Positions 1 to 64,000 of a stretch of 64,000 bases of DNA are shown here, piece by piece (position 1 is the stretch's first letter; each line of letters starts with the position of its first letter). The notes beneath the pieces were generated by a model. That model did no database searches and was not told the DNA's origin. It was given only the letters and a program-made list of their open reading frames with translations. Source of the stretch: Candidatus Eisenbacteria bacterium (lineage in GTDB: Bacteria > Eisenbacteria > RBG-16-71-46 > CAIMUX01 > JAHJDP01). The position numbers were made by a program, and so were the translations under genes. The stretch lies in assembly GCA_018831195.1 (NCBI GenBank), contig JAHJDP010000077.1, forward strand, positions 1 to 64,000. The letters are read 5' to 3'.

Positions 1-1824
1 AACGTAGTCATCGGGCATATCCCATGTTCCGTTTTGGTCAAAATCAATCCATCCATACAGCAGGCCTTCGGTCGAAGCCGTAACATTGACGGTCGCTGTT
101 GAATCCGCGATGAGAGGCGACACAAAGAGGACTCCGTCTTCGTCGTCATTGTTATTATTGTCATCCCCTTGCGCTCCGGCATCGGGCACGCCGTCCGCTT
201 CAGCATCAATCTGAGTGCCCAGGTAGACATCAGGATCTATCAGATGGCGCGCGCCGTTATTCGCCAGCAGCGTCGGATAGGCCGGGTCGGGCGCATCGCC
301 GAAGTCGTACTCGGGAACTTCATCCTTCTGGTTGGTAAAGACAGCCCTCACCGTTTCACCAGCTTCCAGAACGAATGTCGCCGTACGCGTCTGCAAATCA
401 TATGTGCTGTTATCATCGTCGAATGTGATATCTGTCAGAGTCCATCCGGATAACGGGGATTCGACCGATGTATAGGTACCCGGCTGGAGATCTGAGACAA
501 TAATTTGTCCGCCGTTGGTGATTGAACCGGAAGCATCTCCAGTAAAGGTGAACAGGTCGGTCGTACTGACATCCGTCACCTTCTCGACCATTATCGACCC
601 TGTCTCCGGCGCAGTACCGGCTCCTTGAACATCAAAGGTATAATAACCTTCGTTGGAATCATTACTTTCGATGATTAAGGTTGTGACATATGTCCCCGTC
701 AGGTAGGGAAAGAATTCAACTCCCAATGTGGTTGAACTGCCGGATGCAATCGACATCACACCGGGAATGATTCCCCATATTGCGGCGACTGATCCACCTT
801 GGTTGTGGACATCCTGCGACAATCCGATGCTCGTGATATTGAGTGTGGCTGTTCCCGTATTATGGATTGTAAATATCTTTGTAATGGATCCGGTATTGAT
901 CTCCAAGCCGCCTATATCCGTCCAATCGGCGGTGCTGGGAGTCGTGTCTCCGTTGGTGATGGATATGCCATTGCCTCTTACATCGATCTCCGGCTCCTCA
1001 TCAATCTCGCCTGTGCCCTGAATCGAGAAGTTATACGGATTCTCATTGGCATCATCATTGTCGATGCTGATGGTGGCTGAACGCAGTCCCGAAGCACCGG
1101 GATCAAAGCGCACCGTGAATGTCGTGGTTCCGCCGCCGCTGGAAACTGTGGGTGCGGGCTCCACAGTGACTAAGAAATCGCCGGCATGCGCGCCACCGAT
1201 GTTGACTCGGGGAGAGCCGAAGAGATTCAAGACCATGCTACCGGTATTTCTAATTGTAAATGTATGATCGTGCGTCCCGCCCGACACGGAGACAGCTCCA
1301 AAATCGGTATCATCTGCTGTCGAGGGCGATGTATCTCCATCACTGATAGAAATCGAATTGCCCTTTACGTCCATCTCAGGCTCTTCAGGCTCCTGCCCCT
1401 CAGGCTTATCCCAAAACTTATTACCGGTAGTGGTTTGCTGTGACAAGGGCACAGAGACGTCATACTGAATTTGATTGCTATTGATTACCGTGCCGTCGGG
1501 TGAAGTGGCCCCCACGGAATAGTAGTCGGAAAGATCAACCTCCACGATATTGTAATATTCCCATCCTTCTTCGACCGCGAGCGAATACCATCCCTGGGCG
1601 TCGGTCTGTGTTTGATCAATTTGAACCGTAAGCTGGCCGGAATTATTGCCCCCGTAGAGCTTGACGGTGACACCGCTCAACGGCGCGGCTGCTGGTGGTT
1701 CTACACCCAAATCGCCCGAGTAAACACGGCCCGAAAGGAAGTCCTGAGCAAAACTCTGGGATGCGAATACTAAAAAGAAGAGGATGCAATTAACAAAAAT
1801 TCCAAATAGGCATCGCAGTTTCAT
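1..1824 (-). CDS. Large secreted protein with choice-of-anchor and GEVED-type domains (3' end beyond the window)
   Basis: The minus strand is open from an ATG at 1824 to the left edge, about 608 codons, with no stop. A GAGAGGGAG ribosome site lies just upstream of the ATG. Residues 1-26 form a signal peptide ending in SQSFAQ. Next comes a carboxypeptidase-regulatory-like Ig fold (start RVYSGDLGV), two copies of an ASPM/Hydin-like choice-of-anchor domain (each begins EPEIDVRGN or EPEMDVKGN and carries FTIRNTGS or FTIHNTGT), a prealbumin-like stretch, and a GEVED-type domain (YDFGDAPDPAYPT, then an Asp/Asn-rich run and WIDFDQNGTWD). Such proteins are extracellular and often carry a C-terminal sorting tail, which would lie outside the window. 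The function is unknown; adhesion or surface display is a guess from the architecture. Confidence 0.85.
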   Translation of the reverse strand, partial: MKLRCLFGIFVNCILFFLVFASQSFAQDFLSGRVYSGDLGVEPPAAAPLSGVTVKLYGGNNSGQLTVQIDQTQTDAQGWYSLAVEEGWEYYNIVEVDLSDYYSVGATSPDGTVINSNQIQYDVSVPLSQQTTTGNKFWDKPEGQEPEEPEMDVKGNSISISDGDTSPSTADDTDFGAVSVSGGTHDHTFTIRNTGSMVLNLFGSPRVNIGGAHAGDFLVTVEPAPTVSSGGGTTTFTVRFDPGASGLRSATISIDNDDANENPYNFSIQGTGEIDEEPEIDVRGNGISITNGDTTPSTADWTDIGGLEINTGSITKIFTIHNTGTATLNITSIGLSQDVHNQGGSVAAIWGIIPGVMSIASGSSTTLGVEFFPYLTGTYVTTLIIESNDSNEGYYTFDVQGAGTAPETGSIMVEKVTDVSTTDLFTFTGDASGSITNGGQIIVSDLQPGTYTSVESPLSGWTLTDITFDDDNSTYDLQTRTATFVLEAGETVRAVFTNQKDEVPEYDFGDAPDPAYPTLLANNGARHLIDPDVYLGTQIDAEADGVPDAGAQGDDNNNNDDEDGVLFVSPLIADSTATVNVTASTEGLLYGWIDFDQNGTWDMPDDYV

Positions 1825-2103
1825 AAACTCCCTCTCAGACTTTAAGTATGAGCCGGCGAATCGATTGTCGGAGTGGCATTCACCCGCTGCGGACAAAGCG
1901 AGTCTGACGATCTGCGCCCTCCGGCAAGGGTGGCACTTTGAATTAATCTCAGGATGTTTATCGGCAAACAGCGATACATCCGTAATTTTCATTCCGGGAG
2001 GGTTCCGATCCCCACCGAGGACGATGCCTTCGAAAATCCTAACGCATTCAATGCCAAAATGTTCTGCAGGAGAATCCGCAGGCGCCCGGGGTGACGGCAC
2101 CGG
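1825..2103. other. Gap with no intact gene; possible decayed 5' part of the following esterase remnant
   Basis: The 279 bases between the divergent surface-protein gene and the next plus-strand frame hold no recognisable RNA or complete gene. Plus-strand translations are interrupted in all frames. Because the downstream frame looks like the 3' end of an esterase, this stretch may be the eroded start of that gene, but I cannot recognise esterase motifs here. Confidence 0.35.
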
Positions 2104-2826
2104 ATGCAGAAGGCCGTGAGACCGCTCATCGGCCTGTCCTTCAACCTATTCTTATTCGGAACTCTCCGCTTCATGATCGATAGGGAGCTAATCACAGGCG
2201 GCGCGCAGCACTATCGCGGCGGTTATCGAAAATGTGGTAATATTTACCTTCGAATGCGCGCATGGATCCGACGGCACGCTGGGCGTGTGGCCTCAGTGGA
2301 ACCGGGTTATTTTCTGGACGAGGATGAAAACGGGGTTGCTGACGCCATCGACGAGCTGCGAGCCATGCGCGATGTGATGCTGAACCAGGGCTTCATCCTG
2401 GATGAGGACCTCATGGTCGTCGAGGACGAGGGGGACCAGCACAGCGAGGAGTACTGGGCCGCAAGATTCCCGATCACATTGCAGTACCTCTTCCCTTACA
2501 CAATATCCGCAGTCCCTTCAGGTGATGTCAGCGACACTTCGCTTGGCCGGCTCGTCATCCAACCCAATGTCCCCAACCCCTTCCATCCGCTGACGGTTCT
2601 GCGCTACGAACTCACCGCGTCCGCGATCGTGTCCTTGCAGGTCTTTGATGTCGGGGGCCGGTTGATTCGGACGCTGATAAGTTCGGCTCCCAGCGCAAAC
2701 GGAACTCACTTTGTGGAGTGGAATGGCCGAGACGACGAAGGACGACAGCTTCCCTCCGGAGTGTACATTTATCGGGTGACCGCCGGCCAGGACCAGGCGA
2801 CCGGGCGCGTGAACCTGCTGCGGTGA
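2104..2826 (+). pseudogene. Remnant of a secreted alpha/beta-hydrolase (esterase-type) with FlgD-like sorting tail
   Basis: The frame runs 240 codons. From about residue 70 it reads like the end of the esterase D/enterochelin esterase family: LRAMRDVMLNQGF, then EDEGDQHSEEYWAARFP and LQYLF, matching the family's usual acidic-His-Asn/Ser-Glu-x-x-Trp ending with the catalytic His (here H in DQHSEEYW). Residues about 155-240 are a FlgD/Por-like tail (NVPNPFHP, GGRLIRTL, WNGRDDEGR, PSGVYIYRV). There is no signal peptide, no nucleophile Gly-x-Ser-x-Gly elbow, and the first 60 residues resemble nothing. I infer a 5'-truncated gene; an intact small protein cannot be excluded. Confidence 0.5.
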
Positions 2827-2846
2827 CGTCGCCTGCTGATACCGGT

Positions 2847-4031
2847 TCACCCCCCATTGCGCATCGCGATGGGCAGCTCTGTCCCGTGATTCATAATCTC
2901 TATGTACCCGGAGTAGCAGAAGATTCGATTGCGTTTGCGAGAAGTCAGCTCCTGTACAATACCTAAACTCGCCAGGTGCCCCAAACTTTTGTTAATTGTT
3001 GCAGGAGTGATTCCTGTCATCTCCGCCAATCTGCCTGAAGTCACGATAGGACGCTCCATGAGCGCCCGGTGAACCCGCAATGTTGATGCGGCGGCTCTGC
3101 CCAGAGCGCCGATTTTATCGCGATCCTCGCCGGCCAAGTCCACAAGTTGTCTCGCCGTGTCAACCGCCTGGCCCGCCGTCACAATAACCGCTTCGGCAAA
3201 GAAATCGAGCCAGGCTTCCCAGTTACCGCTCAATCGAATCTCATTCAACAACTCGTAATAGCGTTGCCTGTGCGTCTTGAAATAGAGGCTCAAATAGAGC
3301 ATCGGCTTACATAACACATTTTTTTCGCACAAGAGCAAGGTAATTAAAAGGCGGCCAAGACGACCATTGCCATCCAAAAACGGATGGATCGTCTCGAATT
3401 GTACATGAGCCAGCGCCGTTTTAAGGAGCGCAGGCGTGGCGACCGGTTGATCATGGAGAAACAACTCCAGCTTTCCCAAACACTCCAGCACCTTCTCTGC
3501 CGGCGGCGGAACGAAAGCGGCATTGCCCGGGCGGGTGCCGCCTATCCAATTTTGGGTTTGGCGAAATTCTCCGGGTGTTTGGTTCGAGCCTCGCCCCTTC
3601 GAGAGCAACTCCCGATGCAACTCCTTGATCAAGCGCAGAGAGATCGGAAATCCGTTCGCCAGCCGGCTCAGACCATGGTACAAGGCCGCCGCATAATTGC
3701 TGACCTCCCGCACATCATCCAATGGCACGCCGGGCACCACATTCATTTCAAAAAGCAGGAGCTCAGAAAGCGAGGACTGCGTGCCCTCGATCATCGAAGA
3801 AAGCACCGCCTCCTTGCGGACATACATATATAGAAACAAGGAAATATCCGGTATGAAGCTTGAAATGCTATCCAGACGCCCAAGCGCCAGCAGCGCCTCG
3901 TCGAATTTGCTACGCAATTCCGGCGTCCATTCAATGGGTGGAGCAGGGGGCAATGGAGCGGGGACAAAAGCCCGCGCCTTTTCTCCCACCGTTGATATGG
4001 TCGCGTAATACCCCTGGAGTTCTCGTTTCAT
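2847..4031 (-). CDS. Fic-domain protein (AMPylase-type) with C-terminal winged helix
   Basis: Fic proteins transfer AMP or other nucleotide moieties to target proteins. Residues 216-227 read HPFLDGNGRLGR, the complete active-site motif with catalytic His and phosphate-binding Asn/Arg. Residues 78-83 (SSMIEG) match the inhibitory helix motif [S/T]xxxE[G/N], placed N-terminally as in class II Fic proteins, so activity is probably autoinhibited. The last 80 residues (after VHRALMERPIVTSGRLAEMTG) form a winged helix-turn-helix (TPATINKSLGHLASLGIV), implying DNA binding. The length of 394 residues fits the family. No antitoxin gene is adjacent. A 14-base inverted repeat just upstream suggests autoregulation. 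The gene converges on the esterase remnant 20 bases away. Confidence 0.92.
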   Translation of the reverse strand: MKRELQGYYATISTVGEKARAFVPAPLPPAPPIEWTPELRSKFDEALLALGRLDSISSFIPDISLFLYMYVRKEAVLSSMIEGTQSSLSELLLFEMNVVPGVPLDDVREVSNYAAALYHGLSRLANGFPISLRLIKELHRELLSKGRGSNQTPGEFRQTQNWIGGTRPGNAAFVPPPAEKVLECLGKLELFLHDQPVATPALLKTALAHVQFETIHPFLDGNGRLGRLLITLLLCEKNVLCKPMLYLSLYFKTHRQRYYELLNEIRLSGNWEAWLDFFAEAVIVTAGQAVDTARQLVDLAGEDRDKIGALGRAAASTLRVHRALMERPIVTSGRLAEMTGITPATINKSLGHLASLGIVQELTSRKRNRIFCYSGYIEIMNHGTELPIAMRNGG

Positions 4032-4057
4032 AACTCGACAGATCCTATAATTAGATC

Positions 4058-4099
4058 CCTTGTTGTTTTAGCTTGAGGCTCTATTCTAAAATAACAAGG
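4058..4099 (-). promoter_or_regulatory. Long inverted repeat upstream of fic, probable operator
   Basis: Two 14-base arms (CCTTGTTGTTTTAG at 4058-4071 and CTAAAATAACAAGG at 4086-4099) are complementary with one mismatch and flank a 14-base spacer. The centre-to-centre distance is 28 bases. The site lies 27-68 bases upstream of the fic ATG, where its promoter should be. Since the Fic protein carries its own winged helix, binding by that domain is the simplest reading. It is AT-rich and lacks a T-tract, so a terminator is unlikely. Confidence 0.6.
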
Positions 4100-4188
4100 A
4101 GTGGGGTGAGGGTCAATCTGGGATATCGAAGTTGTCATATCAGCAGAGACAGAAAACTTAACTTCTTGCAGTAACAGCAGTTAACCAG

Positions 4189-4535
4189 TGGAGGCGGCGG
4201 GAATCGAACCCGCGTCCGAAAGAACCTCAGCAAGAACATCTACGTGTGTAGTCCGTCGTTTAATCTCGCAGTTTAGAACTCCGGCGGACGGGATTTCCAA
4301 ACCACCAGCCTGTTAGTTTCGCTACTGCTTCCAGGCGCCGCAGCGGCTAGCCCACCTATATGGCGCCCTACCAGACCCCCGGCAGGCGCGGGATCTGGGG
4401 ACGAGCTACCTAACGAATTAGGCGGCTAATGCTAACTCAGTGTCAGCAGTTGTTTTTTCCCACTTGTTTAACGAGCCAGCGGGACCTCGACACGCAGTCC
4501 AAACCTTGTATTCTCCGTCGAAACCTTTCGCCCCC
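4189..4535 (-). ncRNA. ssrA: tmRNA
   Basis: The 5' end GGGGGCGAAAGGTTTCGACG and the 3' T-arm GGTTCGATTCCCGCCGCCTCCA are both present. The seven 5' bases (GGGGGCG) pair with CGCCTCC at the 3' end, with one G-U. The messenger part reads, before its stop TAA, the tag ending TTADTELALAA; the LAA end is the usual proteolysis signal. The exact resume codon cannot be fixed by eye. The 3' CCA is not encoded (CTGG follows the discriminator A). At 347 nucleotides it is a normal one-piece tmRNA. Its protein partner SmpB is encoded at 17574-18080, about 13 kb away. Confidence 0.96.
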
Positions 4536-4874
4536 TTCTTTCATAGATAGAAACTTCGCCACAAATTATTCACTCATGCTAACGAATATCATACACCACA
4601 TTGCCTTCGTTGTTGCGCTCTTTGCGAACGCCAATATGGAGATTCGCACCGGCACGGCCGAATTTTCAGCAAATCGGGGTTTCCCCCTCGGTCTGGCGTA
4701 TCTTATTGCCAAACTTGTTATTATGGCACCACAGCGCACAAATAACTCCCGCGTCATTCAGCTCTCGAAAAATAAATCGTGAGCCTGGAATCAGCGCCCG
4801 AACCATGGGCGGCCAGCTCTGTCCAATAATCTTCGGCCAAATCCTGCTACCGAATCAAGATTGAAGAGCTTGCC
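4536..4874. other. Intergenic stretch upstream of tmRNA
   Basis: This 339-base gap separates the tmRNA 5' end from the stop of the next minus-strand gene. It should contain the tmRNA promoter (TATCTATG about 15 bases before the RNA is a weak -10 candidate). Short open frames on both strands show no family features. Confidence 0.4.
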
Positions 4875-5936
4875 CTAGCGACAGATCCGCTGAGCCTTAT
4901 AAAACCATCCCGGCGAGTTCGTGGCTGGGGTATCTTTGATTTTGAATTGCCAGACGATTTCCCCGGAATTCGTTATCTCGAATATCACCGAGTCGTCTGT
5001 ATCCTCGAGAACCCCGACTATTAGGGTATTTCCGTTTGGCAGCCGATCTCCATCTCGCGAAGTTCTGAGATGATCACGATGATATTGCCATACCGGCTGC
5101 CCGATATTGCGGTCAAGTTCGACAATCTGGTACGGAGCGTCCCGCTGCAGGCAGATTAGAAGCTGATTGCCGTTTTGCATCTCTGGCTCATGAGGATCAT
5201 GACCCAATGGATTGGTCGTTGGATAGAGCTCCTTCCAGTCAAACTCCCAAACGACAGCGCCTTGCGGCTCGATCTCGATTGTCAGCGAGAAGTTCCTCAA
5301 ACTCAACAATGTGTTTCCATTCTGCAGCCGGGTTGCCGCATTCGTATGAATCCATCCTTCGCGATCGCAACTAATATATGGTTCATTATTGTAATGGTCA
5401 CTTGCCTGCCAGGACCAAATAACTTCTCCCTGGGGATTTACTTCTTTGACTTGTGTATCCCCAAACCGGTCCCCGGCGCCAAAGACATAAATCGTGTTTC
5501 CATTCGGCAGCCGGTCGGCATCATGAGACACTTGACTGTCGAGATGAGACCACGCAACATCCCCGTCTCGATCAATTTCGTAGATGCCATAACGCGGTAA
5601 AACAAAGAGGATGTTTCCGTTTGCGAGTAGCTCAACATCCATCCCCGGCTGATGATACGATTTGACATCATCGGGAATGTCATACTCCCAGACGATCTCC
5701 CCGTTCATGTTGACTTCAACAAGACGCGGGGCAGTAGTATCGTGCAAATCGGCGAAGAGGGTCGTGCCATTGCAGGCCTTTGTGGCGTCGTAGACATCGA
5801 CGTAGAACTCTCCCGCCTGGATTTCAGGTTCGGGAGAACCGGTTGGATTGTTGTCTTCTTCACAAGCTGAAAGGACGACAAAGAGAATTATTGCGAGAGC
5901 TAATGTTGCCGGGGTAAAGCGCGGCCGGTTAATCAT
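4875..5936 (-). CDS. Lipoprotein, arylsulfotransferase-like beta-propeller
   Basis: The 353-residue product begins with a lipoprotein signal: hydrophobic residues 11-24 and lipobox LSAC with Cys25, followed by EEDNN. The rest is repeated short blades such as LVEVNMNGEIVWEYD, VKEVNPQGEVIWSWQ, TIEIEPQGAVVWEFD and IFEITNSGEIVWQF interspersed with RLPNGNTIYV-type strands, the pattern of arylsulfotransferase (ASST) and PQQ-like propellers. A HDPHEPEMQNGNQLL segment resembles the conserved His region of ASST-like proteins. Whether it transfers sulfate is not shown; many such proteins are uncharacterised. The stop is followed by the tmRNA region, so the gene is monocistronic. Confidence 0.8.
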   Translation of the reverse strand: MINRPRFTPATLALAIILFVVLSACEEDNNPTGSPEPEIQAGEFYVDVYDATKACNGTTLFADLHDTTAPRLVEVNMNGEIVWEYDIPDDVKSYHQPGMDVELLANGNILFVLPRYGIYEIDRDGDVAWSHLDSQVSHDADRLPNGNTIYVFGAGDRFGDTQVKEVNPQGEVIWSWQASDHYNNEPYISCDREGWIHTNAATRLQNGNTLLSLRNFSLTIEIEPQGAVVWEFDWKELYPTTNPLGHDPHEPEMQNGNQLLICLQRDAPYQIVELDRNIGQPVWQYHRDHLRTSRDGDRLPNGNTLIVGVLEDTDDSVIFEITNSGEIVWQFKIKDTPATNSPGWFYKAQRICR

Positions 5937-6168
5937 CGCATCCTCCCAAACCTGCTAAGCCTAGGAAATTTCTATACCTGTTAACGGCGGGTCAATCGGG
6001 TTTGATTCGGGATTTAGGGGATATAAATATACAAAGGACTCACGGCAAGTTACAATATTTCGTCGCTATCCAATAACCGCTTGACTCATTAGCAATTACA
6101 GCCATAACCAGGGCCATAGCATATCAATGAATCTACATAACCCACCATGTTTTCTGAATAAAAAGATC

Positions 6169-7932
6169 TTAACGTATAAGTATCACCTTCACAGCTTCCG
6201 ACGTCTCGACCGCGTTGTTGAGACGTATCCAGTACATTCCGTCACTAACAGTCGCCCCACTTCCGTTGCATCCGTCCCACCGGACCCGATGCAAACCCGG
6301 CTCCAATGCGCCCAAAGGGATTACTCTCACAAGCCTCCCGCTCAGGTCGTGGACGGTCATCATCATGGGATACGAAACGCGGCTCTCCAATGCGAGCTCA
6401 ACCGACCGATGGAATGGGTTGGGCGCCAAAGAATGTATCGCAATGTTGGGGACCTTCGAATTGCGAACCGGCTGGGGATCCTGAGCAGAGGCCACAGGCA
6501 AACTCTTGATCCCGACGCTGTGTAACTGCCCTAACGCCATGGCTACAAAATCGGCATTGGGCTCGGGAACGTCACACTGGTGGTAGAAGTTCCACCCCCA
6601 GGCCACGATCGATCCGTCGGATTTGAGACCCAGGCTCTGGAGTCTCCCGCCCGCCACGGCCACAAAATCTGCGTTGGGCGCTGGGACATTACACTGGCCG
6701 TAGTGATCCCACCCCCAGGCCACGATCGATCCATCGGACTTGAGACCGAGGCTGTGCTCGTATCCCGCCGCCATAGCGACGAAGTCCGTATTGGGCTCGG
6801 GAACGTCACACTGATGGTAGTAGTTCCGCCCCCAGGCTGCTATCGATCCGTCGGACTTGAGACCCAGGCTGAAATTGTCCCCTGCCGCCACGGCCACAAA
6901 ATCTGCATTGGGCTCGGGAACGTCGCACTGGCCATAATCGTTTGTACCCCAGGCCACGATGGGGCCATAAGACTTAAGAGCTAGGGTGTGGCCCTGGGAT
7001 TCAGGGGCAAAAAAATCCAGGCCCGCCGCGACGGCAACATAGTGAGCATTGAGGGGAACGTAGCAATCGCCACAGTCTCCCCAGGCTACGATCGTGCTGT
7101 CGGATTTAATACCCAGGCTTCGGTTCTGCCCCCCCGCCACGGCCACAAAATCAGCGTTGGGCGCCGGGACATCGCACTCGCCATAAGAGTTTTGCCCCCA
7201 GGCCATAATTGATCCGTCTGATTTGAGAGCCAAGCTGTGTTTGGTGCCGGCCGCCACGGTTGTGCAGATAGCGTTCGAATCCGGGATTTCGCATTGGCCA
7301 CTGGTGCAATCTCCCCAGGTCACTATGGTTGCGTCGGATGGGTCTGGTGGGTCGGAGGGGCAGGCTGGGTTTTCGCCCTCAATCTCACCGAATCCTTGAA
7401 TAGAATCTTCCCGAGGATCACTTGTACAATCTACGACGCCGCTTGGACCAACTGGATGGGGGCCCAAAGGAATGACACCACCATAGTTGTAAGTACCAAA
7501 GTAATAGACCGGTTCCATGTAGCCATACAAGCAATCAGGCGACCAGCTCACCGCTGTACCCTCACCAGGGCCAGGCCATCCAGATGTATGGATTTCGAGA
7601 GCACCGGGAACGCAAGCACCAGTGTAGCCGATGTAGTTATCAGCCATATTGAAAACACCGAGGCCAAAGATGACGGTATTGAAGTTGGGCGTGTTTCCCG
7701 GTGGAGAAACGACAACCACCAAATACCAGCTAATCCCATTAGAGTCTGGAAGCGCACTTGGATTCAAGTCGTCGCAGTGTTCAGGAATATCAATGGCGCC
7801 ACACGGATCACCATTCGTCTCTACACCGAGCACATTCCCCTGGATTGCTAAGGTAACACCTGCGTTGGGCCCGGCAAAAGCAACGCTCGCGGCAAGCAAA
7901 AGATATAGACAAGCATAAAGGATCACTCGCAT
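6169..7932 (-). CDS. Secreted RCC1-repeat beta-propeller with FlgD-like sorting tail
   Basis: The start at 7932 is preferred over an ATG 14 codons upstream because GGAGG lies 8-12 bases before it and it directly begins a signal peptide (MRVILYACLYLLLAASVAFA). The product has 587 residues. Residues about 200-475 hold seven RCC1-like units of about 39 residues, each with the core IVAWGxxxxGQCDVPxPNADFVAVAAG and SLGLKSDGS, which should close into a seven-bladed propeller. Residues about 500-587 form the FlgD/Por-like tail (LAPNPFHRS, SGRLVRVI, VRWDGCNGSG, DGMYWIRL, VILIR). RCC1 units in bacterial secreted proteins are usually binding scaffolds; the partner is unknown. The units are also similar at the DNA level, pointing to recent amplification. 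Confidence 0.88.
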   Translation of the reverse strand: MRVILYACLYLLLAASVAFAGPNAGVTLAIQGNVLGVETNGDPCGAIDIPEHCDDLNPSALPDSNGISWYLVVVVSPPGNTPNFNTVIFGLGVFNMADNYIGYTGACVPGALEIHTSGWPGPGEGTAVSWSPDCLYGYMEPVYYFGTYNYGGVIPLGPHPVGPSGVVDCTSDPREDSIQGFGEIEGENPACPSDPPDPSDATIVTWGDCTSGQCEIPDSNAICTTVAAGTKHSLALKSDGSIMAWGQNSYGECDVPAPNADFVAVAGGQNRSLGIKSDSTIVAWGDCGDCYVPLNAHYVAVAAGLDFFAPESQGHTLALKSYGPIVAWGTNDYGQCDVPEPNADFVAVAAGDNFSLGLKSDGSIAAWGRNYYHQCDVPEPNTDFVAMAAGYEHSLGLKSDGSIVAWGWDHYGQCNVPAPNADFVAVAGGRLQSLGLKSDGSIVAWGWNFYHQCDVPEPNADFVAMALGQLHSVGIKSLPVASAQDPQPVRNSKVPNIAIHSLAPNPFHRSVELALESRVSYPMMMTVHDLSGRLVRVIPLGALEPGLHRVRWDGCNGSGATVSDGMYWIRLNNAVETSEAVKVILIR

Positions 7933-8129
7933 AGCTCGATCCTCCAAAAAATTGTTCAATCGTCGAAACATCACACATTCATTTTACCGCTTACATTTTA
8001 TACGATTAGCTAATTATCTACAAGGGGCAACCATAGATGATGAGCGACACTGAAAAGTCGGATCGCCAGAACGTCAGCCAAAAACCAAAAGGACTCACAG
8101 CCATCGCCGCAAGTCCTTGTCCAACACAG

Positions 8130-8202
8130 TACACCGCCAGGGACTCGAACCCTAAACCTGCTGATTAAGAGTCAGCTGCTCTGCCAGTTGAGCTAGCGGT
8201 GC
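8130..8202 (-). tRNA. tRNA-Lys (CTT)
   Basis: On the minus strand GCACCGC pairs with GCGGTGT (one G-U), followed by discriminator A. The D-arm is GCTC...GAGC, the anticodon stem-loop GCTGA-CTCTTAA-TCAGC gives anticodon CTT, and the T-arm carries GGTTCGAGTCC. The CCA end is not encoded. It stands alone, opposite to the tRNA cluster downstream. Confidence 0.95.
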
Positions 8203-8329
8203 ATAAATCTGGGATTTTCCCTTCCAGACAGAATCAGAGCCTAGTGAATCGCCGGAATCCCGTCAACCCTTAGGCGCTCCAACCGGCGGAACAGCCTCAT
8301 ATTTCTCGAGATAGGCCCGTCGCCGGAGC

Positions 8330-8824
8330 CTAGAACGGGAGGTCGTCATCCTCATCCGATGAATACGAGGTCTCGCCCCCCACCGGTTCGGGCATGCTGG
8401 CGGATGCGTTCGCCCCGCCGGCATCAGCCGGGTAACCGCCGCTATCAGATTGGTAGCCGCCATCGGATGGGTATCCGCCACCAGCGCCGGCATCCCCCCG
8501 TTGGCCGAGAAAGACGATCCGATCGGCGACGATCTCGGTGGTTTGGCGCTCCACATTCTGATTATCGGTCCATTTTCGGGTCTGGAGCCGCCCCTCAACG
8601 AAGGTCTGGCGCCCCTTCTTGAGGTACTCACTGGCCGTCTCCGCCTGCTTCCCCCAAACAACAATCCTATGCCATTCCGTGCGTTGCTGCTTTTGACCGT
8701 CCCGGTCGATCCAAACCGCATTGGTGGCCATCGTGAAGTTCGCGACCTTTGATCCACCCGGAGTATGGCGCAGCTCAGGGTCCCGTCCCAGATTGCCAAT
8801 GAGGATAACCTTGTTGTAGCTCAT
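8330..8824 (-). CDS. ssb: Single-stranded DNA-binding protein
   Basis: SSB coats single-stranded DNA during replication, repair and recombination. The start at 8824 is chosen because AAGGAGGG precedes it and the family begins MSYNKVILIGNLGRDPE; a longer frame upstream adds 32 residues of unrelated sequence. Residues 1-105 are the OB fold (GNLGRDPELRHTPGG, VANFTMATN, TEWHRIVVWGK, GRLQTRKW). A Gly/Ser/Tyr-rich linker follows and the protein ends DDDLPF, the acidic tip that recruits partner proteins. The length of 164 residues is typical. Confidence 0.97.
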   Translation of the reverse strand: MSYNKVILIGNLGRDPELRHTPGGSKVANFTMATNAVWIDRDGQKQQRTEWHRIVVWGKQAETASEYLKKGRQTFVEGRLQTRKWTDNQNVERQTTEIVADRIVFLGQRGDAGAGGGYPSDGGYQSDSGGYPADAGGANASASMPEPVGGETSYSSDEDDDLPF

Positions 8825-8948
8825 GAAGCCCTCCTTGCAAGGGGTTTTCTCCCAACTCCCGGATCCCGTGCAAAGTGATCCAGTTGACATGGGAGAGATT
8901 TCTGTTTTATCTTGAATCACGCGAGGCCAAAAGTCACCTCTTCTAGAT

Positions 8949-9023
8949 CGGGGTGTAGCGCAGCCCGGTTAGCGCACCTGCTTTGGGAGCAGGATGTCGG
9001 AGGTTCAAATCCTCTCACCCCGA
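8949..9023 (+). tRNA. tRNA-Pro (TGG)
   Basis: Acceptor arms CGGGGTG and CACCCCG with discriminator A close the cloverleaf. The anticodon arm CCTGC-TTTGGGA-GCAGG gives anticodon TGG, and the T-arm holds GGTTCAAATCC. No CCA is encoded. It is the first of three tRNA genes in a row on the plus strand. Confidence 0.95.
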
Positions 9024-9025
9024 CT

Positions 9026-9049
9026 GGATGACCTACCGATAGGTCATCC
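9026..9049 (+). terminator. Perfect hairpin between tRNA-Pro and tRNA-His
   Basis: GGATGACCT (9026-9034) and AGGTCATCC (9041-9049) form a 9-base-pair stem with a 6-base loop directly after tRNA-Pro. There is no clear T-run behind it (only GGTTTTGG a few bases on), so it may be a processing or attenuation hairpin rather than a strong terminator. Confidence 0.4.
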
Positions 9050-9063
9050 GCGAAGGTTTTGGT

Positions 9064-9140
9064 GGTGGATGTAGCTCAGTTGGCAGAGCGCTGGATTGTG
9101 GTTCCAGTTGTCGTGGGTTCGACCCCCATCATCCACCCCA
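9064..9140 (+). tRNA. tRNA-His (GTG)
   Basis: Acceptor GTGGATG pairs with CATCCAC. An extra G at 9064 can pair with C73, the hallmark of tRNA-His. The anticodon arm CTGGA-TTGTGGT-TCCAG gives GTG. The CCA end is encoded (9138-9140), unlike in the neighbouring tRNAs. Confidence 0.95.
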
Positions 9141-9165
9141 CCTTTTCTCCCTCCCGAATTCCCAC

Positions 9166-9239
9166 GCGCCTGTAGCTCAGGAGGATAGAGCAACGGATTT
9201 CTAATCCGTCGGTCCCAGGTTCGAGTCCTGGCAGGCGCG
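9166..9239 (+). tRNA. tRNA-Arg (TCT)
   Basis: Acceptor GCGCCTG pairs with CAGGCGC, with discriminator G. The anticodon arm ACGGA-TTTCTAA-TCCGT gives anticodon TCT, and the T-arm carries GGTTCGAGTCC. CCA is not encoded. It ends the Pro-His-Arg cluster. Confidence 0.95.
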
Positions 9240-9868
9240 CTGAATAGCAAAGCGATAAATGCGACACACGCAACACCCTCGACGCCCCGTCACCGGAGCG
9301 TCGTTTTATTTCCTGATGGCCCATTAGTGCCAAAACCGGGCCATTACGCATTCTTGTGACACTAAAATTGTTTAATGTGTATCCACAGAATTTGATCCTT
9401 GACGACCCTCTCTAGAACTGGTAATATCCCTAGTGTTAGAGTGCATGATCCCATTGGATGAGGGTCAGAAACGAACGGTAAAGCTTCATTTGAGGGATAG
9501 TGGGATAGTGGCGTAGCTGCATATCCATCTTCACCCAAGTGAATTTTCCTGCACTCTAAAATCTCAAAAGTTCTGGGCTGATTCTAAATTCGGCCATCCG
9601 AAATTGACAAGTTCTGGCGCATGCCTACATGAACTTTAGCGTCGACGGTGCTTGGGGGAACTCATTTCCACATTGCAAATCTCCAAGAAGGAGAATCCTG
9701 ACGGCCTAGGAGAAGCGATACCCCGCTTCTAGCACACCCTGTGGCCCGCAATCGTGTGATCTTCCCATCACGCCAACACCGTCGGCGCTCTCCCCTCTCG
9801 GGATGAGTTTTGGCTCGTTTCCTTTTTGAAGGGAAACGAGCCAAAATTGTCTAAGGCTGCATAACCTG
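9240..9868. other. 629-base stretch without a recognisable gene
   Basis: Short open frames here match nothing. Two structures are visible: a 10-base inverted repeat with distant arms (TTAGAGTGCA at 9436-9445 and TGCACTCTAA at 9550-9559), and a strong hairpin at 9808-9846 that lies after the stop of the cytochrome gene. No RNA gene is evident. Confidence 0.5.
9808..9846 (-). terminator. 15-base-pair perfect hairpin downstream of the cytochrome gene
   Basis: TTTTGGCTCGTTTCC (9808-9822) and GGAAACGAGCCAAAA (9832-9846) are perfectly complementary with a 9-base loop. It starts 22 bases after the stop of the minus-strand cytochrome gene. The flanking U-run is on the 5' side of the stem in either direction, so intrinsic termination would be atypical; it could instead stabilise the transcript end. 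Confidence 0.5.
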
Positions 9869-12523
9869 CTATTTAGAGCTTTTGGTGATCTTTCGCCAGA
9901 ACAGATCGGAACCAACGCGGTATCGGACGAAATAGATCCCAGGCGCAAGATCGCGTCCTTCGTCATTCCGGCCGTCCCAAGGCAAGCTTAGATCGCCGGG
10001 TTCCTGAACCCCATTCACCAGGGTTCGAATCCTACGGCCATTCACATCATAGACAGCAATGTTAGCTTGTTCACGCTTCGCCAGCGTATACCGGATGGTC
10101 GTCGTCTGATGGAACGGATTGGGTTGGTTGCTGCCGAGCCGGTTGACCAAAATCTGTGGGAATTCTTCAACTGCGGTTTCAATATTCACCGGGACACTCA
10201 ACTGCTCCATCATCTCAGGAGGATTCATGCCCTGCGCCACCCAGGCGTCATGAAGATCCTGACCCATTGAGTTCGTCGTGTTTTCATCCCGGAGAAATTC
10301 AATATACTCCTTGCTTGTCGATTGGTAGTAGACGGTCACGACGGCGAGGACAGCTTCCTCCGGAAGATGATACGATGTGTCATCCCAATACTGGCCGTCG
10401 GTATAGGAGTAGGCGACGGGTGGTGATTGAATCGCCTCGAAGCCGGCGTTTGTGAAACCTCTCGGCGGGATCCGATTATCGGAATAGACCGTGTCACTCA
10501 GCACAAAATGGAAGGATTCACCGGGAGAAAATCCAATCGCCGCGGCCAACGCAGGGCTCAGGCCGGGGTGAACTTCGTAAACTTTCACTTGCTCATCATG
10601 CAGCAACTCACCAGTCTCATAATCATAGGCGCCGGATTCAAAGACCTTCTGTTCCGCTTCATCGTATGCTGACACATTGACCCAGATCCGCCGTCCCTCA
10701 GGATAACCGGATGGCAGCTTGTGTCCGGTTTCATTTGTGACCCGAACGGTCACCCCGAAGGTCTCCGGCGTCACCTCCAATGTAACGGCCTTCTGCAGCA
10801 TGGAGACCGCCCGGCTCTTGGCGGCCTGCAATTGCACGACCTCGACCTCACCAGGGAAGAATGTAGGGATGATATCCGGAACAAAAGTATTCCCGCCTGT
10901 AAAATCATGCAGACCGAGATCGGAGCGCAGAGGAGCATTCCCATCGTTGCACCCTCTGGCTTCGACATCGTGCATATGACAATCCTGGCATGTTGAAACA
11001 ATACCGTCCGGCTTGTTCCCCGCAAACTGCGGCGCATACACCCCCGTTGTCGCATACTCGCTCTGGGACCACTCACTGTAAGTTCTTTCAACCGGCATCA
11101 TATTCCGGACGTCCATATCCGGATGTTCTGCATCGAAAGTATTCGGTGAGTAATCGCCGGGGCTATCTTGTACAAATACAGGGTTGCTGACATCGTGGCA
11201 GATGCCGCAGATATTCGCGGAACGGTGGAAAGGTGATTCGACAAACTCATGGGCTGCCAGTGCATCAGCATAGGGTCCGCGGCGCAGCGGCGCAGGATCA
11301 TTGATGAACTGCCCGTTTCCGTATTGAAGCGGAAGGGGCGAAATGTTCGCCAGGACATCCACATCCTGTGCAGGACTGACTCCTTCGACGTAATTTTGAT
11401 CAACCGCCCGGTGGCAGAAATCGCATTGAACACCCTGCCGATCCTTGGCATTGAGAAGACCGCCGCTGGTATCGACCGAACGCCCCTCCTGCCAGCCACT
11501 CTGTGTGTGACAGCGGATACAAAGATCTCCGACGGATGGGGCATCTTGCTCAGCAATCGCCATACAGGCGAAGAAGAAGGGATCGCGCGCCGCCTGGGCC
11601 ATCATGCTGCCCCGCCAGTTGTACCATGCCTCATTGGCACTATCATAATTGCCATGGCAGCTTGCACAACTCGCACCGGGATCATCAAGAATGGCTCCTT
11701 CATGTGGCTGCGTCCCGGATAGATCCATATCCCTCAACGTCGTCGGGACAAAGCCCGCTGGGACACCGGTGATGGTGAAATCGGCGTCACTGTCGTCAAA
11801 CCCCGAATTCCCGGCATTGTCGTGGGCCTCCACACGGATACGGTTCATACTTCCGGGTCGATTGGGGACAAACCAGGAATAGCTGCTTCCAGGAGCTTCG
11901 TTTCTTGCGACATGCTTGTATGATGCCCCCCCGTCCTCCGATAGATAAACATTGATATACGATATCCCACTGGCGTCTGTGGCTGTATAATTGATCGTTT
12001 GGAAAGTTCCCGCCGACAAGTTTTCTCCACCATCGGGCGCAGAAATAGTGACCTCGGGCGGCGTCGTGTCGGTCCCCCCCGAGGGGGTGAGGTAAGGCTC
12101 TACCTCTGCAAGGAGAATATTGGAAGTGCTGCCCATGTTGCTTTGTGAAAGACCGGGAAATGTGGGCGTGTTCCCGAAATTGACGACATCTGTGATTTCA
12201 ACAATATTTGTGAAGCCGTCTGCATCGGAATCATCATTTTGAATGGCAAGAAACGCATCAACATAGGATAAACCCCCGTTAATGCCGATTTGAACCCCCA
12301 ATCCGTATGGATTCCGAGCTCCTCCCCCGTCAAAATTAAAATGACAAACACCACAATGGCCTCCATTGCTGGGGAGATCATCGAGCTGGGTATTCACGGC
12401 AATTGGGTAGGTGCTAAAAAAGGCATTGCGGATGGGATTCCTGGCCTCGGACGGCGTAGGAAATACAGCCATCCATGCAAACAGAGCAAGGATGAAGCAG
12501 GTTGCACCTCTGGCATGTGTCAT
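9869..12523 (-). CDS. Secreted hexahaem c-type cytochrome with FlgD-like sorting tail
   Basis: The 884-residue product has a signal peptide (residues 1-27, ending PTPSEA) and six CxxCH haem-binding motifs: CGVCH (57-61), CASCH, CIRCH, CDFCH, CGICH and CQDCH. An Ig-like domain (PEVTISAPDGGE to WFVPNRPG) separates the first haem from the rest, and the C-terminus is a FlgD/Por-like tail (NQPNPFHQT, NGRRIRTL, WDGRNDEGRDLAPGIYF). It probably carries out electron transfer at or outside the outer membrane; the electron partner is unknown. GGAGG lies 7 bases before the ATG. The gene overlaps the stop of the upstream Fur-family gene by 4 bases (ATGA), so the two are co-translated. No cytochrome maturation genes are in the window. 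Confidence 0.92.
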   Translation of the reverse strand: MTHARGATCFILALFAWMAVFPTPSEARNPIRNAFFSTYPIAVNTQLDDLPSNGGHCGVCHFNFDGGGARNPYGLGVQIGINGGLSYVDAFLAIQNDDSDADGFTNIVEITDVVNFGNTPTFPGLSQSNMGSTSNILLAEVEPYLTPSGGTDTTPPEVTISAPDGGENLSAGTFQTINYTATDASGISYINVYLSEDGGASYKHVARNEAPGSSYSWFVPNRPGSMNRIRVEAHDNAGNSGFDDSDADFTITGVPAGFVPTTLRDMDLSGTQPHEGAILDDPGASCASCHGNYDSANEAWYNWRGSMMAQAARDPFFFACMAIAEQDAPSVGDLCIRCHTQSGWQEGRSVDTSGGLLNAKDRQGVQCDFCHRAVDQNYVEGVSPAQDVDVLANISPLPLQYGNGQFINDPAPLRRGPYADALAAHEFVESPFHRSANICGICHDVSNPVFVQDSPGDYSPNTFDAEHPDMDVRNMMPVERTYSEWSQSEYATTGVYAPQFAGNKPDGIVSTCQDCHMHDVEARGCNDGNAPLRSDLGLHDFTGGNTFVPDIIPTFFPGEVEVVQLQAAKSRAVSMLQKAVTLEVTPETFGVTVRVTNETGHKLPSGYPEGRRIWVNVSAYDEAEQKVFESGAYDYETGELLHDEQVKVYEVHPGLSPALAAAIGFSPGESFHFVLSDTVYSDNRIPPRGFTNAGFEAIQSPPVAYSYTDGQYWDDTSYHLPEEAVLAVVTVYYQSTSKEYIEFLRDENTTNSMGQDLHDAWVAQGMNPPEMMEQLSVPVNIETAVEEFPQILVNRLGSNQPNPFHQTTTIRYTLAKREQANIAVYDVNGRRIRTLVNGVQEPGDLSLPWDGRNDEGRDLAPGIYFVRYRVGSDLFWRKITKSSK

Positions 12524-12996
12524 GATTCACCTCCGGGTGTGGTCTCTTTTTCCTCGGTTTGACATTTCGAACAGATACCCTGGATACTGACGGAGAGACT
12601 CATGATTCGAAATCCCTCCGGTGTCGGATGAGGAATTTTCAAGTCGTCAAACGCCAAGTTGTTAAAGTCGGTGATTTCCCCGCAGCGAAGACACAGGAGG
12701 TGGTGGTGCCGGCGTGTATCCGGGTCATAACGGACGGCGGAGCCAGGGTGGGGCAATTTGCGAATAATTCCAAGCTGGGCAAATGTTTCCAAAACCCGAT
12801 AAACCGTGGCTCGGGACATCTCCGGGTGCTGCTTCTTCACCTGGGCATAAATAAGATCAGCTGTTGGATGGTCCTTTCGTTGCGAGAGGGTCGCATAAAT
12901 CGCCCTCCGTTGCGGTGTCACAGCCAAGCCACTTTGCCGGCACCTCTGCTCAAAGCCGTGAGCTAACTCTTCTGATTCTTGGGGCATTCCATTCAT
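12520..12996 (-). CDS. Fur-family transcriptional regulator (PerR-like)
   Basis: The 158-residue protein has the Fur winged helix (residues 20-85, VTPQRRAIYATLSQ, SRATVYRVLETFAQLGI) and dimerisation domain with metal site RYDPDTRRHHHLLC (residues 89-102). Two CxxC pairs (C102/C105 and C142/C145) should bind the structural zinc. The Asp in the RYDPDT stretch fits PerR-type peroxide sensing as well as iron sensing, and I cannot separate the two by eye. It is co-translated with the hexahaem cytochrome, so it probably controls that operon in response to iron or peroxide. The start is not certain: no strong ribosome site precedes 12996. Confidence 0.9.
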   Translation of the reverse strand: MNGMPQESEELAHGFEQRCRQSGLAVTPQRRAIYATLSQRKDHPTADLIYAQVKKQHPEMSRATVYRVLETFAQLGIIRKLPHPGSAVRYDPDTRRHHHLLCLRCGEITDFNNLAFDDLKIPHPTPEGFRIMSLSVSIQGICSKCQTEEKETTPGGES

Positions 12997-13038
12997 AGTG
13001 ATTGAAACAATATATCATTTGAGACAACTTATCAAGCC

Positions 13039-13064
13039 ATATATTATTAGCAAAATGAATATAT
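13039..13064 (-). promoter_or_regulatory. AT-rich inverted repeat upstream of the Fur-family gene
   Basis: ATATATT (13039-13045) and AATATAT (13058-13064) form an inverted repeat with a 12-base spacer, inside a very AT-rich gap 43-68 bases before the regulator. Fur and PerR boxes are AT-rich dyads, so autoregulation is plausible, but the match to a specific box is weak. Confidence 0.35.
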
Positions 13065-13074
13065 ATAATAAGAT

Positions 13075-13701
13075 CTAGGATGTTTCCATCTCACCCGATA
13101 AGAATTTTGTGAGCAGATCCCGGATGCCTGCAAAGGCGCGCCCGCGGTGGCTGAGGGCGCTTTTCTCGGCCAATTCCATCTCAGAAAAGGTCTTCCCGAT
13201 TTCAGGGATCAGAAAGACGGGATCGTAACCGAAGCCGCCTTCACCCCTTCTCTCCCTCAATATGGTCCCATCACAACGACCCTCGGTCGTAATCTCAATA
13301 CCGGCCCCCATGATCAGCACCGCGACCGTCCTGAATCGGGCCGAACGATGGATCTCTTCGATATCCTCCAGCTCTTCGAGGAGCCTTTTCACATTCTCAT
13401 CGTAAGAGGCGTTCTCACCCGCATAGCGGCTGCTTCGAATGCCGGGTCTTCCGTTCAGAGCATCGACTTCGAGACCGGTGTCATCGGCCAGCACGGGCTC
13501 CCCCACCAATTTAAAAAGAGCGCGGGCCTTTAAGAGGGCGTTTTCCTCCAGGCTCTTCCCCGTTTCTTCCGGCGCGAAGGATCCCTCAACATCGGCCGCG
13601 GAGAAGATCTCTATATCCAACCCCTGCAGGATATCTTTGATTTCACGCACCTTGTCGCTATTGTGGCTGGCGACATAAAGTTTCACATTATTCTCCGCCA
13701 T
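13075..13701 (-). CDS. rdgB: Non-canonical purine NTP pyrophosphatase (XTP/dITP diphosphatase)
   Basis: This HAM1/RdgB enzyme hydrolyses XTP, dITP and ITP to monophosphates, keeping deaminated purines out of nucleic acids. It shows the substrate motif ASHNSDKVREIKDIL (residues 10-24), ENALLKARA, the catalytic ADDTGLEVDALNG, PGIRSSRYAG, and GEGGFGYDPVF followed by SHRGRAF. The 208-residue length is typical. It overlaps rph by 14 bases and ends a six-gene minus-strand operon; rph-rdgB adjacency is common in bacteria. Confidence 0.96.
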   Translation of the reverse strand: MAENNVKLYVASHNSDKVREIKDILQGLDIEIFSAADVEGSFAPEETGKSLEENALLKARALFKLVGEPVLADDTGLEVDALNGRPGIRSSRYAGENASYDENVKRLLEELEDIEEIHRSARFRTVAVLIMGAGIEITTEGRCDGTILRERRGEGGFGYDPVFLIPEIGKTFSEMELAEKSALSHRGRAFAGIRDLLTKFLSGEMETS

Positions 13702-14428
13702 CTTTAACTTCGGGGGACAAAATCCATGGCAGCACCCGGGCTTGAGCCTTCAAGACCTTCCTAATCCCCGAAGCGGCGAGGCTCAACATTTTGTTCAATT
13801 CCTGGCGCGTATAGGGCCGCCCTTCCGCTGTTCCCTGCACCTCAACAAAATGACCCGAACCGGTCATGACGACATTGAAATCAACATCGGCGGCGCTGTC
13901 TTCCGCGTGATCAAGATCCAAAACCGGCTCTCCATTGATGAGCCCGACGCTGATCGCGGCGAGTTGGTCTTTAATCGGGAATTTCCGAATCTCGCCCTTT
14001 TCCAAGAGATGGCGGCAAACCTGATGGAGCGCCACATAGGCGGCGGTGACCGATGCGGTGCGGGTTCCACCGTCGGCTTCAAACACATCGCAATCGATGA
14101 TGATCTGGCGCTCACCTAATAGATCGAGATCGGTAATGGCGCGCAGAGAGCGGCCGACGAGGCGTTGAATCTCGAAATTTCTGCCGGAGACCCGGTTGCG
14201 CGCCGCCCTTTCAGGCACGCTCCGCGGCAATAAACCATATTCCGCGGTGACCCATCCGCTCCTTTGACCCCGCATCCAGAAGGGGAGGCGTGTTTCGAGA
14301 CTGGCGGCGCAAGCGACCCAAGTGTTTCCCATCCGGATCGCGGCACTCCCCTCGGCATGCCGGAAAAACGGCGTTTCGATACTGATTTTTCGTAGCGCAT
14401 GGGGAGATCTCCCATCCGAGCGCGGCAT
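13688..14428 (-). CDS. rph: Ribonuclease PH
   Basis: RNase PH trims tRNA 3' ends by phosphorolysis. Recognisable blocks are RSDGRSPHALRKISIE at the start, GSAAIRMGNTWVACAAS, the GWVTAEYGLLPRS motif, then IIIDCDVFEADGGTRTASV (the active-site region) and FVEVQGTAEG. Two adjacent ATGs exist; the second (14428) has AGGAGG at a better distance of 6 bases. The product has 246 residues, normal for the family. It lies 20 bases after murI and overlaps rdgB. Confidence 0.96.
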   Translation of the reverse strand: MPRSDGRSPHALRKISIETPFFRHAEGSAAIRMGNTWVACAASLETRLPFWMRGQRSGWVTAEYGLLPRSVPERAARNRVSGRNFEIQRLVGRSLRAITDLDLLGERQIIIDCDVFEADGGTRTASVTAAYVALHQVCRHLLEKGEIRKFPIKDQLAAISVGLINGEPVLDLDHAEDSAADVDFNVVMTGSGHFVEVQGTAEGRPYTRQELNKMLSLAASGIRKVLKAQARVLPWILSPEVKDGGE

Positions 14429-14448
14429 CATCTTCCTCCTGACATCAA

Positions 14449-15288
14449 TTAGCGTTCGTACCAGGGTATATCAACCTGATCGACAGGCATGACACTGCCA
14501 AGCGGACAGCCGAGGAAGCGCTCCCCGACCTCTTTGAACTTCAATGGAATATCACTCACATAATAATGACAATCTGGAGGCGATGCGGCCGCCGGGCGGA
14601 GCAATCCCGATTCCCTTAATCGATCCGACATCTCAACAACGGCGGCCTCGCCTGATTCTACAATGGCGACATCCGGCCCGATGACTTTCCGGATCGTCTC
14701 CTTTAACAAAGGATAGTGCGTGCAGCCGAGAATAAGAACATCCATCCCCTTATCCATCACCGGCTCCAAATACTCCTTGAGAACCCTCTCGGGAACATCA
14801 CCCGACACCCATCCCTCTTCGGCCAGCGGCACCAGCAGCGGGCAAGCCTGAGAGATCACTTTGACGGACGGCTCGATGCTCCGCAACGCTATTGTATAAG
14901 CTTCCGACGCGATCGTGGCCCGGGTGCCGATGACGCCGATGGTTCCCTTTTGCGTCATTCTCAGCGCCTGGCGGACGGCCGGCTCGATCATGCCGACGAT
15001 GGGAATGTCAAAAGACCGGCTCAACTCAGGAAGGGCGACAGCGCTCGATGTGTTGCACGCCACAACCAAAAATTTCACCCCTTTGTGCAAGAGAAAACGG
15101 GTATTCTCCATTGAGAAGCGGATGACGGTCTGCGCCGATTTTGTTCCGTAAGGAACGCGGGCCGAGTCACCGAAATAGAGAACCCCTTCGTCCGGCAACT
15201 CGCAAAGGATATGCCGGACGACGCTCAACCCTCCGATCCCGGAGTCAAAGACACCAATAGGCAGTTCCCGGCGTTTATCGGATTCCAC
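14449..15288 (-). CDS. murI: Glutamate racemase
   Basis: MurI makes D-glutamate for peptidoglycan. Both catalytic cysteines are visible: C78 in VVACNTSSA and C189 in LGCTHYPLL, with the N-terminal GVFDSGIGGLSVV and YFGDSARVPYG motifs. The frame starts with GTG at 15288; a nearby ATG five bases upstream is out of frame and stops at once, and GGAGAGG lies at suitable distance for the GTG. Length 279 residues fits. It is fourth in the smpB-to-rdgB operon, 32 bases after the GerMN gene. Confidence 0.96.
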   Translation of the reverse strand: MESDKRRELPIGVFDSGIGGLSVVRHILCELPDEGVLYFGDSARVPYGTKSAQTVIRFSMENTRFLLHKGVKFLVVACNTSSAVALPELSRSFDIPIVGMIEPAVRQALRMTQKGTIGVIGTRATIASEAYTIALRSIEPSVKVISQACPLLVPLAEEGWVSGDVPERVLKEYLEPVMDKGMDVLILGCTHYPLLKETIRKVIGPDVAIVESGEAAVVEMSDRLRESGLLRPAAASPPDCHYYVSDIPLKFKEVGERFLGCPLGSVMPVDQVDIPWYER

Positions 15289-15320
15289 TCATGCCTCTCC
15301 TATTTTTGTGAAACTTCAAT

Positions 15321-15917
15321 TCAAGAATTGATATCAGCCCAGGAATAATACCGGTCCAGTGGGATATTGTCCACAAGCGGTTTTTCCTGCTCCCCATCGA
15401 TAAGGACCCAAACTCTTTCCACCTCCGGGATATTCTGGGTCACCGTTCCAACGATCGAACGGATTGTCAGCCATTCCATTCCATCGCCGTGCGGGTGCAG
15501 GGTTCTTAGCGACTCGGAGAAGTTGAGATAGGCCCCGCCCAAACCATCCAGAAAGACCCCCAGCACGGCCGTTTCAGGCGGGATCGAGGAGACATTTTCA
15601 AGATGACTGCCAAGAATGAGCGATTCGACGAGATCAACAATCCGCTCTTCCGTCGTCTCACGGGCGGCGATCCAGTGGGTTTCCGTGCGCAGCGACGGAT
15701 CGTGGGGCGCACCGAAATAAAGAAGAACAGGGTGAAGCGTCGGCGTGTTCAGGGCATCCGTCGACTCCTCAACAAATGATTCAGAAACCTCTTCATCGCC
15801 ACCGAAAAGCAGCAAGTAGGTTCCCCCCAGCCCCATGAGAACAAGCAACAGGATGGGTATCCAACCCCAAAGGGTACCATCCTTCCTCTTATTGCCGCTT
15901 GTTTTAGATAAGTTCAT
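15321..15917 (-). CDS. Membrane-anchored GerMN-domain protein
   Basis: The 198-residue protein has one N-terminal membrane helix (residues 17-38, WGWIPILLLVLMGLGGTYLLL), a short acidic linker, and a GerMN domain (about residues 60-180: VLLYFGAP, RIVDLVESLILGS, GLGGAYLNFSESL, RSIVGTVTQNIPEVERVWVLIDG). GerMN was named from the spore protein GerM but is widespread in non-spore-formers beside cell-wall amidases. Its ATG overlaps the stop of the amidase-like gene (TAATG), so the two are coupled. A role in peptidoglycan remodelling is inferred from position. Confidence 0.85.
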   Translation of the reverse strand: MNLSKTSGNKRKDGTLWGWIPILLLVLMGLGGTYLLLFGGDEEVSESFVEESTDALNTPTLHPVLLYFGAPHDPSLRTETHWIAARETTEERIVDLVESLILGSHLENVSSIPPETAVLGVFLDGLGGAYLNFSESLRTLHPHGDGMEWLTIRSIVGTVTQNIPEVERVWVLIDGEQEKPLVDNIPLDRYYSWADINS

Positions 15918-17581
15918 TAGAATCCCTGCCCAGGCGTGTTGGCTGTATAAAATTCCTGCACCGATTGAACAATAGAAAGAACCAACCTATCCATCGATTC
16001 CCAATCATCCGATCCCGGGAAAACCTCCCCTTCTTTCCACTGTGGGCTCTGCCGGCCGATAAAGAGACGCACCACCGGCATATCCAGCCCCACGAGGTCG
16101 GCCATCGGACGCCTCTCCACACGGGTCTCTTCATCTCCCGAGAGGATCGCCGCCATCAACCGGGCGAGGTAGAGGCTTGAATGATAATGCCGATCAGTCG
16201 ATTCATCCCAAGGGATGAGATCGGTTCCCGCCGCCGGAGCGAACGCATCCATCGATCCCGGCATTCCGTCGTTCTCCGATGTTCCCGAAAATAACGGCAC
16301 AGGAGGGCGCGGCAGGGGAATCACCGCCGCCAATCCGCGGGGAACCTGTTCGTTATAGAGATCCAGGGCAAGAGATAGAAAGAGTGAAGCTTTCTTTGAG
16401 TTCGCCGCTTCGACATTCTTGAGGGCGCTGTTTCGGGATGTGGCGTTCACTCTCGCGACATCGACACCCAAACGGGCCTGCAGCAGGCTCGACACCGATT
16501 CGGTTAATGCCTCCATGAATCGCGCCGCCTGGTTCGATGGATTGCACCCCATCTTCAACTCGATAATGATCGGCCCATCCATAAAGAGCCCGGCGGGATC
16601 GGAATCCCACTCCAATAATGGCATCCGCAACCGGCTGACTTCGCGCAAACTTGTCGTGAATGTTATCTTCCACTCAGATGAAAGTTCGTCCCAGGAAACG
16701 GCCCATCCGACAATTGTGCGTTCCAAGAAAAACTCGAGCCGCGTACCGGCCGACGTCGGACTGATTTTCAGCAATTGCGCATACTCCCCCGCATCGGGCA
16801 GGGAAAGCAGGCGGGGATCCGTTTGCACATTCTCCAAATCGATCGTGAAATAACCCCGGCCATCCCAAGACGGATGAACGACCGGCTCCGCCTCGAAGGA
16901 ACATCGTATGATAAACTGATGTCCCACCTCTTCCTGGATGAACCTGATCTCATCAGGTTCAGGGGGTATAAGAAAGAGGGTCTGGATCTCCTCCTCATAT
17001 TCGATCCTGCCCACACTCACATCATTCAGTGCATGGATGAAATCGGGGAACGGGTAATAGAGTCCCTGGGGTGACAGCAGGATCGGATGCTCCATTGTCA
17101 GAGCGCGCTCGCCGGCATGCAGAACACAGCTTCCGACGGCAAACGAAACAGAGAGCGAATCCCAAACAATGTTCCCCCTCAGTGTCCCCAAGTTCCAGGC
17201 GAGATTTCCGGATATCGCCCAGATCAGCCGGTCGATCGGGGCATAGAGATCATCCCCAAACCGCGTCAGGGCATCCAGCCGGTCGGCGCGGCCGTCGGCA
17301 AAGACGGTCCGTATCCGCGGACCGGTCTCTTCCAAACCCGATCTTTGAGGCGCTGCGGCGGAATCAACTTGTACAAATTCGGTGCCGGCATAGCTGAGTG
17401 AATCGGCGGTATTGATGGAATCGGCCGTACTGATAGAATCGGCTGCGCTGTGCGCCTCAGCGCCGCTGGGCGAATCGAACGCCGTTGACGGATCGGCGGC
17501 GGCCCAAAGGAAAGGCATCGCCGACAAGAGAAGGACCCATCCCCAAAACATCTCGCTCTGTCTCTCGCGCAATTTAATCAT
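15917..17581 (-). CDS. Amidase-like protein lacking the zinc ligands (pseudoenzyme), with copper-amine-oxidase-N-like domain
   Basis: The 554-residue product has a signal peptide (about residues 11-29, WGWVLLLSAMPFLWAAAD), a low-complexity Ala/Ser/Asp stretch with repeated ADSINTADS units, a copper-amine-oxidase N-terminal-like domain (residues about 90-190), and a C-terminal region laid out like MurNAc-L-alanine amidase type 3. In that region, where active enzymes have DPGHGG, it has IELKMGCNPSN, and where they have SIHxN it has LSLALD; only AANSKKASLFL is still family-like. Zinc ligands therefore appear lost. Its 5' end overlaps smpB by 8 bases and its stop overlaps the GerMN start. It may regulate or scaffold wall hydrolases, like other inactive amidase relatives. 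Confidence 0.7.
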   Translation of the reverse strand: MIKLRERQSEMFWGWVLLLSAMPFLWAAADPSTAFDSPSGAEAHSAADSISTADSINTADSLSYAGTEFVQVDSAAAPQRSGLEETGPRIRTVFADGRADRLDALTRFGDDLYAPIDRLIWAISGNLAWNLGTLRGNIVWDSLSVSFAVGSCVLHAGERALTMEHPILLSPQGLYYPFPDFIHALNDVSVGRIEYEEEIQTLFLIPPEPDEIRFIQEEVGHQFIIRCSFEAEPVVHPSWDGRGYFTIDLENVQTDPRLLSLPDAGEYAQLLKISPTSAGTRLEFFLERTIVGWAVSWDELSSEWKITFTTSLREVSRLRMPLLEWDSDPAGLFMDGPIIIELKMGCNPSNQAARFMEALTESVSSLLQARLGVDVARVNATSRNSALKNVEAANSKKASLFLSLALDLYNEQVPRGLAAVIPLPRPPVPLFSGTSENDGMPGSMDAFAPAAGTDLIPWDESTDRHYHSSLYLARLMAAILSGDEETRVERRPMADLVGLDMPVVRLFIGRQSPQWKEGEVFPGSDDWESMDRLVLSIVQSVQEFYTANTPGQGF

Positions 17582-18080
17582 CTCGCCGTGATCTTAGACG
17601 ATACATGTCTCTTTGGGCATCTTTGCGAGCCAGCGCCTCACGTTTATCGTAGAGCCGCTTTCCGCGCGCGAGAGCGATCTCGATCTTGGCCTTCCCCGCA
17701 CGGAAATAAATCGACAATGCGACAATCGTCAACCCTTTCTCCTCAGTTTTCGCCTGCCATCGCCTGATTTGGCGTTTATGGAGCAGAAGCTTTCTCGGCC
17801 GCCGCGGCTCGGTATTGAATTCACCCGCCTGTTCATAGGGGCTTATGAACATTTGCAGCAATATCAGCTCTTCATCTTTTATCTGTCCGTAGGCCTCTCC
17901 AATGCTGATCTTGCCGCTCCGAAGCGATTTGACCTCGGGTCCTTTGAGGGCAATCCCCGCTTCAAGGGTCTCCAGAATATGATACTCATGCCGCGCCTTC
18001 CGGTTCGTGGCTATGAGCCGGATCTTGTCTTCACCGCCCGCTTTTTCAGCGATCGATAGCTTTGATGTTTTTTTTGCCAT
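17574..18080 (-). CDS. smpB: SsrA-binding protein SmpB
   Basis: SmpB binds tmRNA and delivers it to stalled ribosomes. The 168-residue protein begins MAKKTSKLS and shows ATNRKARHEYHILETLEAGIALKGPEVKSLR (cut here into family blocks NRKARHEY, GPEVKSLRSG), QMFISPYEQAG, RKLLLHKRQI, and GKAKIEIALARGKRLYDKRE, ending in the basic tail that enters the mRNA channel. The start at 18080 is preferred; the longer frame adds 19 residues unlike the family. It heads the operon leading to rdgB. Confidence 0.96.
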   Translation of the reverse strand: MAKKTSKLSIAEKAGGEDKIRLIATNRKARHEYHILETLEAGIALKGPEVKSLRSGKISIGEAYGQIKDEELILLQMFISPYEQAGEFNTEPRRPRKLLLHKRQIRRWQAKTEEKGLTIVALSIYFRAGKAKIEIALARGKRLYDKREALARKDAQRDMYRLRSRRDD

Positions 18081-18248
18081 AGGACTCTCTTTCCTCATCC
18101 TATGGCTATCAGAGAGAAGGCCGATGGGCAAGTGCAACCATGCCCCACCACCGATTTCATGGGAGTTTTTTGATTCTTAAGACCGTCCCCGGCCGGATTC
18201 CGGCGATCGAGCCCGACATGACAAACTCTCCTTAAGGCGACGGACCGC

Positions 18249-18278
18249 TTGACAGGGCGGGGTGTCGGTTCCTAGACT
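18249..18278 (+). promoter_or_regulatory. Promoter of tRNA-Leu
   Basis: A perfect -35 box TTGACA (18249-18254) is followed after 18 bases by TAGACT (18273-18278), 4 of 6 to the -10 consensus. The predicted start lies a few bases before the mature tRNA at 18294, with a GC-rich discriminator typical of stringently controlled stable-RNA promoters. Confidence 0.65.
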
Positions 18279-18293
18279 GGGCGCTGGCCCGTT

Positions 18294-18377
18294 GCGGAAG
18301 TGGCGGAATTGGCAGACGCGCTGGGTTCAGGGTCCAGTGGGGGCAACTCCGTGGGGGTTCAAGTCCCCCCTTCCGCA
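18294..18377 (+). tRNA. tRNA-Leu (CAG)
   Basis: GCGGAAG pairs with CTTCCGC, discriminator A. The anticodon loop TTCAGGG gives CAG, and a variable arm (TGGGGGCAACTCCGT) marks a class II tRNA. CCA is not encoded. It has its own promoter and is followed by a strong terminator. Confidence 0.95.
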
Positions 18378-18383
18378 CACCAG

Positions 18384-18422
18384 CAGGCCCGGGAGGTGAC
18401 TCCCGGGCCTGTACCCATTTTT
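18384..18422 (+). terminator. Intrinsic terminator after tRNA-Leu
   Basis: CAGGCCCGGGAG (18384-18395) pairs perfectly with CTCCCGGGCCTG (18400-18411) around a GTGA loop, followed by ACCCATTTTT. This is a classic rho-independent terminator. Confidence 0.85.
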
Positions 18423-18483
18423 GCCCCTCCTTTCCCGGACTCTTCGCCGACCTTACCGTCTGGGTGGACTCAAGGGGCCCTCT

Positions 18484-19116
18484 CTAGGGGAGCTGGTAGA
18501 TCGACTTGATCGATCCCCAGGTCGTCTCCCGGGTCGGCGTCGGGGTCAAACCCGTATTTAGCGAGCCTGGAGTCGGCTCAAGGCCATTCCCGAAAGGAGC
18601 CGTACCCCCAAAATAGGGGTTCAAGAAATCGAAGATCTCCCAGCCGCCGTCGCCATCCGGATACCGTCCGCTGGAACGGTCATCCTCCGCCTCATATGTA
18701 TTGAAGGTATGGCTGTCGACGATGAGAGTATCGCCTCCCGAGATTTGATAGAGGATGACCGTGTCTCCGTCATTACTCATATTGAAACCAAAACTCGAAT
18801 AGCCGTTATCCGATTCCCACTCTTTGCTCTCCGAACCGTAAACCACGAGCACATCCCCCGGCCCGAGATCTCCTGTAAATCCATAAGCGAGCGTCAGGGG
18901 ATCCCCCAGCCGATAGCTCGACAGATCGATCGTGCTCCCGCCGGTATTGATCACCTCCACCCATTCGTCCCCACGATAGTCATACACGCCGTCACCATCC
19001 CAATCCGACGCCGGATCTCCCATCATCTCATTGAGAGCCAGATCGCAAAGACCGGGACCGCTGGCCAGAGCTGCCTGTACAAAGACTATTGTTACGATCA
19101 GCGCGAAGCGCTTCAT
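18484..19116 (-). CDS. Secreted lamin-tail-domain protein
   Basis: The start at 19116 is chosen since GGAGGAATTCT precedes it and it begins a signal peptide (MKRFALIVTIVFVQAALAS); the upstream ATG lacks a ribosome site. The 210-residue product is almost entirely one lamin-tail domain: LALNEMMGDPASDWDGDG, DEWVEVINTGGSTIDLSSYRLGD, PGDVLVVYGSES, GFNMSNDGDTVILY, and SSGRYPDGDGGWEIF. In bacteria this Ig-like fold occurs in secreted proteins, often with nucleases or sorting tails; this one ends with a short Pro/Thr-rich segment and no tail. Function unknown. Confidence 0.85.
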   Translation of the reverse strand: MKRFALIVTIVFVQAALASGPGLCDLALNEMMGDPASDWDGDGVYDYRGDEWVEVINTGGSTIDLSSYRLGDPLTLAYGFTGDLGPGDVLVVYGSESKEWESDNGYSSFGFNMSNDGDTVILYQISGGDTLIVDSHTFNTYEAEDDRSSGRYPDGDGGWEIFDFLNPYFGGTAPFGNGLEPTPGSLNTGLTPTPTRETTWGSIKSIYQLP

Positions 19117-19499
19117 AGAATTCCTCCTCTGAAGACGAAGCATTCATCCCTGCTTGTGAATTGAGTTTGTGGATTGAGTCTGCACACTGAGTCGGCAGAC
19201 AAGATTGTGAACAGACCGCCGTCGCATTCTCCCGCCGGCGGGCGGCCGCGCCGTCGGCAAGTAGGGAGATAGCAAACATTGGACCTCTTTGGGTTCTGAT
19301 CTGTAGTTGTTTGAGAGGGAAGGGGTTAGGGTGAAGGATTGAAATGCCGGATGGTGACACCGTCGTCCGGCCGACAGTGAGAAAGGCTGATGGTGTATAA
19401 ACGCATGGCGGAATCATGTTATGCTCTTGTCATTGACAAATAATGGCGGACATTCACGCACCATTGATAGGCCATTGACAAATTATGGGGAGACTGTTC
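19117..19499. other. Divergent intergenic region with a spaced 16-base direct repeat
   Basis: This 383-base region separates two divergently transcribed secreted-protein genes, so it must hold both promoters. CATTGACAAATAATGG (19431-19446) recurs as CATTGACAAATTATGG (19473-19488), one mismatch, with a period of exactly 42 bases, four helical turns. The second copy abuts the ribosome site of the acylase gene. A shared regulator binding both copies is possible. No RNA gene is visible. Confidence 0.45.
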
Positions 19500-21635
19500 A
19501 TGCGCACAATAATTGTCCTGATCATACTGGGCCACCTTGCCGGATTTAAGAGTGCGGATGCGGAATCGCTGACACTGCAAGCCCCCGATGCGTCAATGGT
19601 CACCATCCATCGGGATCTCTACGGCGTCCCGCACATCATCGGCGAATCGGAGGTCGGGATCTATTACGCGCAGGGGTTCGCCGCCGCCCAAGATCGCCTT
19701 TATCAAATGGAGATCAACCGGCGGGCCTCCACCGGCACACTGGCGGAAATGTTCGGCGCCGGTTATGTCTCAAGCGATCAAACGACGCGCAGCCGATCCT
19801 ATACAGAGGCCGAACGGCAGCAGCAGCTCGCCCAAATGTCCGCGGATTTACAGGGCATGGTCGACTCGTATGTCGCCGGCATTAACACCTATCTCGACTC
19901 GATCGATGTCCATCCCGGCCTTTACTGCCCTCAGCAATTCGCCGCCGCGCAGCCCGAGGACTGGTCATCCACCGACATCGTTGCGATTGTTCAATATCAG
20001 ATGCGGCGTTTCGGACAATTCGGCGGGCAGGAATTGACGCGCCTCAGCGAGTTGAACGCCAACGGCCAGGCCTGGTTTGATCAGAACCGGCCGATCAACG
20101 ACCCCACCGCGCCCACAACGATCCCCGGCGGTGTCAAAGGCGCGGCCGACCGCGCTTGGCGCCGGTCGGAGATGACGGTCCGGCCCGAGGTTGTACAAGA
20201 AATCGAGGCAAGGAATGCGGAGCACGAGCGCCTTCTTCAGGGGATCGGCCTGCCCCCCAAATTCGGTTCCTTCGCCGTGCAGATCACACCCGGCAAATCG
20301 GCGACGGGGAATGTCATGCTGCTCGGCTGTCCCCAGATGGGTGAACCGCAGCAGGGTCAAGCCAACGCGATCCATGAGGTTGAGCTGACAGGGCCCGATT
20401 TTCACACCGGTGGGATGACCGTTCCCGGTATTCCGGGCATCATTATCGGCCACAATGACAATATGGCTTGGACGCTCACCAGTGGGATCAGCGACAACAC
20501 CGATGTCTATATAGAAACAACCGAGGATGAAAGCCTGACCCGGTATTGGCACAATGGGCAGTGGGAGGATTTCGCGGCGATCCCCGACACCGTCTTTGAC
20601 AATAACGACTCGCCCTATCCTTTTACAATATATCGATCGATTCACGGCCCGGTTTTCGGTTCAGATTTGTCGAACCACCAGGCTTTCACATACAAAATGA
20701 CATTTTGGGGGTTGGAGCTGGACTTTGCACAGGCTTTTTACCTAATCATTCGAGCTGGGACACTCGCCGAATTTGAAGCGGCGCTCGCGCTGTGCCCGGT
20801 CTCATTCAATGTGTTCTACGCGGGAGTCGACCAAGCGATCAAATACTGGCACGCCGGGCTCTATCAGGACCGTACGGACGGCGTCGATCCGCGTCTTCCC
20901 CACAACGGCGGCGGCGCCGAGGAATGGGGCGGCCTCATCCCCTTCAACCAGCTTCCCGCCGCCGCGGATCCGGAGCAGGGATACTTCGTTAATTGGAACA
21001 ATAAGCCGGTGAGCTGGTGGAACAACGGCGACAATATCCCCTGGGTCGGATGGCATCCCGTCGCGTATGTCGAGAACTACGTGGCGCCGATTCCTAATTT
21101 CACATTCGATGATCTCAAGGGAACGCCGCATGCCATCAACAGCCACGGGACCTATCAGCAGGCGGTCGAATTCAGCGCCGATTTGATCCTTGACGAGAAT
21201 ATCGTCCCGCCGGGACAGAGCGCCTTTATCAATCTCGAGGGCATACCGAGCCCCCATATCAATGACCAGTGGAGCCTTCATATAGCCTGGAAATTCAAGG
21301 ATATGCTCTATGGCTACGAACCAAGCGGCCTGGATCCACCATCACCGACGATGGGAGCAAGCGGCGTTCTCTACCAGAACAAGCCCAATCCTTTTGGCGC
21401 GCAGACACGGATCGCCTTCACGCTCTTTGAGCCTGGGGAGGTGGACTTGACCGTCTATGCTCCGTCGGGCCGGCGTGTGAGATCCTTGTTCAACAAGACT
21501 ATCGACGCCGGAACGCGGCAGGTGATATGGGATGGGCGGAATGATGGCGGATTCGCCGTTCCATCCGGGCTCTATTTCTATCGGATGAAAGTGGGGCGTG
21601 AAATCGTTTCGCGGAGGATGCTGCTGATTCAATAG
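19500..21635 (+). CDS. Secreted penicillin-acylase family Ntn hydrolase with FlgD-like tail
   Basis: The family cleaves amides such as acyl-homoserine lactones or beta-lactam side chains after self-processing to expose an N-terminal nucleophile. The product has 711 residues from the ATG at 19500, which follows GGGGAG by 7 bases; the ATG 15 bases upstream is inside the ribosome site. A signal peptide (MRTIIVLIILGHLAGFKSADA) is followed by the alpha-chain signature IHRDLYGVPHIIGESEVGIYYAQGF (split: RDLYGVPHI, YYAQGFAAAQDRLYQME). The likely nucleophile is Ser257 in KFGS-FAVQ, although the usual Ser-Asn-x-Trp is replaced. GHNDNMAWTLTSG matches the family. The tail (NKPNPFGAQ, SGRRVRSL, WDGRNDGGFAVPSGLYFYR) suggests export to the surface. 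The substrate is unknown. Confidence 0.9.
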   Translation: MRTIIVLIILGHLAGFKSADAESLTLQAPDASMVTIHRDLYGVPHIIGESEVGIYYAQGFAAAQDRLYQMEINRRASTGTLAEMFGAGYVSSDQTTRSRSYTEAERQQQLAQMSADLQGMVDSYVAGINTYLDSIDVHPGLYCPQQFAAAQPEDWSSTDIVAIVQYQMRRFGQFGGQELTRLSELNANGQAWFDQNRPINDPTAPTTIPGGVKGAADRAWRRSEMTVRPEVVQEIEARNAEHERLLQGIGLPPKFGSFAVQITPGKSATGNVMLLGCPQMGEPQQGQANAIHEVELTGPDFHTGGMTVPGIPGIIIGHNDNMAWTLTSGISDNTDVYIETTEDESLTRYWHNGQWEDFAAIPDTVFDNNDSPYPFTIYRSIHGPVFGSDLSNHQAFTYKMTFWGLELDFAQAFYLIIRAGTLAEFEAALALCPVSFNVFYAGVDQAIKYWHAGLYQDRTDGVDPRLPHNGGGAEEWGGLIPFNQLPAAADPEQGYFVNWNNKPVSWWNNGDNIPWVGWHPVAYVENYVAPIPNFTFDDLKGTPHAINSHGTYQQAVEFSADLILDENIVPPGQSAFINLEGIPSPHINDQWSLHIAWKFKDMLYGYEPSGLDPPSPTMGASGVLYQNKPNPFGAQTRIAFTLFEPGEVDLTVYAPSGRRVRSLFNKTIDAGTRQVIWDGRNDGGFAVPSGLYFYRMKVGREIVSRRMLLIQ

Positions 21636-21642
21636 TTACTTT

Positions 21643-21698
21643 GCGAAAGCTGCTTGGCGATAGCTACTCTGCGATAGCTGCTTGGCGATAGCTACTCT
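21643..21698. repeat. Tandem 28-base repeat, two copies
   Basis: Two head-to-tail 28-base units (21643-21670 and 21671-21698) differ at one base. The second includes the stop codon of the FGE-like gene. It lies between two convergent genes and may act as a mutual 3' boundary. Confidence 0.8.
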
Positions 21699-22480
21699 TC
21701 AACCCTGACGACACGCAGCCCGAACATTGAGGTCCCCTTCTCGGCCAATGAGTAAGCTCGATGCGGGGATGAGCATTGTCCGGCGAGGCTTCCCCAAGAC
21801 CCGCCTCGAACGACGCGATATTTCCCAAAGGCAGGGCCGGTGGGATCAACAATAGGCTCGGTATCGTAATAGTCCTCACCATACCAATCGTGGCACCACT
21901 CCCAAACATTTCCGTTCATATCATAAAGACCCCAGGGATTGGGCTCTTTTTGCGCCACGGGATGGGTTCGTTTGCCGGAATTATCGCGGCACCAGGCGTA
22001 ATCCTCCACGCCATCCGTCGCCACACCATGATAGAAACGGGTTTCGGTTCCCGCCCGGCAGGCGTATTCCCACTCCGCCTCGGTCGGCAGCCGGTAGATT
22101 TCTTTCCCGGCGTGGGTGTTCAGCTTCGCAAGAAAGGCGAGGGCCGTGGCATAGTCCAGCATCTCGACCGGATTGAGGCTGTCGGATTTAAAATAGGAAG
22201 GATTGTCACCCATGACCCCGATCCACTGCGCCTGGGTAACCTCGTGGATCCCCAGCCAGAAGGTATGGCTGATTTCCACCGTGTGGAGCGGTCCCTGCTC
22301 GGGACGGTGCCCCTCTTCATCATCGGGCGAACCCATCTCAAAGACGCCGGCGGTTATCAATGCGAAATCCATGGTGACACCGGGATAGATCTGAAAACTT
22401 TTACTCGTCTTGTTCTCGGCCGCTGTCGGCGCTATCCATATCATGGCCGTGAACAACATAAAGAGCGCTGAAATTCTCAT
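21692..22480 (-). CDS. Secreted formylglycine-generating-enzyme-like (SUMF1 family) protein
   Basis: The ATG at 22480 starts a signal peptide (residues 1-21); an in-frame TTG two codons upstream is less likely. The FGE-sulfatase domain is complete: FALITAGVFEMGSPDDEEGHRPEQGP, HEVTQAQWIGVMGDNPS, YRLPTEAEWEYACRAGT, NPWGLYDMNGNVWEWCHDWYG, RVVRGGSWGS, and GLRVVRV at the end. True FGE uses two Cys near the C-terminus; here a Cys in LAGQCSSPHRAYS is present but the second copper-ligand Cys is not, so it may be a binding or structural relative rather than an oxidase. Two bases separate it from the carbamate kinase stop. No sulfatase is encoded nearby. Confidence 0.85.
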   Translation of the reverse strand: MRISALFMLFTAMIWIAPTAAENKTSKSFQIYPGVTMDFALITAGVFEMGSPDDEEGHRPEQGPLHTVEISHTFWLGIHEVTQAQWIGVMGDNPSYFKSDSLNPVEMLDYATALAFLAKLNTHAGKEIYRLPTEAEWEYACRAGTETRFYHGVATDGVEDYAWCRDNSGKRTHPVAQKEPNPWGLYDMNGNVWEWCHDWYGEDYYDTEPIVDPTGPAFGKYRVVRGGSWGSLAGQCSSPHRAYSLAEKGTSMFGLRVVRVEE

Positions 22481-22482
22481 TC

Positions 22483-23442
22483 TCAATCCCTCGTGATCCG
22501 GGTTCCATCCTCACCCCTCAGCGCTTCCCGCAACCGGCCTGGAGAGGTGATCAATACGAACTTGCCGCCCGATTTCAGAAAATCGATCGCCGATTCCATC
22601 TTCGGACCCATACTCCCCGCTGGGAAGTGGCCCTCGGATAGATATTCGATCGCCTGACCCATCGAAATGACATCGAGATCCTGTTGATGTTCGGTCCCGA
22701 AATTCAGGGAGACCTTCCCGACGGCCGTGACGATGACGATCCCATCGGCGCCAAGCGCATTCGCCAATACCGTTGTGGCGCGGTCTTTATCAATAACCGC
22801 CTCGACGCCCCTGAGGTTCCCCGAGCTTTCCCGCACGACGGGAATACCGCCGCCGCCGGCGGCAATGACCGTGTTGCCATGTGAATAGAGGGATTTGATG
22901 AAATCGAGTTCTACAATCTCGAGCGGCCGTGGAGAGGGAACGACGCGGCGCCACCCGCGGCCGCTGTCCTGAACCAACCGCCAGCCCTTCTCCAGACTCA
23001 GTCGTTTGGCTTCATCCTGGCTGTAGAAAGGCCCGATCGGTTTGGTTGGATTTTGAAAGGCAGGATCGTCAATGTCGACAACGACCTGGGTCACCACGGT
23101 GCCCAAGGGTTTCTCAATCCCTCTTTCAACCATTAAGTTGCGGAGTGTCTGCTGGATCATATACCCGATTCCGCCCTGTGAATCGGCGCCGCAGATATCG
23201 AGGGGCATCGGGGGAACGATCTCACGCGCCGCTTCGTTTCGGATCAGGATATTGCCGACAATGGGCCCATTCCCATGGGTCAGAAGAACGCGGTGGCCGT
23301 CGGCGATCAACTCCACGACATGTTCCATGGTGGCGCGTGTGATGCGGTACTGCTCCTCGAGCGTTCCTCCGCCACCGGGAGGAAGGAGTGCGTTTCCCCC
23401 GAGCGATACGACGAGGTTCGAGTTAACTTTTGAACCGGCCAT
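22483..23442 (-). CDS. arcC: Carbamate kinase
   Basis: Carbamate kinase makes ATP from carbamoyl phosphate and ADP (or runs in reverse). The 319-residue sequence shows VVSLGGNALL, THGNGPIVGNIL, CGADSQGGIGYMIQQTL, VTQVVVD, IGPFYSQDEA, RRVVPSPRPLEIVE, VIAAGGGGIPVV, VIDKDRATTVLA and FPAGSMGPKMESAI, all family signatures. arcA and arcB, its usual partners, are not in the window; instead it lies between an aminotransferase gene (15-base gap) and the FGE-like gene. Its role here could be nitrogen or purine catabolism. Confidence 0.95.
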   Translation of the reverse strand: MAGSKVNSNLVVSLGGNALLPPGGGGTLEEQYRITRATMEHVVELIADGHRVLLTHGNGPIVGNILIRNEAAREIVPPMPLDICGADSQGGIGYMIQQTLRNLMVERGIEKPLGTVVTQVVVDIDDPAFQNPTKPIGPFYSQDEAKRLSLEKGWRLVQDSGRGWRRVVPSPRPLEIVELDFIKSLYSHGNTVIAAGGGGIPVVRESSGNLRGVEAVIDKDRATTVLANALGADGIVIVTAVGKVSLNFGTEHQQDLDVISMGQAIEYLSEGHFPAGSMGPKMESAIDFLKSGGKFVLITSPGRLREALRGEDGTRITRD

Positions 23443-23457
23443 TAAATCTTCCCTAAA

Positions 23458-24627
23458 TTATGCGCCGGCTCTTCCGGACAGGTAGGTCGCGATCCGATCG
23501 AGGGCCTTATTGATATTCTCGATCGAATTCGCATATGAGAAGCGAAGGTACCCCTCGCCGAATTTCCCGAACGACGTCCCAGAAAGAGCGGCGACGCCGG
23601 CTTTTTCCAACAAGGCCGATTCCAGCGCCTGCGATTTGATGCCGGTGCCGGTGATATTCGGGAATACGTAGAAGGCGCCCCTCGGTTTGAGACAGGTGAT
23701 GCCGGGAATCTTGTTCAAACCGTCGACAATCACATCCCGGCGCTTCTTAAACTCTTTCACCATCTCCTTCGGCTTATCCTGCGGATCCGTTACCGCCTTC
23801 ATTCCAGCCCGTTGCACAAAAACATTGGTGCACGAGTTACAGTTCGTCATAAGTCGTGTGATATGGGCGGCGAGTTCCTTATTCATAACGCCGTAGCCGA
23901 GCCGCCAACCTGTCATGGCATAGGTCTTCGAATGCCCTTCCAACAAGATCGTCCGCTTCAGCATCCCGGGCATCTGCGCAATAGAGACATGCCGCCCTTC
24001 ATACAGGATTTTGGAATAGACCTCGTCAGAGAGAACCCAAATGTCACGGTCACCGATCGCCTTGGCGATCAGCCCCATATCCTCCGATGAGAGCACGCCG
24101 CCGGTCGGGTTCTGCGGTGAATTGAGGAGGATCATTTTTGTTTTGTCGGTGATTAGCGCGACGAGCTCCGCCGGATCGAGGCGAAAATCCCGTTCCTCTT
24201 TCAATTGAATCGGAACCGCTTTGGCGCCGATGAAATTGATGACCGATTCATAAATTGGAAAGCCGGGGTTGGGATAAATGACCTCTTCGCCCTTGTTCAC
24301 GCAGGCAAAGAGGGAGAAAAAGATAATCGGTTTGGCGCCGGGCGTAATAACGATATTTTCCGCGTCAACCGCAAGGCCCCGATCTTCGGCGATATGCTTT
24401 GCAAAGGCCTCCCGGACATCGGGCTGGCCGGCGGCGGGACCGTAATGAGTGAAACCCTGATCCAGAGCTTCTTTCGCGGCATCGATGATATTCTGTGGGG
24501 TGTTGAAATCAGGTTCTCCGATTTCCAAATGTATAATATCGCGGCCTTGGCGCTCCAGCGCCTTCGCGCGCGCCAGAACCTCAAACGCCGTTTCCGTCCC
24601 CAGACGATTCATTCGATCCGCGAACAT
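23458..24627 (-). CDS. Class I/II PLP-dependent aminotransferase (aspartate aminotransferase family)
   Basis: The 389-residue protein has the family order: LEIGEPDFNTP, THYGPAAGQPDVREA, NIVITPGAKPIIF, NPGFPIYES, LNSPQNPTGGV, DEVYSKILYEG, the PLP lysine in LEGHSKTYAMTGWRLGYGV, and GAFYVFPNI with RFSYANSIENI binding the substrate carboxylate. Aspartate or related amino acids are likely donors; exact specificity is unclear. The start at 24627 has GGAGGAATGG upstream, inside the codons of the preceding zinc-ribbon gene, which it overlaps by 47 bases, an unusually long overlap. Confidence 0.93.
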   Translation of the reverse strand: MFADRMNRLGTETAFEVLARAKALERQGRDIIHLEIGEPDFNTPQNIIDAAKEALDQGFTHYGPAAGQPDVREAFAKHIAEDRGLAVDAENIVITPGAKPIIFFSLFACVNKGEEVIYPNPGFPIYESVINFIGAKAVPIQLKEERDFRLDPAELVALITDKTKMILLNSPQNPTGGVLSSEDMGLIAKAIGDRDIWVLSDEVYSKILYEGRHVSIAQMPGMLKRTILLEGHSKTYAMTGWRLGYGVMNKELAAHITRLMTNCNSCTNVFVQRAGMKAVTDPQDKPKEMVKEFKKRRDVIVDGLNKIPGITCLKPRGAFYVFPNITGTGIKSQALESALLEKAGVAALSGTSFGKFGEGYLRFSYANSIENINKALDRIATYLSGRAGA

Positions 24628-25042
24628 TCCATTCCTCCTCCTCCCAGAAATCGTCTAATTTCATCCGGGAATCAGGGTTCATCATCCAGTTCTGTTGGTG
24701 GAGCATCTCATTCCACCAAATTCTATGTAACCGGTAACGGATACAGACTGCATAAAGCGTGCAACAGGATGTACAAATATCGGGCGGAACAATGTCACCC
24801 ACCGGGAGCATCACCTTGCCGCAACGATAATATAGGCGTTCGGAGCAGTTCGGACAGTGCGCTTGCCCGTCAGCCCCATCAACCGGTTCGGCATCAAACC
24901 CCGCGACACTGACACTGCAGGACGGATTCAGACAGTACCAGGACGATCCTCCCAGTTCCTCTTGATACCACTCCTCAACAAGTTGCCTTGTCAACAGAGT
25001 TTGGTTCAGTTGCGTGAACTTTTTCTTAAGTTGTCTATTCAT
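24581..25042 (-). CDS. Small zinc-ribbon protein of unknown function
   Basis: The 153-residue product contains cysteine pairs arranged like zinc ribbons: CLNPSC (residues 37-42), CPNCSERLYYRC (63-74) and CTSCC (about 90-94), followed by a Trp/His/Met-rich segment (RIWWNEMLHQQNWMM) and an acidic tail. It resembles no family I can name. It overlaps the stop of the PPC gene by 8 bases and the aminotransferase start by 47 bases, so it is an operon member. A metal-binding or nucleic-acid-binding role is inferred only from the cysteines. Confidence 0.65.
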   Translation of the reverse strand: MNRQLKKKFTQLNQTLLTRQLVEEWYQEELGGSSWYCLNPSCSVSVAGFDAEPVDGADGQAHCPNCSERLYYRCGKVMLPVGDIVPPDICTSCCTLYAVCIRYRLHRIWWNEMLHQQNWMMNPDSRMKLDDFWEEEEWNVRGSNESSGDGNGV

Positions 25043-25463
25043 CAGGGAACGAGATCCCCCGCAGTCCCGTCTCCCGATCCTCCAATCGAAGGAGTTTGAT
25101 GGGAATTCGAGACAGCATTATTTCATTGGTTACCCAGACACTTCCCCGTGTCAGGTGACCTCCGACCAATCGCCCATCAGGTTCGGCCAATGCCGCGTGG
25201 GCGTGTACAATATATCCGTCATCCTGCCTGGAGATATTCCCGGAGAGAGAAATCAGTTCGAGCGGCTCGGTGAAATGATGCGATTCATACCTTCCCTGCC
25301 CCACAAAATAGGACAGCTCGACATCTTTCAGCATACCGACGCCACTGACGATGACCGCCGTCTCAATTTCGGCTTTCCGGCTGATCTCACCCAGAATATC
25401 CGGCACAATCTCGCCCGGATGGAGCCTTATGAACAGGACATCGCCTTTCGATCTATAATCCAT
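25035..25463 (-). CDS. PPC/DUF296-domain protein
   Basis: The 142-residue protein is a single PPC domain: VLFIRLHPGEIVPDILGEISRKAEIETAVIVSGVGML, LELISLSGNISRQDDGYIVHAHAAL (cut: SLSGNISR, IVHAHAALA) and VGGHLTRGSVWVTNEIML. The His-x-His and GGH residues are those that cluster as a metal site in bacterial PPC proteins, which form trimers. The internal ATG at 25463 is preferred because GGAG lies 8 bases upstream. Bacterial members are poorly understood. It lies 42 bases after the GIY-YIG gene. Confidence 0.85.
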   Translation of the reverse strand: MDYRSKGDVLFIRLHPGEIVPDILGEISRKAEIETAVIVSGVGMLKDVELSYFVGQGRYESHHFTEPLELISLSGNISRQDDGYIVHAHAALAEPDGRLVGGHLTRGSVWVTNEIMLSRIPIKLLRLEDRETGLRGISFPDE

Positions 25464-25505
25464 CGTCCTCATCTCCTTATCTCTATTCTAACACGATCCC
25501 CCGGG

Positions 25506-26975
25506 TCACCTACACCCCCCCCCGCCGGATGGAGCGCCGGAAATGCCCCCAACTCCAGTCCCTGGAGGCAAAACAGGGCTTTCCCGGATCCACGCTCCCC
25601 CCTTTTCCCCTCCGGCCAAAGCCGACTGGAAGGCTTGGGCCGCGGATTGCCAGGTCGAAAAGTGGTCCAGATTGAGCTTGATCAGGTCATCCATTTGAGT
25701 TTGGTACCAGCGCCGGACCAGGATCGCTTCTTGCGGGTCAAGGATCGCTAGATGCGGCGACGCCTCCTCCCCGCCGGATGAAAAATAGCTTTTCAACGCC
25801 GCCGCCAGATCCTCCTCCTTCAGACCGAGGCCGTCCCCCTCTCCCGTGAGCAGCCGGGCCGCCCCACGGGCTGTCAGAAAGTAGGTCTCATAGCGATCCG
25901 GATGCAGCGCGCTGGGGATTGCAAAAATTCTGGTTCCGGGATCTCCCGCCTCCACATCATGGGTCTCAATCTGGATATTCCAACGCGGCCGGCGCCTCCT
26001 GATTTCAGTCGATTCGAGCACGAGCGCGGCCAGCTCCGATTCCAGCGGCGTCCAGGAGAGATCCCTGATCTCCTCCAAAAAGGACTGCCGGCGCTTGGAG
26101 TTATCCGTCAGCGGCTTGAAGTATTGTCCGACCCTCTGTCGCAAATTTCTGGTCTTGCCGACATAGACAATTTCATCCGCCTTATTGATAAAGCGATAGA
26201 CGCCGGGTGTTTCCGGCAATCGATTCAGATCGGCGGCTGAGAAATTGAAGGACCCGAAGTCGACCGGTTTCCCCCGCCCTTCGCCGCTCTCAGCGAATCT
26301 CTTGAACGATTTCCTGTCGGATGTCGTTTCCGCGCAGGTTTCCAAGAGGGCCACGGCCCCCGCGAGTTCACCGGAAAGCCCGTCGGGAAGGGGCTGCGAA
26401 GAGCCCAAGGCCGCCGGCCACATGCTTGGCGATTTGAGGATCATCGGCTCCGGACGGGGCCGTTTTTGTTTGTCGCAGAGCCAGCGAAAGGCATCCCGCA
26501 GGTCATAGATGGGGGATGAGATCTCGGGGATGGCCAAAATCTTCTCGGCCGATTCCAACCACCGCTGCACCCGGGCCGAATACGGCGTGTACAGCGGCCC
26601 CGACTCGATCATCCTGAGTTTCTCAACGGTATCGGGAGATCGGAGGGTGCCGGTCCAAGATGGCCCGGGGCCCTCGGCTGTCACCGGCGCCAGCATCATC
26701 CGCCAAAGCCAGGGAGTCCGTTCATGACCGCGGGCGACTTCTATGACAGCAACCGATCCGGGGAACCAGGCTTCCTCCTGCGGCTCTTGGTAACTCCAAT
26801 GGCCGGGGTTGATCTCTTGGCAGCGAGGTTCGGTCGAGAGGATCGAGCGGACCAACCGGTCGGCGCCGTTGGGTGAGACAAGTCTTAGGAAGCGCCGGGC
26901 AAGGTCCGACGCCGGGACCGAATCGCCGGCCTCCCGAAGATGATCAACGATCGATTGTTTTAGGTCCTGGGCCAT
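25506..26975 (-). CDS. GIY-YIG nuclease-domain protein, UvrC-like but not UvrC
   Basis: The 489-residue protein starts best at 26975 (GGAG 8 bases upstream). Residues 1-65 look like a helical/winged domain (VPASDLARRFLRLVSPNGADRLV, ending INPGHWSYQ). Residues about 255-340 form a GIY-YIG domain of UvrC/Cho type: LPETPGVYRF, DEIVYVGKTRNLRQRVGQYF, with the later ELAALVLESTEIRRRRPRWNIQ glutamate. The UvrC UVR motif, RNase H-like endonuclease V domain and HhH are all absent. It resembles fusions where a GIY-YIG domain accompanies an exonuclease, but no DEDD motif is visible in the N-terminal half. The C-terminal tail is Gly-rich. A repair role is inferred. Confidence 0.8.
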   Translation of the reverse strand: MAQDLKQSIVDHLREAGDSVPASDLARRFLRLVSPNGADRLVRSILSTEPRCQEINPGHWSYQEPQEEAWFPGSVAVIEVARGHERTPWLWRMMLAPVTAEGPGPSWTGTLRSPDTVEKLRMIESGPLYTPYSARVQRWLESAEKILAIPEISSPIYDLRDAFRWLCDKQKRPRPEPMILKSPSMWPAALGSSQPLPDGLSGELAGAVALLETCAETTSDRKSFKRFAESGEGRGKPVDFGSFNFSAADLNRLPETPGVYRFINKADEIVYVGKTRNLRQRVGQYFKPLTDNSKRRQSFLEEIRDLSWTPLESELAALVLESTEIRRRRPRWNIQIETHDVEAGDPGTRIFAIPSALHPDRYETYFLTARGAARLLTGEGDGLGLKEEDLAAALKSYFSSGGEEASPHLAILDPQEAILVRRWYQTQMDDLIKLNLDHFSTWQSAAQAFQSALAGGEKGGAWIRESPVLPPGTGVGGISGAPSGGGGCR

Positions 26976-27256
26976 TAAGTGACTCCATAACAAAATATTG
27001 ACAAACCTGGTAAAATGGTGTAAGCATTAGGTACATTCATGCATCCCTAACGGGGGGATGACTGCGCGAGGTCAAAGAGTAGTGGAGCGAGGCGGTGAAG
27101 GATCGCCGTCGAGGATCTGGAAAGAGTCCAGAGTGAACCGCGCTCCCAGTCCCCCGTAGGACCTCAAAGTTAGCCCGTGTATGAATCCTAATGGCGGGGG
27201 ACTCGTGAAAACGGCCCCCGTCGTTTTCTTGATGCCTCAGCGTTCCCCTCCCGTCG

Positions 27257-29296
27257 CTACCGACCCTCCGGCCCGCCACTCTCTCTCGTCCTTTCGCGCA
27301 TCTTCTGCAAGAGAGCCATCGCCTGGGGATTGCCGGGCTCGACCGCCAGAATCCGGTCGATCCAAATGCGGGCCTCCTCCAAACGGCCCGCCTCCACATC
27401 ACAATCCGCCACGACAGCCATCACATCTTTCCGGCCCGGTGAGAGAGACAGGGCCTCGAGGAGGTAATCTCTCGCCCGCTCACGATATCCCGCTTTCAAC
27501 AAGGTGTTCCCGGCCCGGATATAATTATCGGGATCGACAGGGAACAACCGCGCGGCGGCTCGAAATTCGACGAAGGCCTTGGCGAGTTCCCCCCTTTCTC
27601 GATAGTAATTCCCCAGGGCGACATGTCCGTCGAGAATCGATAGGTCTTTCTTGATCACCATTTGGGCCAGCCTGAGCGCCATGGTATCGGGCAACTCGGG
27701 CCAGCCGATGGATTCCTCAAACCCGGCGGTTTCCGTATCGGCCGGCTTGCCGGCATTCCAGATCGCATAGGCTTCACGGTAGGCCGATGGCACGCGGTAT
27801 TGCCTCATCGGATCGGCTTCCAAAACCGCCTGGGAGGGAGAAACATTCAATCCCTGAGGATGAGCGTAGGGCCAGCGGGTTAACAAATGGGCGACATGAA
27901 GATCGGCATGCAGCGCGTCGAGTTGCGTCAACCCGGCCATCTGTAAAAGCTCCCTTGCGCTGAATTCGTCACTGTCTTGCCACTGGATGCCGGGATCCGG
28001 CCAGCCGATTTCCTCCAGCTTGCCGCAGATGGATTCGGCGATGATGAGCTGGCCGATGAATCCCGGGTGGAGGTGCTCCATGAAGAGATCCCCTCCCGGA
28101 GCGGGTCCCCGCGTGGCGGCCTGGAATTGCGCCGTCAACGGAACCAGCGGCACCTCTTCATCGCGGCAGATTGTGCGAAGAATGTTCAATAAACGCGAGT
28201 CGGCGCGGAAACGAACGGTGTCCCAATCTCTGGCCAATGTATAAGCTTCAACGGAGGCGGTGGTATCTCCTGCGACCGCGGTAAGCCATCCGCCGTGATA
28301 CCAAAGATCAGCGCCGGTAGAATCTTCGGCGACAAGCGCACGCCAGTAGGAGCTGACATCCACCGCGGAGACGCGGCCCTCGAGATAACCCTTCTCCAGC
28401 CCCCACAGCTTCTCTCGCCGGCTTTGTACAAGCGTTGGATCGTTCTCGAGAAGACTTCCGAAGGGATAATGACCAGACAAATTGCTGACCGGCTCGCAGA
28501 AAACGACCGGCACATCATACCTTTTACAGGCTTTGATCATCTTGCGGAGGTTGTTGCGATAATCCTTTTCAGCCCGGAGGCTCAGCGGGCTGCGCGGATC
28601 GATCTCGGGCCGGGCCACCATCCGCTCCATCAAGGTTCCCGGCGCGATATCCGGCTCCCTCGTCTTGCTTGAAAGATAGCGCCAGATCCGGGAGTGCTGA
28701 ACCCATCGCATGAAGGGGAGCAAGCGGCTCGATGAACCGCCGGGACCGGCGCTCGACGCGGCGCCCCACGCGCCGTAATACTCATTATGCCCCGTATAGA
28801 TCACCACCAGATCGGGTCCCTGGCGCAGCACCTCGCGCGTAAAATCGACGATGGTGAAGGAAGCCACGGCGGAAATCCCGCAATTGATCACCTCAATCCC
28901 CTTCGTCGGAAGATAGATCGACAGCTTTTCATTCAATAGGGCTGGATAGGAGAGGTGCGCCGGGAATGGGAATCCGGCGGTCGTCGAGGCTCCGAGACAA
29001 AAAACACGAAGGCGTCCCTCCGGCTTGATCGCATCAAAGGCCTGGAAACCGGGAGCGGGCATAATGCGCGCCAGCTCGGGCGGGAAATCGCGTTCGGCGA
29101 CTCTGGGATTCGTTTGGAATTTGTGGATCGATCCGAACTTGACCTCGCGGAAGAGGGATTCGGGGGTGGCGACACCGGCGATCCGGAACCCGATTTCAAC
29201 CAATGCGATGAGGACAAATGGAAGTAGAATCGCTGTTCCACGGAAGATCCACAGCTTGACACCTGAGATTCTCGCCTTTTGGGCCACCACATCCAC
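27257..29296 (-). CDS. SGNH/GDSL hydrolase fused to TPR repeats
   Basis: The 679-residue protein has an N-terminal membrane anchor (residues 17-37, IFRGTAILLPFVLIALVEIGF), then an SGNH hydrolase: block I FCLGASTTAGFP with the nucleophile Ser, block II NCGISAVAS, block III YTGHNEYYG, and EHLHPGFIGQ near the catalytic His. Residues about 540-660 hold three TPR-like repeats (LGNYYRERGELAKAFVEFRAAARLFP, AGNTLLKAGYRERARDYLLEALSL). Such anchored SGNH-TPR proteins occur in FCB-type bacteria; sugar deacetylation or acyl transfer has been proposed for relatives, but the substrate is unknown. Ends with a Gly/Arg tail. About 280 bases of unassigned sequence follow before the GIY-YIG gene. Confidence 0.85.
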   Translation of the reverse strand: MDVVAQKARISGVKLWIFRGTAILLPFVLIALVEIGFRIAGVATPESLFREVKFGSIHKFQTNPRVAERDFPPELARIMPAPGFQAFDAIKPEGRLRVFCLGASTTAGFPFPAHLSYPALLNEKLSIYLPTKGIEVINCGISAVASFTIVDFTREVLRQGPDLVVIYTGHNEYYGAWGAASSAGPGGSSSRLLPFMRWVQHSRIWRYLSSKTREPDIAPGTLMERMVARPEIDPRSPLSLRAEKDYRNNLRKMIKACKRYDVPVVFCEPVSNLSGHYPFGSLLENDPTLVQSRREKLWGLEKGYLEGRVSAVDVSSYWRALVAEDSTGADLWYHGGWLTAVAGDTTASVEAYTLARDWDTVRFRADSRLLNILRTICRDEEVPLVPLTAQFQAATRGPAPGGDLFMEHLHPGFIGQLIIAESICGKLEEIGWPDPGIQWQDSDEFSARELLQMAGLTQLDALHADLHVAHLLTRWPYAHPQGLNVSPSQAVLEADPMRQYRVPSAYREAYAIWNAGKPADTETAGFEESIGWPELPDTMALRLAQMVIKKDLSILDGHVALGNYYRERGELAKAFVEFRAAARLFPVDPDNYIRAGNTLLKAGYRERARDYLLEALSLSPGRKDVMAVVADCDVEAGRLEEARIWIDRILAVEPGNPQAMALLQKMRERTRESGGPEGR

Positions 29297-29633
29297 ATCC
29301 TCTCGTATGCGGTTTACGAACCGGTGATTCGAGCCCTGAATGCGGATCGTGCACCGGTCCCTCGAATAACGGCGGCGATAGAGCAGCGCCTTCGTTAATC
29401 CTAGTGGGGTCGCGGCCGCTTCGCAACGAATGGGATCTTTCTTTCACTCGATGACGAATAATAATGATCATCCGGCGGATCATCGGCTGCTCCTGCCTGG
29501 GGCGCCGTTAATGACTCTGGATCACTGCGTCCGGCGGGGTCATCGAGACGACCGCGATCACTGCGCTTGCCAGGATCTCATCGAGACGACCCCGATCACT
29601 GCGCTTGCCAGGATCTCATCGAGACGACCCCGA
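29297..29633. other. 337-base gap ending in a minisatellite
   Basis: Between the SGNH gene start and the stop of the upstream barrel gene there is no gene. The notable content is the 38-base tandem repeat (listed separately) whose copies fill the last 90 bases; the rest shows nothing I can identify beyond the expected SGNH promoter. Confidence 0.5.
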
Positions 29634-29650
29634 TCACTGCGCTTGCCAGG
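29541..29650. repeat. 38-base minisatellite, about 2.9 copies, overlapping a gene end
   Basis: Units at 29541-29578, 29579-29616 and 29617-29650 (partial) each begin CATCGAGACGACC and end GCGCTTGCCAGG, differing at one base. A half-unit (GGATCACTGCG) sits just before. The stop codon (29634-29636) and last codons of the minus-strand barrel gene lie inside the third copy, so repeat growth happened at the gene's end. Confidence 0.88.
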
Positions 29651-31511
29651 TCACAGAAACGGCTCCACCCGATCGGATCTCACCCCCCATCAGATGCATC
29701 CGCCAGCCGGCACCCCAATGAATCCCTCCTGCCAGCCGCCGGATTCCCATACCCAGCCATAACGACGGCGAGGTCGTGGGGATCGGAATCCACCCCGACG
29801 GATCGGGGAAAAGGCCGATCCATCGCGTTCCCCCGGTATCTCCCGATCCCCTTCCGGCAACCCACTGCAGGCTCCCCCGCGGAGATCTTTCCGAGCCATG
29901 AAACTCTACAAAATGATTCCCTTTGGAAGGCCCCGCATCTAGCGCCGTTCCGTCGCCTGCGGAGCCCGGTTCGGTTTCGGAGGTCGATTGACCCAGACCC
30001 GCACGCAGGCCGATGGAACGGGACGCATTGTCTAAAAGATGGAGATTACATGTTAAACGGGAAAGATCCGCCGTCAGCCGCCGCCCCAGACCCTGTGTCC
30101 AGCGGGGTTCCAGACTATGCCGCACAGCCAAACCCAATGTTGGTTGGAATGGAATCCCGCGCGTGAAGGAAATGTATAGGTTGAGATCCCTTCGATGAGT
30201 TGGAAGCGGCTTCGCATCGGTCCAGCGCGCTTCATTGGCCGCGTGCAGTTGCATCGTGGCTCCCGGGCGGAGCCTCCACTCGGCGGCCACCCGCATCATT
30301 CTGACACGCCCCGTCGGCGGCCGGCGGGGATCGCAACTCCATTCCCAATCCACTTCCCGATCCCACCGGAAAGCGACCTCCAAACGCTTTAGGGATGGCA
30401 TATCCCGGTTTCCTTTCCAGAGCGCCGAGAGGGCCCAAGCCTCGATTCGATCCTCTCCGGCCATTTCATAGGAGACCCGCCCCCGCGGACCGGCGTGGGA
30501 TCCGGCCAACGAGAGCAGGGGGATCGGCCTGGGAGTCGTCTTTAACAATAATACACCGAGCCAGGAGGATGGATTCGGAGTCGAATGGAAAAGATCGAAG
30601 AGAATCCAAGCGCCATGAATCGTTGAGAAAGCTTCCGGCTGGGCACCGCCGTCGATCTCGCAGTTCTTCTCGCCTCGGCTGGGTTTGCGGGCCCAGAGAC
30701 CACCGATTGTCAGTCGCCGCAATCCTGGCGGAGTCACCGCGCCGGCGCCCACGATCGGCGGTTCGATCTCCCCAAGCCATGACCATTTCTTGACCCGCAT
30801 GGCCATGGGACTCAAAGCGAGACGGCCGCCCCAACCGGGATCCCTTTCACCCAGTGAGAGAATCAAACCCTCGGCCCAGCTCAACTCCAGATGCCCGGCC
30901 TGGAAGGGCCCCGCGGCAAGAGAGCCTTTGACATTCGCGCCTGAGATCTTCTCCGGATTTGTCTTTAACAAAAGATCGCCATGCAAAGGAAACCGCCCCC
31001 CACTCCACCCGGCGCTCCCCTTGAAGCGAAGCGGCTCGGTTGTGGAGCTGTGAACCCATCGCAACGAAATCCTGTGGCTCCAGGAGTTCGAGAATTTTTG
31101 CAGCCCCGTGGACTTGGCGAAGGCCGGATCGGGGCGGATGTGCTCAGGGGCTGACGTTACAGAATCGGCCGCTTCGAGGTATCCCGCACCATTTAACAGG
31201 TCGAGAATCCCCATTTCCTCCAGTAGGTCAAGCGTGCCTTCCTCTTGGGCTTCGTCGATCACCAGCGGATCGGCGGGGGTGTCCGCCGGAGTATCGGTAA
31301 CGGCGGCGACGATGGTGGCGGCGGGGTTGTCGGCAGGGGCATCGGTAACGGCGCCGGCCGGGGTGTCGGCAATGGTGTCCGTATCGGCATCGGCCGGGGA
31401 GATAAAATGTATCATTCCCATGCAGGAAAGGGCGGTCAGGACGGCAACCGGCCGGAGTCGTTGAAGGACGTGGCGGAATTGGAGCCTCTGGGGCCACTGA
31501 TGACGCGCCAC
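29634..31511 (-). CDS. Predicted outer-membrane barrel protein with HhH-like segment, third gene of a coupled envelope cluster
   Basis: I place the start at a GTG (31511) directly after the preceding gene's TGA; GGGGG in that gene's last codons gives the ribosome site. It yields a signal-like segment (PVAVLTALSCMGMIHFISPADA), an Ala/Asp/Thr/Pro-rich repeat (units like DTPADTPAD), a short helical motif LDLLEEMGILDLLNGAGYLEAAD that recalls a degenerate helix-hairpin-helix, then about 500 residues of alternating strands rich in Trp, Gly and Arg (for example SHRISLRWVHSS, LKRLEVAFRWDREVDWEW, HRRDLNLYISFTRG) ending VSVTWQAQ. I read it as an outer-membrane beta-barrel. No family is recognised. Confidence 0.65.
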   Translation of the reverse strand: MARHQWPQRLQFRHVLQRLRPVAVLTALSCMGMIHFISPADADTDTIADTPAGAVTDAPADNPAATIVAAVTDTPADTPADPLVIDEAQEEGTLDLLEEMGILDLLNGAGYLEAADSVTSAPEHIRPDPAFAKSTGLQKFSNSWSHRISLRWVHSSTTEPLRFKGSAGWSGGRFPLHGDLLLKTNPEKISGANVKGSLAAGPFQAGHLELSWAEGLILSLGERDPGWGGRLALSPMAMRVKKWSWLGEIEPPIVGAGAVTPPGLRRLTIGGLWARKPSRGEKNCEIDGGAQPEAFSTIHGAWILFDLFHSTPNPSSWLGVLLLKTTPRPIPLLSLAGSHAGPRGRVSYEMAGEDRIEAWALSALWKGNRDMPSLKRLEVAFRWDREVDWEWSCDPRRPPTGRVRMMRVAAEWRLRPGATMQLHAANEARWTDAKPLPTHRRDLNLYISFTRGIPFQPTLGLAVRHSLEPRWTQGLGRRLTADLSRLTCNLHLLDNASRSIGLRAGLGQSTSETEPGSAGDGTALDAGPSKGNHFVEFHGSERSPRGSLQWVAGRGSGDTGGTRWIGLFPDPSGWIPIPTTSPSLWLGMGIRRLAGGIHWGAGWRMHLMGGEIRSGGAVSVTWQAQ

Positions 31512-31513
31512 GA

Positions 31514-32575
31514 TCAGAACCCCCAAAAGAATGAGATCCCCGGTGTCCAACCCAAGACAGGGTGGCCGTGCATCCAAAGATCAAATCCGGTGCGAACGAA
31601 GGGAAGGTGCAGGATGAAATGAAAAATCTCAGTTCCCAAGGTCAAATTATAGGCCGTGGCCAAGGCCAGGCGCGGAGTGGTGTTCGACGAAGCACTGCCC
31701 GCCGAAGCGATGCCCGACGAAGCACTGCCCCCCGAAGCGATGCCGGCCGAAGCGCTGCCCGCCGGAACACTGCCCGCCGAAGCGCGATCCAAGGGCGCCT
31801 CCGTCGCCTGGGCTGGGGTCCACCTGATCCCGACCACCGATGAACCCGTATTTTGGGATGTTTGACGTATCTGAACATCGACAATAAGACCGGCCGGCGC
31901 CGACAGCCGGCTCCCAACGCACCAAGTCCACGACCAATGACCCTCTCCATCAAAACTCTGTACCATCCGGTCGACGCTGAATCCTCCATTCACTTCAACA
32001 AATCCCCGGCAAATGCTGATACCCGAATTTCCACCCCACCCCACGGGCTCACTGCGGCCGGCCGCCTGCAACCCGCCCCCTCCACACCCAATCCACCAGA
32101 CGGCCGGCGGTTTACCTTTCACAAAACGGAAATCACACCACGCTTCCCGGTATTGTTCACCCGAGAGCAAGACACCCGAGAAAAATCCCGACCAGTGATC
32201 GCCGGACAGACCGGTCTCAAATGTCATCGAAGAGAGTTCAGCGATTTGAAAGGGGCGCCAAGCGGAAATCCGGCCGCTCCAGATCGCCGGACCGGGTTCC
32301 CCCCATTCCCCATTCCCTTCATGCCCTCCCTGCTCTCCTCTCCCTCCCTTTGCTCTTATCCAGCGAGCCGTTGTTTGATCGGTGAATAGATCGGGCCAAT
32401 GCCAGATCGGATCTCCTGATCCCCAAACCGGTCGCAAAGGAGGGGGACCGGCCCCGGCGGCGGTGATGGCACACGTGAGAAAACCGGTCGCCAGGGCGAT
32501 CCCGAACAGGATCCTCGTGTATCGACCAACGATCCTTTCGGTGAATGCTTTATCAAAACTTTCCATGCCGGACAT
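31514..32575 (-). CDS. Predicted outer-membrane protein with Gly/Ser/Ala repeat linker, second gene of a coupled envelope cluster
   Basis: The 353-residue product has an N-terminal hydrophobic segment (residues 20-42, YTRILFGIALATGFLTCAITAAG) consistent with a signal peptide. The mature part is very rich in Trp and Gly (PVWGSGDPIWHWPDLF, WIGCGGGGLQ, GHWSWTWCVGSRL) with alternating strands; residues about 262-295 are a Gly/Ser/Ala linker encoded by a 15-base minisatellite; the end reads FHFILHLPFVRTGFDLWMHGHPVLGWTPGISFFWGF in pieces typical of a barrel's last strands with aromatic terminus Phe. Its ATG lies one base after the stop of the upstream gene. No known family recognised. Confidence 0.65.
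   Translation of the reverse strand: MSGMESFDKAFTERIVGRYTRILFGIALATGFLTCAITAAGAGPPPLRPVWGSGDPIWHWPDLFTDQTTARWIRAKGGRGEQGGHEGNGEWGEPGPAIWSGRISAWRPFQIAELSSMTFETGLSGDHWSGFFSGVLLSGEQYREAWCDFRFVKGKPPAVWWIGCGGGGLQAAGRSEPVGWGGNSGISICRGFVEVNGGFSVDRMVQSFDGEGHWSWTWCVGSRLSAPAGLIVDVQIRQTSQNTGSSVVGIRWTPAQATEAPLDRASAGSVPAGSASAGIASGGSASSGIASAGSASSNTTPRLALATAYNLTLGTEIFHFILHLPFVRTGFDLWMHGHPVLGWTPGISFFWGF
31688..31785. repeat. 15-base minisatellite inside the barrel-like gene
   Basis: About 6.5 imperfect units of 15 bases, form CGAAGCACTGCCCGC, run from 31688 in register with the minus-strand reading frame. They encode the pentapeptide series (A/S)-G-(S/I)-A-S, giving a Gly/Ser/Ala linker just before the last strands of the protein. 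Confidence 0.85.
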
Positions 32576-32576
32576 C

Positions 32577-34355
32577 TCAGGGAGTCACACCGAGAGAAGC
32601 GCTCCACTGCTGCGATCCCTTCCCCTCCGTCCAGGATTTGACGCAGACCACATAGAGTCCCGGAGCGACACCCCGCCCTGATTCGCCTTCTCCATTCCAC
32701 CAGAAGGCCGGTTCACCGGCTTTTCTCTCCTGGAGACCCAAGGTACGGACCCGGCGTCCTGAAATGTCAAAGACCTCAGCAGACCAGGTCCGTCCTTCCG
32801 GCGTCGCGGGGGGGAGAATGAGACAGCCGGGGGATTCGCCTCGGGTCAAGACCGTTGGCGTGATGAGGAGTTTTCCCTGGTATAAAGATTGTTGCTCTAA
32901 AAAGCCGGGAGACCCGGGTGTCGGGCCGTGGGGAGAAGGAATCCAATCAGCAATGGGGTGAGACGGCCTCTCCACCGAACGTCGTTCCAACGAGATCCCA
33001 TCACCGGCGCCGGGCGGTGGTGTATAAGATGCGACATCGGAGATTTCACCGGACGCCTTCGATAAAACCAGGATGTCCGCGACCCCGATCTCTTCTTGAA
33101 TCGTATTGTTTAAGGACGGCCAAGTGCCGGAGAGGGCAAGGATTTTTGAAAAATCGAAGTCAGGTCTGGCCGCCACAAGGGCTACCGGATCTTCTGACAA
33201 TATAAAGCGGTCATCGCGAAAAATGGGCCGGGAGTCATCAATTAAAATCCGACGTCCTCCCGCATCCTCCAGACCCCACCCATTTAACGAATAGATCTCT
33301 TCCCGAACGAGGATTTCGACCCACTCCTTCTCCCCATCCAGCGGGTCATATTGTATTTCCACAATCGCGACGGGTCCGGTCCCGACATAAAACCCGGTCC
33401 GGGCAAGAAGGGTGTCGGAATTTAGACAGAACATTATCTCACGTTGATAGAAACCGGGTTGAGATGGCGCCTTTTCTTCCCAATTGAAACTCACCGGGCT
33501 ATCACAATAGATCGCTTCGGGTAGCGGCGGGTGGAGCGGCCTTCCATCCCATGTGATGACCGCCGGCGATAGGACGACCGGGTCAAGGCCGGAATGGACA
33601 AGTCGCGCCGACCATCCGATCGGTTCATCCGGGGAGGCGACACGGGGATCAGCATGCGGGCTTTCCAGGAAAAGTGTCTGCGGCGACTTGTTCGGTTTCC
33701 CCGGTGAGGGTGAGGACAGGGCTTGAAAATCCCTTGAATTATCGCCGGTATCATTCCCATCGGGCATGCGGCCGAGCGCCTCGCCGGATGGCAGATCGGG
33801 CGCGGGCAGCCCCTCATAGTAAACCGGGTACTCCAAAACACCCCATCCCACTAGATCGATAACTTCATCTCCACGGCGCACGCGGGCGGCATCTGGGCCA
33901 TTTTGGAGATGCAGTGTCGTCTCAAAATCGGGAGAGCCGGAGTACCCTTCTGGTACACCGCCAATCCAGAGAAACGCTCCTGGATCCAGAACCAAGTTTG
34001 AGGGGGCCGCCCACTCCACCGACCAGCTCTCGGGCCGCGCGCCGTTTCCAGATTCTAAGATGATGTCATCCAATACGATAGAAGACAGCCCGGCGTTGAA
34101 AAGCTCCACATATTCTTTTCCCGTATCAGACCCCTGAGGGTCATAGAAGATCTCATTAATCACAACCCGGCTTTCGCCGTCGATGGAACACACGGCGGTG
34201 CTCTCGGGGCCCGCTAAATTTCCGCAACACTCTGTTATTTCAGAAGTTGCGCTGCACACCGCAATCCATCCGCCCGACAATCCAAGACAGATGAAGCCGA
34301 GCATCAGCAGCCGCCACCCCACCCATCCGGCTATTCCCCAGTCTCTCCGCTGCAT
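32577..34355 (-). CDS. Secreted lamin-tail-domain protein with FlgD-like C-terminal region, first gene of a coupled envelope cluster
   Basis: The ATG at 34355 has GGAG 7 bases upstream and starts a signal sequence (GWVGWRLLMLGFICLGLSGG); the longer frame is rejected. Of 592 residues, about 65-200 are a lamin-tail domain (VVINEIFYDPQGSDTGKEYVELFNAG, SNLVLDPGAFLWIGG), and a second one follows at about 330-470 (VAIVEIQYDPLDGEKEWVEI, PIFRDDRFILSEDPVALV). The C-terminal 90 residues resemble the FlgD/Por-like tail (VFDISGRRVRTLG, WWNGEGESGRGVAPGLYVV) but lack the Asn-Pro-Phe entry. It is separated by a single base from the next gene, so all three genes of 34355-29634 are coupled. Confidence 0.8.
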   Translation of the reverse strand: MQRRDWGIAGWVGWRLLMLGFICLGLSGGWIAVCSATSEITECCGNLAGPESTAVCSIDGESRVVINEIFYDPQGSDTGKEYVELFNAGLSSIVLDDIILESGNGARPESWSVEWAAPSNLVLDPGAFLWIGGVPEGYSGSPDFETTLHLQNGPDAARVRRGDEVIDLVGWGVLEYPVYYEGLPAPDLPSGEALGRMPDGNDTGDNSRDFQALSSPSPGKPNKSPQTLFLESPHADPRVASPDEPIGWSARLVHSGLDPVVLSPAVITWDGRPLHPPLPEAIYCDSPVSFNWEEKAPSQPGFYQREIMFCLNSDTLLARTGFYVGTGPVAIVEIQYDPLDGEKEWVEILVREEIYSLNGWGLEDAGGRRILIDDSRPIFRDDRFILSEDPVALVAARPDFDFSKILALSGTWPSLNNTIQEEIGVADILVLSKASGEISDVASYTPPPGAGDGISLERRSVERPSHPIADWIPSPHGPTPGSPGFLEQQSLYQGKLLITPTVLTRGESPGCLILPPATPEGRTWSAEVFDISGRRVRTLGLQERKAGEPAFWWNGEGESGRGVAPGLYVVCVKSWTEGKGSQQWSASLGVTP

Positions 34356-34641
34356 CTCGATCTCCTTCCTTGTAAAAGATCCCCAAACCGGAATACTTCC
34401 GTGTTCCCCTCCCACCGGCTATCCCACCGGGTGTCGGAAGAACGACGAGAAAGATCGTAAAACGACAATAGTGCAGGGATCGCACCACCTCGCCTTAGGT
34501 GATGGGATGGCGGGGCCGATATTTTAGACAGGATGGGACTCGGTTCCGACCACCGAGTCGGGGAGCCATCCCTATACTTGAGATGCAAAGTCGCGTCGCC
34601 GATGGCCGCGGGAGCCGCTCCGTCACGAGGGGGTAGCGAGC

Positions 34642-37140
34642 ATGAACAAAAATGTTTCTTTCACATTAGGCCTCATAATTGTGCTACATTTTCTCCTTCC
34701 CGCGCAATCCTGGGGTGCAAATGGCGCCAGCCGGCTTGATCCGCGGTTGCAAAGCATTATGAACGATCGTGAAAACGGCACAGCCATGGAACGAGTGGCG
34801 CATCTGCTTGAAGTCTCCGCCTTGCCCGATGACCGGATACCCTGCTTCATCCGGGTCACTGATCCCGGGAGCATCGCGGCTCTCGGCATTCCCGCTCAAA
34901 CCGTCGCCGGCTCGATTGTAACGGCCCGGCTGACCCTCGACGAGATCGCAACCCTCTCCACACAGAACGCCGTCACGAGTATCTCGATGGCCGTGCGCGC
35001 CAAGCCGCTGCTCGATCTTTCCATCCCCGCAACTTATACAGATGAGGTTCATGACGGGAATGGCGCGATTCCGCCTGTCTATTCGGGTATCACCGGTGAA
35101 GGGGTCATCGTCGGCATCATCGATACGGGAATCGATCCGTATCATGACGACTTCTGGGCTAATGGCGACTCCCGCATCCTGCAGATTTGGGATCAAGATG
35201 ATAATTCCGGCACGTCCCCCAGCGGATTTGGTTATGGCACCGAATGGGATACAGACGACATCGAGAATTCAGATTGCGATTCAAAAGATACGCACGGTCA
35301 CGGAACGCATGTCGCCGGAACGGCGGCCGGCAACGGCGCGGCGACCGGGCATGGCGAGCCGGCTTATACATATGTCGGCGCGGCGCCGAAGGCCGACATC
35401 ATAGCCGTCAAGACGACATTTTTTACGACGGATGTCGTGGACGCGGTCGAGTATGTCTTCTCAAAGGCGACCGCCCTTAGCAAATCCGCCGTTGTCAATC
35501 TCAGCCTCGGCACACATTACGGCCCGCATGACGGCACCGCCGACTTCGATTTGGCCCTCGACGCCCTGGCCGGTGAGAATAGAATCATCGTCGCCGCCGC
35601 GGGCAATGAACAGGGGGATCGCATTCACGCGGAAGTCACCGTCGCCCAAGGGGGAACCGGCAGCGCTACCTTTATCATTCCGAATTACGTCGCCAAAGTC
35701 GCTTCCGACAATGACATTGTCGCCATTGACGCCTGGTACACCGGCGATAGTGAACTGGCCGTCACCTTGACGTCTCCCAACGGGCATGTGGCCGGCCCTG
35801 TCCCCTTCGGCGACTCAGAAACCTACAACACCGTCGATGGATTTGTGACCATCGACAACGCCACAACCAACCCCGTCAACGGCGACGAAAACTTATACAT
35901 TGAGATACGGGATGCGATGTCCGTCAATCCGCCGGAGCAGGGAACATGGATCCTCGAATTTGAAGGCACCGTTGTGCCCGCGGGTCTTCTCCCTGCCGTA
36001 GCCGAGATCGACCTTTGGTTATACGTTGCAACGATCGCGAGTTCCCCCTACTTCAATCTCAGCTCCCAGGAACAAGAGATCGTCGGTTCTCCGGCAACCG
36101 CCGATTCGGTTATCGCCGTTGCGGCATGGGTGACCAAGAAGATGTGGGCCTCAATCGACGGCAATTCATACCAGTACAGCCCCGCGCCGGTGCTCAACTC
36201 CATCGCAGACTTCAGCAGCATCGGCCCCCGCCGGGATGGCGTGAATAAGCCCGACGTCGCCGCTCCGGGCATGGGGATCGTGGCGGCCCTCTCCACCTAC
36301 GCCTCCTATCAGGTCGAGTATATCGATCCGGACGGCAAACATTTCCTCAACCAGGGGACCAGCATGGCCTGCCCGCATGTCGCCGGCATCGTCGCTCTCA
36401 TGCTTGAAAGCAACGGCAGTCTGACAAAGGGAGAGATCATGGCCCAGCTTTCCAATACGGCCAATACGGATGCCTTTACAGGGTCGGTTCCCAATTCGAC
36501 CTGGGGTGTTGGAAAGATTGACGCCCTCGGCGCCACAAGCTGGACCACGCCGGTCATGATCTACGGGATGGAAGCCCAGCCCGAGCCTTGGGGAGTGCGC
36601 GTGACCTGGGCCGTCAACTCAGATATCACCATTGAAGGCTACCGGATCCACCGGGCGCTCGATGACGGCTCTTATCCGGATGATCTTCTGAATCGGGCTC
36701 TTCCCATTATTGAAGGTCTGGCCGCAGAGCTCGACGGCTCCGCCGATGACCGGGGTTTAACCGAGCCGGGGCGCTATGCCTACTGGATAGAGGCGATCCA
36801 TGACGGCAAATCCGCTGAGATGGCGGGTCCGGTCTATGTCGACTGGTCGCCCACGGCGACGGGGCGCATCGTCTTTCATCCGGCCTCACCGAATCCCTTC
36901 ACGCCGAATACGACCATCCGGCTGGACCTGAATTATAAGACACGGGTCCGCGTCGACATACTCGAACCCGGTGGGCGCCGGATCTGCACCGTTGCTAATC
37001 AAATGTATCAGCCGGGAGAAGTCCGCATCGTCTGGGACGGCCGCGATGGGACGGGACGGCCGATGGCCCCAGGTCTCTATTTCACCTGGATCAGAGCTGG
37101 GGACCAAGAGCAGATTGGCCGCTTGGTTTTGCTTCGCTAA
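34642..37140 (+). CDS. Secreted subtilisin-like serine protease (S8) with FlgD-like tail, copy 1
   Basis: The 832-residue protease has a signal peptide (residues 1-25), an N-terminal prodomain-like region, and the S8 triad: Asp161 in GIIDTGIDPYH, His220 in THGHGTHVAGTAAG, and Ser574 in GTSMACPHVAG, with the oxyanion Asn in AAAGNEQG. A roughly 180-residue insert (DNDIVAIDAWYTGDSELAVTL onward), resembling a P-domain-like beta-sandwich, splits the catalytic domain before the Ser. A fibronectin-like segment and the FlgD/Por-like tail (ASPNPFTPN, GGRRICTV, WDGRDGTGRPMAPGLYF, VLLR) follow. It is exported and probably surface-bound or released. The neighbouring gene is a same-length paralogue. Confidence 0.94.
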   Translation: MNKNVSFTLGLIIVLHFLLPAQSWGANGASRLDPRLQSIMNDRENGTAMERVAHLLEVSALPDDRIPCFIRVTDPGSIAALGIPAQTVAGSIVTARLTLDEIATLSTQNAVTSISMAVRAKPLLDLSIPATYTDEVHDGNGAIPPVYSGITGEGVIVGIIDTGIDPYHDDFWANGDSRILQIWDQDDNSGTSPSGFGYGTEWDTDDIENSDCDSKDTHGHGTHVAGTAAGNGAATGHGEPAYTYVGAAPKADIIAVKTTFFTTDVVDAVEYVFSKATALSKSAVVNLSLGTHYGPHDGTADFDLALDALAGENRIIVAAAGNEQGDRIHAEVTVAQGGTGSATFIIPNYVAKVASDNDIVAIDAWYTGDSELAVTLTSPNGHVAGPVPFGDSETYNTVDGFVTIDNATTNPVNGDENLYIEIRDAMSVNPPEQGTWILEFEGTVVPAGLLPAVAEIDLWLYVATIASSPYFNLSSQEQEIVGSPATADSVIAVAAWVTKKMWASIDGNSYQYSPAPVLNSIADFSSIGPRRDGVNKPDVAAPGMGIVAALSTYASYQVEYIDPDGKHFLNQGTSMACPHVAGIVALMLESNGSLTKGEIMAQLSNTANTDAFTGSVPNSTWGVGKIDALGATSWTTPVMIYGMEAQPEPWGVRVTWAVNSDITIEGYRIHRALDDGSYPDDLLNRALPIIEGLAAELDGSADDRGLTEPGRYAYWIEAIHDGKSAEMAGPVYVDWSPTATGRIVFHPASPNPFTPNTTIRLDLNYKTRVRVDILEPGGRRICTVANQMYQPGEVRIVWDGRDGTGRPMAPGLYFTWIRAGDQEQIGRLVLLR

Positions 37141-37168
37141 GGATTATTCCACCAAGTGATAACCGGCG

Positions 37169-37206
37169 GCAAACGGGGCGGGAATCACCCGCCCTGTTTG
37201 CTTGTT
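37169..37206 (+). terminator. Hairpin terminator between the two subtilase genes
   Basis: GCAAACGGGGCGGG (37169-37182) pairs with CCCGCCCTGTTTGC (37188-37201), 14 pairs with one G-U, around a 5-base loop, followed by TTGTTCC. It lies 29 bases after the first protease stop, so the paralogues are likely separate transcripts. Confidence 0.75.
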
Positions 37207-37306
37207 CCTCAACGGCCCCTTCCCCTTTTACTTGTGACTCATTTGTCTATTACCTATTCTCAGATGAATAGCTCAAGATGCCTCAAATGAGAAAGGGGAT
37301 CAGATC

Positions 37307-39805
37307 ATGCCTCGACCGCGTTTCCTTCCGGCTTTAGCGGTCTGCCTTCTGCTCGTCAGCACCGCCGCCGTGGCGGGCGGGATGCCTGCGTCGAAGCTGC
37401 ATCCGGCCCTGCGAATGGCGCTCAAGGGGCTTGATGAAGAGAGCCCTTTCGGCAAGAACGCCGGTCCTGATTCCTATTTTAAATTGATGGCATCCGACGA
37501 CGGCCGGCTGCCCTGCCTTATCCGTCTTGTGGCGGATGGGATTTCCGCCGAAGCGATCGGGATCCCCATCCAGACCCAATCCGGCCGGATTTGCACGGCG
37601 CGGTTAAGCCCCGAGGAGATCGACGATCTGTCGAACCGACCGGAAATCACCTCCATTTCATTGGCGGTGCAAGCGCGCCCCCTCCTCAATCGTTCCGTAC
37701 CTGAAATGGGCGGAACCGCTGCGCACAATGCCGACGGCGGGACGCCGCCCGTTTATAATGGATATGCCGGTGAGGGAATCATCATCGGCATCATCGATTC
37801 GGGGATCGATCCGTATCATCCTGATTTTCAGGGGAACGGGACGACCCGGATCCTTTCGATCTGGGATCAGATGGATGATTCCGGCGATCCGCCGGTGGGA
37901 TTCGACGGGGGGAGCGAGTGGACACAGGCGGAGATTAATAATCAAACCTGCACAGCGGTGGATGACGACGGGCACGGAACGCATATCGCGGGGATCGCCG
38001 CGGGAAACGGCTCGGCGACCGGCAACGGCCAGGCGGCTTATCGGTTTGTGGGCATGGCGCCCGAAGCCGATCTCATTATTGTTAAAACATCCTTTTATAC
38101 CGACGACATCATCGATGCCGCATCTTATATTTTCGGCCGCGCTGATGCCCTGGGGAAGCCGGCCGTGGTCAACCTCAGCTTGGGCAGCCATTACGGCCCT
38201 CACGACGGGACCGAGGATTTTGATATCGCCTTTGAAAATTTGGTGGAGCCGAACCATTTGATCGTCGCGGCCGCCGGCAATGAATTGGGCGATAGCATTC
38301 ACGCCGAGGTAAGTGTTGAACAGGGCGGCCTGGCCACCGTGACTTTTGACATCGCGCCCTATGATCCACTCGCCGGAACGCAGAATGATTATTTTGCGAT
38401 CGACGCCTGGTATGACGGCAGCGCCGAGCTCACCATCACGATGCAGACGCCGAACGGCGCCATACTGGGTCCCATCTTCTACGGCGAGGTTCTTGATGAA
38501 ATGACCGGCGATGGGGATGTCTATATCGATAATGGTTACTGGGATCCGCCGAACGGGGATGAAAACTTTCACATTTACGTTCTCGACGTCGACGCGGCGC
38601 ACAGTCCCGCGCCCGGTACTTGGACGATCTACATCGAAGGGGCCGTCGTCCCCACGGGCCTGGTGCCGGTTGAAACCGATCTCTGGGTCTATCTATGGTC
38701 GGGACCGATCCCAAAATTTGTGCAAGGTGTCGAAGAGGAAGAAATCGTCGCCTCACCGGCAACGGCTGACTCGGTCATCGCCGTGGCGGCCTATGTCACC
38801 AAACCGAATTGGCGGTCGATCGACGGCAATATCTATTACTACCAGGGCTCCATCGAGAACGGCGGCATCGCCGATTTCAGCAGCCCCGGTCCCCGCCGTG
38901 ACGGCGTGCTGAAACCGGAGATCGCGGCGCCTGGAATGGGGATCAAATCCGCCCTCTCATCCGACGCTTTTATGTACGACGCCTATATCGATCCCGATGG
39001 CGTCCACTTCCTCACGCAGGGAACAAGCATGGCGGCTCCGCATGTGGCGGGTACGCTCGCGCTGATGTTAGAGGCGTTCGGTTCCCTCACCGCCGCGGAC
39101 GCCTTGGATCAGTTGACCCGGACCGCCCGCGCCGATGATTTTACCGGGAATGTCCCCAACGCTCGGTGGGGTTACGGAAAGATCAATGCATCGGCCGCGA
39201 CCGATATCAACACGCCGATCATGATTGAGGGGATCGAAGCGACCGCCACTGCATGGGGCGTTCGCCTTGCTTGGAACTCCCCGGGTGATATTCAGGCCTC
39301 ATCATATCAGCTGCTGCGCGCCCTCGATGACGGATCGGCGCCGGGCGAGCTTATACAAAACGCCAAGATGATCGCCGTTGTGCCGCGGGACGGCGCCGGG
39401 ATGGTATGGGAGGATCGTGATCTTGTACAACCCGGCATTTACGCCTACTGGATCGCCGCCGTGTTTCAGGGACAGGTTGAATATCCGGCGGGTCCGGTTT
39501 ATATCGACTGGAGCGGCCCGGCCGGTCTCAATGCCGAGCTCTTTCAGGCGATGCCGAATCCTTTCCGTCCACAAACAACCTTGCGGCTGAATCTCCCCCG
39601 CGCCGGACGGGTCGCCGTGGAGGTGATGGATCCGGCGGGACGGCGCATTCGCACATTGGTGCAGGATTGGCTGCCGGCGGGGTTGCACCGGCTTATTTGG
39701 GATGGCCGGGATGAAGAGGATCGGGAGGTTCCCTCGGGGTTATACTTTGCCCGCGTCCAGGCGGCCGGTAAGGTCCGCGTCGGAAGGCTCGTGCTGATTC
39801 GATGA
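37307..39805 (+). CDS. Secreted subtilisin-like serine protease (S8) with FlgD-like tail, copy 2
   Basis: Also 832 residues, collinear with the upstream protease over the whole length. Signal peptide residues 1-24. Triad: Asp164 in GIIDSGIDPYHPDF, His in DDDGHGTHIAGIAAG, and Ser574 in GTSMAAPHVAG; oxyanion Asn in AAAGNELG. The same catalytic-domain insert (NDYFAIDAWYDGSAELTI) and tail (AMPNPFRPQ, AGRRIRTLV, WDGRDEEDREVPSGLYFARV, LVLIR) are present. The pair arose by tandem duplication; the copies have diverged most in the prodomain and insert. GGGGATCAGATC precedes the ATG. apgM follows 17 bases later. Confidence 0.94.
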   Translation: MPRPRFLPALAVCLLLVSTAAVAGGMPASKLHPALRMALKGLDEESPFGKNAGPDSYFKLMASDDGRLPCLIRLVADGISAEAIGIPIQTQSGRICTARLSPEEIDDLSNRPEITSISLAVQARPLLNRSVPEMGGTAAHNADGGTPPVYNGYAGEGIIIGIIDSGIDPYHPDFQGNGTTRILSIWDQMDDSGDPPVGFDGGSEWTQAEINNQTCTAVDDDGHGTHIAGIAAGNGSATGNGQAAYRFVGMAPEADLIIVKTSFYTDDIIDAASYIFGRADALGKPAVVNLSLGSHYGPHDGTEDFDIAFENLVEPNHLIVAAAGNELGDSIHAEVSVEQGGLATVTFDIAPYDPLAGTQNDYFAIDAWYDGSAELTITMQTPNGAILGPIFYGEVLDEMTGDGDVYIDNGYWDPPNGDENFHIYVLDVDAAHSPAPGTWTIYIEGAVVPTGLVPVETDLWVYLWSGPIPKFVQGVEEEEIVASPATADSVIAVAAYVTKPNWRSIDGNIYYYQGSIENGGIADFSSPGPRRDGVLKPEIAAPGMGIKSALSSDAFMYDAYIDPDGVHFLTQGTSMAAPHVAGTLALMLEAFGSLTAADALDQLTRTARADDFTGNVPNARWGYGKINASAATDINTPIMIEGIEATATAWGVRLAWNSPGDIQASSYQLLRALDDGSAPGELIQNAKMIAVVPRDGAGMVWEDRDLVQPGIYAYWIAAVFQGQVEYPAGPVYIDWSGPAGLNAELFQAMPNPFRPQTTLRLNLPRAGRVAVEVMDPAGRRIRTLVQDWLPAGLHRLIWDGRDEEDREVPSGLYFARVQAAGKVRVGRLVLIR

Positions 39806-39822
39806 CAAGTATGGAGGCATAG

Positions 39823-41046
39823 ATGAATCCCTTTGATCTGTACCGTTCATTAGCCAAGAAAACAGATTCCAAAATTCTCTTGGTCGTATTTGACGGATTG
39901 GGAGGCCACCCGACCCCCGCGATGGGAATGTCCGAGCTCGAGGCCGCCAAGACCCCCAATCTTGATGACCTGGTGGCGGAAGGGGCCTGCGGTCTTTCCA
40001 CCCCTATATCCGCGGGAATCACCCCCGGTTCCGGTCCGGCGCACCTGGGGCTGTTCGGCTACGAACCCTTGGATTACATTATTGGGAGGGGTGTTCTTTC
40101 GGCCCTTGGAATCGGTTTCGACTTGCAGCCGGGCGATGTTGCGGCCCGGATTAATTTTTGCACGATGAATAGCGACGGCCTCATCACCGACCGGCGGGCC
40201 GGTCGTATCGCAACGGAGGAAGGCGCCAAGCGTTGCAAGATTCTTTCGGAAATCAAGCTTCCGGGCGTCGAGATATTTGTTCAACCTGAAATGGACTATC
40301 GAGCGGCGGCGATTTTCCGCGGGGCCGGCCTGTGCGGCAAGCTCTCGGATTCCGATCCACAGACCACCGGCGTGCCGCCCCTCGACGTCAAACCTCTGAA
40401 TCCACCGGCGACGCAAATAAAAGAGGCCGCGCACACGGCGAATCTGGTCACTCGGTTCATCGCTGAAGCCAGGTCGAGACTGAAGGGAATGGAGCCCGCG
40501 AACATGGTTCTGTTGCGCGGCTTCGACGATCATCTCCAGATCCCCTCCTTCCAGCACATTTTCAAACTTAAGCCGGTGTGTATCGCCACGTACCCAATGT
40601 ATAAGGGTTTGTCAAAATTGGTCGGGATGGATGTCTTGAACGCCGGCTCAACGCTCGAATCAGAGCTGGAGACATTGAAAGCGAACTGGGATAAATACGA
40701 TTTCTTCTTCTTTCACATTAAGAAGACGGATAGCATGGGCGAGGACGGCGACTTTAACGGCAAGGTGGATGTCTTGCAGCATGGTGACACCCTTTTCCCC
40801 GAGTTCAAAAAACTAAATCCCGATGTCATCGCGGTGACGGGTGACCACTCGACGCCTTGTTTGCTGAAATCCCACAGCTGGCATCCGGTGCCGTTTGTTG
40901 TCTGGTCGCCTTATTGCCGGCCCGACAATGTCCAAAGGTTCGATGAGCGCTCCATCGCCGAGGGATCATTGAATGGGATGAAGCATGTCGACATCATGCC
41001 GCTTCTCATGGCCAACGCGCTCAAGTTTGAGAAATTCGGGGCATAA
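39823..41046 (+). CDS. apgM: 2,3-bisphosphoglycerate-independent phosphoglycerate mutase, archaeal type
   Basis: ApgM interconverts 3- and 2-phosphoglycerate in glycolysis. It is 407 residues, shorter than the 510-residue GpmI type, and shows the ApgM order: LLVVFDGLGGHPTP, LEAAKTPNLDDLV, PISAGITPGSGPAHLGLFGYEP with the catalytic Ser region, GRGVLSALGIGFDL, and near the end FFFHIKKTDSMGEDGDFNGKV and VTGDHSTPCLLKSHSWHPVP with metal-binding Asp/His. GGAGGCATAG lies before the ATG. It is followed by mobA 14 bases later. Confidence 0.94.
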   Translation: MNPFDLYRSLAKKTDSKILLVVFDGLGGHPTPAMGMSELEAAKTPNLDDLVAEGACGLSTPISAGITPGSGPAHLGLFGYEPLDYIIGRGVLSALGIGFDLQPGDVAARINFCTMNSDGLITDRRAGRIATEEGAKRCKILSEIKLPGVEIFVQPEMDYRAAAIFRGAGLCGKLSDSDPQTTGVPPLDVKPLNPPATQIKEAAHTANLVTRFIAEARSRLKGMEPANMVLLRGFDDHLQIPSFQHIFKLKPVCIATYPMYKGLSKLVGMDVLNAGSTLESELETLKANWDKYDFFFFHIKKTDSMGEDGDFNGKVDVLQHGDTLFPEFKKLNPDVIAVTGDHSTPCLLKSHSWHPVPFVVWSPYCRPDNVQRFDERSIAEGSLNGMKHVDIMPLLMANALKFEKFGA

Positions 41047-41060
41047 AACAGCGAAGATCC

Positions 41061-41813
41061 ATGCCATCATTGGAGATAAACAAAAGTTCCGTCCCGGGAA
41101 TGATCTTTGTGGGCGGCAAGAGCCGCCGGATGGGCGAGCCGAAAGCCCAAATCCGGATTGGTTGCCGGACCTGCATCGAGCATGTTATTCACGCGGTAAA
41201 ACCTGTGGTCTCATCACTCACTTTGGTCGGCGAAACGGACGGCCTCGCGTTTCTCGGGCTGCCCCAGATCCCCGATGCGCGGCCGGGGTATGGCCCGCTC
41301 TGCGGACTGGAAACAGCCTTTCTGCATGCGGCGGCCATCGCGGATTCCGCTGCCGCCACAAACGCCTCTAACATTTCAAACACATCTGACGCTTCTGGCG
41401 CCTCCAACGCCCCTGACGATTCTGATGATTCTGACGATTCTGACGCCGCTGACACCCCTGACGCCCCCGGCGCCCCCGATCGTGATCTCATTTTAGTCAT
41501 CGCCTGCGATATCCCCTGCATTAGATCCGATGTCTTAAGACATCTCATTGATTCGATCGGCGATCACGATGCCGCGGTTCCGCTGGCCGGCGGTCTCCAG
41601 CATCCGCTCTGCGCCGTCTATCATCGATCGACTCTTCCGATGATACAGAATCGATTGGAGCGCGGGGTCTACGGCATGCTGGGATTCCTGGCGGCGATCG
41701 ATTGCCTTGATGTGACTCATGATGCAAGCGGCAAAGAACTGGATCCAAATTTCTTTATTAATGTGAACACGCCCGAGGATTTGGAACGGGTCCGGGATTG
41801 CATCGAGGGATAA
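41061..41813 (+). CDS. mobA: Molybdenum cofactor guanylyltransferase-like protein with low-complexity insert
   Basis: MobA attaches GMP to molybdopterin. Residues 14-30 carry the nucleotide-binding motif (FVGGKSRRMGEPKA), followed by IPDARPGYGPLCGLETAF, ACDIPC (the metal-binding Asp region), and the closing FFINVNTPEDLERVR. About 45 residues (96-141) between the PGYGPLxG block and the ACDIP strand are nearly all Ala, Ser, Asp, Asn, Pro and Thr (runs like DDSDDSDDSD), absent from normal MobA of about 200 residues. The insert is encoded by imperfect GAYTCTGAY repeats. No other molybdenum cofactor gene is in the window; a related nucleotidyltransferase role is possible. Confidence 0.8.
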   Translation: MPSLEINKSSVPGMIFVGGKSRRMGEPKAQIRIGCRTCIEHVIHAVKPVVSSLTLVGETDGLAFLGLPQIPDARPGYGPLCGLETAFLHAAAIADSAAATNASNISNTSDASGASNAPDDSDDSDDSDAADTPDAPGAPDRDLILVIACDIPCIRSDVLRHLIDSIGDHDAAVPLAGGLQHPLCAVYHRSTLPMIQNRLERGVYGMLGFLAAIDCLDVTHDASGKELDPNFFINVNTPEDLERVRDCIEG

Positions 41814-41975
41814 GAGTTCAACGCCACCCTGATCTCGACAAATCTACCCTTGAGAAATGGAATCCAACACATGCGGGGTTTGGGCCTATCCGGCATGAGT
41901 GTTGAATTTTCGACACTCCAAAACGGCAGCAAACAATAATCCTCAATTCAAAATCCTTAAGAATGCATTCCATCG

Positions 41976-42083
41976 GCAATGCGAGCTACCTGCAATGCGC
42001 AGCCACCCGCAATGCGCAGCCATCTGCAATGCGCAGCCACCTGCAATGCGCAGCCACCCGCAATGCGCAGCCACCTGCAATGC
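41976..42083. repeat. 17-base minisatellite, about 6.4 copies
   Basis: Units of GCAATGCGCAGCCACCY occur at 41992, 42009, 42026, 42043 and 42060, with a degenerate copy at 41976 and a partial one at 42077. The unit length is not a multiple of three, fitting its non-coding position. Confidence 0.9.
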
Positions 42084-42113
42084 AATTTTCTTCAAATTCT
42101 TCGATCTTTCCAC

Positions 42114-42142
42114 TTGACTTAAACGAACATATGTTCGATATT
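42114..42142 (+). promoter_or_regulatory. Promoter with a perfect LexA-type SOS box
   Basis: TTGACT (-35, 42114-42119) and GATATT (-10, 42137-42142) are spaced 17 bases. Between them lies CGAACATATGTTCG (42124-42137), a perfect 14-base palindrome that matches the Gram-positive-type LexA/DinR box CGAACRNRYGTTYG at every position. Repressor bound there would block RNA polymerase. The HNH gene starts 48 bases downstream. Confidence 0.82.
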
Positions 42143-42189
42143 ACAAATACATTCACCTAAACTCCCAGCCAGGTCCCCGGAGGTCTTGC

Positions 42190-43698
42190 ATGACGACCCG
42201 TCGCCCCCAATCTAAGGTAAAATCCACAATAACGATGCAATCCCCAGACCATGCCCAAACACCAACCCAAGCCCAAACACCAACCCATGCCCAAACACCA
42301 ACCCATGCCCAAACACCATCCCATGCCCAAACACCAACCCATATACCAATCCGCACCCTTGCCGATCCCTTCACCTCAAATCTCCCCGCCCAACAGGTCG
42401 ATCGTGAATTGCACCAGGCCTTGACCACCCTTCATCGGGCCGAGCAATCAGCTGTCTTGTGGTTCTCGGAAATGAATCAGCGGAAGCTCTATCGCGACCT
42501 GGGTTACTCATCTATTCATCAATATGCCGCTGAGTCGCTGGGCTTTTCGCGCAGCAAGATATTCCACTTCTTGCGCTTGGCCGATGATCTCGAACGTCTT
42601 CCTCAACTACGAGCAGCCATCGCAAAAAATGAAATCGGTTGGACCAAGGCCCAAGAGGTCGCAAAGGTTGCGAGCCCGGCCACCGAAGAGCGCTGGATTG
42701 ATGTGGCAAAAAACTCAAATCGCAGAACACTCGAAAAGAGAGTCGATCTCGCTCGCCGAAGATCGGCATTAAAGCGTCGCGCCCATCCGAGGCAGGGGGA
42801 GCTTTCGGCCCACCCCACCGATCAGAAATGTCCAACGGATAAGGGTAATCTTCCCGCCAGCGATCGTAAACTTGTAGCCCCAGACAATTATATGGAGATC
42901 ATCTTAAATGATGATCCAGAGCTGGTCGACGACGCGCCGGTTTCCGTTGAGTTTCGTTTCACTCCCATCCAGCTGGCGCGATATGAAACATTAATTGAGA
43001 AAATTCATAAATCACGACTCGTCGAGCCAGGAATCAGCCGCGAGGAGATTCTCTTGCATTCACTTGAGCAGTTCCTGGATCCGATACATGAGCCGCTCTC
43101 CGATCCGATACGTGAGCCGCTCTCTGATCCGATACATGAGCCGCTCTCCGATCCGATACGTGAGCCGCTCTCTGATCCGATACGTGAGCCGCTCTCTGAT
43201 CCGACTCCCAATGCTGGCGTGGCCATCAGTGATGGGGTTTCGATGAAAGGCGATGAACAAAGGAACGAAACTCGAAACAATCAGGACGACAGGGCACCCG
43301 CAGAATCCAAAAAGTCTCGCCGGCGAGACTCTGCAACTCCTTACAAGATAGTGATTTACAAATGCGATACGTGTCAGCAGGCAATCCTCCAGACGAATCG
43401 GGGAATGAAGAAACTGAACCCCTCAGTTGCAGAAGCAGCTGCTTGCGATGCGATCATCGAGCAACAAGGACAGAGGAATCGATCAACGATTTCACCAACC
43501 GTCCGTCGGACGGTACTCAATCGAGACAAACATAAATGTCAGGCGCCGGGATGCCGGAATACACGCTTTCTGGAAGTGCATCACCGAAAACCTCGCAAGG
43601 ATGGCGGATCGAATAATCCCGGAAACCTTGTCACCTTATGTTCAAGTTGTCACCAGCTGTGGCATGAAAAGAATCTAGACCCACATCTGCTTTCTTGA
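42190..43698 (+). CDS. HNH endonuclease with two repeat-encoded linkers, SOS-controlled
   Basis: The 502-residue protein starts after GGAGG (6-base spacing). Residues about 20-50 are six-residue repeats QTPTHA. Residues 65-190 are a helical domain of the DUF222/13E12-like kind found in HNH proteins (VDRELHQALTTLHRAEQSAVLWF, LGYSSIHQYAAESLGFSRSKIFHFLRLADDL). Residues about 297-336 are five copies of DPI(H/R)EPLS. The C-terminal HNH nuclease is complete: RDKHKCQAPGCRNTRFLEVHHRKP, then NNPGNLVTLCSSCHQLWH, with the His-His metal site and two Cys pairs for zinc. It should cut DNA in a metal-dependent way. The promoter carries a perfect SOS box, so expression is expected after DNA damage. Substrate unknown. 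Confidence 0.88.
   Translation: MTTRRPQSKVKSTITMQSPDHAQTPTQAQTPTHAQTPTHAQTPSHAQTPTHIPIRTLADPFTSNLPAQQVDRELHQALTTLHRAEQSAVLWFSEMNQRKLYRDLGYSSIHQYAAESLGFSRSKIFHFLRLADDLERLPQLRAAIAKNEIGWTKAQEVAKVASPATEERWIDVAKNSNRRTLEKRVDLARRRSALKRRAHPRQGELSAHPTDQKCPTDKGNLPASDRKLVAPDNYMEIILNDDPELVDDAPVSVEFRFTPIQLARYETLIEKIHKSRLVEPGISREEILLHSLEQFLDPIHEPLSDPIREPLSDPIHEPLSDPIREPLSDPIREPLSDPTPNAGVAISDGVSMKGDEQRNETRNNQDDRAPAESKKSRRRDSATPYKIVIYKCDTCQQAILQTNRGMKKLNPSVAEAAACDAIIEQQGQRNRSTISPTVRRTVLNRDKHKCQAPGCRNTRFLEVHHRKPRKDGGSNNPGNLVTLCSSCHQLWHEKNLDPHLLS
42250..42339 (+). repeat. 18-base coding minisatellite, five copies
   Basis: Five units of CATGCCCAAACACCAACC (42250-42339) encode (H/Q)AQTPT repeats near the N-terminus of the HNH protein. 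Copies differ at one or two bases. Six codons per unit keep the frame. Confidence 0.92.
43078..43197 (+). repeat. 24-base coding minisatellite, five copies
   Basis: Five 24-base units beginning GATCCGATACRTGAGCCG encode DPI(H/R)EPLS, with His and Arg forms in the order H, R, H, R, R. The alternation suggests duplication of a 48-base pair. The repeat links the helical domain and the HNH nuclease domain. Confidence 0.93.
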
Positions 43699-43734
43699 TC
43701 CTGGGTACAGAGTACGATGAACCATTCGGTCGCG

Positions 43735-44660
43735 GATAATAGATGTTCAGCAGCAGGCCGGTACGAGCAGCGTGAAGATCGATCCCTTGCCGACGGCGCT
43801 GCGGACAGCGAGCTTGCACTCATCGAATCGGCTAATCTCTTGGCCAGAGCGAGCCCTATCCCCATCCCGCCGACCTCACGCCATGTTGAACCGTCGCATC
43901 ATTTCCGTGATGTTCCCATTCTCCCGGCGGATCTCGAAACCGTCCTCCGCCAAAGCCGAGAAATCCATTAAATTTTCCAACGGCCTATCGAATTTGACCG
44001 TTTCCCCATGATGATCTCCAGGAACTCCTTCCGGCGGCCGGCGGCTTTCTCCTCCGTGATAACATCATCGAGGTACGCCATAATCATTGTCAGGGGTGTT
44101 CTCAACTCATGATGCATATTTCAGATAAAGTCGGATTTCAGATGGTCGAGTTCCTTCAGACTCTCATTCGCATGGCGCGAATGCCTATGCTTCTCCAATT
44201 CATTATTGTATAGGCTTGCATTCTCAAGCGCGACACCAAACATCCCAGCGACCATTCCCGGATACGGATGGGGCCGAAGAGACCTATTTTCGCCTCGGTG
44301 ATCAGGTTGAGACCCTCGGCATCAACCATGGCCGGTAAATTCTCGGTAAGAACAGGTTCCGTTTGATGACAAACAATTTCCAGGTCTTTTGCGATTCAAT
44401 CAATTTCCAGGATTTTTGGGATTCAAATAATTTTCCAGTCAATTTCACCGATTGTTTTCGAATCCCATATCTTCGCAAATGAATCAGCCGGCGCTCGCTT
44501 TCAACTGAAACAATCCAAAGGGAGGCTTTTGATGTTCCCATCTCCCCCATGAGATTGAAAAACACAAGATCGGCAATCTTAAAGGGATCGGGCGAGACGG
44601 CGAGTTCCTGGCTCAACTCCATTAATGAAAGAAGCCTGTGATGAAGCCGGGCTGTTTAAC
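43735..44660 (-). pseudogene. Decayed GAF-domain sensor histidine kinase
   Basis: Pieces of one kinase lie in order on the minus strand but in different frames. First a GAF-like start (SLMELSQELAVSPDPFKIADLV, SKASLWIVS), then GVALENASLYNNELEKHR, then the phosphoacceptor region LKSDFI-stop-NMHHELRTPL with an in-frame TGA at 44121-44123, then after a frameshift PLENLMDFSALAEDG, and finally GGMGIGLALAKRLAD (ATPase G2 box), a shift, and GKGSIFTLLVP. The ATPase N and G1 boxes are missing, so there is a deletion too. A 27-base duplication at about 44374-44427 disrupts the GAF part. Multiple lesions rule out a single sequencing error. It lies beside the partner-switch genes. Confidence 0.82.
44374..44440. 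repeat. 27-base tandem repeat inside the decayed kinase
   Basis: CAATTTCCAGGTCTTTTGCG... (44374-44400) recurs at 44401-44427 with several changes, and a partial third copy follows. It translates as the repeated (F/L)(F/I)ESQKSWK in the kinase remnant, where no GAF protein has such a repeat. Confidence 0.65.
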
Positions 44661-44726
44661 GTTTAGAATCCACTAGACCTGTTGCGGAGCCATCGATTTC
44701 CTGAGATCTCTTTCTTGCCGGATCCG

Positions 44727-45077
44727 TCATTGCGCCGCCAGGGATGAAAGCGCTTCATCTTCGGTGGGGTCGATCCCAAGAAACGCCCCAAGGTTTAGAA
44801 GATTGATCACGGATTCCACTGCTGAAGATAGAGCGGCATAACGAACTCCGAGACCAGCTTCCTCAAAATCCTCCCGAAGAGCCAACAGGCCTCCAATCCC
44901 GCTGGATGCGATGAACTGCACATCTGACAAGTTCAACACGAGGTTTCTACCAGCAGCCTTTACCTGATGACAGTGTCGAAGAAAAACAGGGGTGCTTTTG
45001 CTGTCAAGGTTCCCCTGAATTCTTAAAATCATCGCACCGGGCGCACCGACTTCATTGACTTCAAAATCAAAACCCAT
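44727..45077 (-). CDS. STAS-domain anti-anti-sigma-type protein
   Basis: The ATG at 45077 follows GGGAGC and yields 116 residues, the length of SpoIIAA/RsbV proteins. The fold is complete: MILRIQGNLDSKSTPVFLRHC, NLVLNLSDVQFIASSGIGGLLALRE with Ser in the IASSGIG phosphorylation site, and VINLLNLGAFLGI. Family members are phosphorylated by an RsbW-like kinase and dephosphorylated by a PP2C phosphatase; here both activities lie in the protein encoded immediately upstream, whose gene it overlaps by 11 bases. No sigma factor is adjacent, so the output partner is unknown. Confidence 0.92.
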   Translation of the reverse strand: MGFDFEVNEVGAPGAMILRIQGNLDSKSTPVFLRHCHQVKAAGRNLVLNLSDVQFIASSGIGGLLALREDFEEAGLGVRYAALSSAVESVINLLNLGAFLGIDPTEDEALSSLAAQ

Positions 45078-47238
45078 GAGGTAGCTCCCTCTGTTCTTGA
45101 TCCAGTTTCGAGATATCGAATGCCAGAAGAGTGACATTCCCTTCCGGTGTCGCAGGACGATAGACGACGCGGGACATCACCTTGTGAATAATGTCGAGAC
45201 CGAACCCGCGTAGCCGGCGCCAGACCTCTGGATCCCAAAAATCAGTCGCGACCCAGTTATCAGCCGAGAACGGCACACCTTGATCGAGGAGTAGAAAGTA
45301 GCCGGTGGGATTGATCCCCTGCCGGTTTTCATCGATGGAAACCATGGTGAAAATCTGATGGGCCGAGGATTCCGGGAGCCACCAGAGATCAAATTCCCGT
45401 TCTGGATCAAGCTTATAGCCATGTTCCATGACATTGGCGCAGACCTCATACATCCCCGAAGAGAGGAGATGCATATGGCTTTCCTCCATCTCCCGGAATT
45501 CGGGACGCTCGATCAGCCAATCTGTCAGATTATCCAGTTGATCAAGATTTGCGGGCAGGCGGAGATGGATCCCGTGCTCTTTCGCCGTTTCAAGCCAGCG
45601 CCGAGCCTCCCAATGATGCGCCGGAAGAGCTTCCGCATCATCCCGCCCGGTCGCTTCCACCGGAACGCAAATCTCACGGCTCACCACAAGAAATGTTTCA
45701 TCATCTGAACGCGCGCTGCCCGCCCGCCATTCATCCAGCACCTGACGAAAATCCTCAATGACACGCACACATCCCCGCGGGGCGCATTCCTTGAAAACAA
45801 TCTCCATTCTTTCAAACCCAAACTGCTCCTCACTCGCGGAACCAAAGGCTTCATTCACGCCGTCCGTGTATTGGAGCAGCATATCGCCCGGTTCCAGGAT
45901 AATCTCTTCATCATTTAAAGTGGACCGGATGGCGCCGCCCCGAACAGCTCCGAGGGGAATCCCTTTCATCATTCTTTGTTCAACTTGCCCGGTGGATCGA
46001 TGATAGACGATAGTGGGTGAATGACCGGCGGATGCGGAGACCAGCCTTCCGGTTTCAGGATCCAATATCCCGTAGTACATTGTCACAAAGCTTCCCGAGC
46101 TCAGATTTTCACCAAGGCGTTCATCAAGTTTTATAAGGAGTTCCTTCGGTGATTCAAATTGATCCCGGAAAGCACGGAGCAAGGCTGAAAGCATCGACAT
46201 CGCCAGACAGCCGGCCAGGCCTTTGCCCGCAACATCGGCAATCGCCACACCGATTTTCCCATTGGCCAATTCGAAAATGTCGTAATAATCGCCGCCAACC
46301 TCTGACGCTGCACGATGCGCACCGTCAATGAAGAAGCTCTTGGCCACTATCCTGGATTTAGGAAGCAGTGAGGCTTGAATTTCCCTGGCCAATTCCAATT
46401 CGTGCGCAAAACGCTCCTTTTCCACCATTTCCGATTGGGCCTTCTTGAGCTTGGCGGCCATATCATTCACCGTATCGGCCAGCATTCCCAGCTCCGTCCG
46501 ATCACGCAGCCGAATCGGTTTGTTAAGATCTCCCTGTCCGATCCGCTCCAAACCGGCCCGCAGTTTTCCGACCGGCCGGAGGAGACTTGTCATCAGAATC
46601 AGGGCCACCATCACGCCAAGGATCAGAACGATAGAAAGTGCAATAAGCTGCTGGCGGCGGCCCGCGTTGATAACCTGGTTAATATAGTTACGTTGAAGAC
46701 CGACGACGGCGGTCCCAATAACCTGTCCGCTGGGGTGCAGCACCGGCGCCGAGGCAACCAGGTTTTCAGAATTACCCAGCATCGCCTCCCCATCTCCCAA
46801 TTCCAGCTGTGCCGTCTCCGGCTTCAGCCCTTCCAGAGCCTTTGTCTTTTGCCCCAATTCACGGGAATCAGCATGACCTTGTACCTTACCTTCATGATCA
46901 ATAACCAGCACCAGAGCCAGCTCGGGTTGCTTGGTTTGCATCTCCTTTATTAAAGGATGCAGCGTCAGCTCAGGATAGTCGCGAAGAAGAGCACCGGCCC
47001 CGGTCATCGCCAGGTTGCGCGCTTCCAGCATTAGGCGGGTTTCAACTTCGGCGACGAGTGCCTTTCGCGAATTCCGCTCCTGGACCGTTCCAACAATCAA
47101 GACAGCCGCCATAGTGATACCGATCGCCGCGGCTGTGACAATAAATCGAATGCTGAAGGCCGGCTTCTTTTGGGGAGGTGACGGATTAAAGGACGCCCAT
47201 GTCTGTTTTGCCAGACCATTTTCGTTCGATATTGCCAT
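45067..47238 (-). CDS. Membrane sensor with HAMP, PP2C (SpoIIE) phosphatase and RsbW-like kinase domains
   Basis: Of 723 residues, two membrane helices (about 29-49 and 197-218) flank a periplasmic sensor domain, followed by HAMP (LLRPVGKLRAGLERIGQGDLNKPI) and a helix with AREIQASLLP that typically leads into SpoIIE phosphatases. The PP2C domain (about 300-510) shows EVGGDYYDIFELANGKIGVAIADVAGKG, SAGHSPTIVYH, GDMLLQYTDGVNEA and DDETFLVV with metal-binding Asp residues. The last 150 residues are a GHKL ATPase of RsbW type: YEVCANVMEHGY (N box), LLLDQGVPF (G1) and RGFGLDIIHKVMSRVVY (G2). One polypeptide thus holds the phosphatase and the kinase for the adjacent STAS protein, as in SypE or HsbR. 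Confidence 0.93.
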   Translation of the reverse strand: MAISNENGLAKQTWASFNPSPPQKKPAFSIRFIVTAAAIGITMAAVLIVGTVQERNSRKALVAEVETRLMLEARNLAMTGAGALLRDYPELTLHPLIKEMQTKQPELALVLVIDHEGKVQGHADSRELGQKTKALEGLKPETAQLELGDGEAMLGNSENLVASAPVLHPSGQVIGTAVVGLQRNYINQVINAGRRQQLIALSIVLILGVMVALILMTSLLRPVGKLRAGLERIGQGDLNKPIRLRDRTELGMLADTVNDMAAKLKKAQSEMVEKERFAHELELAREIQASLLPKSRIVAKSFFIDGAHRAASEVGGDYYDIFELANGKIGVAIADVAGKGLAGCLAMSMLSALLRAFRDQFESPKELLIKLDERLGENLSSGSFVTMYYGILDPETGRLVSASAGHSPTIVYHRSTGQVEQRMMKGIPLGAVRGGAIRSTLNDEEIILEPGDMLLQYTDGVNEAFGSASEEQFGFERMEIVFKECAPRGCVRVIEDFRQVLDEWRAGSARSDDETFLVVSREICVPVEATGRDDAEALPAHHWEARRWLETAKEHGIHLRLPANLDQLDNLTDWLIERPEFREMEESHMHLLSSGMYEVCANVMEHGYKLDPEREFDLWWLPESSAHQIFTMVSIDENRQGINPTGYFLLLDQGVPFSADNWVATDFWDPEVWRRLRGFGLDIIHKVMSRVVYRPATPEGNVTLLAFDISKLDQEQRELPHGF

Positions 47239-47251
47239 AGTCTCTTAATCC

Positions 47252-47689
47252 CTATCGCCCACCGCCCAGAATTTCTCTGGTGCGACTGAGCTGTTGCGGT
47301 GCGTGCGCTAGCTCCCAGGAGTGCAGAGCGTTCTGCGAACGGCCGGCTTTCATCGCCTCGATACCTTGGCGATAGAGATCCTCCACCCGGCGGCGCTCAA
47401 TCTCCCCGCAGCGGCGCTCAATCTCCCCGCAGCGGCGCTCAATCTCCCCGCAGCGGCGCTCAACCTCCACGCAGCGACGCTCAACCTCCACCAGCAGCTC
47501 GTCAACATGAGATGGGATCGCAAGCTCGGTCCGCCGCAGCATGGTCTCAGATCGGCGTGCCCGCTCGTTGCCCTCTTTATGGCAATGTTCCAAATCCATG
47601 GCCGTACAATAGGCGAACTCACCCAAGGCATATTGGGGGAAGGCGGCCAGAAGGAGGCAGATGAAAGCTGTCCTTATCACCACGTTCAT
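47252..47689 (-). CDS. Small secreted coiled-coil protein with heptad repeats and a TPR-like end
   Basis: The 145-residue product has a signal peptide (residues 1-23, ending PQYALG), Cys residues (AYCTAMDLEHC), then five seven-residue repeats (I/V)ERRC(G/V)E, which as heptads with Cys at a fixed place could form a disulphide-stapled coiled coil, and a TPR-like hairpin (LYRQGIEAMKAGRSQNALHSWELAH). It ends 13 bases before the sensor phosphatase gene, so all three genes likely form an operon. A periplasmic partner of the sensor domain is a reasonable inference. No family recognised. Confidence 0.7.
   Translation of the reverse strand: MNVVIRTAFICLLLAAFPQYALGEFAYCTAMDLEHCHKEGNERARRSETMLRRTELAIPSHVDELLVEVERRCVEVERRCGEIERRCGEIERRCGEIERRRVEDLYRQGIEAMKAGRSQNALHSWELAHAPQQLSRTREILGGGR
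47391..47490. repeat. 21-base coding minisatellite, about 4.8 copies
   Basis: Units of CGGCGCTCAATCTCCCCGCAG start at 47391, 47412, 47433 and 47454 with a partial at 47475. On the minus strand each encodes one heptad of the coiled-coil protein, so copy number sets coil length without breaking the frame. Confidence 0.92.
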
Positions 47690-48414
47690 AATATGACGTC
47701 ATCACTCCACAAAACCGGGGTCATTAGTCTGACTGAAAAACTTCATCGAGGAAATGCCAGCAAAAATGGCGGGTCGGGGTCGCCTCCCCTAACATTAATC
47801 CCCACAAGAAATATCGGGGATTTGTGATGAGATTTTGAGGATTTGCAGGGCTCTTCTCGTTGAAAAGAGAAGCACCCGCAACGTGCATATTTGCAATAGG
47901 TTGCACGGTTTTCATTTTTGAGTCACCGGCATTCGACTCTCCGTGTCGGAGGGAATCAATTTCATCAAAAGTCCGGTTATTTGTGGATCGATGGTTTTGA
48001 TGTCATCAATCTTCGCAGAAAAAACATCAGAGAACCGTGGTTGAAATAATGCGAAAGCACCTTGGTTTATTTTAAGCCCTCATCATAATTTCGCGAACCC
48101 GGTCCGCTCTTCGGTAGATCCTCCTCATCTGATTGTTCAATATATTAATTTCATTCATCCGATGTCTTCCGCAGGCAAGGCGTACCTAATATGTATCCCA
48201 ATGCCCGCTGCCAGATGCCCAATGCCCGCTGCCAGATGCCCAATGCCCGCTGCCAGATGCCCGCTGCCAGGATTCAAAACTCCATTGCCGACCTGTACAG
48301 CCCATTGAGCTTGATGGCAGGGGCGGCTTGACATATCGGCTTCTTGCTGATAAAGTCCTCCGTTGGCCTTTTTATTCGATCTCATAAGTTAAACCTGGAA
48401 TAGGAGGCATGAAA
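47690..48414. other. 725-base gene-free region
   Basis: No gene is supported here. Visible structures are AATCCCC/GGGGATT (47797-47803 and 47816-47822), CTTCTC/GAGAAG near 47850, and a 21-base minisatellite at 48199-48270. The short frames over the minisatellite encode only its repeat and lack start signals. Confidence 0.55.
48199..48270. repeat. 21-base minisatellite, about 3.4 copies
   Basis: Three exact or near-exact units of CAATGCCCGCTGCCAGATGC plus one base run from 48199 to 48261, with a half unit to 48270. It is intergenic, about 140 bases before the cupin gene. Confidence 0.9.
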
Positions 48415-48801
48415 ATGCGGATAGCAAGAGATGATGTACCCGTCAAGATCGAAGTCCCCGGCGCTATCGCCCGGCAGAAAACAGGATTCGGTGATTCCTC
48501 CGGGTATGGAAAAATCAGCGGCGAGTACTTTTCCTTTGGAGCCGGGACGGATATCACGCCCTTGCTTCATGGACTGGAAGGCGATCTCTGTCAATGCCCG
48601 CATTGGGGCTACGTCATCAAGGGCGCGCTGACGACGACATACACGAACGGTGAGCAGGAAACGGTTCGTGAGAAAGACCTGTTCTACTGGCCCCCGGGGC
48701 ATACTGTGAAGGCGGATGAAGAGGCCGATATTGTCCTATTCAGTCCTCAGAAAGAGCACACGCAGGTTATCGACCATATTCTCGGCATGATCAACGGTTA
48801 G
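48415..48801 (+). CDS. Cupin-fold protein
   Basis: Of two close ATGs the second (48415) has AGGAGG at 7 bases and is preferred, giving 128 residues. The single cupin barrel is visible from CPHWGYVIKGALTTTYTNGEQETVREKDLFYWPPGHTVKA in short: HWGYVIKGALTT and EKDLFYWPPGHTV. Only one or two of the usual metal His residues remain in motif 1, so catalysis is doubtful. The gene stands alone and converges on menA, with a hairpin between them. Function unknown. Confidence 0.8.
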   Translation: MRIARDDVPVKIEVPGAIARQKTGFGDSSGYGKISGEYFSFGAGTDITPLLHGLEGDLCQCPHWGYVIKGALTTTYTNGEQETVREKDLFYWPPGHTVKADEEADIVLFSPQKEHTQVIDHILGMING

Positions 48802-48834
48802 ACGGCTGATCGAGCCGGATGCATAGGCTTCAGA

Positions 48835-48872
48835 ATTGCCCGAACCGACGCATCACGTCCGGTTTGGGCAAT
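48835..48872. terminator. Hairpin between convergent cupin and menA genes
   Basis: ATTGCCCGAACCG... and its near-complement ending CCGGTTTGGGCAAT (48859-48872) form a long stem with one mismatch and a bulge. It lies between two convergent stops and may end transcripts from both sides; T-runs are absent. Confidence 0.55.
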
Positions 48873-48883
48873 CTAGAAGCTGC

Positions 48884-49813
48884 TCATCTCCCGATGATCA
48901 ATCCAATCGCGAACAGCAAACCAAAGACAAAATGCACCAGTGATGTCATCCGTAATCCACGCGCTAACGTTTCCCGCTCCTTCCCGTGAAAAACCGGCCG
49001 TGCCGCCACAAAAAGAATCGGAAGAGACAATAGCACGAGCAACAATCCTCTCATCGCCGGATCCAGCAGGGCTCTCCCGCAGACAACGAGATAACCCGAC
49101 ACAACCAGCACAAGCCAAAGACCCCTCCCAAAGGACCGCCCCCACCAGGTCACCGGCGTCATTTTGCCCTCAGCGCGATCTTCATCGAGGTCGCGCAGAT
49201 CATTCACAACGAGGATCGCCGTCACAAAGCAGGCGACAGGCAATGAAGCCCACAGCGCATCCAATGTCCATCGTTCGCTGTGAATGTAATACCCGGCTGT
49301 CACCATTACGATGCCCATAAATACAAAGACCAGTGGAATGCCGAAACCACGATGCCCCAGCGGCTTCGGCCCGCCGGCGTAGAAATAGGCTGCAGCCAGT
49401 GAAGCCAGGCAGATCGGGAGCAGTAACCAATGTGTCACGGCAATTAGATAGACACCTATGAGTGTGGCGGCTGCCAAAACAATAATCGCTCCCATCCGGA
49501 CGGCGCGTGCGGTAAGCTCTCTCCTGAAAATCACTTTGTAGGGCGCCGGATGCTTCAAAGCACCGGCCGGCCGGCCGTGATCGCTGTATTCATCGACGAG
49601 ATTCACGCCAATTTGTACAAGGAGAGAAGCGATCAGAGCGAGGATAAAACGAACCCAGATCAGCTCTCCCTCCCGATAAGCCAAAGCCGCGCCGATCAGG
49701 ATCGGTACGATGGAGGCGGGCAGCGTAAAGGGCCTCCCCGCTTGCCACCAGACGGAGAGTGATCCGATACCCGGCCCCCAAAGTGAAGTTTTCGGTACAT
49801 TCGACATGGTCAC
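48884..49813 (-). CDS. menA: 1,4-dihydroxy-2-naphthoate polyprenyltransferase
   Basis: MenA joins 1,4-dihydroxy-2-naphthoate to a polyprenyl chain in the membrane, giving demethylmenaquinone. The 309-residue protein has about nine hydrophobic helices and both UbiA-family Asp-rich motifs: NLVDEYSDHGRPAG and NDLRDLDEDRAEGKMTPVT, with WWQAGRPFTLPASIVPILIG at the N-terminus typical of MenA. The frame begins with GTG at 49813, AAGGA 8 bases upstream; an ATG two codons later is an alternative. It follows menB by 41 bases in the same operon. Confidence 0.9.
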   Translation of the reverse strand: MTMSNVPKTSLWGPGIGSLSVWWQAGRPFTLPASIVPILIGAALAYREGELIWVRFILALIASLLVQIGVNLVDEYSDHGRPAGALKHPAPYKVIFRRELTARAVRMGAIIVLAAATLIGVYLIAVTHWLLLPICLASLAAAYFYAGGPKPLGHRGFGIPLVFVFMGIVMVTAGYYIHSERWTLDALWASLPVACFVTAILVVNDLRDLDEDRAEGKMTPVTWWGRSFGRGLWLVLVVSGYLVVCGRALLDPAMRGLLLVLLSLPILFVAARPVFHGKERETLARGLRMTSLVHFVFGLLFAIGLIIGR

Positions 49814-49854
49814 CGCCAGCGTCCTTTGAATTTAGCATGCCGCAAAAGAATTGT

Positions 49855-50655
49855 TTACCAGGGATGACGCCGGAAGGAATCATAATTGGGATCCCGTTTC
49901 TCAAGAAAGGCTTCTGTTCCCTCCCGGCATTCATCGGTATCGTAATAAAGCGCCGTCGCACCATGCGCCAGGTTCTGAATCCCATAGACATGATCTGTAT
50001 CGGCATTAAAGGCATGTTTCAAGAAGCGCAGCGCCATCGGACTCTTGGCCAGGAGTTCTTTTGACCAAGCCATCACCTCGTTTTCCAGTGCCTCCGCCGG
50101 TACAACCTTATTGACCAGCCCCATCTCCCGCGCCTCTTCCGCGGTGTATTGCCGGCAGAGATACCAGATCTCCCGCGCCTTCTTCTCTCCAACGATCCGC
50201 GCCAGATAGATCGCGCCGAACCCCCCGTCAAAGCTTCCGAAACGCGGGCCGATCTGTCCGAAGCGAGCCCGGTCGGAGGCGATCGTCAGGTCGCACAGAA
50301 CATGGAGAACGTGCCCGCCGCCGATGGCGTAGCCGTCAACCATCGCGATGACCGGTTTGGGGATCTCCCGCAGCAAGCGATGCACACGAGTTACCTGCAG
50401 TCGCGGTGTCCCGGACCCATCGATATACCCCCCCTTGCCGCGCGCTTTCACATCACCGCCGACACAGAAGTTGCCTTCGACACCGGTCAGAACCACCACA
50501 CCGATCGTCGTATTCGCCCAGGCATCTTCGAGCGTCATGATGATCTCATCCAGTGTCTGCGGACGGAACGCATTGAGAACCTCAGGCCGGTTGATGCGGA
50601 CAAAAGCGACCCCATCCTTGTGTTCATAAATGATATCATTAAACTCGAAATTCAT
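49855..50655 (-). CDS. menB: 1,4-dihydroxy-2-naphthoyl-CoA synthase
   Basis: MenB closes the second ring of o-succinylbenzoyl-CoA. The 266-residue crotonase-fold protein has [80 protein letters not shown] and the MenB-type ending [18 protein letters not shown]. The GGDxK and SFDGG(F/Y)G blocks separate MenB from other enoyl-CoA hydratases. Its ATG overlaps the stop of the CoA-transferase gene by 4 bases (ATGA), so the two are translationally coupled; menA follows. Confidence 0.94.
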
Positions 50656-51884
50656 TCTTTCCTCCGTACTGAAGTCACGCCTATTGTTCGCAGCTTCATT
50701 AATTCAGCCGGACTTAACTTTAAAAGATCCCTTAGAACCCCGTCGGTATGCTCGCCCAAACCCGGCGCCGGCCCCTGAGGCCCTGTCCGGGCCGTCTGAA
50801 AGCGAAAGGGCGTATTCGCAACCGTCAGTTTCCCGCCGTCACCACGAGGGATATCCTTTAACATTTCACGTTCCCGCACCTGGGGATCCTCCGCCGCCTC
50901 GGCGACATTCTGCACCGGCGCGCAGGAGATATCAGCTCTGGAAAGGCGGATCAACCATTCCCCCGTCGAACGCTGCTTGAAGGCCTCCGTCAACATCGGC
51001 GCCAGGGCCGCATAGTTCTCTGTTCGATACCGGCCGTCGCAGAACCGGGGATCCGCGGACAATTCGGCGCAATCCATAAGTTCCACAAAACGCCGCCAGA
51101 TCTCGGGGTTGTCATGCAGCAGGGCGACGACGATAAATCCATCCGCTGTCGGGAAGGCCTGAAACGGCGTCAAGGCCGGATGACGGGATCCCAGCGGCCC
51201 CGGCACGTCGCCCGTGGCGAAGAAACGGGCAAAAGCATTCTCCATCAGTGTCACCTGCCCGTCCAACATCGACATATCGATCCACTGGCCGAGACTTGTG
51301 CGTTCTCTATGCTGCAATGCCGCCAAAATCGCGATGGCGGCGAACATTCCCGCGACACTGTCTCCCTGCGATACGCCCGGGCGAAGTGGCGGCCCACCGG
51401 GTTCGCCGGTGACGCTCATGATGCCGCCGAGTGCTTGTACAATAATATCGAAAGCCGGTTTTTGTGCATAGGGGCCGGTATGTCCGAACCCCGTGATCGA
51501 TGCATAGATCAAGCGTGGATTCCTGCTGAGAAGAACCTCGTGCCCCAATCCCAAGCGATCCAGAACACCCGGGCGGAAGTTTTCAACCAACCCGTCGGCG
51601 TGATCGACCATCCGCAGAAAAAGCTCGCGTCCCTCAATGGTCTGGAGATCGATGACGACTGATTTTTTACCGCGGTTGACACTGATGAAATAGGAACTAT
51701 CCGGGCCGGCCATCGGACCGATATCGCGCGCCCGGTCGCCTCCCGGAGGTTCGATTTTGATCACCTCAGCGCCGAGATCTGCGAGAAGCATTGTGCAGTA
51801 GGGACCTGAGAGGATTTGACTCAGATCCAGAACCAGCAGCCCGGCCAGCGGCGGGCCGCTCTTAGATGCATCCTGAGAATTCAT
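50652..51884 (-). CDS. Class III (CaiB/BaiF) CoA-transferase, candidate o-succinylbenzoate CoA-transferase
   Basis: Class III CoA-transferases move CoA between acids through an Asp-acyl anhydride. Family blocks are visible: [34 protein letters not shown] (read in pieces [18 protein letters not shown]), [45 protein letters not shown] and QGDSVAGMF, whose Asp175 is the catalytic residue. The start at 51884 gives 410 residues, the family norm; ATGs at 51923 and 51950 add extra residues and reach into the divergent promoter. It is co-translated with menB, and no menE ligase is present. Known relatives use benzylsuccinate plus succinyl-CoA, chemically close to o-succinylbenzoate; the MenE-replacing role is inference. 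Confidence 0.88.
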
Positions 51885-51952
51885 TTCCCCCCCCGCTTGA
51901 AGATCGGTTCCATCCTGAGTCATAGTGCCTTGTAGAGGTGGAGGAGTCATTC

Positions 51953-53128
51953 ATGAAAATTAACAGGGTAGCGTGGCGGGGATACCGTGTGCCGTTTTTG
52001 TGGAGCCCGGTTGCCCATGGCGCGCTAAGGGCGTCGCACCGGCATGGTCTTCTTATCCGAATCACGGCGGATGATGGGAGCACCGGCATCGGCGAAGCCT
52101 CACCCATCGGCGCCGGATCACCGACCCAGTTGGAAGAGATCGCCAAGATTATTAAAGAGAGCGCCGCCGCGTTGTTGGGGCGGGAACTGGTCGGCGAATA
52201 TCCGCGGTCCCTCGTCTTCATCCGGATCGGAATGCTCTCGGCAAAGCTCTTTCCTCCCCAGAAATCCTCGCCGCCGGCGCGCGCCGCCGGTTTCGGCCTT
52301 GAAACCGCCATGTTGGATCTTGTCTCACGGGCCATGGGCTGGGCCTTTCTCGAACCGAAGCACCCTGAGAGAATCCAGCGATCCGCGGAAACGCCGATCC
52401 GGACCAATGCCCTGATCACCACATCCGGGTATGAAGAGCTCGCAACCGAAATCGAGCTGGCGCGATCGCAGGGAATGACTTCATTCAAGATAAAAGTGGG
52501 ACGCCGCCCTCTCAGCGAAGAGCTGGAGACACTGCGGGCCGTGAGGGAACTGGCCGGATCGAATGCCACAATTCGTCTGGATGCCAACGGCCTTTGGACG
52601 CCGGATGAGGCGGTAGCGGTGCTCAAGCGCTTCAAACCTTTTGGGATCGAGTACATTGAACAACCTGTTTCACCAGAGGACCCGAAGGGATTGGCCGAGG
52701 TGCGGCGCCGGTCGGCCGTGCCGATCGCGGCCGATGAAGCCGTCGTCTCCTGGCCCGCCGTGAAGAAGCTCATCGAGATTGATGCCGCCGACATTTTTAT
52801 TGTGAAAGCGGCCCGGCTCGGCTTCCATCATGCTGTTTTTCTCACCAGCGCCCTGACCAAGCGGAACCGAACCGTCGTGATCACATCCTCCCTTGAAAGC
52901 GGGATCGGCATTCTGGCCGCCGCGCATCTTACAAAATTCCTGCCGCTCAATGCGCCCGCCTGCGGTTTGGCGACAGCCTCGCTGCTGGAACACGATCTCC
53001 TGGAGGCGCCGCTTATCGTGGAAAACGGCTGTCTCACTCTCCCGCAGGGACCGGGAATCGGGGCGGCGGTCAATCCGGAAGCGCTGGAACGCTATGCTGT
53101 TCCTCCGAAGGGCGAGGTCACCGAGTAA
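51953..53128 (+). CDS. menC: o-Succinylbenzoate synthase (enolase superfamily)
   Basis: MenC dehydrates SHCHC to o-succinylbenzoate. The ATG at 51953 has GGAGGAG 8 bases upstream; a GTG five codons earlier is rejected. The 391-residue protein has the muconate-lactonizing-enzyme fold with the catalytic set: Lys in SFKIKVG, metal-binding Asp in IRLDANG, Glu in YIEQPVSP, Asp in AADEAV, and a second Lys in FIVKAARLG, as in the OSBS group. Divergent from the CoA-transferase gene and convergent with menD. Some members of this group act on N-acyl amino acids instead, but the men context decides for MenC. Confidence 0.9.
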   Translation: MKINRVAWRGYRVPFLWSPVAHGALRASHRHGLLIRITADDGSTGIGEASPIGAGSPTQLEEIAKIIKESAAALLGRELVGEYPRSLVFIRIGMLSAKLFPPQKSSPPARAAGFGLETAMLDLVSRAMGWAFLEPKHPERIQRSAETPIRTNALITTSGYEELATEIELARSQGMTSFKIKVGRRPLSEELETLRAVRELAGSNATIRLDANGLWTPDEAVAVLKRFKPFGIEYIEQPVSPEDPKGLAEVRRRSAVPIAADEAVVSWPAVKKLIEIDAADIFIVKAARLGFHHAVFLTSALTKRNRTVVITSSLESGIGILAAAHLTKFLPLNAPACGLATASLLEHDLLEAPLIVENGCLTLPQGPGIGAAVNPEALERYAVPPKGEVTE

Positions 53129-53152
53129 GATTCAGCGACGGCGCGTCCGCCG

Positions 53153-55018
53153 TCATCCCTTCGCCCAGACCTCCGAAGCCGCCGTTATCCCCTCCGCCCA
53201 GATCTCTTCATGCAGGGATCTATTGATCTCCCGGTCTCCGGGGATCTCAATGATTGATGAGCGGGCACTCTGCAATTCATCCGAAAGGCGGATTCGGAAT
53301 TCTGTCCATGACTCAACGAGTCGATACTGTAATCCGTAGAGCCGCGCCGCATCCTGAAAAGTTAAACCGTGCGGCATGGCGAAAAGCGGGTCCAGGGTTT
53401 GCGGGTCGCCGGCCTGTGGCAGGAATGAGAAGATGCCGCCGCCATTATTGTTCACCACGATAAAGACAACATGGAGTCCATGCCGTGTCGCCGCAAGAAG
53501 TCCATTGAGATCGTGATAGAACGAGATATCTCCCAGGACAGCGACAACCGGCTTTCCCGGTGCGACAGCCGCCGTCCCCAGCGCCGTCGAAACCACCCCA
53601 TCGATTCCGTTCAGACCGCGGTTTCCCAACAAACGAATCTCCCGATCACATTTTGGGAAGAAGTCGTCAAGATCCCGTATCGGCATGCTGTTCCCGGCAA
53701 AAAGGGTCGAACCGCCGGGCAGAAGCTCTTTCAGCTCCTGAAACACCCTACCCTCGAAGAGCGCAGATCTCTCGGAAACATGTTCACTCACCATCCCGCG
53801 GCTTTCAGCCGCCAGACGCATCCATCTATCCGCCCAGCCGCTCCGCCGCCCGCCATCGGGGAGCCGATCCACCAGCTCCCGGCAAAAGACTGATTCATCC
53901 ACGGAGATAAGATCCCATAAAAGATGATGGGGATCGCGCCAGGAACCGGGATCGACCAGAATCTGCCGGGCATTCGTATGATGCTGCAAAAATAGATGCA
54001 TCGGCTTTGAAGAGGGCAGGGCGCCGAATCTCAAGATAATCTTGGGCTCGGCCTCACACCTCACAACGTCACTGCGCAAAATAAAATCGTAGCTGTCAAC
54101 TATAAGCGATTTATCATGCGGCCCGCATCGCAGCTGTGATAAGGGATCGGCCAGAATGGGATAGCCGAGCCTCCGGGCCAGCGCTGCGATCCCGAGGGTG
54201 GCGTCGGAACCCGCCATCGGCCCCGCGATGATCAACCCCTTCGCCTCCTTTAACAAATCATCGGCCAAGCGCCGCAAGCTGTCTTTATCAATTCGCGCCT
54301 CCACCACCGGGACTTGGGTGTAGGCGCGATCCACATCCCGCCCCCCACGGGAAAACCACCCGCCACTGCCGGCCGGCGAAGCCGGTGGATCAACGATGGA
54401 CACCAGCGGCTCAACCAATGGATCGACCAGCGGCTCAACCAGCGATGCAACCAGCGGCTCAACCGGCGATGCAACCAGCGGCTCGACCAGCGGCTCAACC
54501 AGCGGAATATTCAAGTGGACCGGCCCCGCCGGCGCCGCACCCGCCGACGCCATGGCCCGGCAGGCGATAGCCCGCAGATAGCGGATCGATTCCACACTTA
54601 TCTCCGGTTTGGGAAGAGTCACGGAAACTTTAACAAATGAGCCATAAAGCCCGGTCTGGTTCATGGTCTGCGGAGCGCCCCAATCGACAAGTTCGGGAGG
54701 GCGGTCCGCTGTCAAAACCAGCAGCGGGATGCGCGCGGCGAACGCCTCGGCGACGGCGGGATAGAAATTCGCCGCCGCGGTGCCGGAGGTACAGAGCAAG
54801 GCAACCGGTTTGCGCAGAATTTTGGCCATGCCCAGCGCAAAGTAGCCCATCGAACGCTCATCGAGATGGGTCCAAAGACGAATTCCCGGTTGTTTGTTAA
54901 AAGCGAGAATCAGCGGGGTGGATCGCGAACCGGGGCCCGCGCAAAGATGTTCTAATCCGGCATTTGCCAATTCCTCCACCAACACACCGGCCCATGTCCC
55001 GCTACGATTCGTCGGCAT
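53153..55018 (-). CDS. menD: 2-Succinyl-5-enolpyruvyl-6-hydroxy-3-cyclohexene-1-carboxylate synthase with repeat insertion
   Basis: MenD is the ThDP enzyme that couples 2-oxoglutarate to isochorismate. Visible are the pyrimidine-domain block CAGPGSRSTPLILAF, HLDERSMGYFALGMAK with the activating Glu, TSGTAAANFYPAVAEA, LLVLTADRPPEL, and the C-terminal FAGNSMPIRDLDDF, GNRGLNGIDGVVSTALG, VLGDISFYHDLNGL (ThDP-binding GDxxxxxDLN) and VVNNNGGGIFSFLP. Residues 174-207 are a tandem of VEPL/VASP/VDPL tetrapeptides after HLNIP, where other MenDs have a single REPL-like motif before domain II. The rest is intact, so the enzyme is probably active. It follows menF by 9 bases. Confidence 0.94.
   Translation of the reverse strand: MPTNRSGTWAGVLVEELANAGLEHLCAGPGSRSTPLILAFNKQPGIRLWTHLDERSMGYFALGMAKILRKPVALLCTSGTAAANFYPAVAEAFAARIPLLVLTADRPPELVDWGAPQTMNQTGLYGSFVKVSVTLPKPEISVESIRYLRAIACRAMASAGAAPAGPVHLNIPLVEPLVEPLVASPVEPLVASLVEPLVDPLVEPLVSIVDPPASPAGSGGWFSRGGRDVDRAYTQVPVVEARIDKDSLRRLADDLLKEAKGLIIAGPMAGSDATLGIAALARRLGYPILADPLSQLRCGPHDKSLIVDSYDFILRSDVVRCEAEPKIILRFGALPSSKPMHLFLQHHTNARQILVDPGSWRDPHHLLWDLISVDESVFCRELVDRLPDGGRRSGWADRWMRLAAESRGMVSEHVSERSALFEGRVFQELKELLPGGSTLFAGNSMPIRDLDDFFPKCDREIRLLGNRGLNGIDGVVSTALGTAAVAPGKPVVAVLGDISFYHDLNGLLAATRHGLHVVFIVVNNNGGGIFSFLPQAGDPQTLDPLFAMPHGLTFQDAARLYGLQYRLVESWTEFRIRLSDELQSARSSIIEIPGDREINRSLHEEIWAEGITAASEVWAKG
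54398..54499. repeat. 12-base compound coding repeat inside menD
   Basis: About eight units of 12 bases, forms such as AACCAGCGGCTC and AACCAGCGATGC, encode the tetrapeptides VEPL, VASP, VASL and VDPL in the linker between MenD domains I and II. The normal family has one such tetrapeptide at this place. Confidence 0.85.
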
Positions 55019-55027
55019 CTTTATCGA

Positions 55028-56392
55028 TCACTCCATTCCTACCCCTGACACCGTATCCGGCGGCAGTTGCAGAGCCCCGAGCAGCGGCGCAAACTTCAGC
55101 GACACCTCCCGCCATTCCCTTTCCGGATCTGAACCCTTCACAATACCGGCCCCAGCGAAGAGATGCACATCCTCTCCCCGGATCAAGGCGGAACGGATTC
55201 CCAATGCAACCTCCCCATCGCCCCGGCCGTCAATCCATCCGATCGGGCCGGCATACAACCCGCGATCGAACATTTCGATATCGCCGGAAAGCTCCAAAGC
55301 CCGGTTCAGCGGCACACCACCGACGGCCGGTGTCGGATGGATCGCCGAGACCAGGTCCAGAAGATGCCCTCCCGGCGCCACGGCCCCTTCAAAAACGGTT
55401 TGGAGATGCTGAACAGCGCGCAATCGCCGCAACCGGGGTTCCCGGTCCCAGCTTAGGGATGACGTTTTCCCCTTCAGCCGCTCGGCAATCCAGCGCACGA
55501 CAATCTCGTGTTCACGCCTTTCCTTGCGGTCCCCCAAAAGGGCGCGCCCGGCCTCGGTGTCGGTCCCGGCATCCGTGCTCCGCGGCGCCGATCCGGCCAG
55601 ACAAACGGATTGGATTCTTCCACCCTTTTGTTCCATCAGCAGTTCGGGTGTCGCGCCGAGAAAGCAGGCGCCTTTCTCCGCAATGGCAAAGATCCGGCAA
55701 TCGGGATACGAGGCGCTGAGACGCCGGAGGATTCCGGCGCAATTCCAGGATCCGGAAAATCGGAGATGGAGATAACGCGCCAGGGTCGTCTTCTCCACCC
55801 GTCCCTTCCCGACCTCACCGAGAATACGCTGAACCCCCTCGACCCATCCGCCATAAGACATTCCTTCAGCCTCAATCAGTCTTGGCGCGGGAGGTTCCGA
55901 GAACGAGCGGGTCGAGGGGGAGTCGGAGTCTTTAACATTAAGATCCTCCGCCAGCGGTCCGTCGGCGGCCGTTGTAACGATTCTCGAAACAGCGCCGTTC
56001 ATCTTTATCATTTGAAGCGGGCAAAAAATAAAAGGATCGGGCGTCAAGCCGGTCCAGGGAATTCCCACGGGGTGATCCGAACGGAAGCGAAAGGCGCCGA
56101 ATAGAACCGGCCCCACTCCCGGCCGGCCGGCAGGATCCAATCTCAGATTCTGCATCCAGTGGCGATGGGTTTCCGCCGCCGTGCTGATGATGCAGGGGCG
56201 CGGCTGGAGCTCCTTCCGGGGAACGCCCTCGCCCACCATCCATAATCCGTCTGATGGGTGCATCCAGAAAAAGGACGGTTCACCTCTCAATCGCGCCTTT
56301 TCAAACGCCTCAAATGGATCGGATTCGGAATCCAGGCTCTCCGTGCGAGAGATGAGATGCCACCGTCCGTTTTTAACCGATTCCCGATTCAT
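55028..56392 (-). CDS. menF: Isochorismate synthase
   Basis: MenF converts chorismate to isochorismate, the first committed menaquinone step. The 454-residue protein has the chorismate-binding domain in its C-terminal half: KTTLARYLHLRF, FLGATPELLMEQKGGRIQSVCLAGSAPRS, DRKERREHEIVV, VFEGAVAPGGHLLDLVSAIHPTPAVGGVP and MFDRGLYAGPIGWIDGRGDGEVALGIRSA. The AGSAPR and HPTPAVGG blocks and the acidic metal-binding residues mark the isochorismate synthase/anthranilate synthase I fold. Its ATG overlaps the tetR stop (ATGA), and menD follows. Confidence 0.94.
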   Translation of the reverse strand: MNRESVKNGRWHLISRTESLDSESDPFEAFEKARLRGEPSFFWMHPSDGLWMVGEGVPRKELQPRPCIISTAAETHRHWMQNLRLDPAGRPGVGPVLFGAFRFRSDHPVGIPWTGLTPDPFIFCPLQMIKMNGAVSRIVTTAADGPLAEDLNVKDSDSPSTRSFSEPPAPRLIEAEGMSYGGWVEGVQRILGEVGKGRVEKTTLARYLHLRFSGSWNCAGILRRLSASYPDCRIFAIAEKGACFLGATPELLMEQKGGRIQSVCLAGSAPRSTDAGTDTEAGRALLGDRKERREHEIVVRWIAERLKGKTSSLSWDREPRLRRLRAVQHLQTVFEGAVAPGGHLLDLVSAIHPTPAVGGVPLNRALELSGDIEMFDRGLYAGPIGWIDGRGDGEVALGIRSALIRGEDVHLFAGAGIVKGSDPEREWREVSLKFAPLLGALQLPPDTVSGVGME

Positions 56393-57030
56393 GGCGACCC
56401 TCTGCCCGTCTCTTTATCATCACAACCCGGGAGAGCCCTTCCAATCCCATAAAAAAGGAGGTTCTGCAGGGCTTTCCCCTGTGATGCGAGCGGTGTTGGA
56501 TGGGCGGCCAGTAGCCAATGAAGGATCGTTTCATGAAGGGCGCCCAGCCAGGCGCGCGCCGTCAGATCCAGATCCAGATCCCGCGGCAGCTCCCCCGCTT
56601 CAGCCGCCCCCACCAATTCCGCCCGGATAAAGAGAATGAATTTCTCGCGGATCGGCAGGAACTTTCGATCCATCACCCGGCCCTGGCCGACGATGTTGAC
56701 GAGAAGGAGATGCCCCAAGGCGCGCTTGCGGGCGAAGGTTTCCAGAAGGGCTTGAATCGCCGCCCCCAGCCTCGCCCGCGATGGGGGCTGGGGTTCGACC
56801 ATCCGCTGAACCTTTTGGATCAATCTCTCGGAGAGTTGATCCACGAGTCCCAGGGCCATCTCTTCCTTGCTGGGGAAATGGAAGTAGAAGGCCCCCTTTG
56901 ATACGCCGGAACGGCGGGCGATGTCATCAACCCGGGCGGCCTCATATCCTTGCCGGGCAAGAACTTCAGCTGCCGCATCAAGAATGATCGCCCGTGTTTG
57001 TTGTGCCGAACGTCCCGCCTGCCGCGGCAT
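56389..57030 (-). CDS. TetR-family regulator heading the menFD operon
   Basis: The 213-residue protein has a standard TetR N-terminal helix-turn-helix (residues 12-58: TRAIILDAAAEVLARQGYEAARVDDIARRSGVSKGAFYFHFPSKEEM in pieces VDDIARRSGVSKGAFYFHF) and a variable ligand domain. It starts the transcript and overlaps menF by 4 bases, which points to control of menaquinone synthesis. Upstream is a TetR-type palindrome, consistent with autorepression of the whole operon. The ligand is unknown. Relatives with similar N-termini respond to acyl-CoA, drugs or quinone-like molecules; a naphthoate intermediate is a speculation. Confidence 0.9.
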   Translation of the reverse strand: MPRQAGRSAQQTRAIILDAAAEVLARQGYEAARVDDIARRSGVSKGAFYFHFPSKEEMALGLVDQLSERLIQKVQRMVEPQPPSRARLGAAIQALLETFARKRALGHLLLVNIVGQGRVMDRKFLPIREKFILFIRAELVGAAEAGELPRDLDLDLTARAWLGALHETILHWLLAAHPTPLASQGKALQNLLFYGIGRALPGCDDKETGRGSP

Positions 57031-57090
57031 CAGATATCCCCTCCCAACCTCGGATGACCGGGCTTGAAATCCCCGGCAGCGGCATGAAAT

Positions 57091-57106
57091 ACCGACTGGT
57101 CAGTCT
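57091..57106 (-). promoter_or_regulatory. TetR-type operator upstream of tetR-menF-menD
   Basis: ACCGACTGGTCAGTCT (57091-57106) contains the dyad GACTG-GT-CAGTC and resembles the AcrR/FadR-like consensus ACCGACNGGTCNGT. It lies 61-76 bases before the regulator's ATG, in the probable promoter, and TATTAAAAA nearby may be a -10 region. Confidence 0.65.
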
Positions 57107-57162
57107 ATTAAAAATCTAGACGGGCCCGCCGACGGCTGTCAAGACCAAGGTGTGTGGAATGG

Positions 57163-58314
57163 TTAGCGGGGCGATCCGTCAGAAGGAGGGGTTCCGCTGA
57201 GTGAGTCGCCGGCCGCCATGCCACGATCTCTCTCCCGGAGTTCTTCAAGCGTCTGGAAGGCTTCGGTCGCCTCCTTTTGCCGTCCCAATTTTTGATGGGC
57301 CAGTCCGAGAAGATAATAGGCATCGGGTCGGTCCGGCGCCAGGCGAACCGCACGAGCGGAATAATGGGCCGCCTCTTCGTAATCGCCCTTTTCTTGAAGT
57401 ATATTGCTTAACAATAGCAGGATATCGTAGTTCGTCTCGTCGAGGGTCACGATCGTGCGCAGCTCTAAAATCGCCTCGTCATAATCCCCCAGCGCGTGGT
57501 GGCAGCTTGCCAAACCGATGCGTACTTCGAGATCAAGCGGATCCTGAAACAGAACCTTCTGAAATGCCTCGATCGCCTCCTCACAAACATCTTGCTCAAA
57601 ATAGAGAACCCCGAGAAACCGAAGACAGGCCAGGTCATCAGGCTGAATCTCCAAGGCGTTATTGACAGCAAGAAGGGCCTCATGAAAATTACCGGCCTGG
57701 GCCTGGGCGATGGCGAGGTTGTAATGAGCGGACAAGCTCATCGGAGAGATCTTTGCGGCCAGGCGGAAGAATTCAATCGCCTGCCGTGTTTCACCCGCCC
57801 TTTGTGCAACGACACCCAGATCGGTCAGGGTCTTCTCTGTCTCTCCCTCAATTAAGAGAATCTGACGGAAATAGAACTGCGCCGTCTGAAAGTCATCCGC
57901 CTCGAGAGCCAGTTCACCCAGAAGTCCCAATGCCTCTGTGGAGCGGGGTTGTTCCTTGATCACAGCCTCCAAATGAGCCTGCGCGGCCTCCCGCTCCTCC
58001 ATTTCAAAGGAAAGTTTTCCCAATGCGAGACGCGTCTCCCACACATCCGCCAATTCTAATGAGCGGCTCAGGAAACGGCGGGCTTCCCTTGGGATCCCCA
58101 TGAAAAGATAGGTTTGCCCGAGGCCTCGATACGCTTCCGCCGAGAGGGAATCGGTCTCGATGACGCGGCCGTACCAGATGACACTCCCATTCCAATCTCC
58201 GCAGGCCACGGCGTTCTGGGCGCGCTGCAGCCATGCATCGACGGAGTCCGGCGGCGTCGACGTGGCCGTGGAGAAGGCCAGGAAAAGGGAGAGGATCGGG
58301 AAAAGGGCGGTCAT
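57163..58314 (-). CDS. Secreted tetratricopeptide repeat protein
   Basis: The ATG at 58314 starts a signal peptide (MTALFPILSLFLAFSTATS). About nine TPR units follow through residue 360, for example AYRGLGQTYLFMGIPREARRFLSRSLEL, LGELALEADDFQTAQFYFRQILLI, LGVVAQRAGETRQAIEFFRLAAKI, HYNLAIAQAQAGNFHEALLAVNNALEI, VRIGLASCHHALGDYDEAILELRTI and YYLLGLAHQKLGRQKEATEAFQTL. TPRs bind partner proteins; none is indicated by the sequence. The longer frame upstream adds unrelated residues. The gene follows motB with a 150-base gap. Confidence 0.85.
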   Translation of the reverse strand: MTALFPILSLFLAFSTATSTPPDSVDAWLQRAQNAVACGDWNGSVIWYGRVIETDSLSAEAYRGLGQTYLFMGIPREARRFLSRSLELADVWETRLALGKLSFEMEEREAAQAHLEAVIKEQPRSTEALGLLGELALEADDFQTAQFYFRQILLIEGETEKTLTDLGVVAQRAGETRQAIEFFRLAAKISPMSLSAHYNLAIAQAQAGNFHEALLAVNNALEIQPDDLACLRFLGVLYFEQDVCEEAIEAFQKVLFQDPLDLEVRIGLASCHHALGDYDEAILELRTIVTLDETNYDILLLLSNILQEKGDYEEAAHYSARAVRLAPDRPDAYYLLGLAHQKLGRQKEATEAFQTLEELRERDRGMAAGDSLSGTPPSDGSPR

Positions 58315-58337
58315 AAACGCATCATCCTCTGGTACTC

Positions 58338-58376
58338 GCCGGCCTGCCTTCACGCCGGCCTGCCTTCACGCCGGTG
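58338..58376. repeat. 16-base tandem repeat, about 2.4 copies
   Basis: GCCGGCCTGCCTTCAC occurs at 58338-58353 and 58354-58369, with a partial third copy, in the gap between motB and the TPR gene. The unit length is not divisible by three. Confidence 0.8.
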
Positions 58377-58466
58377 TGGATTTTCACCAACAGTGAATCG
58401 ACGGCCGACCCCACGAGCCGGGCTCTGAAGGGTGGGATCGATATCATAATCTTACCACGAGAAAGC

Positions 58467-59228
58467 TCATTGGTAGGTAATTTCAGAGGACGAGATATCT
58501 CCAGCCGGAGGGACATTGGAGAGGACAAAATCAACCCGCCGGTTCCGGGAGCGCCCCTCGGGCGTATAATTGGAAGCAACAGGCCGCGTATCAGACAATC
58601 CCATGACGCCTAGGTGGGTGGGAGCCATCCCCTCCCTTTCGATAAGGTACCGAACGACGGATGCGGCGCGCGCGGCCGACAATTCCCAGTTGGATTTGAA
58701 GAGCGCCGTTGAGATCGGGACATTATCCGTGTGGCCTTCCACAAGAACGGTATTGGGATGTTTCTTCAGGATGACAGCGATTTTGCCGAGCAGTTCATTG
58801 GCTTCCGTCCGCAATGAAGCGTTCCCGACATCAAAGAGGATGTTACCCTTCACGCGCAGAGCCACGCCCTGTTCGGTTTGCCTCACCTCCACATCATCCT
58901 CCATCCCCATCGATTTGACGTCACTCTTGGCCTTCTCCTCGGTCTCCGCTCTCTCCTCGGCATCTGAATTTTTCCTCGTCGGAGCGACATTGATAAAGTT
59001 CGGACTCCCTGTCTTGCCCGCCATGAAGCTGGCTTCCTTGGCGCCGAATGCCGTTTTCAAACTGCCGACCAGGGCCCGGTACTTTATGACATCCATCGTG
59101 GAGAAAGAAACGATAAGAATGAAGAAAACCATGAGAAGACTCATCATGTCACCGAATGTTACCATCCATTCCGGCGCCCCTTCTTCCGGTTCTTCCTTGG
59201 GAGGACCATTGTCGGGCATTGGTGACAC
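58467..59228 (-). CDS. motB: Flagellar motor stator protein MotB (OmpA-type)
   Basis: MotB anchors the stator to peptidoglycan and, with MotA, conducts ions that turn the flagellum. The 253-residue protein has the N-terminal MVTFGDMMSLLMVFFILIVSF helix containing the conserved ion-carrying Asp (in TFGDMM), and a C-terminal OmpA-like domain: LFDVGNASLRTEANELLGKIA, VEGHTDNVPIST, NWELSAARAASVVRYLIE and RSRNRRVDFVL. GTG at 59228 has GAGGG upstream; an ATG three codons on is an alternative. It lies 22 bases after motA. Other flagellar genes are not in the window. Confidence 0.93.
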   Translation of the reverse strand: MSPMPDNGPPKEEPEEGAPEWMVTFGDMMSLLMVFFILIVSFSTMDVIKYRALVGSLKTAFGAKEASFMAGKTGSPNFINVAPTRKNSDAEERAETEEKAKSDVKSMGMEDDVEVRQTEQGVALRVKGNILFDVGNASLRTEANELLGKIAVILKKHPNTVLVEGHTDNVPISTALFKSNWELSAARAASVVRYLIEREGMAPTHLGVMGLSDTRPVASNYTPEGRSRNRRVDFVLSNVPPAGDISSSEITYQ

Positions 59229-59250
59229 GCTGTTTCCCTCGCTTTGCTTT

Positions 59251-60036
59251 TTAAGCGGCAGCCTTCATTTCGTTCCTTTCCCGACTCATCAATTCCCGGC
59301 TTTTGGGATCCATATACCCGAGGAGACCGGCTTCAATGACACGGGGATGATGACCGGAGAGGATCGATTGGATCCCGTGGATAATGATCTGGCGGTTTAA
59401 CATCTCTTCCGCCGTTCGTCCGGCCAATTTGTCGGCCATGGGGAGAAAGAGGAGGTTGGCCATGAAGGCGCCATAAAATGTGGTGAGAATGGCCACGGCC
59501 ATCGACGGACCGATCTTGCTGGGATCATCCATTTTAACAAGCATTTGGACCAGTCCGATCAAGGTGCCGATCATCCCAAAAGCCGGAGCTGCGGCGCCCA
59601 TGCCCTTTAGGATCTTCTGTCCGTTTTGATGGCGTCCAATGACCTGATTCATTTCGGTCACCATGAGATTGGCGACAACATCGGGCTCGGTTCCATCAAC
59701 GCAAAATTGGATTCCGCGGGCCAGGAAAGCATCATCGACTTTTTCATCCTCCAGCGCCAAAAACGATTCCCGCCGCGCCTTCTCGGCCAGCGAGACGATT
59801 GTCTTTATCAATACATCCGGCGCTTGAGCCTTATACAAAAATGCATTTTTTGCCACGCTCGAAGTGCGAAGAACCGATGCGAGGGGAAACCGTATCAGAG
59901 TGGCGGCAATCGTGCCACCGATGACAATCATGGCGGACGGCGCGTTGGCAAAAGCGATGGGACTGGGTCCGATGGCGATAGAGCCCCCGATAAGAAAAAT
60001 CCCCAAACAGATGCCGATAACTGTGGCTATATCCAT
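59251..60036 (-). CDS. motA: Flagellar motor stator protein MotA
   Basis: Four membrane segments are visible in 261 residues: VIGICLGIFLIGGSIAIG, AMIVIGGTIAATLIRFP, FGMIGTLIGLVQMLV and VAILTTFYGAFMANLLFLPMA. The cytoplasmic loop carries ARRESFLALEDE and the conserved Pro/Gly residues of the ExbB/MotA family (GAAAPAFGMIGTLIGLV). GGAAGGG precedes the ATG. motB follows after 22 bases. The pair may drive flagella, though related proton-channel pairs also power other envelope systems. Confidence 0.93.
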   Translation of the reverse strand: MDIATVIGICLGIFLIGGSIAIGPSPIAFANAPSAMIVIGGTIAATLIRFPLASVLRTSSVAKNAFLYKAQAPDVLIKTIVSLAEKARRESFLALEDEKVDDAFLARGIQFCVDGTEPDVVANLMVTEMNQVIGRHQNGQKILKGMGAAAPAFGMIGTLIGLVQMLVKMDDPSKIGPSMAVAILTTFYGAFMANLLFLPMADKLAGRTAEEMLNRQIIIHGIQSILSGHHPRVIEAGLLGYMDPKSRELMSRERNEMKAAA

Positions 60037-60104
60037 CGTTGTCCCTTCCTCACCTCTTGATTCATGAATCGAAGATCCTCATCGACAATCCTCTTCAACA
60101 ATCC

Positions 60105-61814
60105 CTAATCACCGGCCAGCGGCAGGATCAGATTCATCCGAGTGCCGCCGTCGGCTCCCGCCTGTGTTTCAATCCGCCCGGAAAGCTCCTCAACAACCCG
60201 CCGGACAATCGCCAGCCCCAGACCCAATCCCGGCGGCTTTCCGACAAGCGCATCCCCGCCCTGCTGGAACGGATCGAAGGCCGCGGTTCCCGCAAGCGTG
60301 GTCATCCCCGGCCCCTGATCCTCCACCCGCAGCTCGCCGTTGCCACCATCCACCCTTCGCCAGGAAATCTTAATGAGGCTTCCATCCGGACTGAACTTGA
60401 CCGCATTGTCGATGATATTGATCACCATCAGCCGGAGCCGCTCGGTTTCACCGTTAACAAATAGAGGATCTTCAGCGATGTCGCTTTCGATCGTTATGCC
60501 CCTCTTCCCAACCCAACCGTTATACTCCTGAATCACGTCGCCGATGACAGTTCCCAGCGGGATCGGATCGGCATCGGCGGGCAGGGGTTGTTCAGGGTCG
60601 GCAAGAAAGAGGAGGTTCTCCACCATGCCGCACAACCCGACCGTTTCCTGCTCCATAGAGGAAACCGCATCCCTTAAATGTTCAGGTAATTTGTCTCTTT
60701 CCTGGTGCAGCAGCCAGGCATATCCCCTGAGGGTTGTGATGGGTGTTCTCAGCTCATGTGACAAGGTGCTTAGAAAATCGTTCTTCAGCCGGTCCACTTC
60801 CAGCAGCTTGGAGAGGTATTGCCGGTGATGGAGATCGCGGAGCGTGGCGACGCAGGAAGTGACCTCTCTTCCCGCCCGAATGAGTTCGACATCGATCTGC
60901 CAGCGCATCGGTCCCTGGCTCGTGTCAAAATCGACGGTGCGGGGGATCGTGTGGCCTCGCTTCACCAGTTCATCTTTGGCCACCTGAATCGCCCTCGCCG
61001 CCGGCGCGGGAAGAATGTGCGATATCTCCAGACCGACCGTATTAATACCGAGGAGACCGGTGAGACGTTCCGCGGATCGGTTGAGGTGCAAGAGAACGCC
61101 GTCATCCGAGATAATGAGAATTCCATCGGAGAGGCGATCAGCGAAGCGGTTCAAAAATCCAATCTGAGCCTGAAGGGCGTCTTCTCTCAACGTCGAACGA
61201 ATCGTGTCCATATCCCGTTCGAGACAGAGTCCCGCGGCTTGCCCCACGAGAAGCAGGTTATCGGACTGCAGCGGGGTGAGAATCAGATCCATTTGTACCG
61301 GGACTATTTCCAGAAAACCGCAGAGATCCTTGAATCCGTGAGCCGGGATCAGCAATGACAGGTTGTCATGATCCATCCACTGAATAGAGGCTTCCTTCCG
61401 CCATGAGGCCGCGACAAGCGGCAGGGCCGGCAGACGCGGCAAGGCATGACCGGTGGGAACATCCATTCCGATGCCGAACGGCGACGATGATGCGCTCAAT
61501 CCATCCGGGGCGTAGCCGCTACCCGGCCAGATAGAGACCGCCTGATAGGAGTCGTCATGAAGCTGGCGGGCAAAAACCGTGATAAGGGCCGGCTCATCTG
61601 AGCCAAGAATCGTCCGGACGGCCGGAGCCAGGGTCGAGGAGAGCTCTTCCCGCCGGGACCTCTTGGAGAGAATCCCCTGAATCAGCAATGAGATCGGCAA
61701 CTCCTCTGAAGAATTCGCAGCGGGCAGCATCCTCACGTCTTTATGAGCCTGGGGAGATATGGATCCCGCGACCTTTCGGATTTCCCGCGGACCTGTCGGG
61801 CGGCGCGATTTCAA
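60105..61814 (-). CDS. PAS-domain sensor histidine kinase
   Basis: The 569-residue kinase has a GAF-like N-terminal half, a PAS domain (LSDGILIISDDGVLLHLNRSAERLTGLLG), the phosphoacceptor box STLSHELRTPITTLRGYAWLL, and an HATPase: VINIIDNAVKFSPDG (N box), VEDQGPGM (G1) and GLGLGLAIVRRVVEELSG (G2). There is no membrane helix, so it is soluble. The frame begins with TTG at 61814, which overlaps the HDOD stop (TTGA); a start at the internal ATG 61730 cannot be excluded. No response regulator is adjacent. It stands between an HDOD gene and motAB. Confidence 0.88.
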   Translation of the reverse strand: MKSRRPTGPREIRKVAGSISPQAHKDVRMLPAANSSEELPISLLIQGILSKRSRREELSSTLAPAVRTILGSDEPALITVFARQLHDDSYQAVSIWPGSGYAPDGLSASSSPFGIGMDVPTGHALPRLPALPLVAASWRKEASIQWMDHDNLSLLIPAHGFKDLCGFLEIVPVQMDLILTPLQSDNLLLVGQAAGLCLERDMDTIRSTLREDALQAQIGFLNRFADRLSDGILIISDDGVLLHLNRSAERLTGLLGINTVGLEISHILPAPAARAIQVAKDELVKRGHTIPRTVDFDTSQGPMRWQIDVELIRAGREVTSCVATLRDLHHRQYLSKLLEVDRLKNDFLSTLSHELRTPITTLRGYAWLLHQERDKLPEHLRDAVSSMEQETVGLCGMVENLLFLADPEQPLPADADPIPLGTVIGDVIQEYNGWVGKRGITIESDIAEDPLFVNGETERLRLMVINIIDNAVKFSPDGSLIKISWRRVDGGNGELRVEDQGPGMTTLAGTAAFDPFQQGGDALVGKPPGLGLGLAIVRRVVEELSGRIETQAGADGGTRMNLILPLAGD

Positions 61815-62653
61815 GTAATGAGTCCCACAAAAATGTTTGCGCGTTCATATTCCGTAAGCGCTTGCTCTAGAATTTCACTGGGCACCGGATCTTCAAGATC
61901 GAGGAGTAAAAGGGCCTCTGGACTAAGCTGATTTCCGGAGCGACCCAATCCACTATCCAATCCCAGGGTGCGGGCAATGTGATCGGCGACATGAATCACA
62001 CAGGTTCCCAGCTTGTCGACAACGGCCTTTTCCGGCTGGTGATGGTTTCCGATCGCATCCGCCATCGCTTCCGGGAAATTCCACTTCCGGCAGATGAGGC
62101 GGCCTATTTCGGCGTGATCGATTCCGACAATTTGGCATTCCGCCTCAATCAATGAGATCTCCTTTTCATCCAGGAGATCGAGCACAGCGCCAAACTCTTC
62201 TGGGAAGTACTGATCGAGAACAATACAACCCAGATCGTGCATGAGGCCGGTTAGAAAGGCTGTCTCGGGGTCGGCTTCCACGCGAAGGGCCAGTTGCTTG
62301 GCTGCTGCGCCAGTGGCGATGGCGTGCTTCCACAAAGCCTTCCTATTAAACCGCCGATTTCTCCCGGGGCCGCCAAAGGTCTTCAGAAGTTGCGCACTGA
62401 AAACCAGATTCCTGATGGCCCTGAATCCCAGAAAAATCACACCCTGTCCAACGGAAGAGACTTTGCGGCTCAGTCCGTAGAATGGTGAATTCACGACCTT
62501 CAAGATGGTAGAAACCAGGCTGGGATCCTTGGAAATGACATTCGCGATATCGTAGGCGGACGCATCAGGATCATCCACCATCGTCATGACCTTGGTCAGG
62601 ATTTCAGGCAAAGTGGGAATATTCTCCACCACATTCAGCCGCTTGTGAATCAT
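61811..62653 (-). CDS. HDOD-domain signalling protein
   Basis: The ATG at 62653 follows AGGAGG by 8 bases; the longer frame is rejected. The 280-residue protein is one HDOD domain: NIPTLPEILTKVMTMVDDPDASAYDIANVISKDPSLVSTILKVVNSPFYG in family order (KDPSLVSTILKVVNS), VGQGVIFLGFRAIRNLVFS, and FLTGLMHDLGCIVLDQY with an HD pair, plus WNFPEAMADAIGNHHQPE. HDOD proteins are mostly catalytically silent regulators in chemotaxis, motility and c-di-GMP signalling. It is coupled to the kinase that follows and sits beside motAB. Confidence 0.9.
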   Translation of the reverse strand: MIHKRLNVVENIPTLPEILTKVMTMVDDPDASAYDIANVISKDPSLVSTILKVVNSPFYGLSRKVSSVGQGVIFLGFRAIRNLVFSAQLLKTFGGPGRNRRFNRKALWKHAIATGAAAKQLALRVEADPETAFLTGLMHDLGCIVLDQYFPEEFGAVLDLLDEKEISLIEAECQIVGIDHAEIGRLICRKWNFPEAMADAIGNHHQPEKAVVDKLGTCVIHVADHIARTLGLDSGLGRSGNQLSPEALLLLDLEDPVPSEILEQALTEYERANIFVGLIT

Positions 62654-62776
62654 TGAAACAGCCTCCTTCGCCACAGAATATTTTGGATGAATGAGGGGCG
62701 TTAAAGCCCTGCCGGCTTTCGAGCCGTTGCCCTATCTATCGGGACGTCATGAGGCTTCCTTGAAAACTGAGAGGGA

Positions 62777-63886
62777 TCAGTCAACCCGCTGTGGAGCATA
62801 TTTTTCGTGGTAACCGATGATCCCATCGAAGAGGGTTTTGGCCAGCAACTGCCGGTGGGATGGCTGGCGAAGCCGATGGCAATCGCTGGAGTTGGAGATA
62901 AATCCCAATTCCACCAGGGCGGATGGGATATGATACGACTTAAGGACGACAAACCGAGCCTGCTTGACGCCGCGACTGGCGGCCAATCCCTCCGCCTCAA
63001 CGGATTTCAGAAGTGATTCGGCTAACAGACTGGAACGCAATATAGTATCAGATTGAATCAGATCAAAAGAAAATGGCAAATCCCGGACCGATTCATCGAT
63101 GGGAGCATCAATCTCATAATCGGCCTGGTTCTCCAGGAGGGCTAGTTCTCTCGAGGCCTCATCGGTCGCCCCTTTGAGGCTCAGGAAAAAGACCTCTACC
63201 CCGTGAGCCTGCCGGGCCTTTGCCGCATTGACATGAATGCTGATGAAAACGTCGGCCTCAACGTCTTGCGCTTTCTGGATTCTGGACCGAAGACCCATCG
63301 CATGATTTTTATCGCGGGTCAAATAGGTCTTGATGCCGGATTTGGCATCGAGAAGGCTTTTGACCCGTTTGGCGACATCCAGAACGATTTCCGATTCGCG
63401 GTCTCCCTCACGCGTGGTCGCCCCGGGATCTTGCCCGCCATGACCTGGATCGAGAACGACGATCCAGGGCCGTCCCACGGGGAGCGTCCCCTTCCCGCTC
63501 CGATAGACATCACAGACCAGCCGGTACCCCTTCCCGCCCTCAGGAGGAAGGGTAAAGACCTCGAAACGCGCCTCGCGGCTCAAATCGAGGACAATCTGGG
63601 CTTTGGGACCCGAAAGGGAGTTCAAGCGGATGCGCTGAACCAGGTCATCATCCAGAGCGATTGGTTTTACATTATTGTTGAAAACGGAGTTCGCTATATT
63701 GATCGCGATGCGGTGGGGATCGTCGGGAGTCCAGATACGGTACTTGGGAGCTTCGGACAGATCGATCACAACCCGAACGCGGCCTTCGGTCACACCCGTC
63801 CGAATCTGCTCGACGTTAAGAACGGCATGACCGGCGCCGCACAGAACGATTTGAAGTATCAGTGACAAACGAATCAGACGTCTCAT
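62777..63886 (-). CDS. N-acetylmuramoyl-L-alanine amidase (AmiC type) with AMIN domain
   Basis: This periplasmic enzyme cuts the amide between MurNAc and the stem peptide during cell separation. The 369-residue product has a signal peptide (MRRLIRLSLILQIVLCGAGHA), an AMIN domain (residues about 25-135, RVVIDLSEAPKYRIW), and a full amidase type 3 domain: VVLDPGHGGQDPGA with the first His ligand, TYLTRDKNHAMGLRSRIQKA, ADVFISIHVNAAKA with the second His, and SALVELGFISN with the catalytic Glu. All zinc ligands are present, in contrast to the amidase-like protein at 15917-17581. Confidence 0.93.
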   Translation of the reverse strand: MRRLIRLSLILQIVLCGAGHAVLNVEQIRTGVTEGRVRVVIDLSEAPKYRIWTPDDPHRIAINIANSVFNNNVKPIALDDDLVQRIRLNSLSGPKAQIVLDLSREARFEVFTLPPEGGKGYRLVCDVYRSGKGTLPVGRPWIVVLDPGHGGQDPGATTREGDRESEIVLDVAKRVKSLLDAKSGIKTYLTRDKNHAMGLRSRIQKAQDVEADVFISIHVNAAKARQAHGVEVFFLSLKGATDEASRELALLENQADYEIDAPIDESVRDLPFSFDLIQSDTILRSSLLAESLLKSVEAEGLAASRGVKQARFVVLKSYHIPSALVELGFISNSSDCHRLRQPSHRQLLAKTLFDGIIGYHEKYAPQRVD

Positions 63887-63889
63887 GAC

Positions 63890-64000
63890 TCAATCCAGCC
63901 CGGCGAATTCTTCTTCGTTCTGCACACTGACCCCGTTGCGAAGCAGCAAAGCCGTCGTCACTCCAACCCCTGAAACGAGGTCCCCCCCGCGGTAGATACG
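63890..64000 (-). CDS. 3' end of a gene, product unknown (5' part beyond the window)
   Basis: The minus strand is open from the right edge to a TGA at 63890-63892, 3 bases before the amidase ATG. The visible residues, GGDLVSGVGVTTALLLRNG followed by VSVQNEEEFAGLD, are the end of a protein I cannot assign. The tight spacing makes it the upstream partner of the amidase in one operon. Confidence 0.5.
   Translation of the reverse strand, partial: RIYRGGDLVSGVGVTTALLLRNGVSVQNEEEFAGLD

Follow-up and report, generated by a model that had tools for sequence, protein, structure and literature searches.

To our knowledge, little is known of how the Bacteroidota and related phyla pass DNA or large cargo across their outer membrane. 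Among the closest described systems, T9SS cargo proteins with a type B CTD are held by PorP-like barrels (accessible part of PMC9143113), and BamG, a FadL-type 14-strand barrel, holds the surface protein BamH by its loops (accessible part of PMC12578637); an excerpt of PMC12611786 gives a further precedent. Transformation of Riemerella anatipestifer, as described in an excerpt of PMC8459023, needs a surface-type protein, a barrel and a separate HhH protein.

The window (the whole stretch of 64,000 nucleotides from Candidatus Eisenbacteria that was analysed here) carries three adjoining genes on its minus strand, which we call A, B and C. Gene A (32577..34355; ATG at 34355, stop at 32577, 592 aa) has the Shine-Dalgarno-like AGGAAGGAG just upstream (34362..34370, minus strand, read in the sequence); gene B (31514..32575; ATG at 32575, stop at 31514) encodes a Trp/Gly-rich protein of 353 aa that ends in ...SFFWGF; and gene C (29634..31511) runs from a GTG at 31511 to a stop at 29634 and encodes 625 aa. 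A mechanical ORF caller extended A and C further 5' than the starts used here. The gaps are 1 nt between A and B and 2 nt between B and C, in agreement with the original prediction, made from the sequence of this DNA, of three genes joined at stop-start distances of one and two bases, the third with a GTG start. A fixed stoichiometry of the products, which that prediction reads from the close spacing, is a possible consequence. Our main reading, to which we give a probability of about 40%, is that A, B and C form one outer-membrane complex in which A is held at the surface by B with C as a large pore alongside, and whose ancestral role was DNA capture and passage toward ComEC.

The secreted lamin-tail protein of that prediction is supported. 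In Pfam, the product of A has two stretches that match LTD (PF00932, E 1.7e-14; 54.6 bits against a cut-off of 34.3), the first at residues 62-172 (33840..34172) and a second, weaker repeat at residues ~326-440 (33036..33380, approximate limits from Pfam and alignment), followed by a C-terminal FlgD_ig-like tail (PF13860, E 3e-8; 32625..32783) that is a possible T9SS sorting domain. This tail itself has no match in a profile search with TIGR04183, the T9SS sorting domain; on the same contig, among the matches listed and compared by eye, six of ten FlgD_ig matches overlap TIGR04183 matches. The genome contains a T9SS translocon gene, SprA (TIGR04189, 548 bits, on contig C32, neighbours in frame), and many sorting tails (at least 150), as well as 14 PorV-family matches; within the class, SprA is over its cut-off in 37 of 46 genomes, this one included, and PorV-family matches are present in all 46. 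Judged from these sequence matches, A is probably exported by the T9SS by way of its Ig-like tail.

The product of B is predicted to fold as a barrel of about 14 strands (AF2 pTM 0.62, pLDDT 63.6), and model and structure comparison agree with its earlier assignment as an outer-membrane barrel. It aligns with PorV (8gl6_F) at a VIA Z of 15.3 (rmsd 3.4, 228 aligned), but this match gives the fold class only, because OmpG, FadL and BamG rank near PorV; by Foldseek alone, PorV is found only at rank 24. Against the PorV/PorQ family NF033709, which has a curated cut-off of 90 bits, the window's B (P0002) has no match, and its relatives reach at most 78.2 bits (the B of locus L109), below that cut-off. 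The last strand carries the motif HPVLGWTP (31541..31564), whose conserved form is HPxLGxTH; in the alignment H338 and L341 are kept at 90% or more and G342 is invariant. We describe B as a predicted 14-strand barrel of the PorV/FadL type. Among the matches of the model are also BamG-type chains from BAM complexes (9hiv_F, Z 14.9; 9hjm_F, 14.6; 9n2d_B, 14.3), as would be expected if B, in the manner of BamG-BamH in the Bacteroidota BAM, were an accessory of envelope biogenesis that binds a surface protein and helps to fold or insert others. However, PorV and FadL match the model equally well, HhH and lamin terms are missing from the accessible parts of the two BAM papers, and B and C diverge rapidly, unlike an essential core part; we think such a role quite improbable.

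The family of C is predicted to consist of large barrels, of about 22-24 strands, with an N-terminal ComEA-like HhH domain; in one further phylum, 118 of the 148 genomes contain relatives of C. The original view of C as a large barrel is supported for the family by AF2, which folds the relative L138 as a barrel; the window's C agrees with it by its strand pattern (z 3.5, the highest among the window proteins compared). The window's C is placed in the family mainly by its position after A and B, and the sequence link is weak: its hmmsearch E of 2.7e-4 against the family profile, though weak, is the best among the window ORFs and shuffles, and single-sequence hhalign gives a probability of 4%. 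(An hhalign row pairing P0003 with the B set covers 9 columns and is spurious.) The profile alignment identifies AGHLELSWAEGLILSLGERDPG (30840..30905, minus strand) as the counterpart of the family's GDxxxxxGQGLxxW strand, in which G206 is invariant and G215 nearly so. As to the short HhH-like segment reported earlier, of 38 aligned C proteins 11 have a match to PF12836 (HHH_3) at E <= 0.1; the other 27 have none, the window's C among them, and here there is only a degenerate stretch without a Pfam match (about residues 84-130, 31122..31262) which by position and sequence is a remnant at the site of its relatives' ComEA-like HhH. The best structure matches of the C-family model are TonB-dependent receptors, ushers and porins. 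They would suit a TonB-like or porin-like pore for nutrients such as oligosaccharides or nucleotides, with B as a side barrel and A as a surface binder. Such barrel matches are by themselves unspecific, however, and like those of B they single out no family; Pfam and profile searches of C found neither a plug domain nor any other match related to transport, and in the loci read no transport gene was recognised as a regular neighbour, so we regard nutrient uptake as improbable.

Neither B nor C has a match in Pfam or NCBIfam, and single-sequence searches of 99 genomes found no match to either. To that extent the original statement that they belong to no recognised family holds; it does not hold in that B is of PorV/FadL type and C falls in a widespread HhH-barrel family. 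Their apparent status as orphans in the 99 genomes was overturned by position and profiles. The order A-B-C is also found in Candidatus Eisenbacteria, Krumholzibacteriota and Latescibacterota, and among 80 loci in total B comes directly after A in 63 of the 65 that are evaluable and C after B in 51 of 57, as had been expected of a unit kept in related genomes. The junctions are mostly 4-nt overlaps: B starts at -4 relative to the stop of A in 26 of 31 readable loci of the class, and a -4 start for C is present in 15 of 20, frequencies that exceed chance at both junctions. Pairwise matches of the window's B and C to those of relatives in the same taxonomic order are almost absent. Held-out profiles (E <= 1e-3) recovered all 46 B proteins and 36 of the 46 C proteins, with no cross-hits between the B and C profiles. 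The B-C pair is present in additional phyla, with A missing from it in most of those seen; in all nine such loci tested the PorV-like protein beside C is matched by the B profile (E of 4e-16 or better in eight, 3.4e-12 in L109). Several key cases rest on single MAGs.

These counts refute the notion that the three genes are chance neighbours with no common function: it could draw on the empty single-sequence searches of 99 genomes, but order and overlaps are conserved over at least three candidate phyla, and we give it hardly any credence. The original prediction had named two observations that would speak against it, a structure prediction with no barrel and relatives in which the genes are never neighbours; neither refutes it, because barrels are predicted for B and for the family of C and the three-gene order is conserved. 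A single long ORF follows A in 6 of 36 loci of the class; the B profile bears out the B part in five (E 3.9e-8 or better) and only weakly in L056. We do not claim a B+C fusion, because no C part was recognised by profile in any of the six. Three of these ORFs are about 1,800 aa, far longer than B and C together.

Several observations bear on DNA uptake. In two genomes, G176 (locus L113) and G183 (L102), a PorV-type protein adjoining C is fused to a ComEA-type HhH domain, with matches to TIGR01259 (E 2.2e-36 and 4.1e-17, respectively) and to PF12836. In G254, comEC lies near C in the same cluster as the LTD gene and B, and in four genomes of the family f73 its core domain lies 690-721 nt away from C. 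Such proximity is confined to these four of the 118 C-bearing genomes of one phylum, all in one family, plus G254; comEC itself is nearly universal, and in the window's genome (G000) it is on contig C28 and C on C77. All HhH hairpins read in C proteins lack the G-hydrophobic-G of DNA-binding HhH; the B fusions of L102 and L113 are the sole proteins in which it was seen. Thus the suggestion of an export or DNA-uptake type machine gains from the HhH fusions and comEC neighbours and loses from hairpins in C without the DNA-contacting glycines, and the function is one that we infer; the set may assist the passage of DNA, or of some other surface cargo, across the outer membrane.

The loss of these glycines is in keeping with T9SS-linked surface display without any DNA role, in which A would serve as adhesin or structural cargo, anchored by a PorV/PorP-like barrel of its own, B, and C would be an accessory barrel whose HhH serves for protein-protein contacts, as in GspK. 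The T9SS parts and sorting tails of the genome, the weak T2SSK matches of C proteins, the absence of the HhH from C in the window's lineage and the cargo-barrel precedent in the accessible part of PMC9143113 all favour it, and we take it to be a distinct possibility; it does not account, however, for B proteins that carry a fused canonical ComEA HhH or for the two lineages in which comEC lies beside C, and most of the other phyla seen have B-C pairs that lack A.

In the main reading, that of an outer-membrane complex with an ancestral role in DNA uptake, A would be exported, probably through the T9SS, and held at the surface by loops of B, by analogy with the PorP-like barrels and BamG; C would be the large pore beside them. 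Both termini of outer-membrane barrels face the periplasm, so the HhH of C, and in some phyla that of B, would lie in the periplasm where ComEA works. From this placement we draw the most likely ancestral job, surface capture and then passage of DNA toward ComEC. In the window's lineage the present substrate of C may differ from the ancestral one, because there C has nearly lost its HhH. A bolder version, which we consider rather unlikely, is that the HhH-barrel C and PorV-like B, with the lamin-tail A in several phyla, are the channel, missing so far, by which the Bacteroidota and related bacteria take up DNA across the outer membrane, with surface capture by A and B, passage through C and delivery to ComEC by an HhH tethered to the barrel, all without the need for a type IV pilus secretin.

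The tools used and the open-licence PMC literature on LTD, T9SS, HhH barrels and Bacteroidota DNA uptake supplied no name for this module, which may have been published elsewhere. The conserved grouping of a surface protein of T9SS type with a PorV-like barrel and with a large barrel that bears a ComEA-like domain offers concrete genes for testing, and relatives of C in most genomes of the further phylum mean that such study is not tied to uncultured Eisenbacteria. The set resembles PorV/PorQ, and the pairing of type B CTD cargo and PorP-like barrels, in that the gene of a 14-strand FadL-type barrel adjoins that of a secreted protein whose C-terminal tail is Ig-like, and resembles T9SS in general in the SprA and many sorting tails of its genome; unlike these systems it has a third gene, for a large HhH-family barrel, and its B proteins fall short of the curated PorV cut-off or give no match at all. 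With BamG (accessible part of PMC12578637) B shares the FadL-type 14-strand barrel and perhaps the holding of a surface protein by loops, but A is an LTD protein and not a BamH-like lipoprotein, and no BamA was recognised beside A-B-C in the loci read. The Riemerella anatipestifer genes similarly encode a surface-type protein and a barrel together; compared by description and not by sequence, they differ in their domains (DUF5689 and CarboxypepD_reg), and the description of their HhH protein in the accessible part of PMC8459023 includes no barrel. Finally, ComEA is free in the periplasm, whereas the HhH here is attached to outer-membrane barrels, its hairpin glycines gone from C and the domain itself lost from the window's C; the likeness to ComEA and natural transformation lies in the ComEA-like HhH of the C relatives, its fusion to B in two genomes and the presence of comEC as a neighbour in two lineages.

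Gene A, encoding a secreted protein with two lamin-tail stretches and a FlgD-like tail, gene B, encoding a predicted PorV/FadL-type outer-membrane barrel, and gene C, encoding a predicted large outer-membrane barrel, lie on the minus strand at 34355-32577, 32575-31514 and 31511-29634, respectively, with gaps of 1 nt between A and B and 2 nt between B and C and a GTG start for C; as read in the sequence, the original prediction of three coupled genes placed all of these correctly. They form a real, conserved outer-membrane module whose individual parts are of known kinds. None of our searches gave a name for it, and the literature searched held no description of the A-B-C combination or of the helix-hairpin-helix (HhH) barrel. 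The B and C proteins have no matches in Pfam or NCBIfam, and single-sequence searches with them among 99 genomes gave matches in the window's own genome alone. To regard them as orphans is wrong, since genes of B size and C size recur 3' of A homologues. Strong homologues of A (best E ≤ 1e-25) are present in 37 of the 47 class genomes, the window's included, and the region 3' of A was read at 36 of these 37 places. A B-size and then a C-size gene follow A in 20 of the 36, C runs into a stretch of Ns in one, a single long ORF follows A in six, B is present and the contig stops after it in four, and A or the contig stops first in five. Of the 31 class loci with a readable B start, 26 show a 4-nt overlap of that start with the A stop. 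A 38-nt tandem repeat (29540-29650; 2.9 copies, 98% matches) overlaps the 3' end of C, so the stop and last codons of C are within a repeat unit. Divergent from A are two tandem subtilase paralogues of 832 aa each with FlgD_ig-like tails (34642-39805), and a GIY-YIG protein is encoded downstream (25506-26993; PF01541, E = 1.4e-8); GIY-YIG-looking genes also lie 3' of C in several relatives from the window's order.

A single scan of named genomes, with the lamin-tail part of A as query, yielded 80 loci, mostly from Candidatus Eisenbacteria, Krumholzibacteriota and Latescibacterota MAGs, some with other labels. B could be evaluated at 65 (in nine others the contig end truncates A, and in six it comes within ~350 nt) and lies 3' of A in 63, recognised by held-out profiles in 46, by profile in 11 more and by position only in six; the two loci without it are L192 and the archaeal-labelled L194. 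C is present in 51 of the 57 judgeable loci (seven of them cut by a contig end), and those without a recognised C are four long-ORF loci, L192 and L194. Held-out profiles recovered 46/46 B and 36/46 C, and neither the B nor the C profile recognises the other protein. The L194 contig, labelled Candidatus Woesearchaeota, encodes a lamin-tail domain (LTD) protein similar to A without B or C. A small extra gene, judged phosphoesterase-like from its motifs, separates B from C in L129 (12751-13554), L132 (12768-13559) and L176 (3235-4026), and the B-C gap of L140 is equal in size to theirs. A membrane protein of ~700-750 aa with an EWxxRRRxGL-like C-terminal tail and weak VWA matches often stands upstream of A (L039 9117-11381, L054, L056, L060) and, in L115, upstream of C. 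Small proteins, some with an LTD, end in WGxxKx(2,3)[YF][RK] (L035 10452-11063, L039, L048, L051, L053 and others); the loci hold 12 distinct tails of this kind and none with the reversed motif, and the tail is possibly a sorting signal.

The window's B matches a B profile built without it weakly (E = 8.6e-5), yet outscores the window's other ORFs and the shuffles, and this match is backed by a last-strand landmark common to the family (HPVLGWTP, against HPxLGxTH). The AF2 model of B, made with 41 relatives (pTM 0.62, pLDDT 63.6), has about 14 strands, of which the four at each end are confident; an Ala/Ser/Gly-rich stretch encoded by a 15/30/45-nt tandem repeat (31688-31784) is a low-confidence region of the model. 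Foldseek and VIA searches with the model gave only outer-membrane barrels near the top (Z of 17.0 for OmpG, 16.4 for CymA, 15.4 for TodX, 15.3 for PorV, 14.9 for BamG and 14.7 for FadL). Relatives of B bridge to PorV_fam with matches that are each under the curated cut-off (L035, E = 1.9e-8; L103, 2.9e-13; L102, 2.2e-18; L109, 8e-22).

Position is the main evidence for the family assignment of the window's C, whose match to a C profile built without it is weak (E = 2.7e-4), though no other ORF of the window and no shuffle scores as high, and is backed by a common landmark, AGHLELSWAEGLILSLGER against the GQGL strand of the family. Relatives of C begin with a ComEA-like HhH domain that matches PF12836 (best E = 9e-15). 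Of 38 aligned C proteins, 11 have an HhH of this type, which is practically absent from the window's C. The AF2 model of C from an Eisenbacteria-like relative, L138 (pTM 0.64, pLDDT 73.7), places HhH helices at 50-123 ahead of a barrel of roughly 22-24 strands at 151-654, and matches ushers (Z about 17), TonB-dependent receptors and porins; judged from this relative, the C family is predicted to be large outer-membrane pores of no clear family. Among the window proteins compared, C has the top alternating-strand count (17 segments, z 3.5), the same as in two relatives; this measure is only supportive because B itself reaches a z of just 1.8 and another window protein (4875-5936) reaches 2.9. 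Full-length HhH barrels found with the C profile are also present in other phyla, where a PorV-like B adjoins C in eight of the 19 loci read and stands one gene apart from it in a ninth (L106); all nine are recognised by the B profile, and A-type LTD proteins are present in two of the 19 (L106 and L109). In the phylum of genome G108, 118 of 148 genomes carry C; it was found in none of the listed genomes of family f220 there, and most other families have it.

The original prediction had suggested an export or DNA-uptake machine. Of the readings that fit, DNA uptake is the boldest, and it is not established. In L102 and L113, B bears a canonical ComEA-type HhH; these PorV-family barrels (L102 4733-5827, L113 4320-5600) carry it C-terminally and directly adjoin the HhH barrel. 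According to PMC6085458, LTDs occur with an extracellular nuclease, and also with membrane-associated metallo-beta-lactamase and phosphoesterase hydrolases. Successive genes of L109 encode an LTD protein, B, C, a FadL-like barrel, a hydrolase and ComEC (PF03772, E = 5.7e-61), and in f73, a family in the phylum of G108, comEC lies 3' of C in 4/4 C-bearing genomes, the fifth sampled genome being without C. Counted as two lineages, the C-comEC linkage has a rough binomial p between about 0.001 and 0.01 if 20 to 60 independent lineages are assumed. Near C, comEC was found neither in the other 114 of the 118 C-bearing genomes nor in the window's own. The hairpin glycines have a role in HhH contact with DNA, and G-hydrophobic-G hairpins are missing from the HhH of C. 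The contact is made via backbone nitrogens, as described for HhH domains in PMC9747964. Given the missing hairpins, the near-absence of the HhH from the window's C and a comEC that is mostly not near C, the HhH of C may be a protein-protein domain.

As to a type IX secretion setting, the cut-off for SprA is exceeded in 37 of the 46 class genomes, the window's own included, and PorV_fam is present in all 46. The window's genome has 14 PorV_fam matches and at least 150 TIGR04183 tails. FlgD_ig matches often coincide with TIGR04183 matches (6 of 10 on the window's contig, compared by eye among the matches listed), and the tail of A was not found among the TIGR04183 matches listed for this genome. 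The holding of a surface protein by a barrel of the B type is known from two systems, SprF-SprB, as described in PMC9143113, and BamG-BamH, as described in PMC12578637 and PMC12611786.
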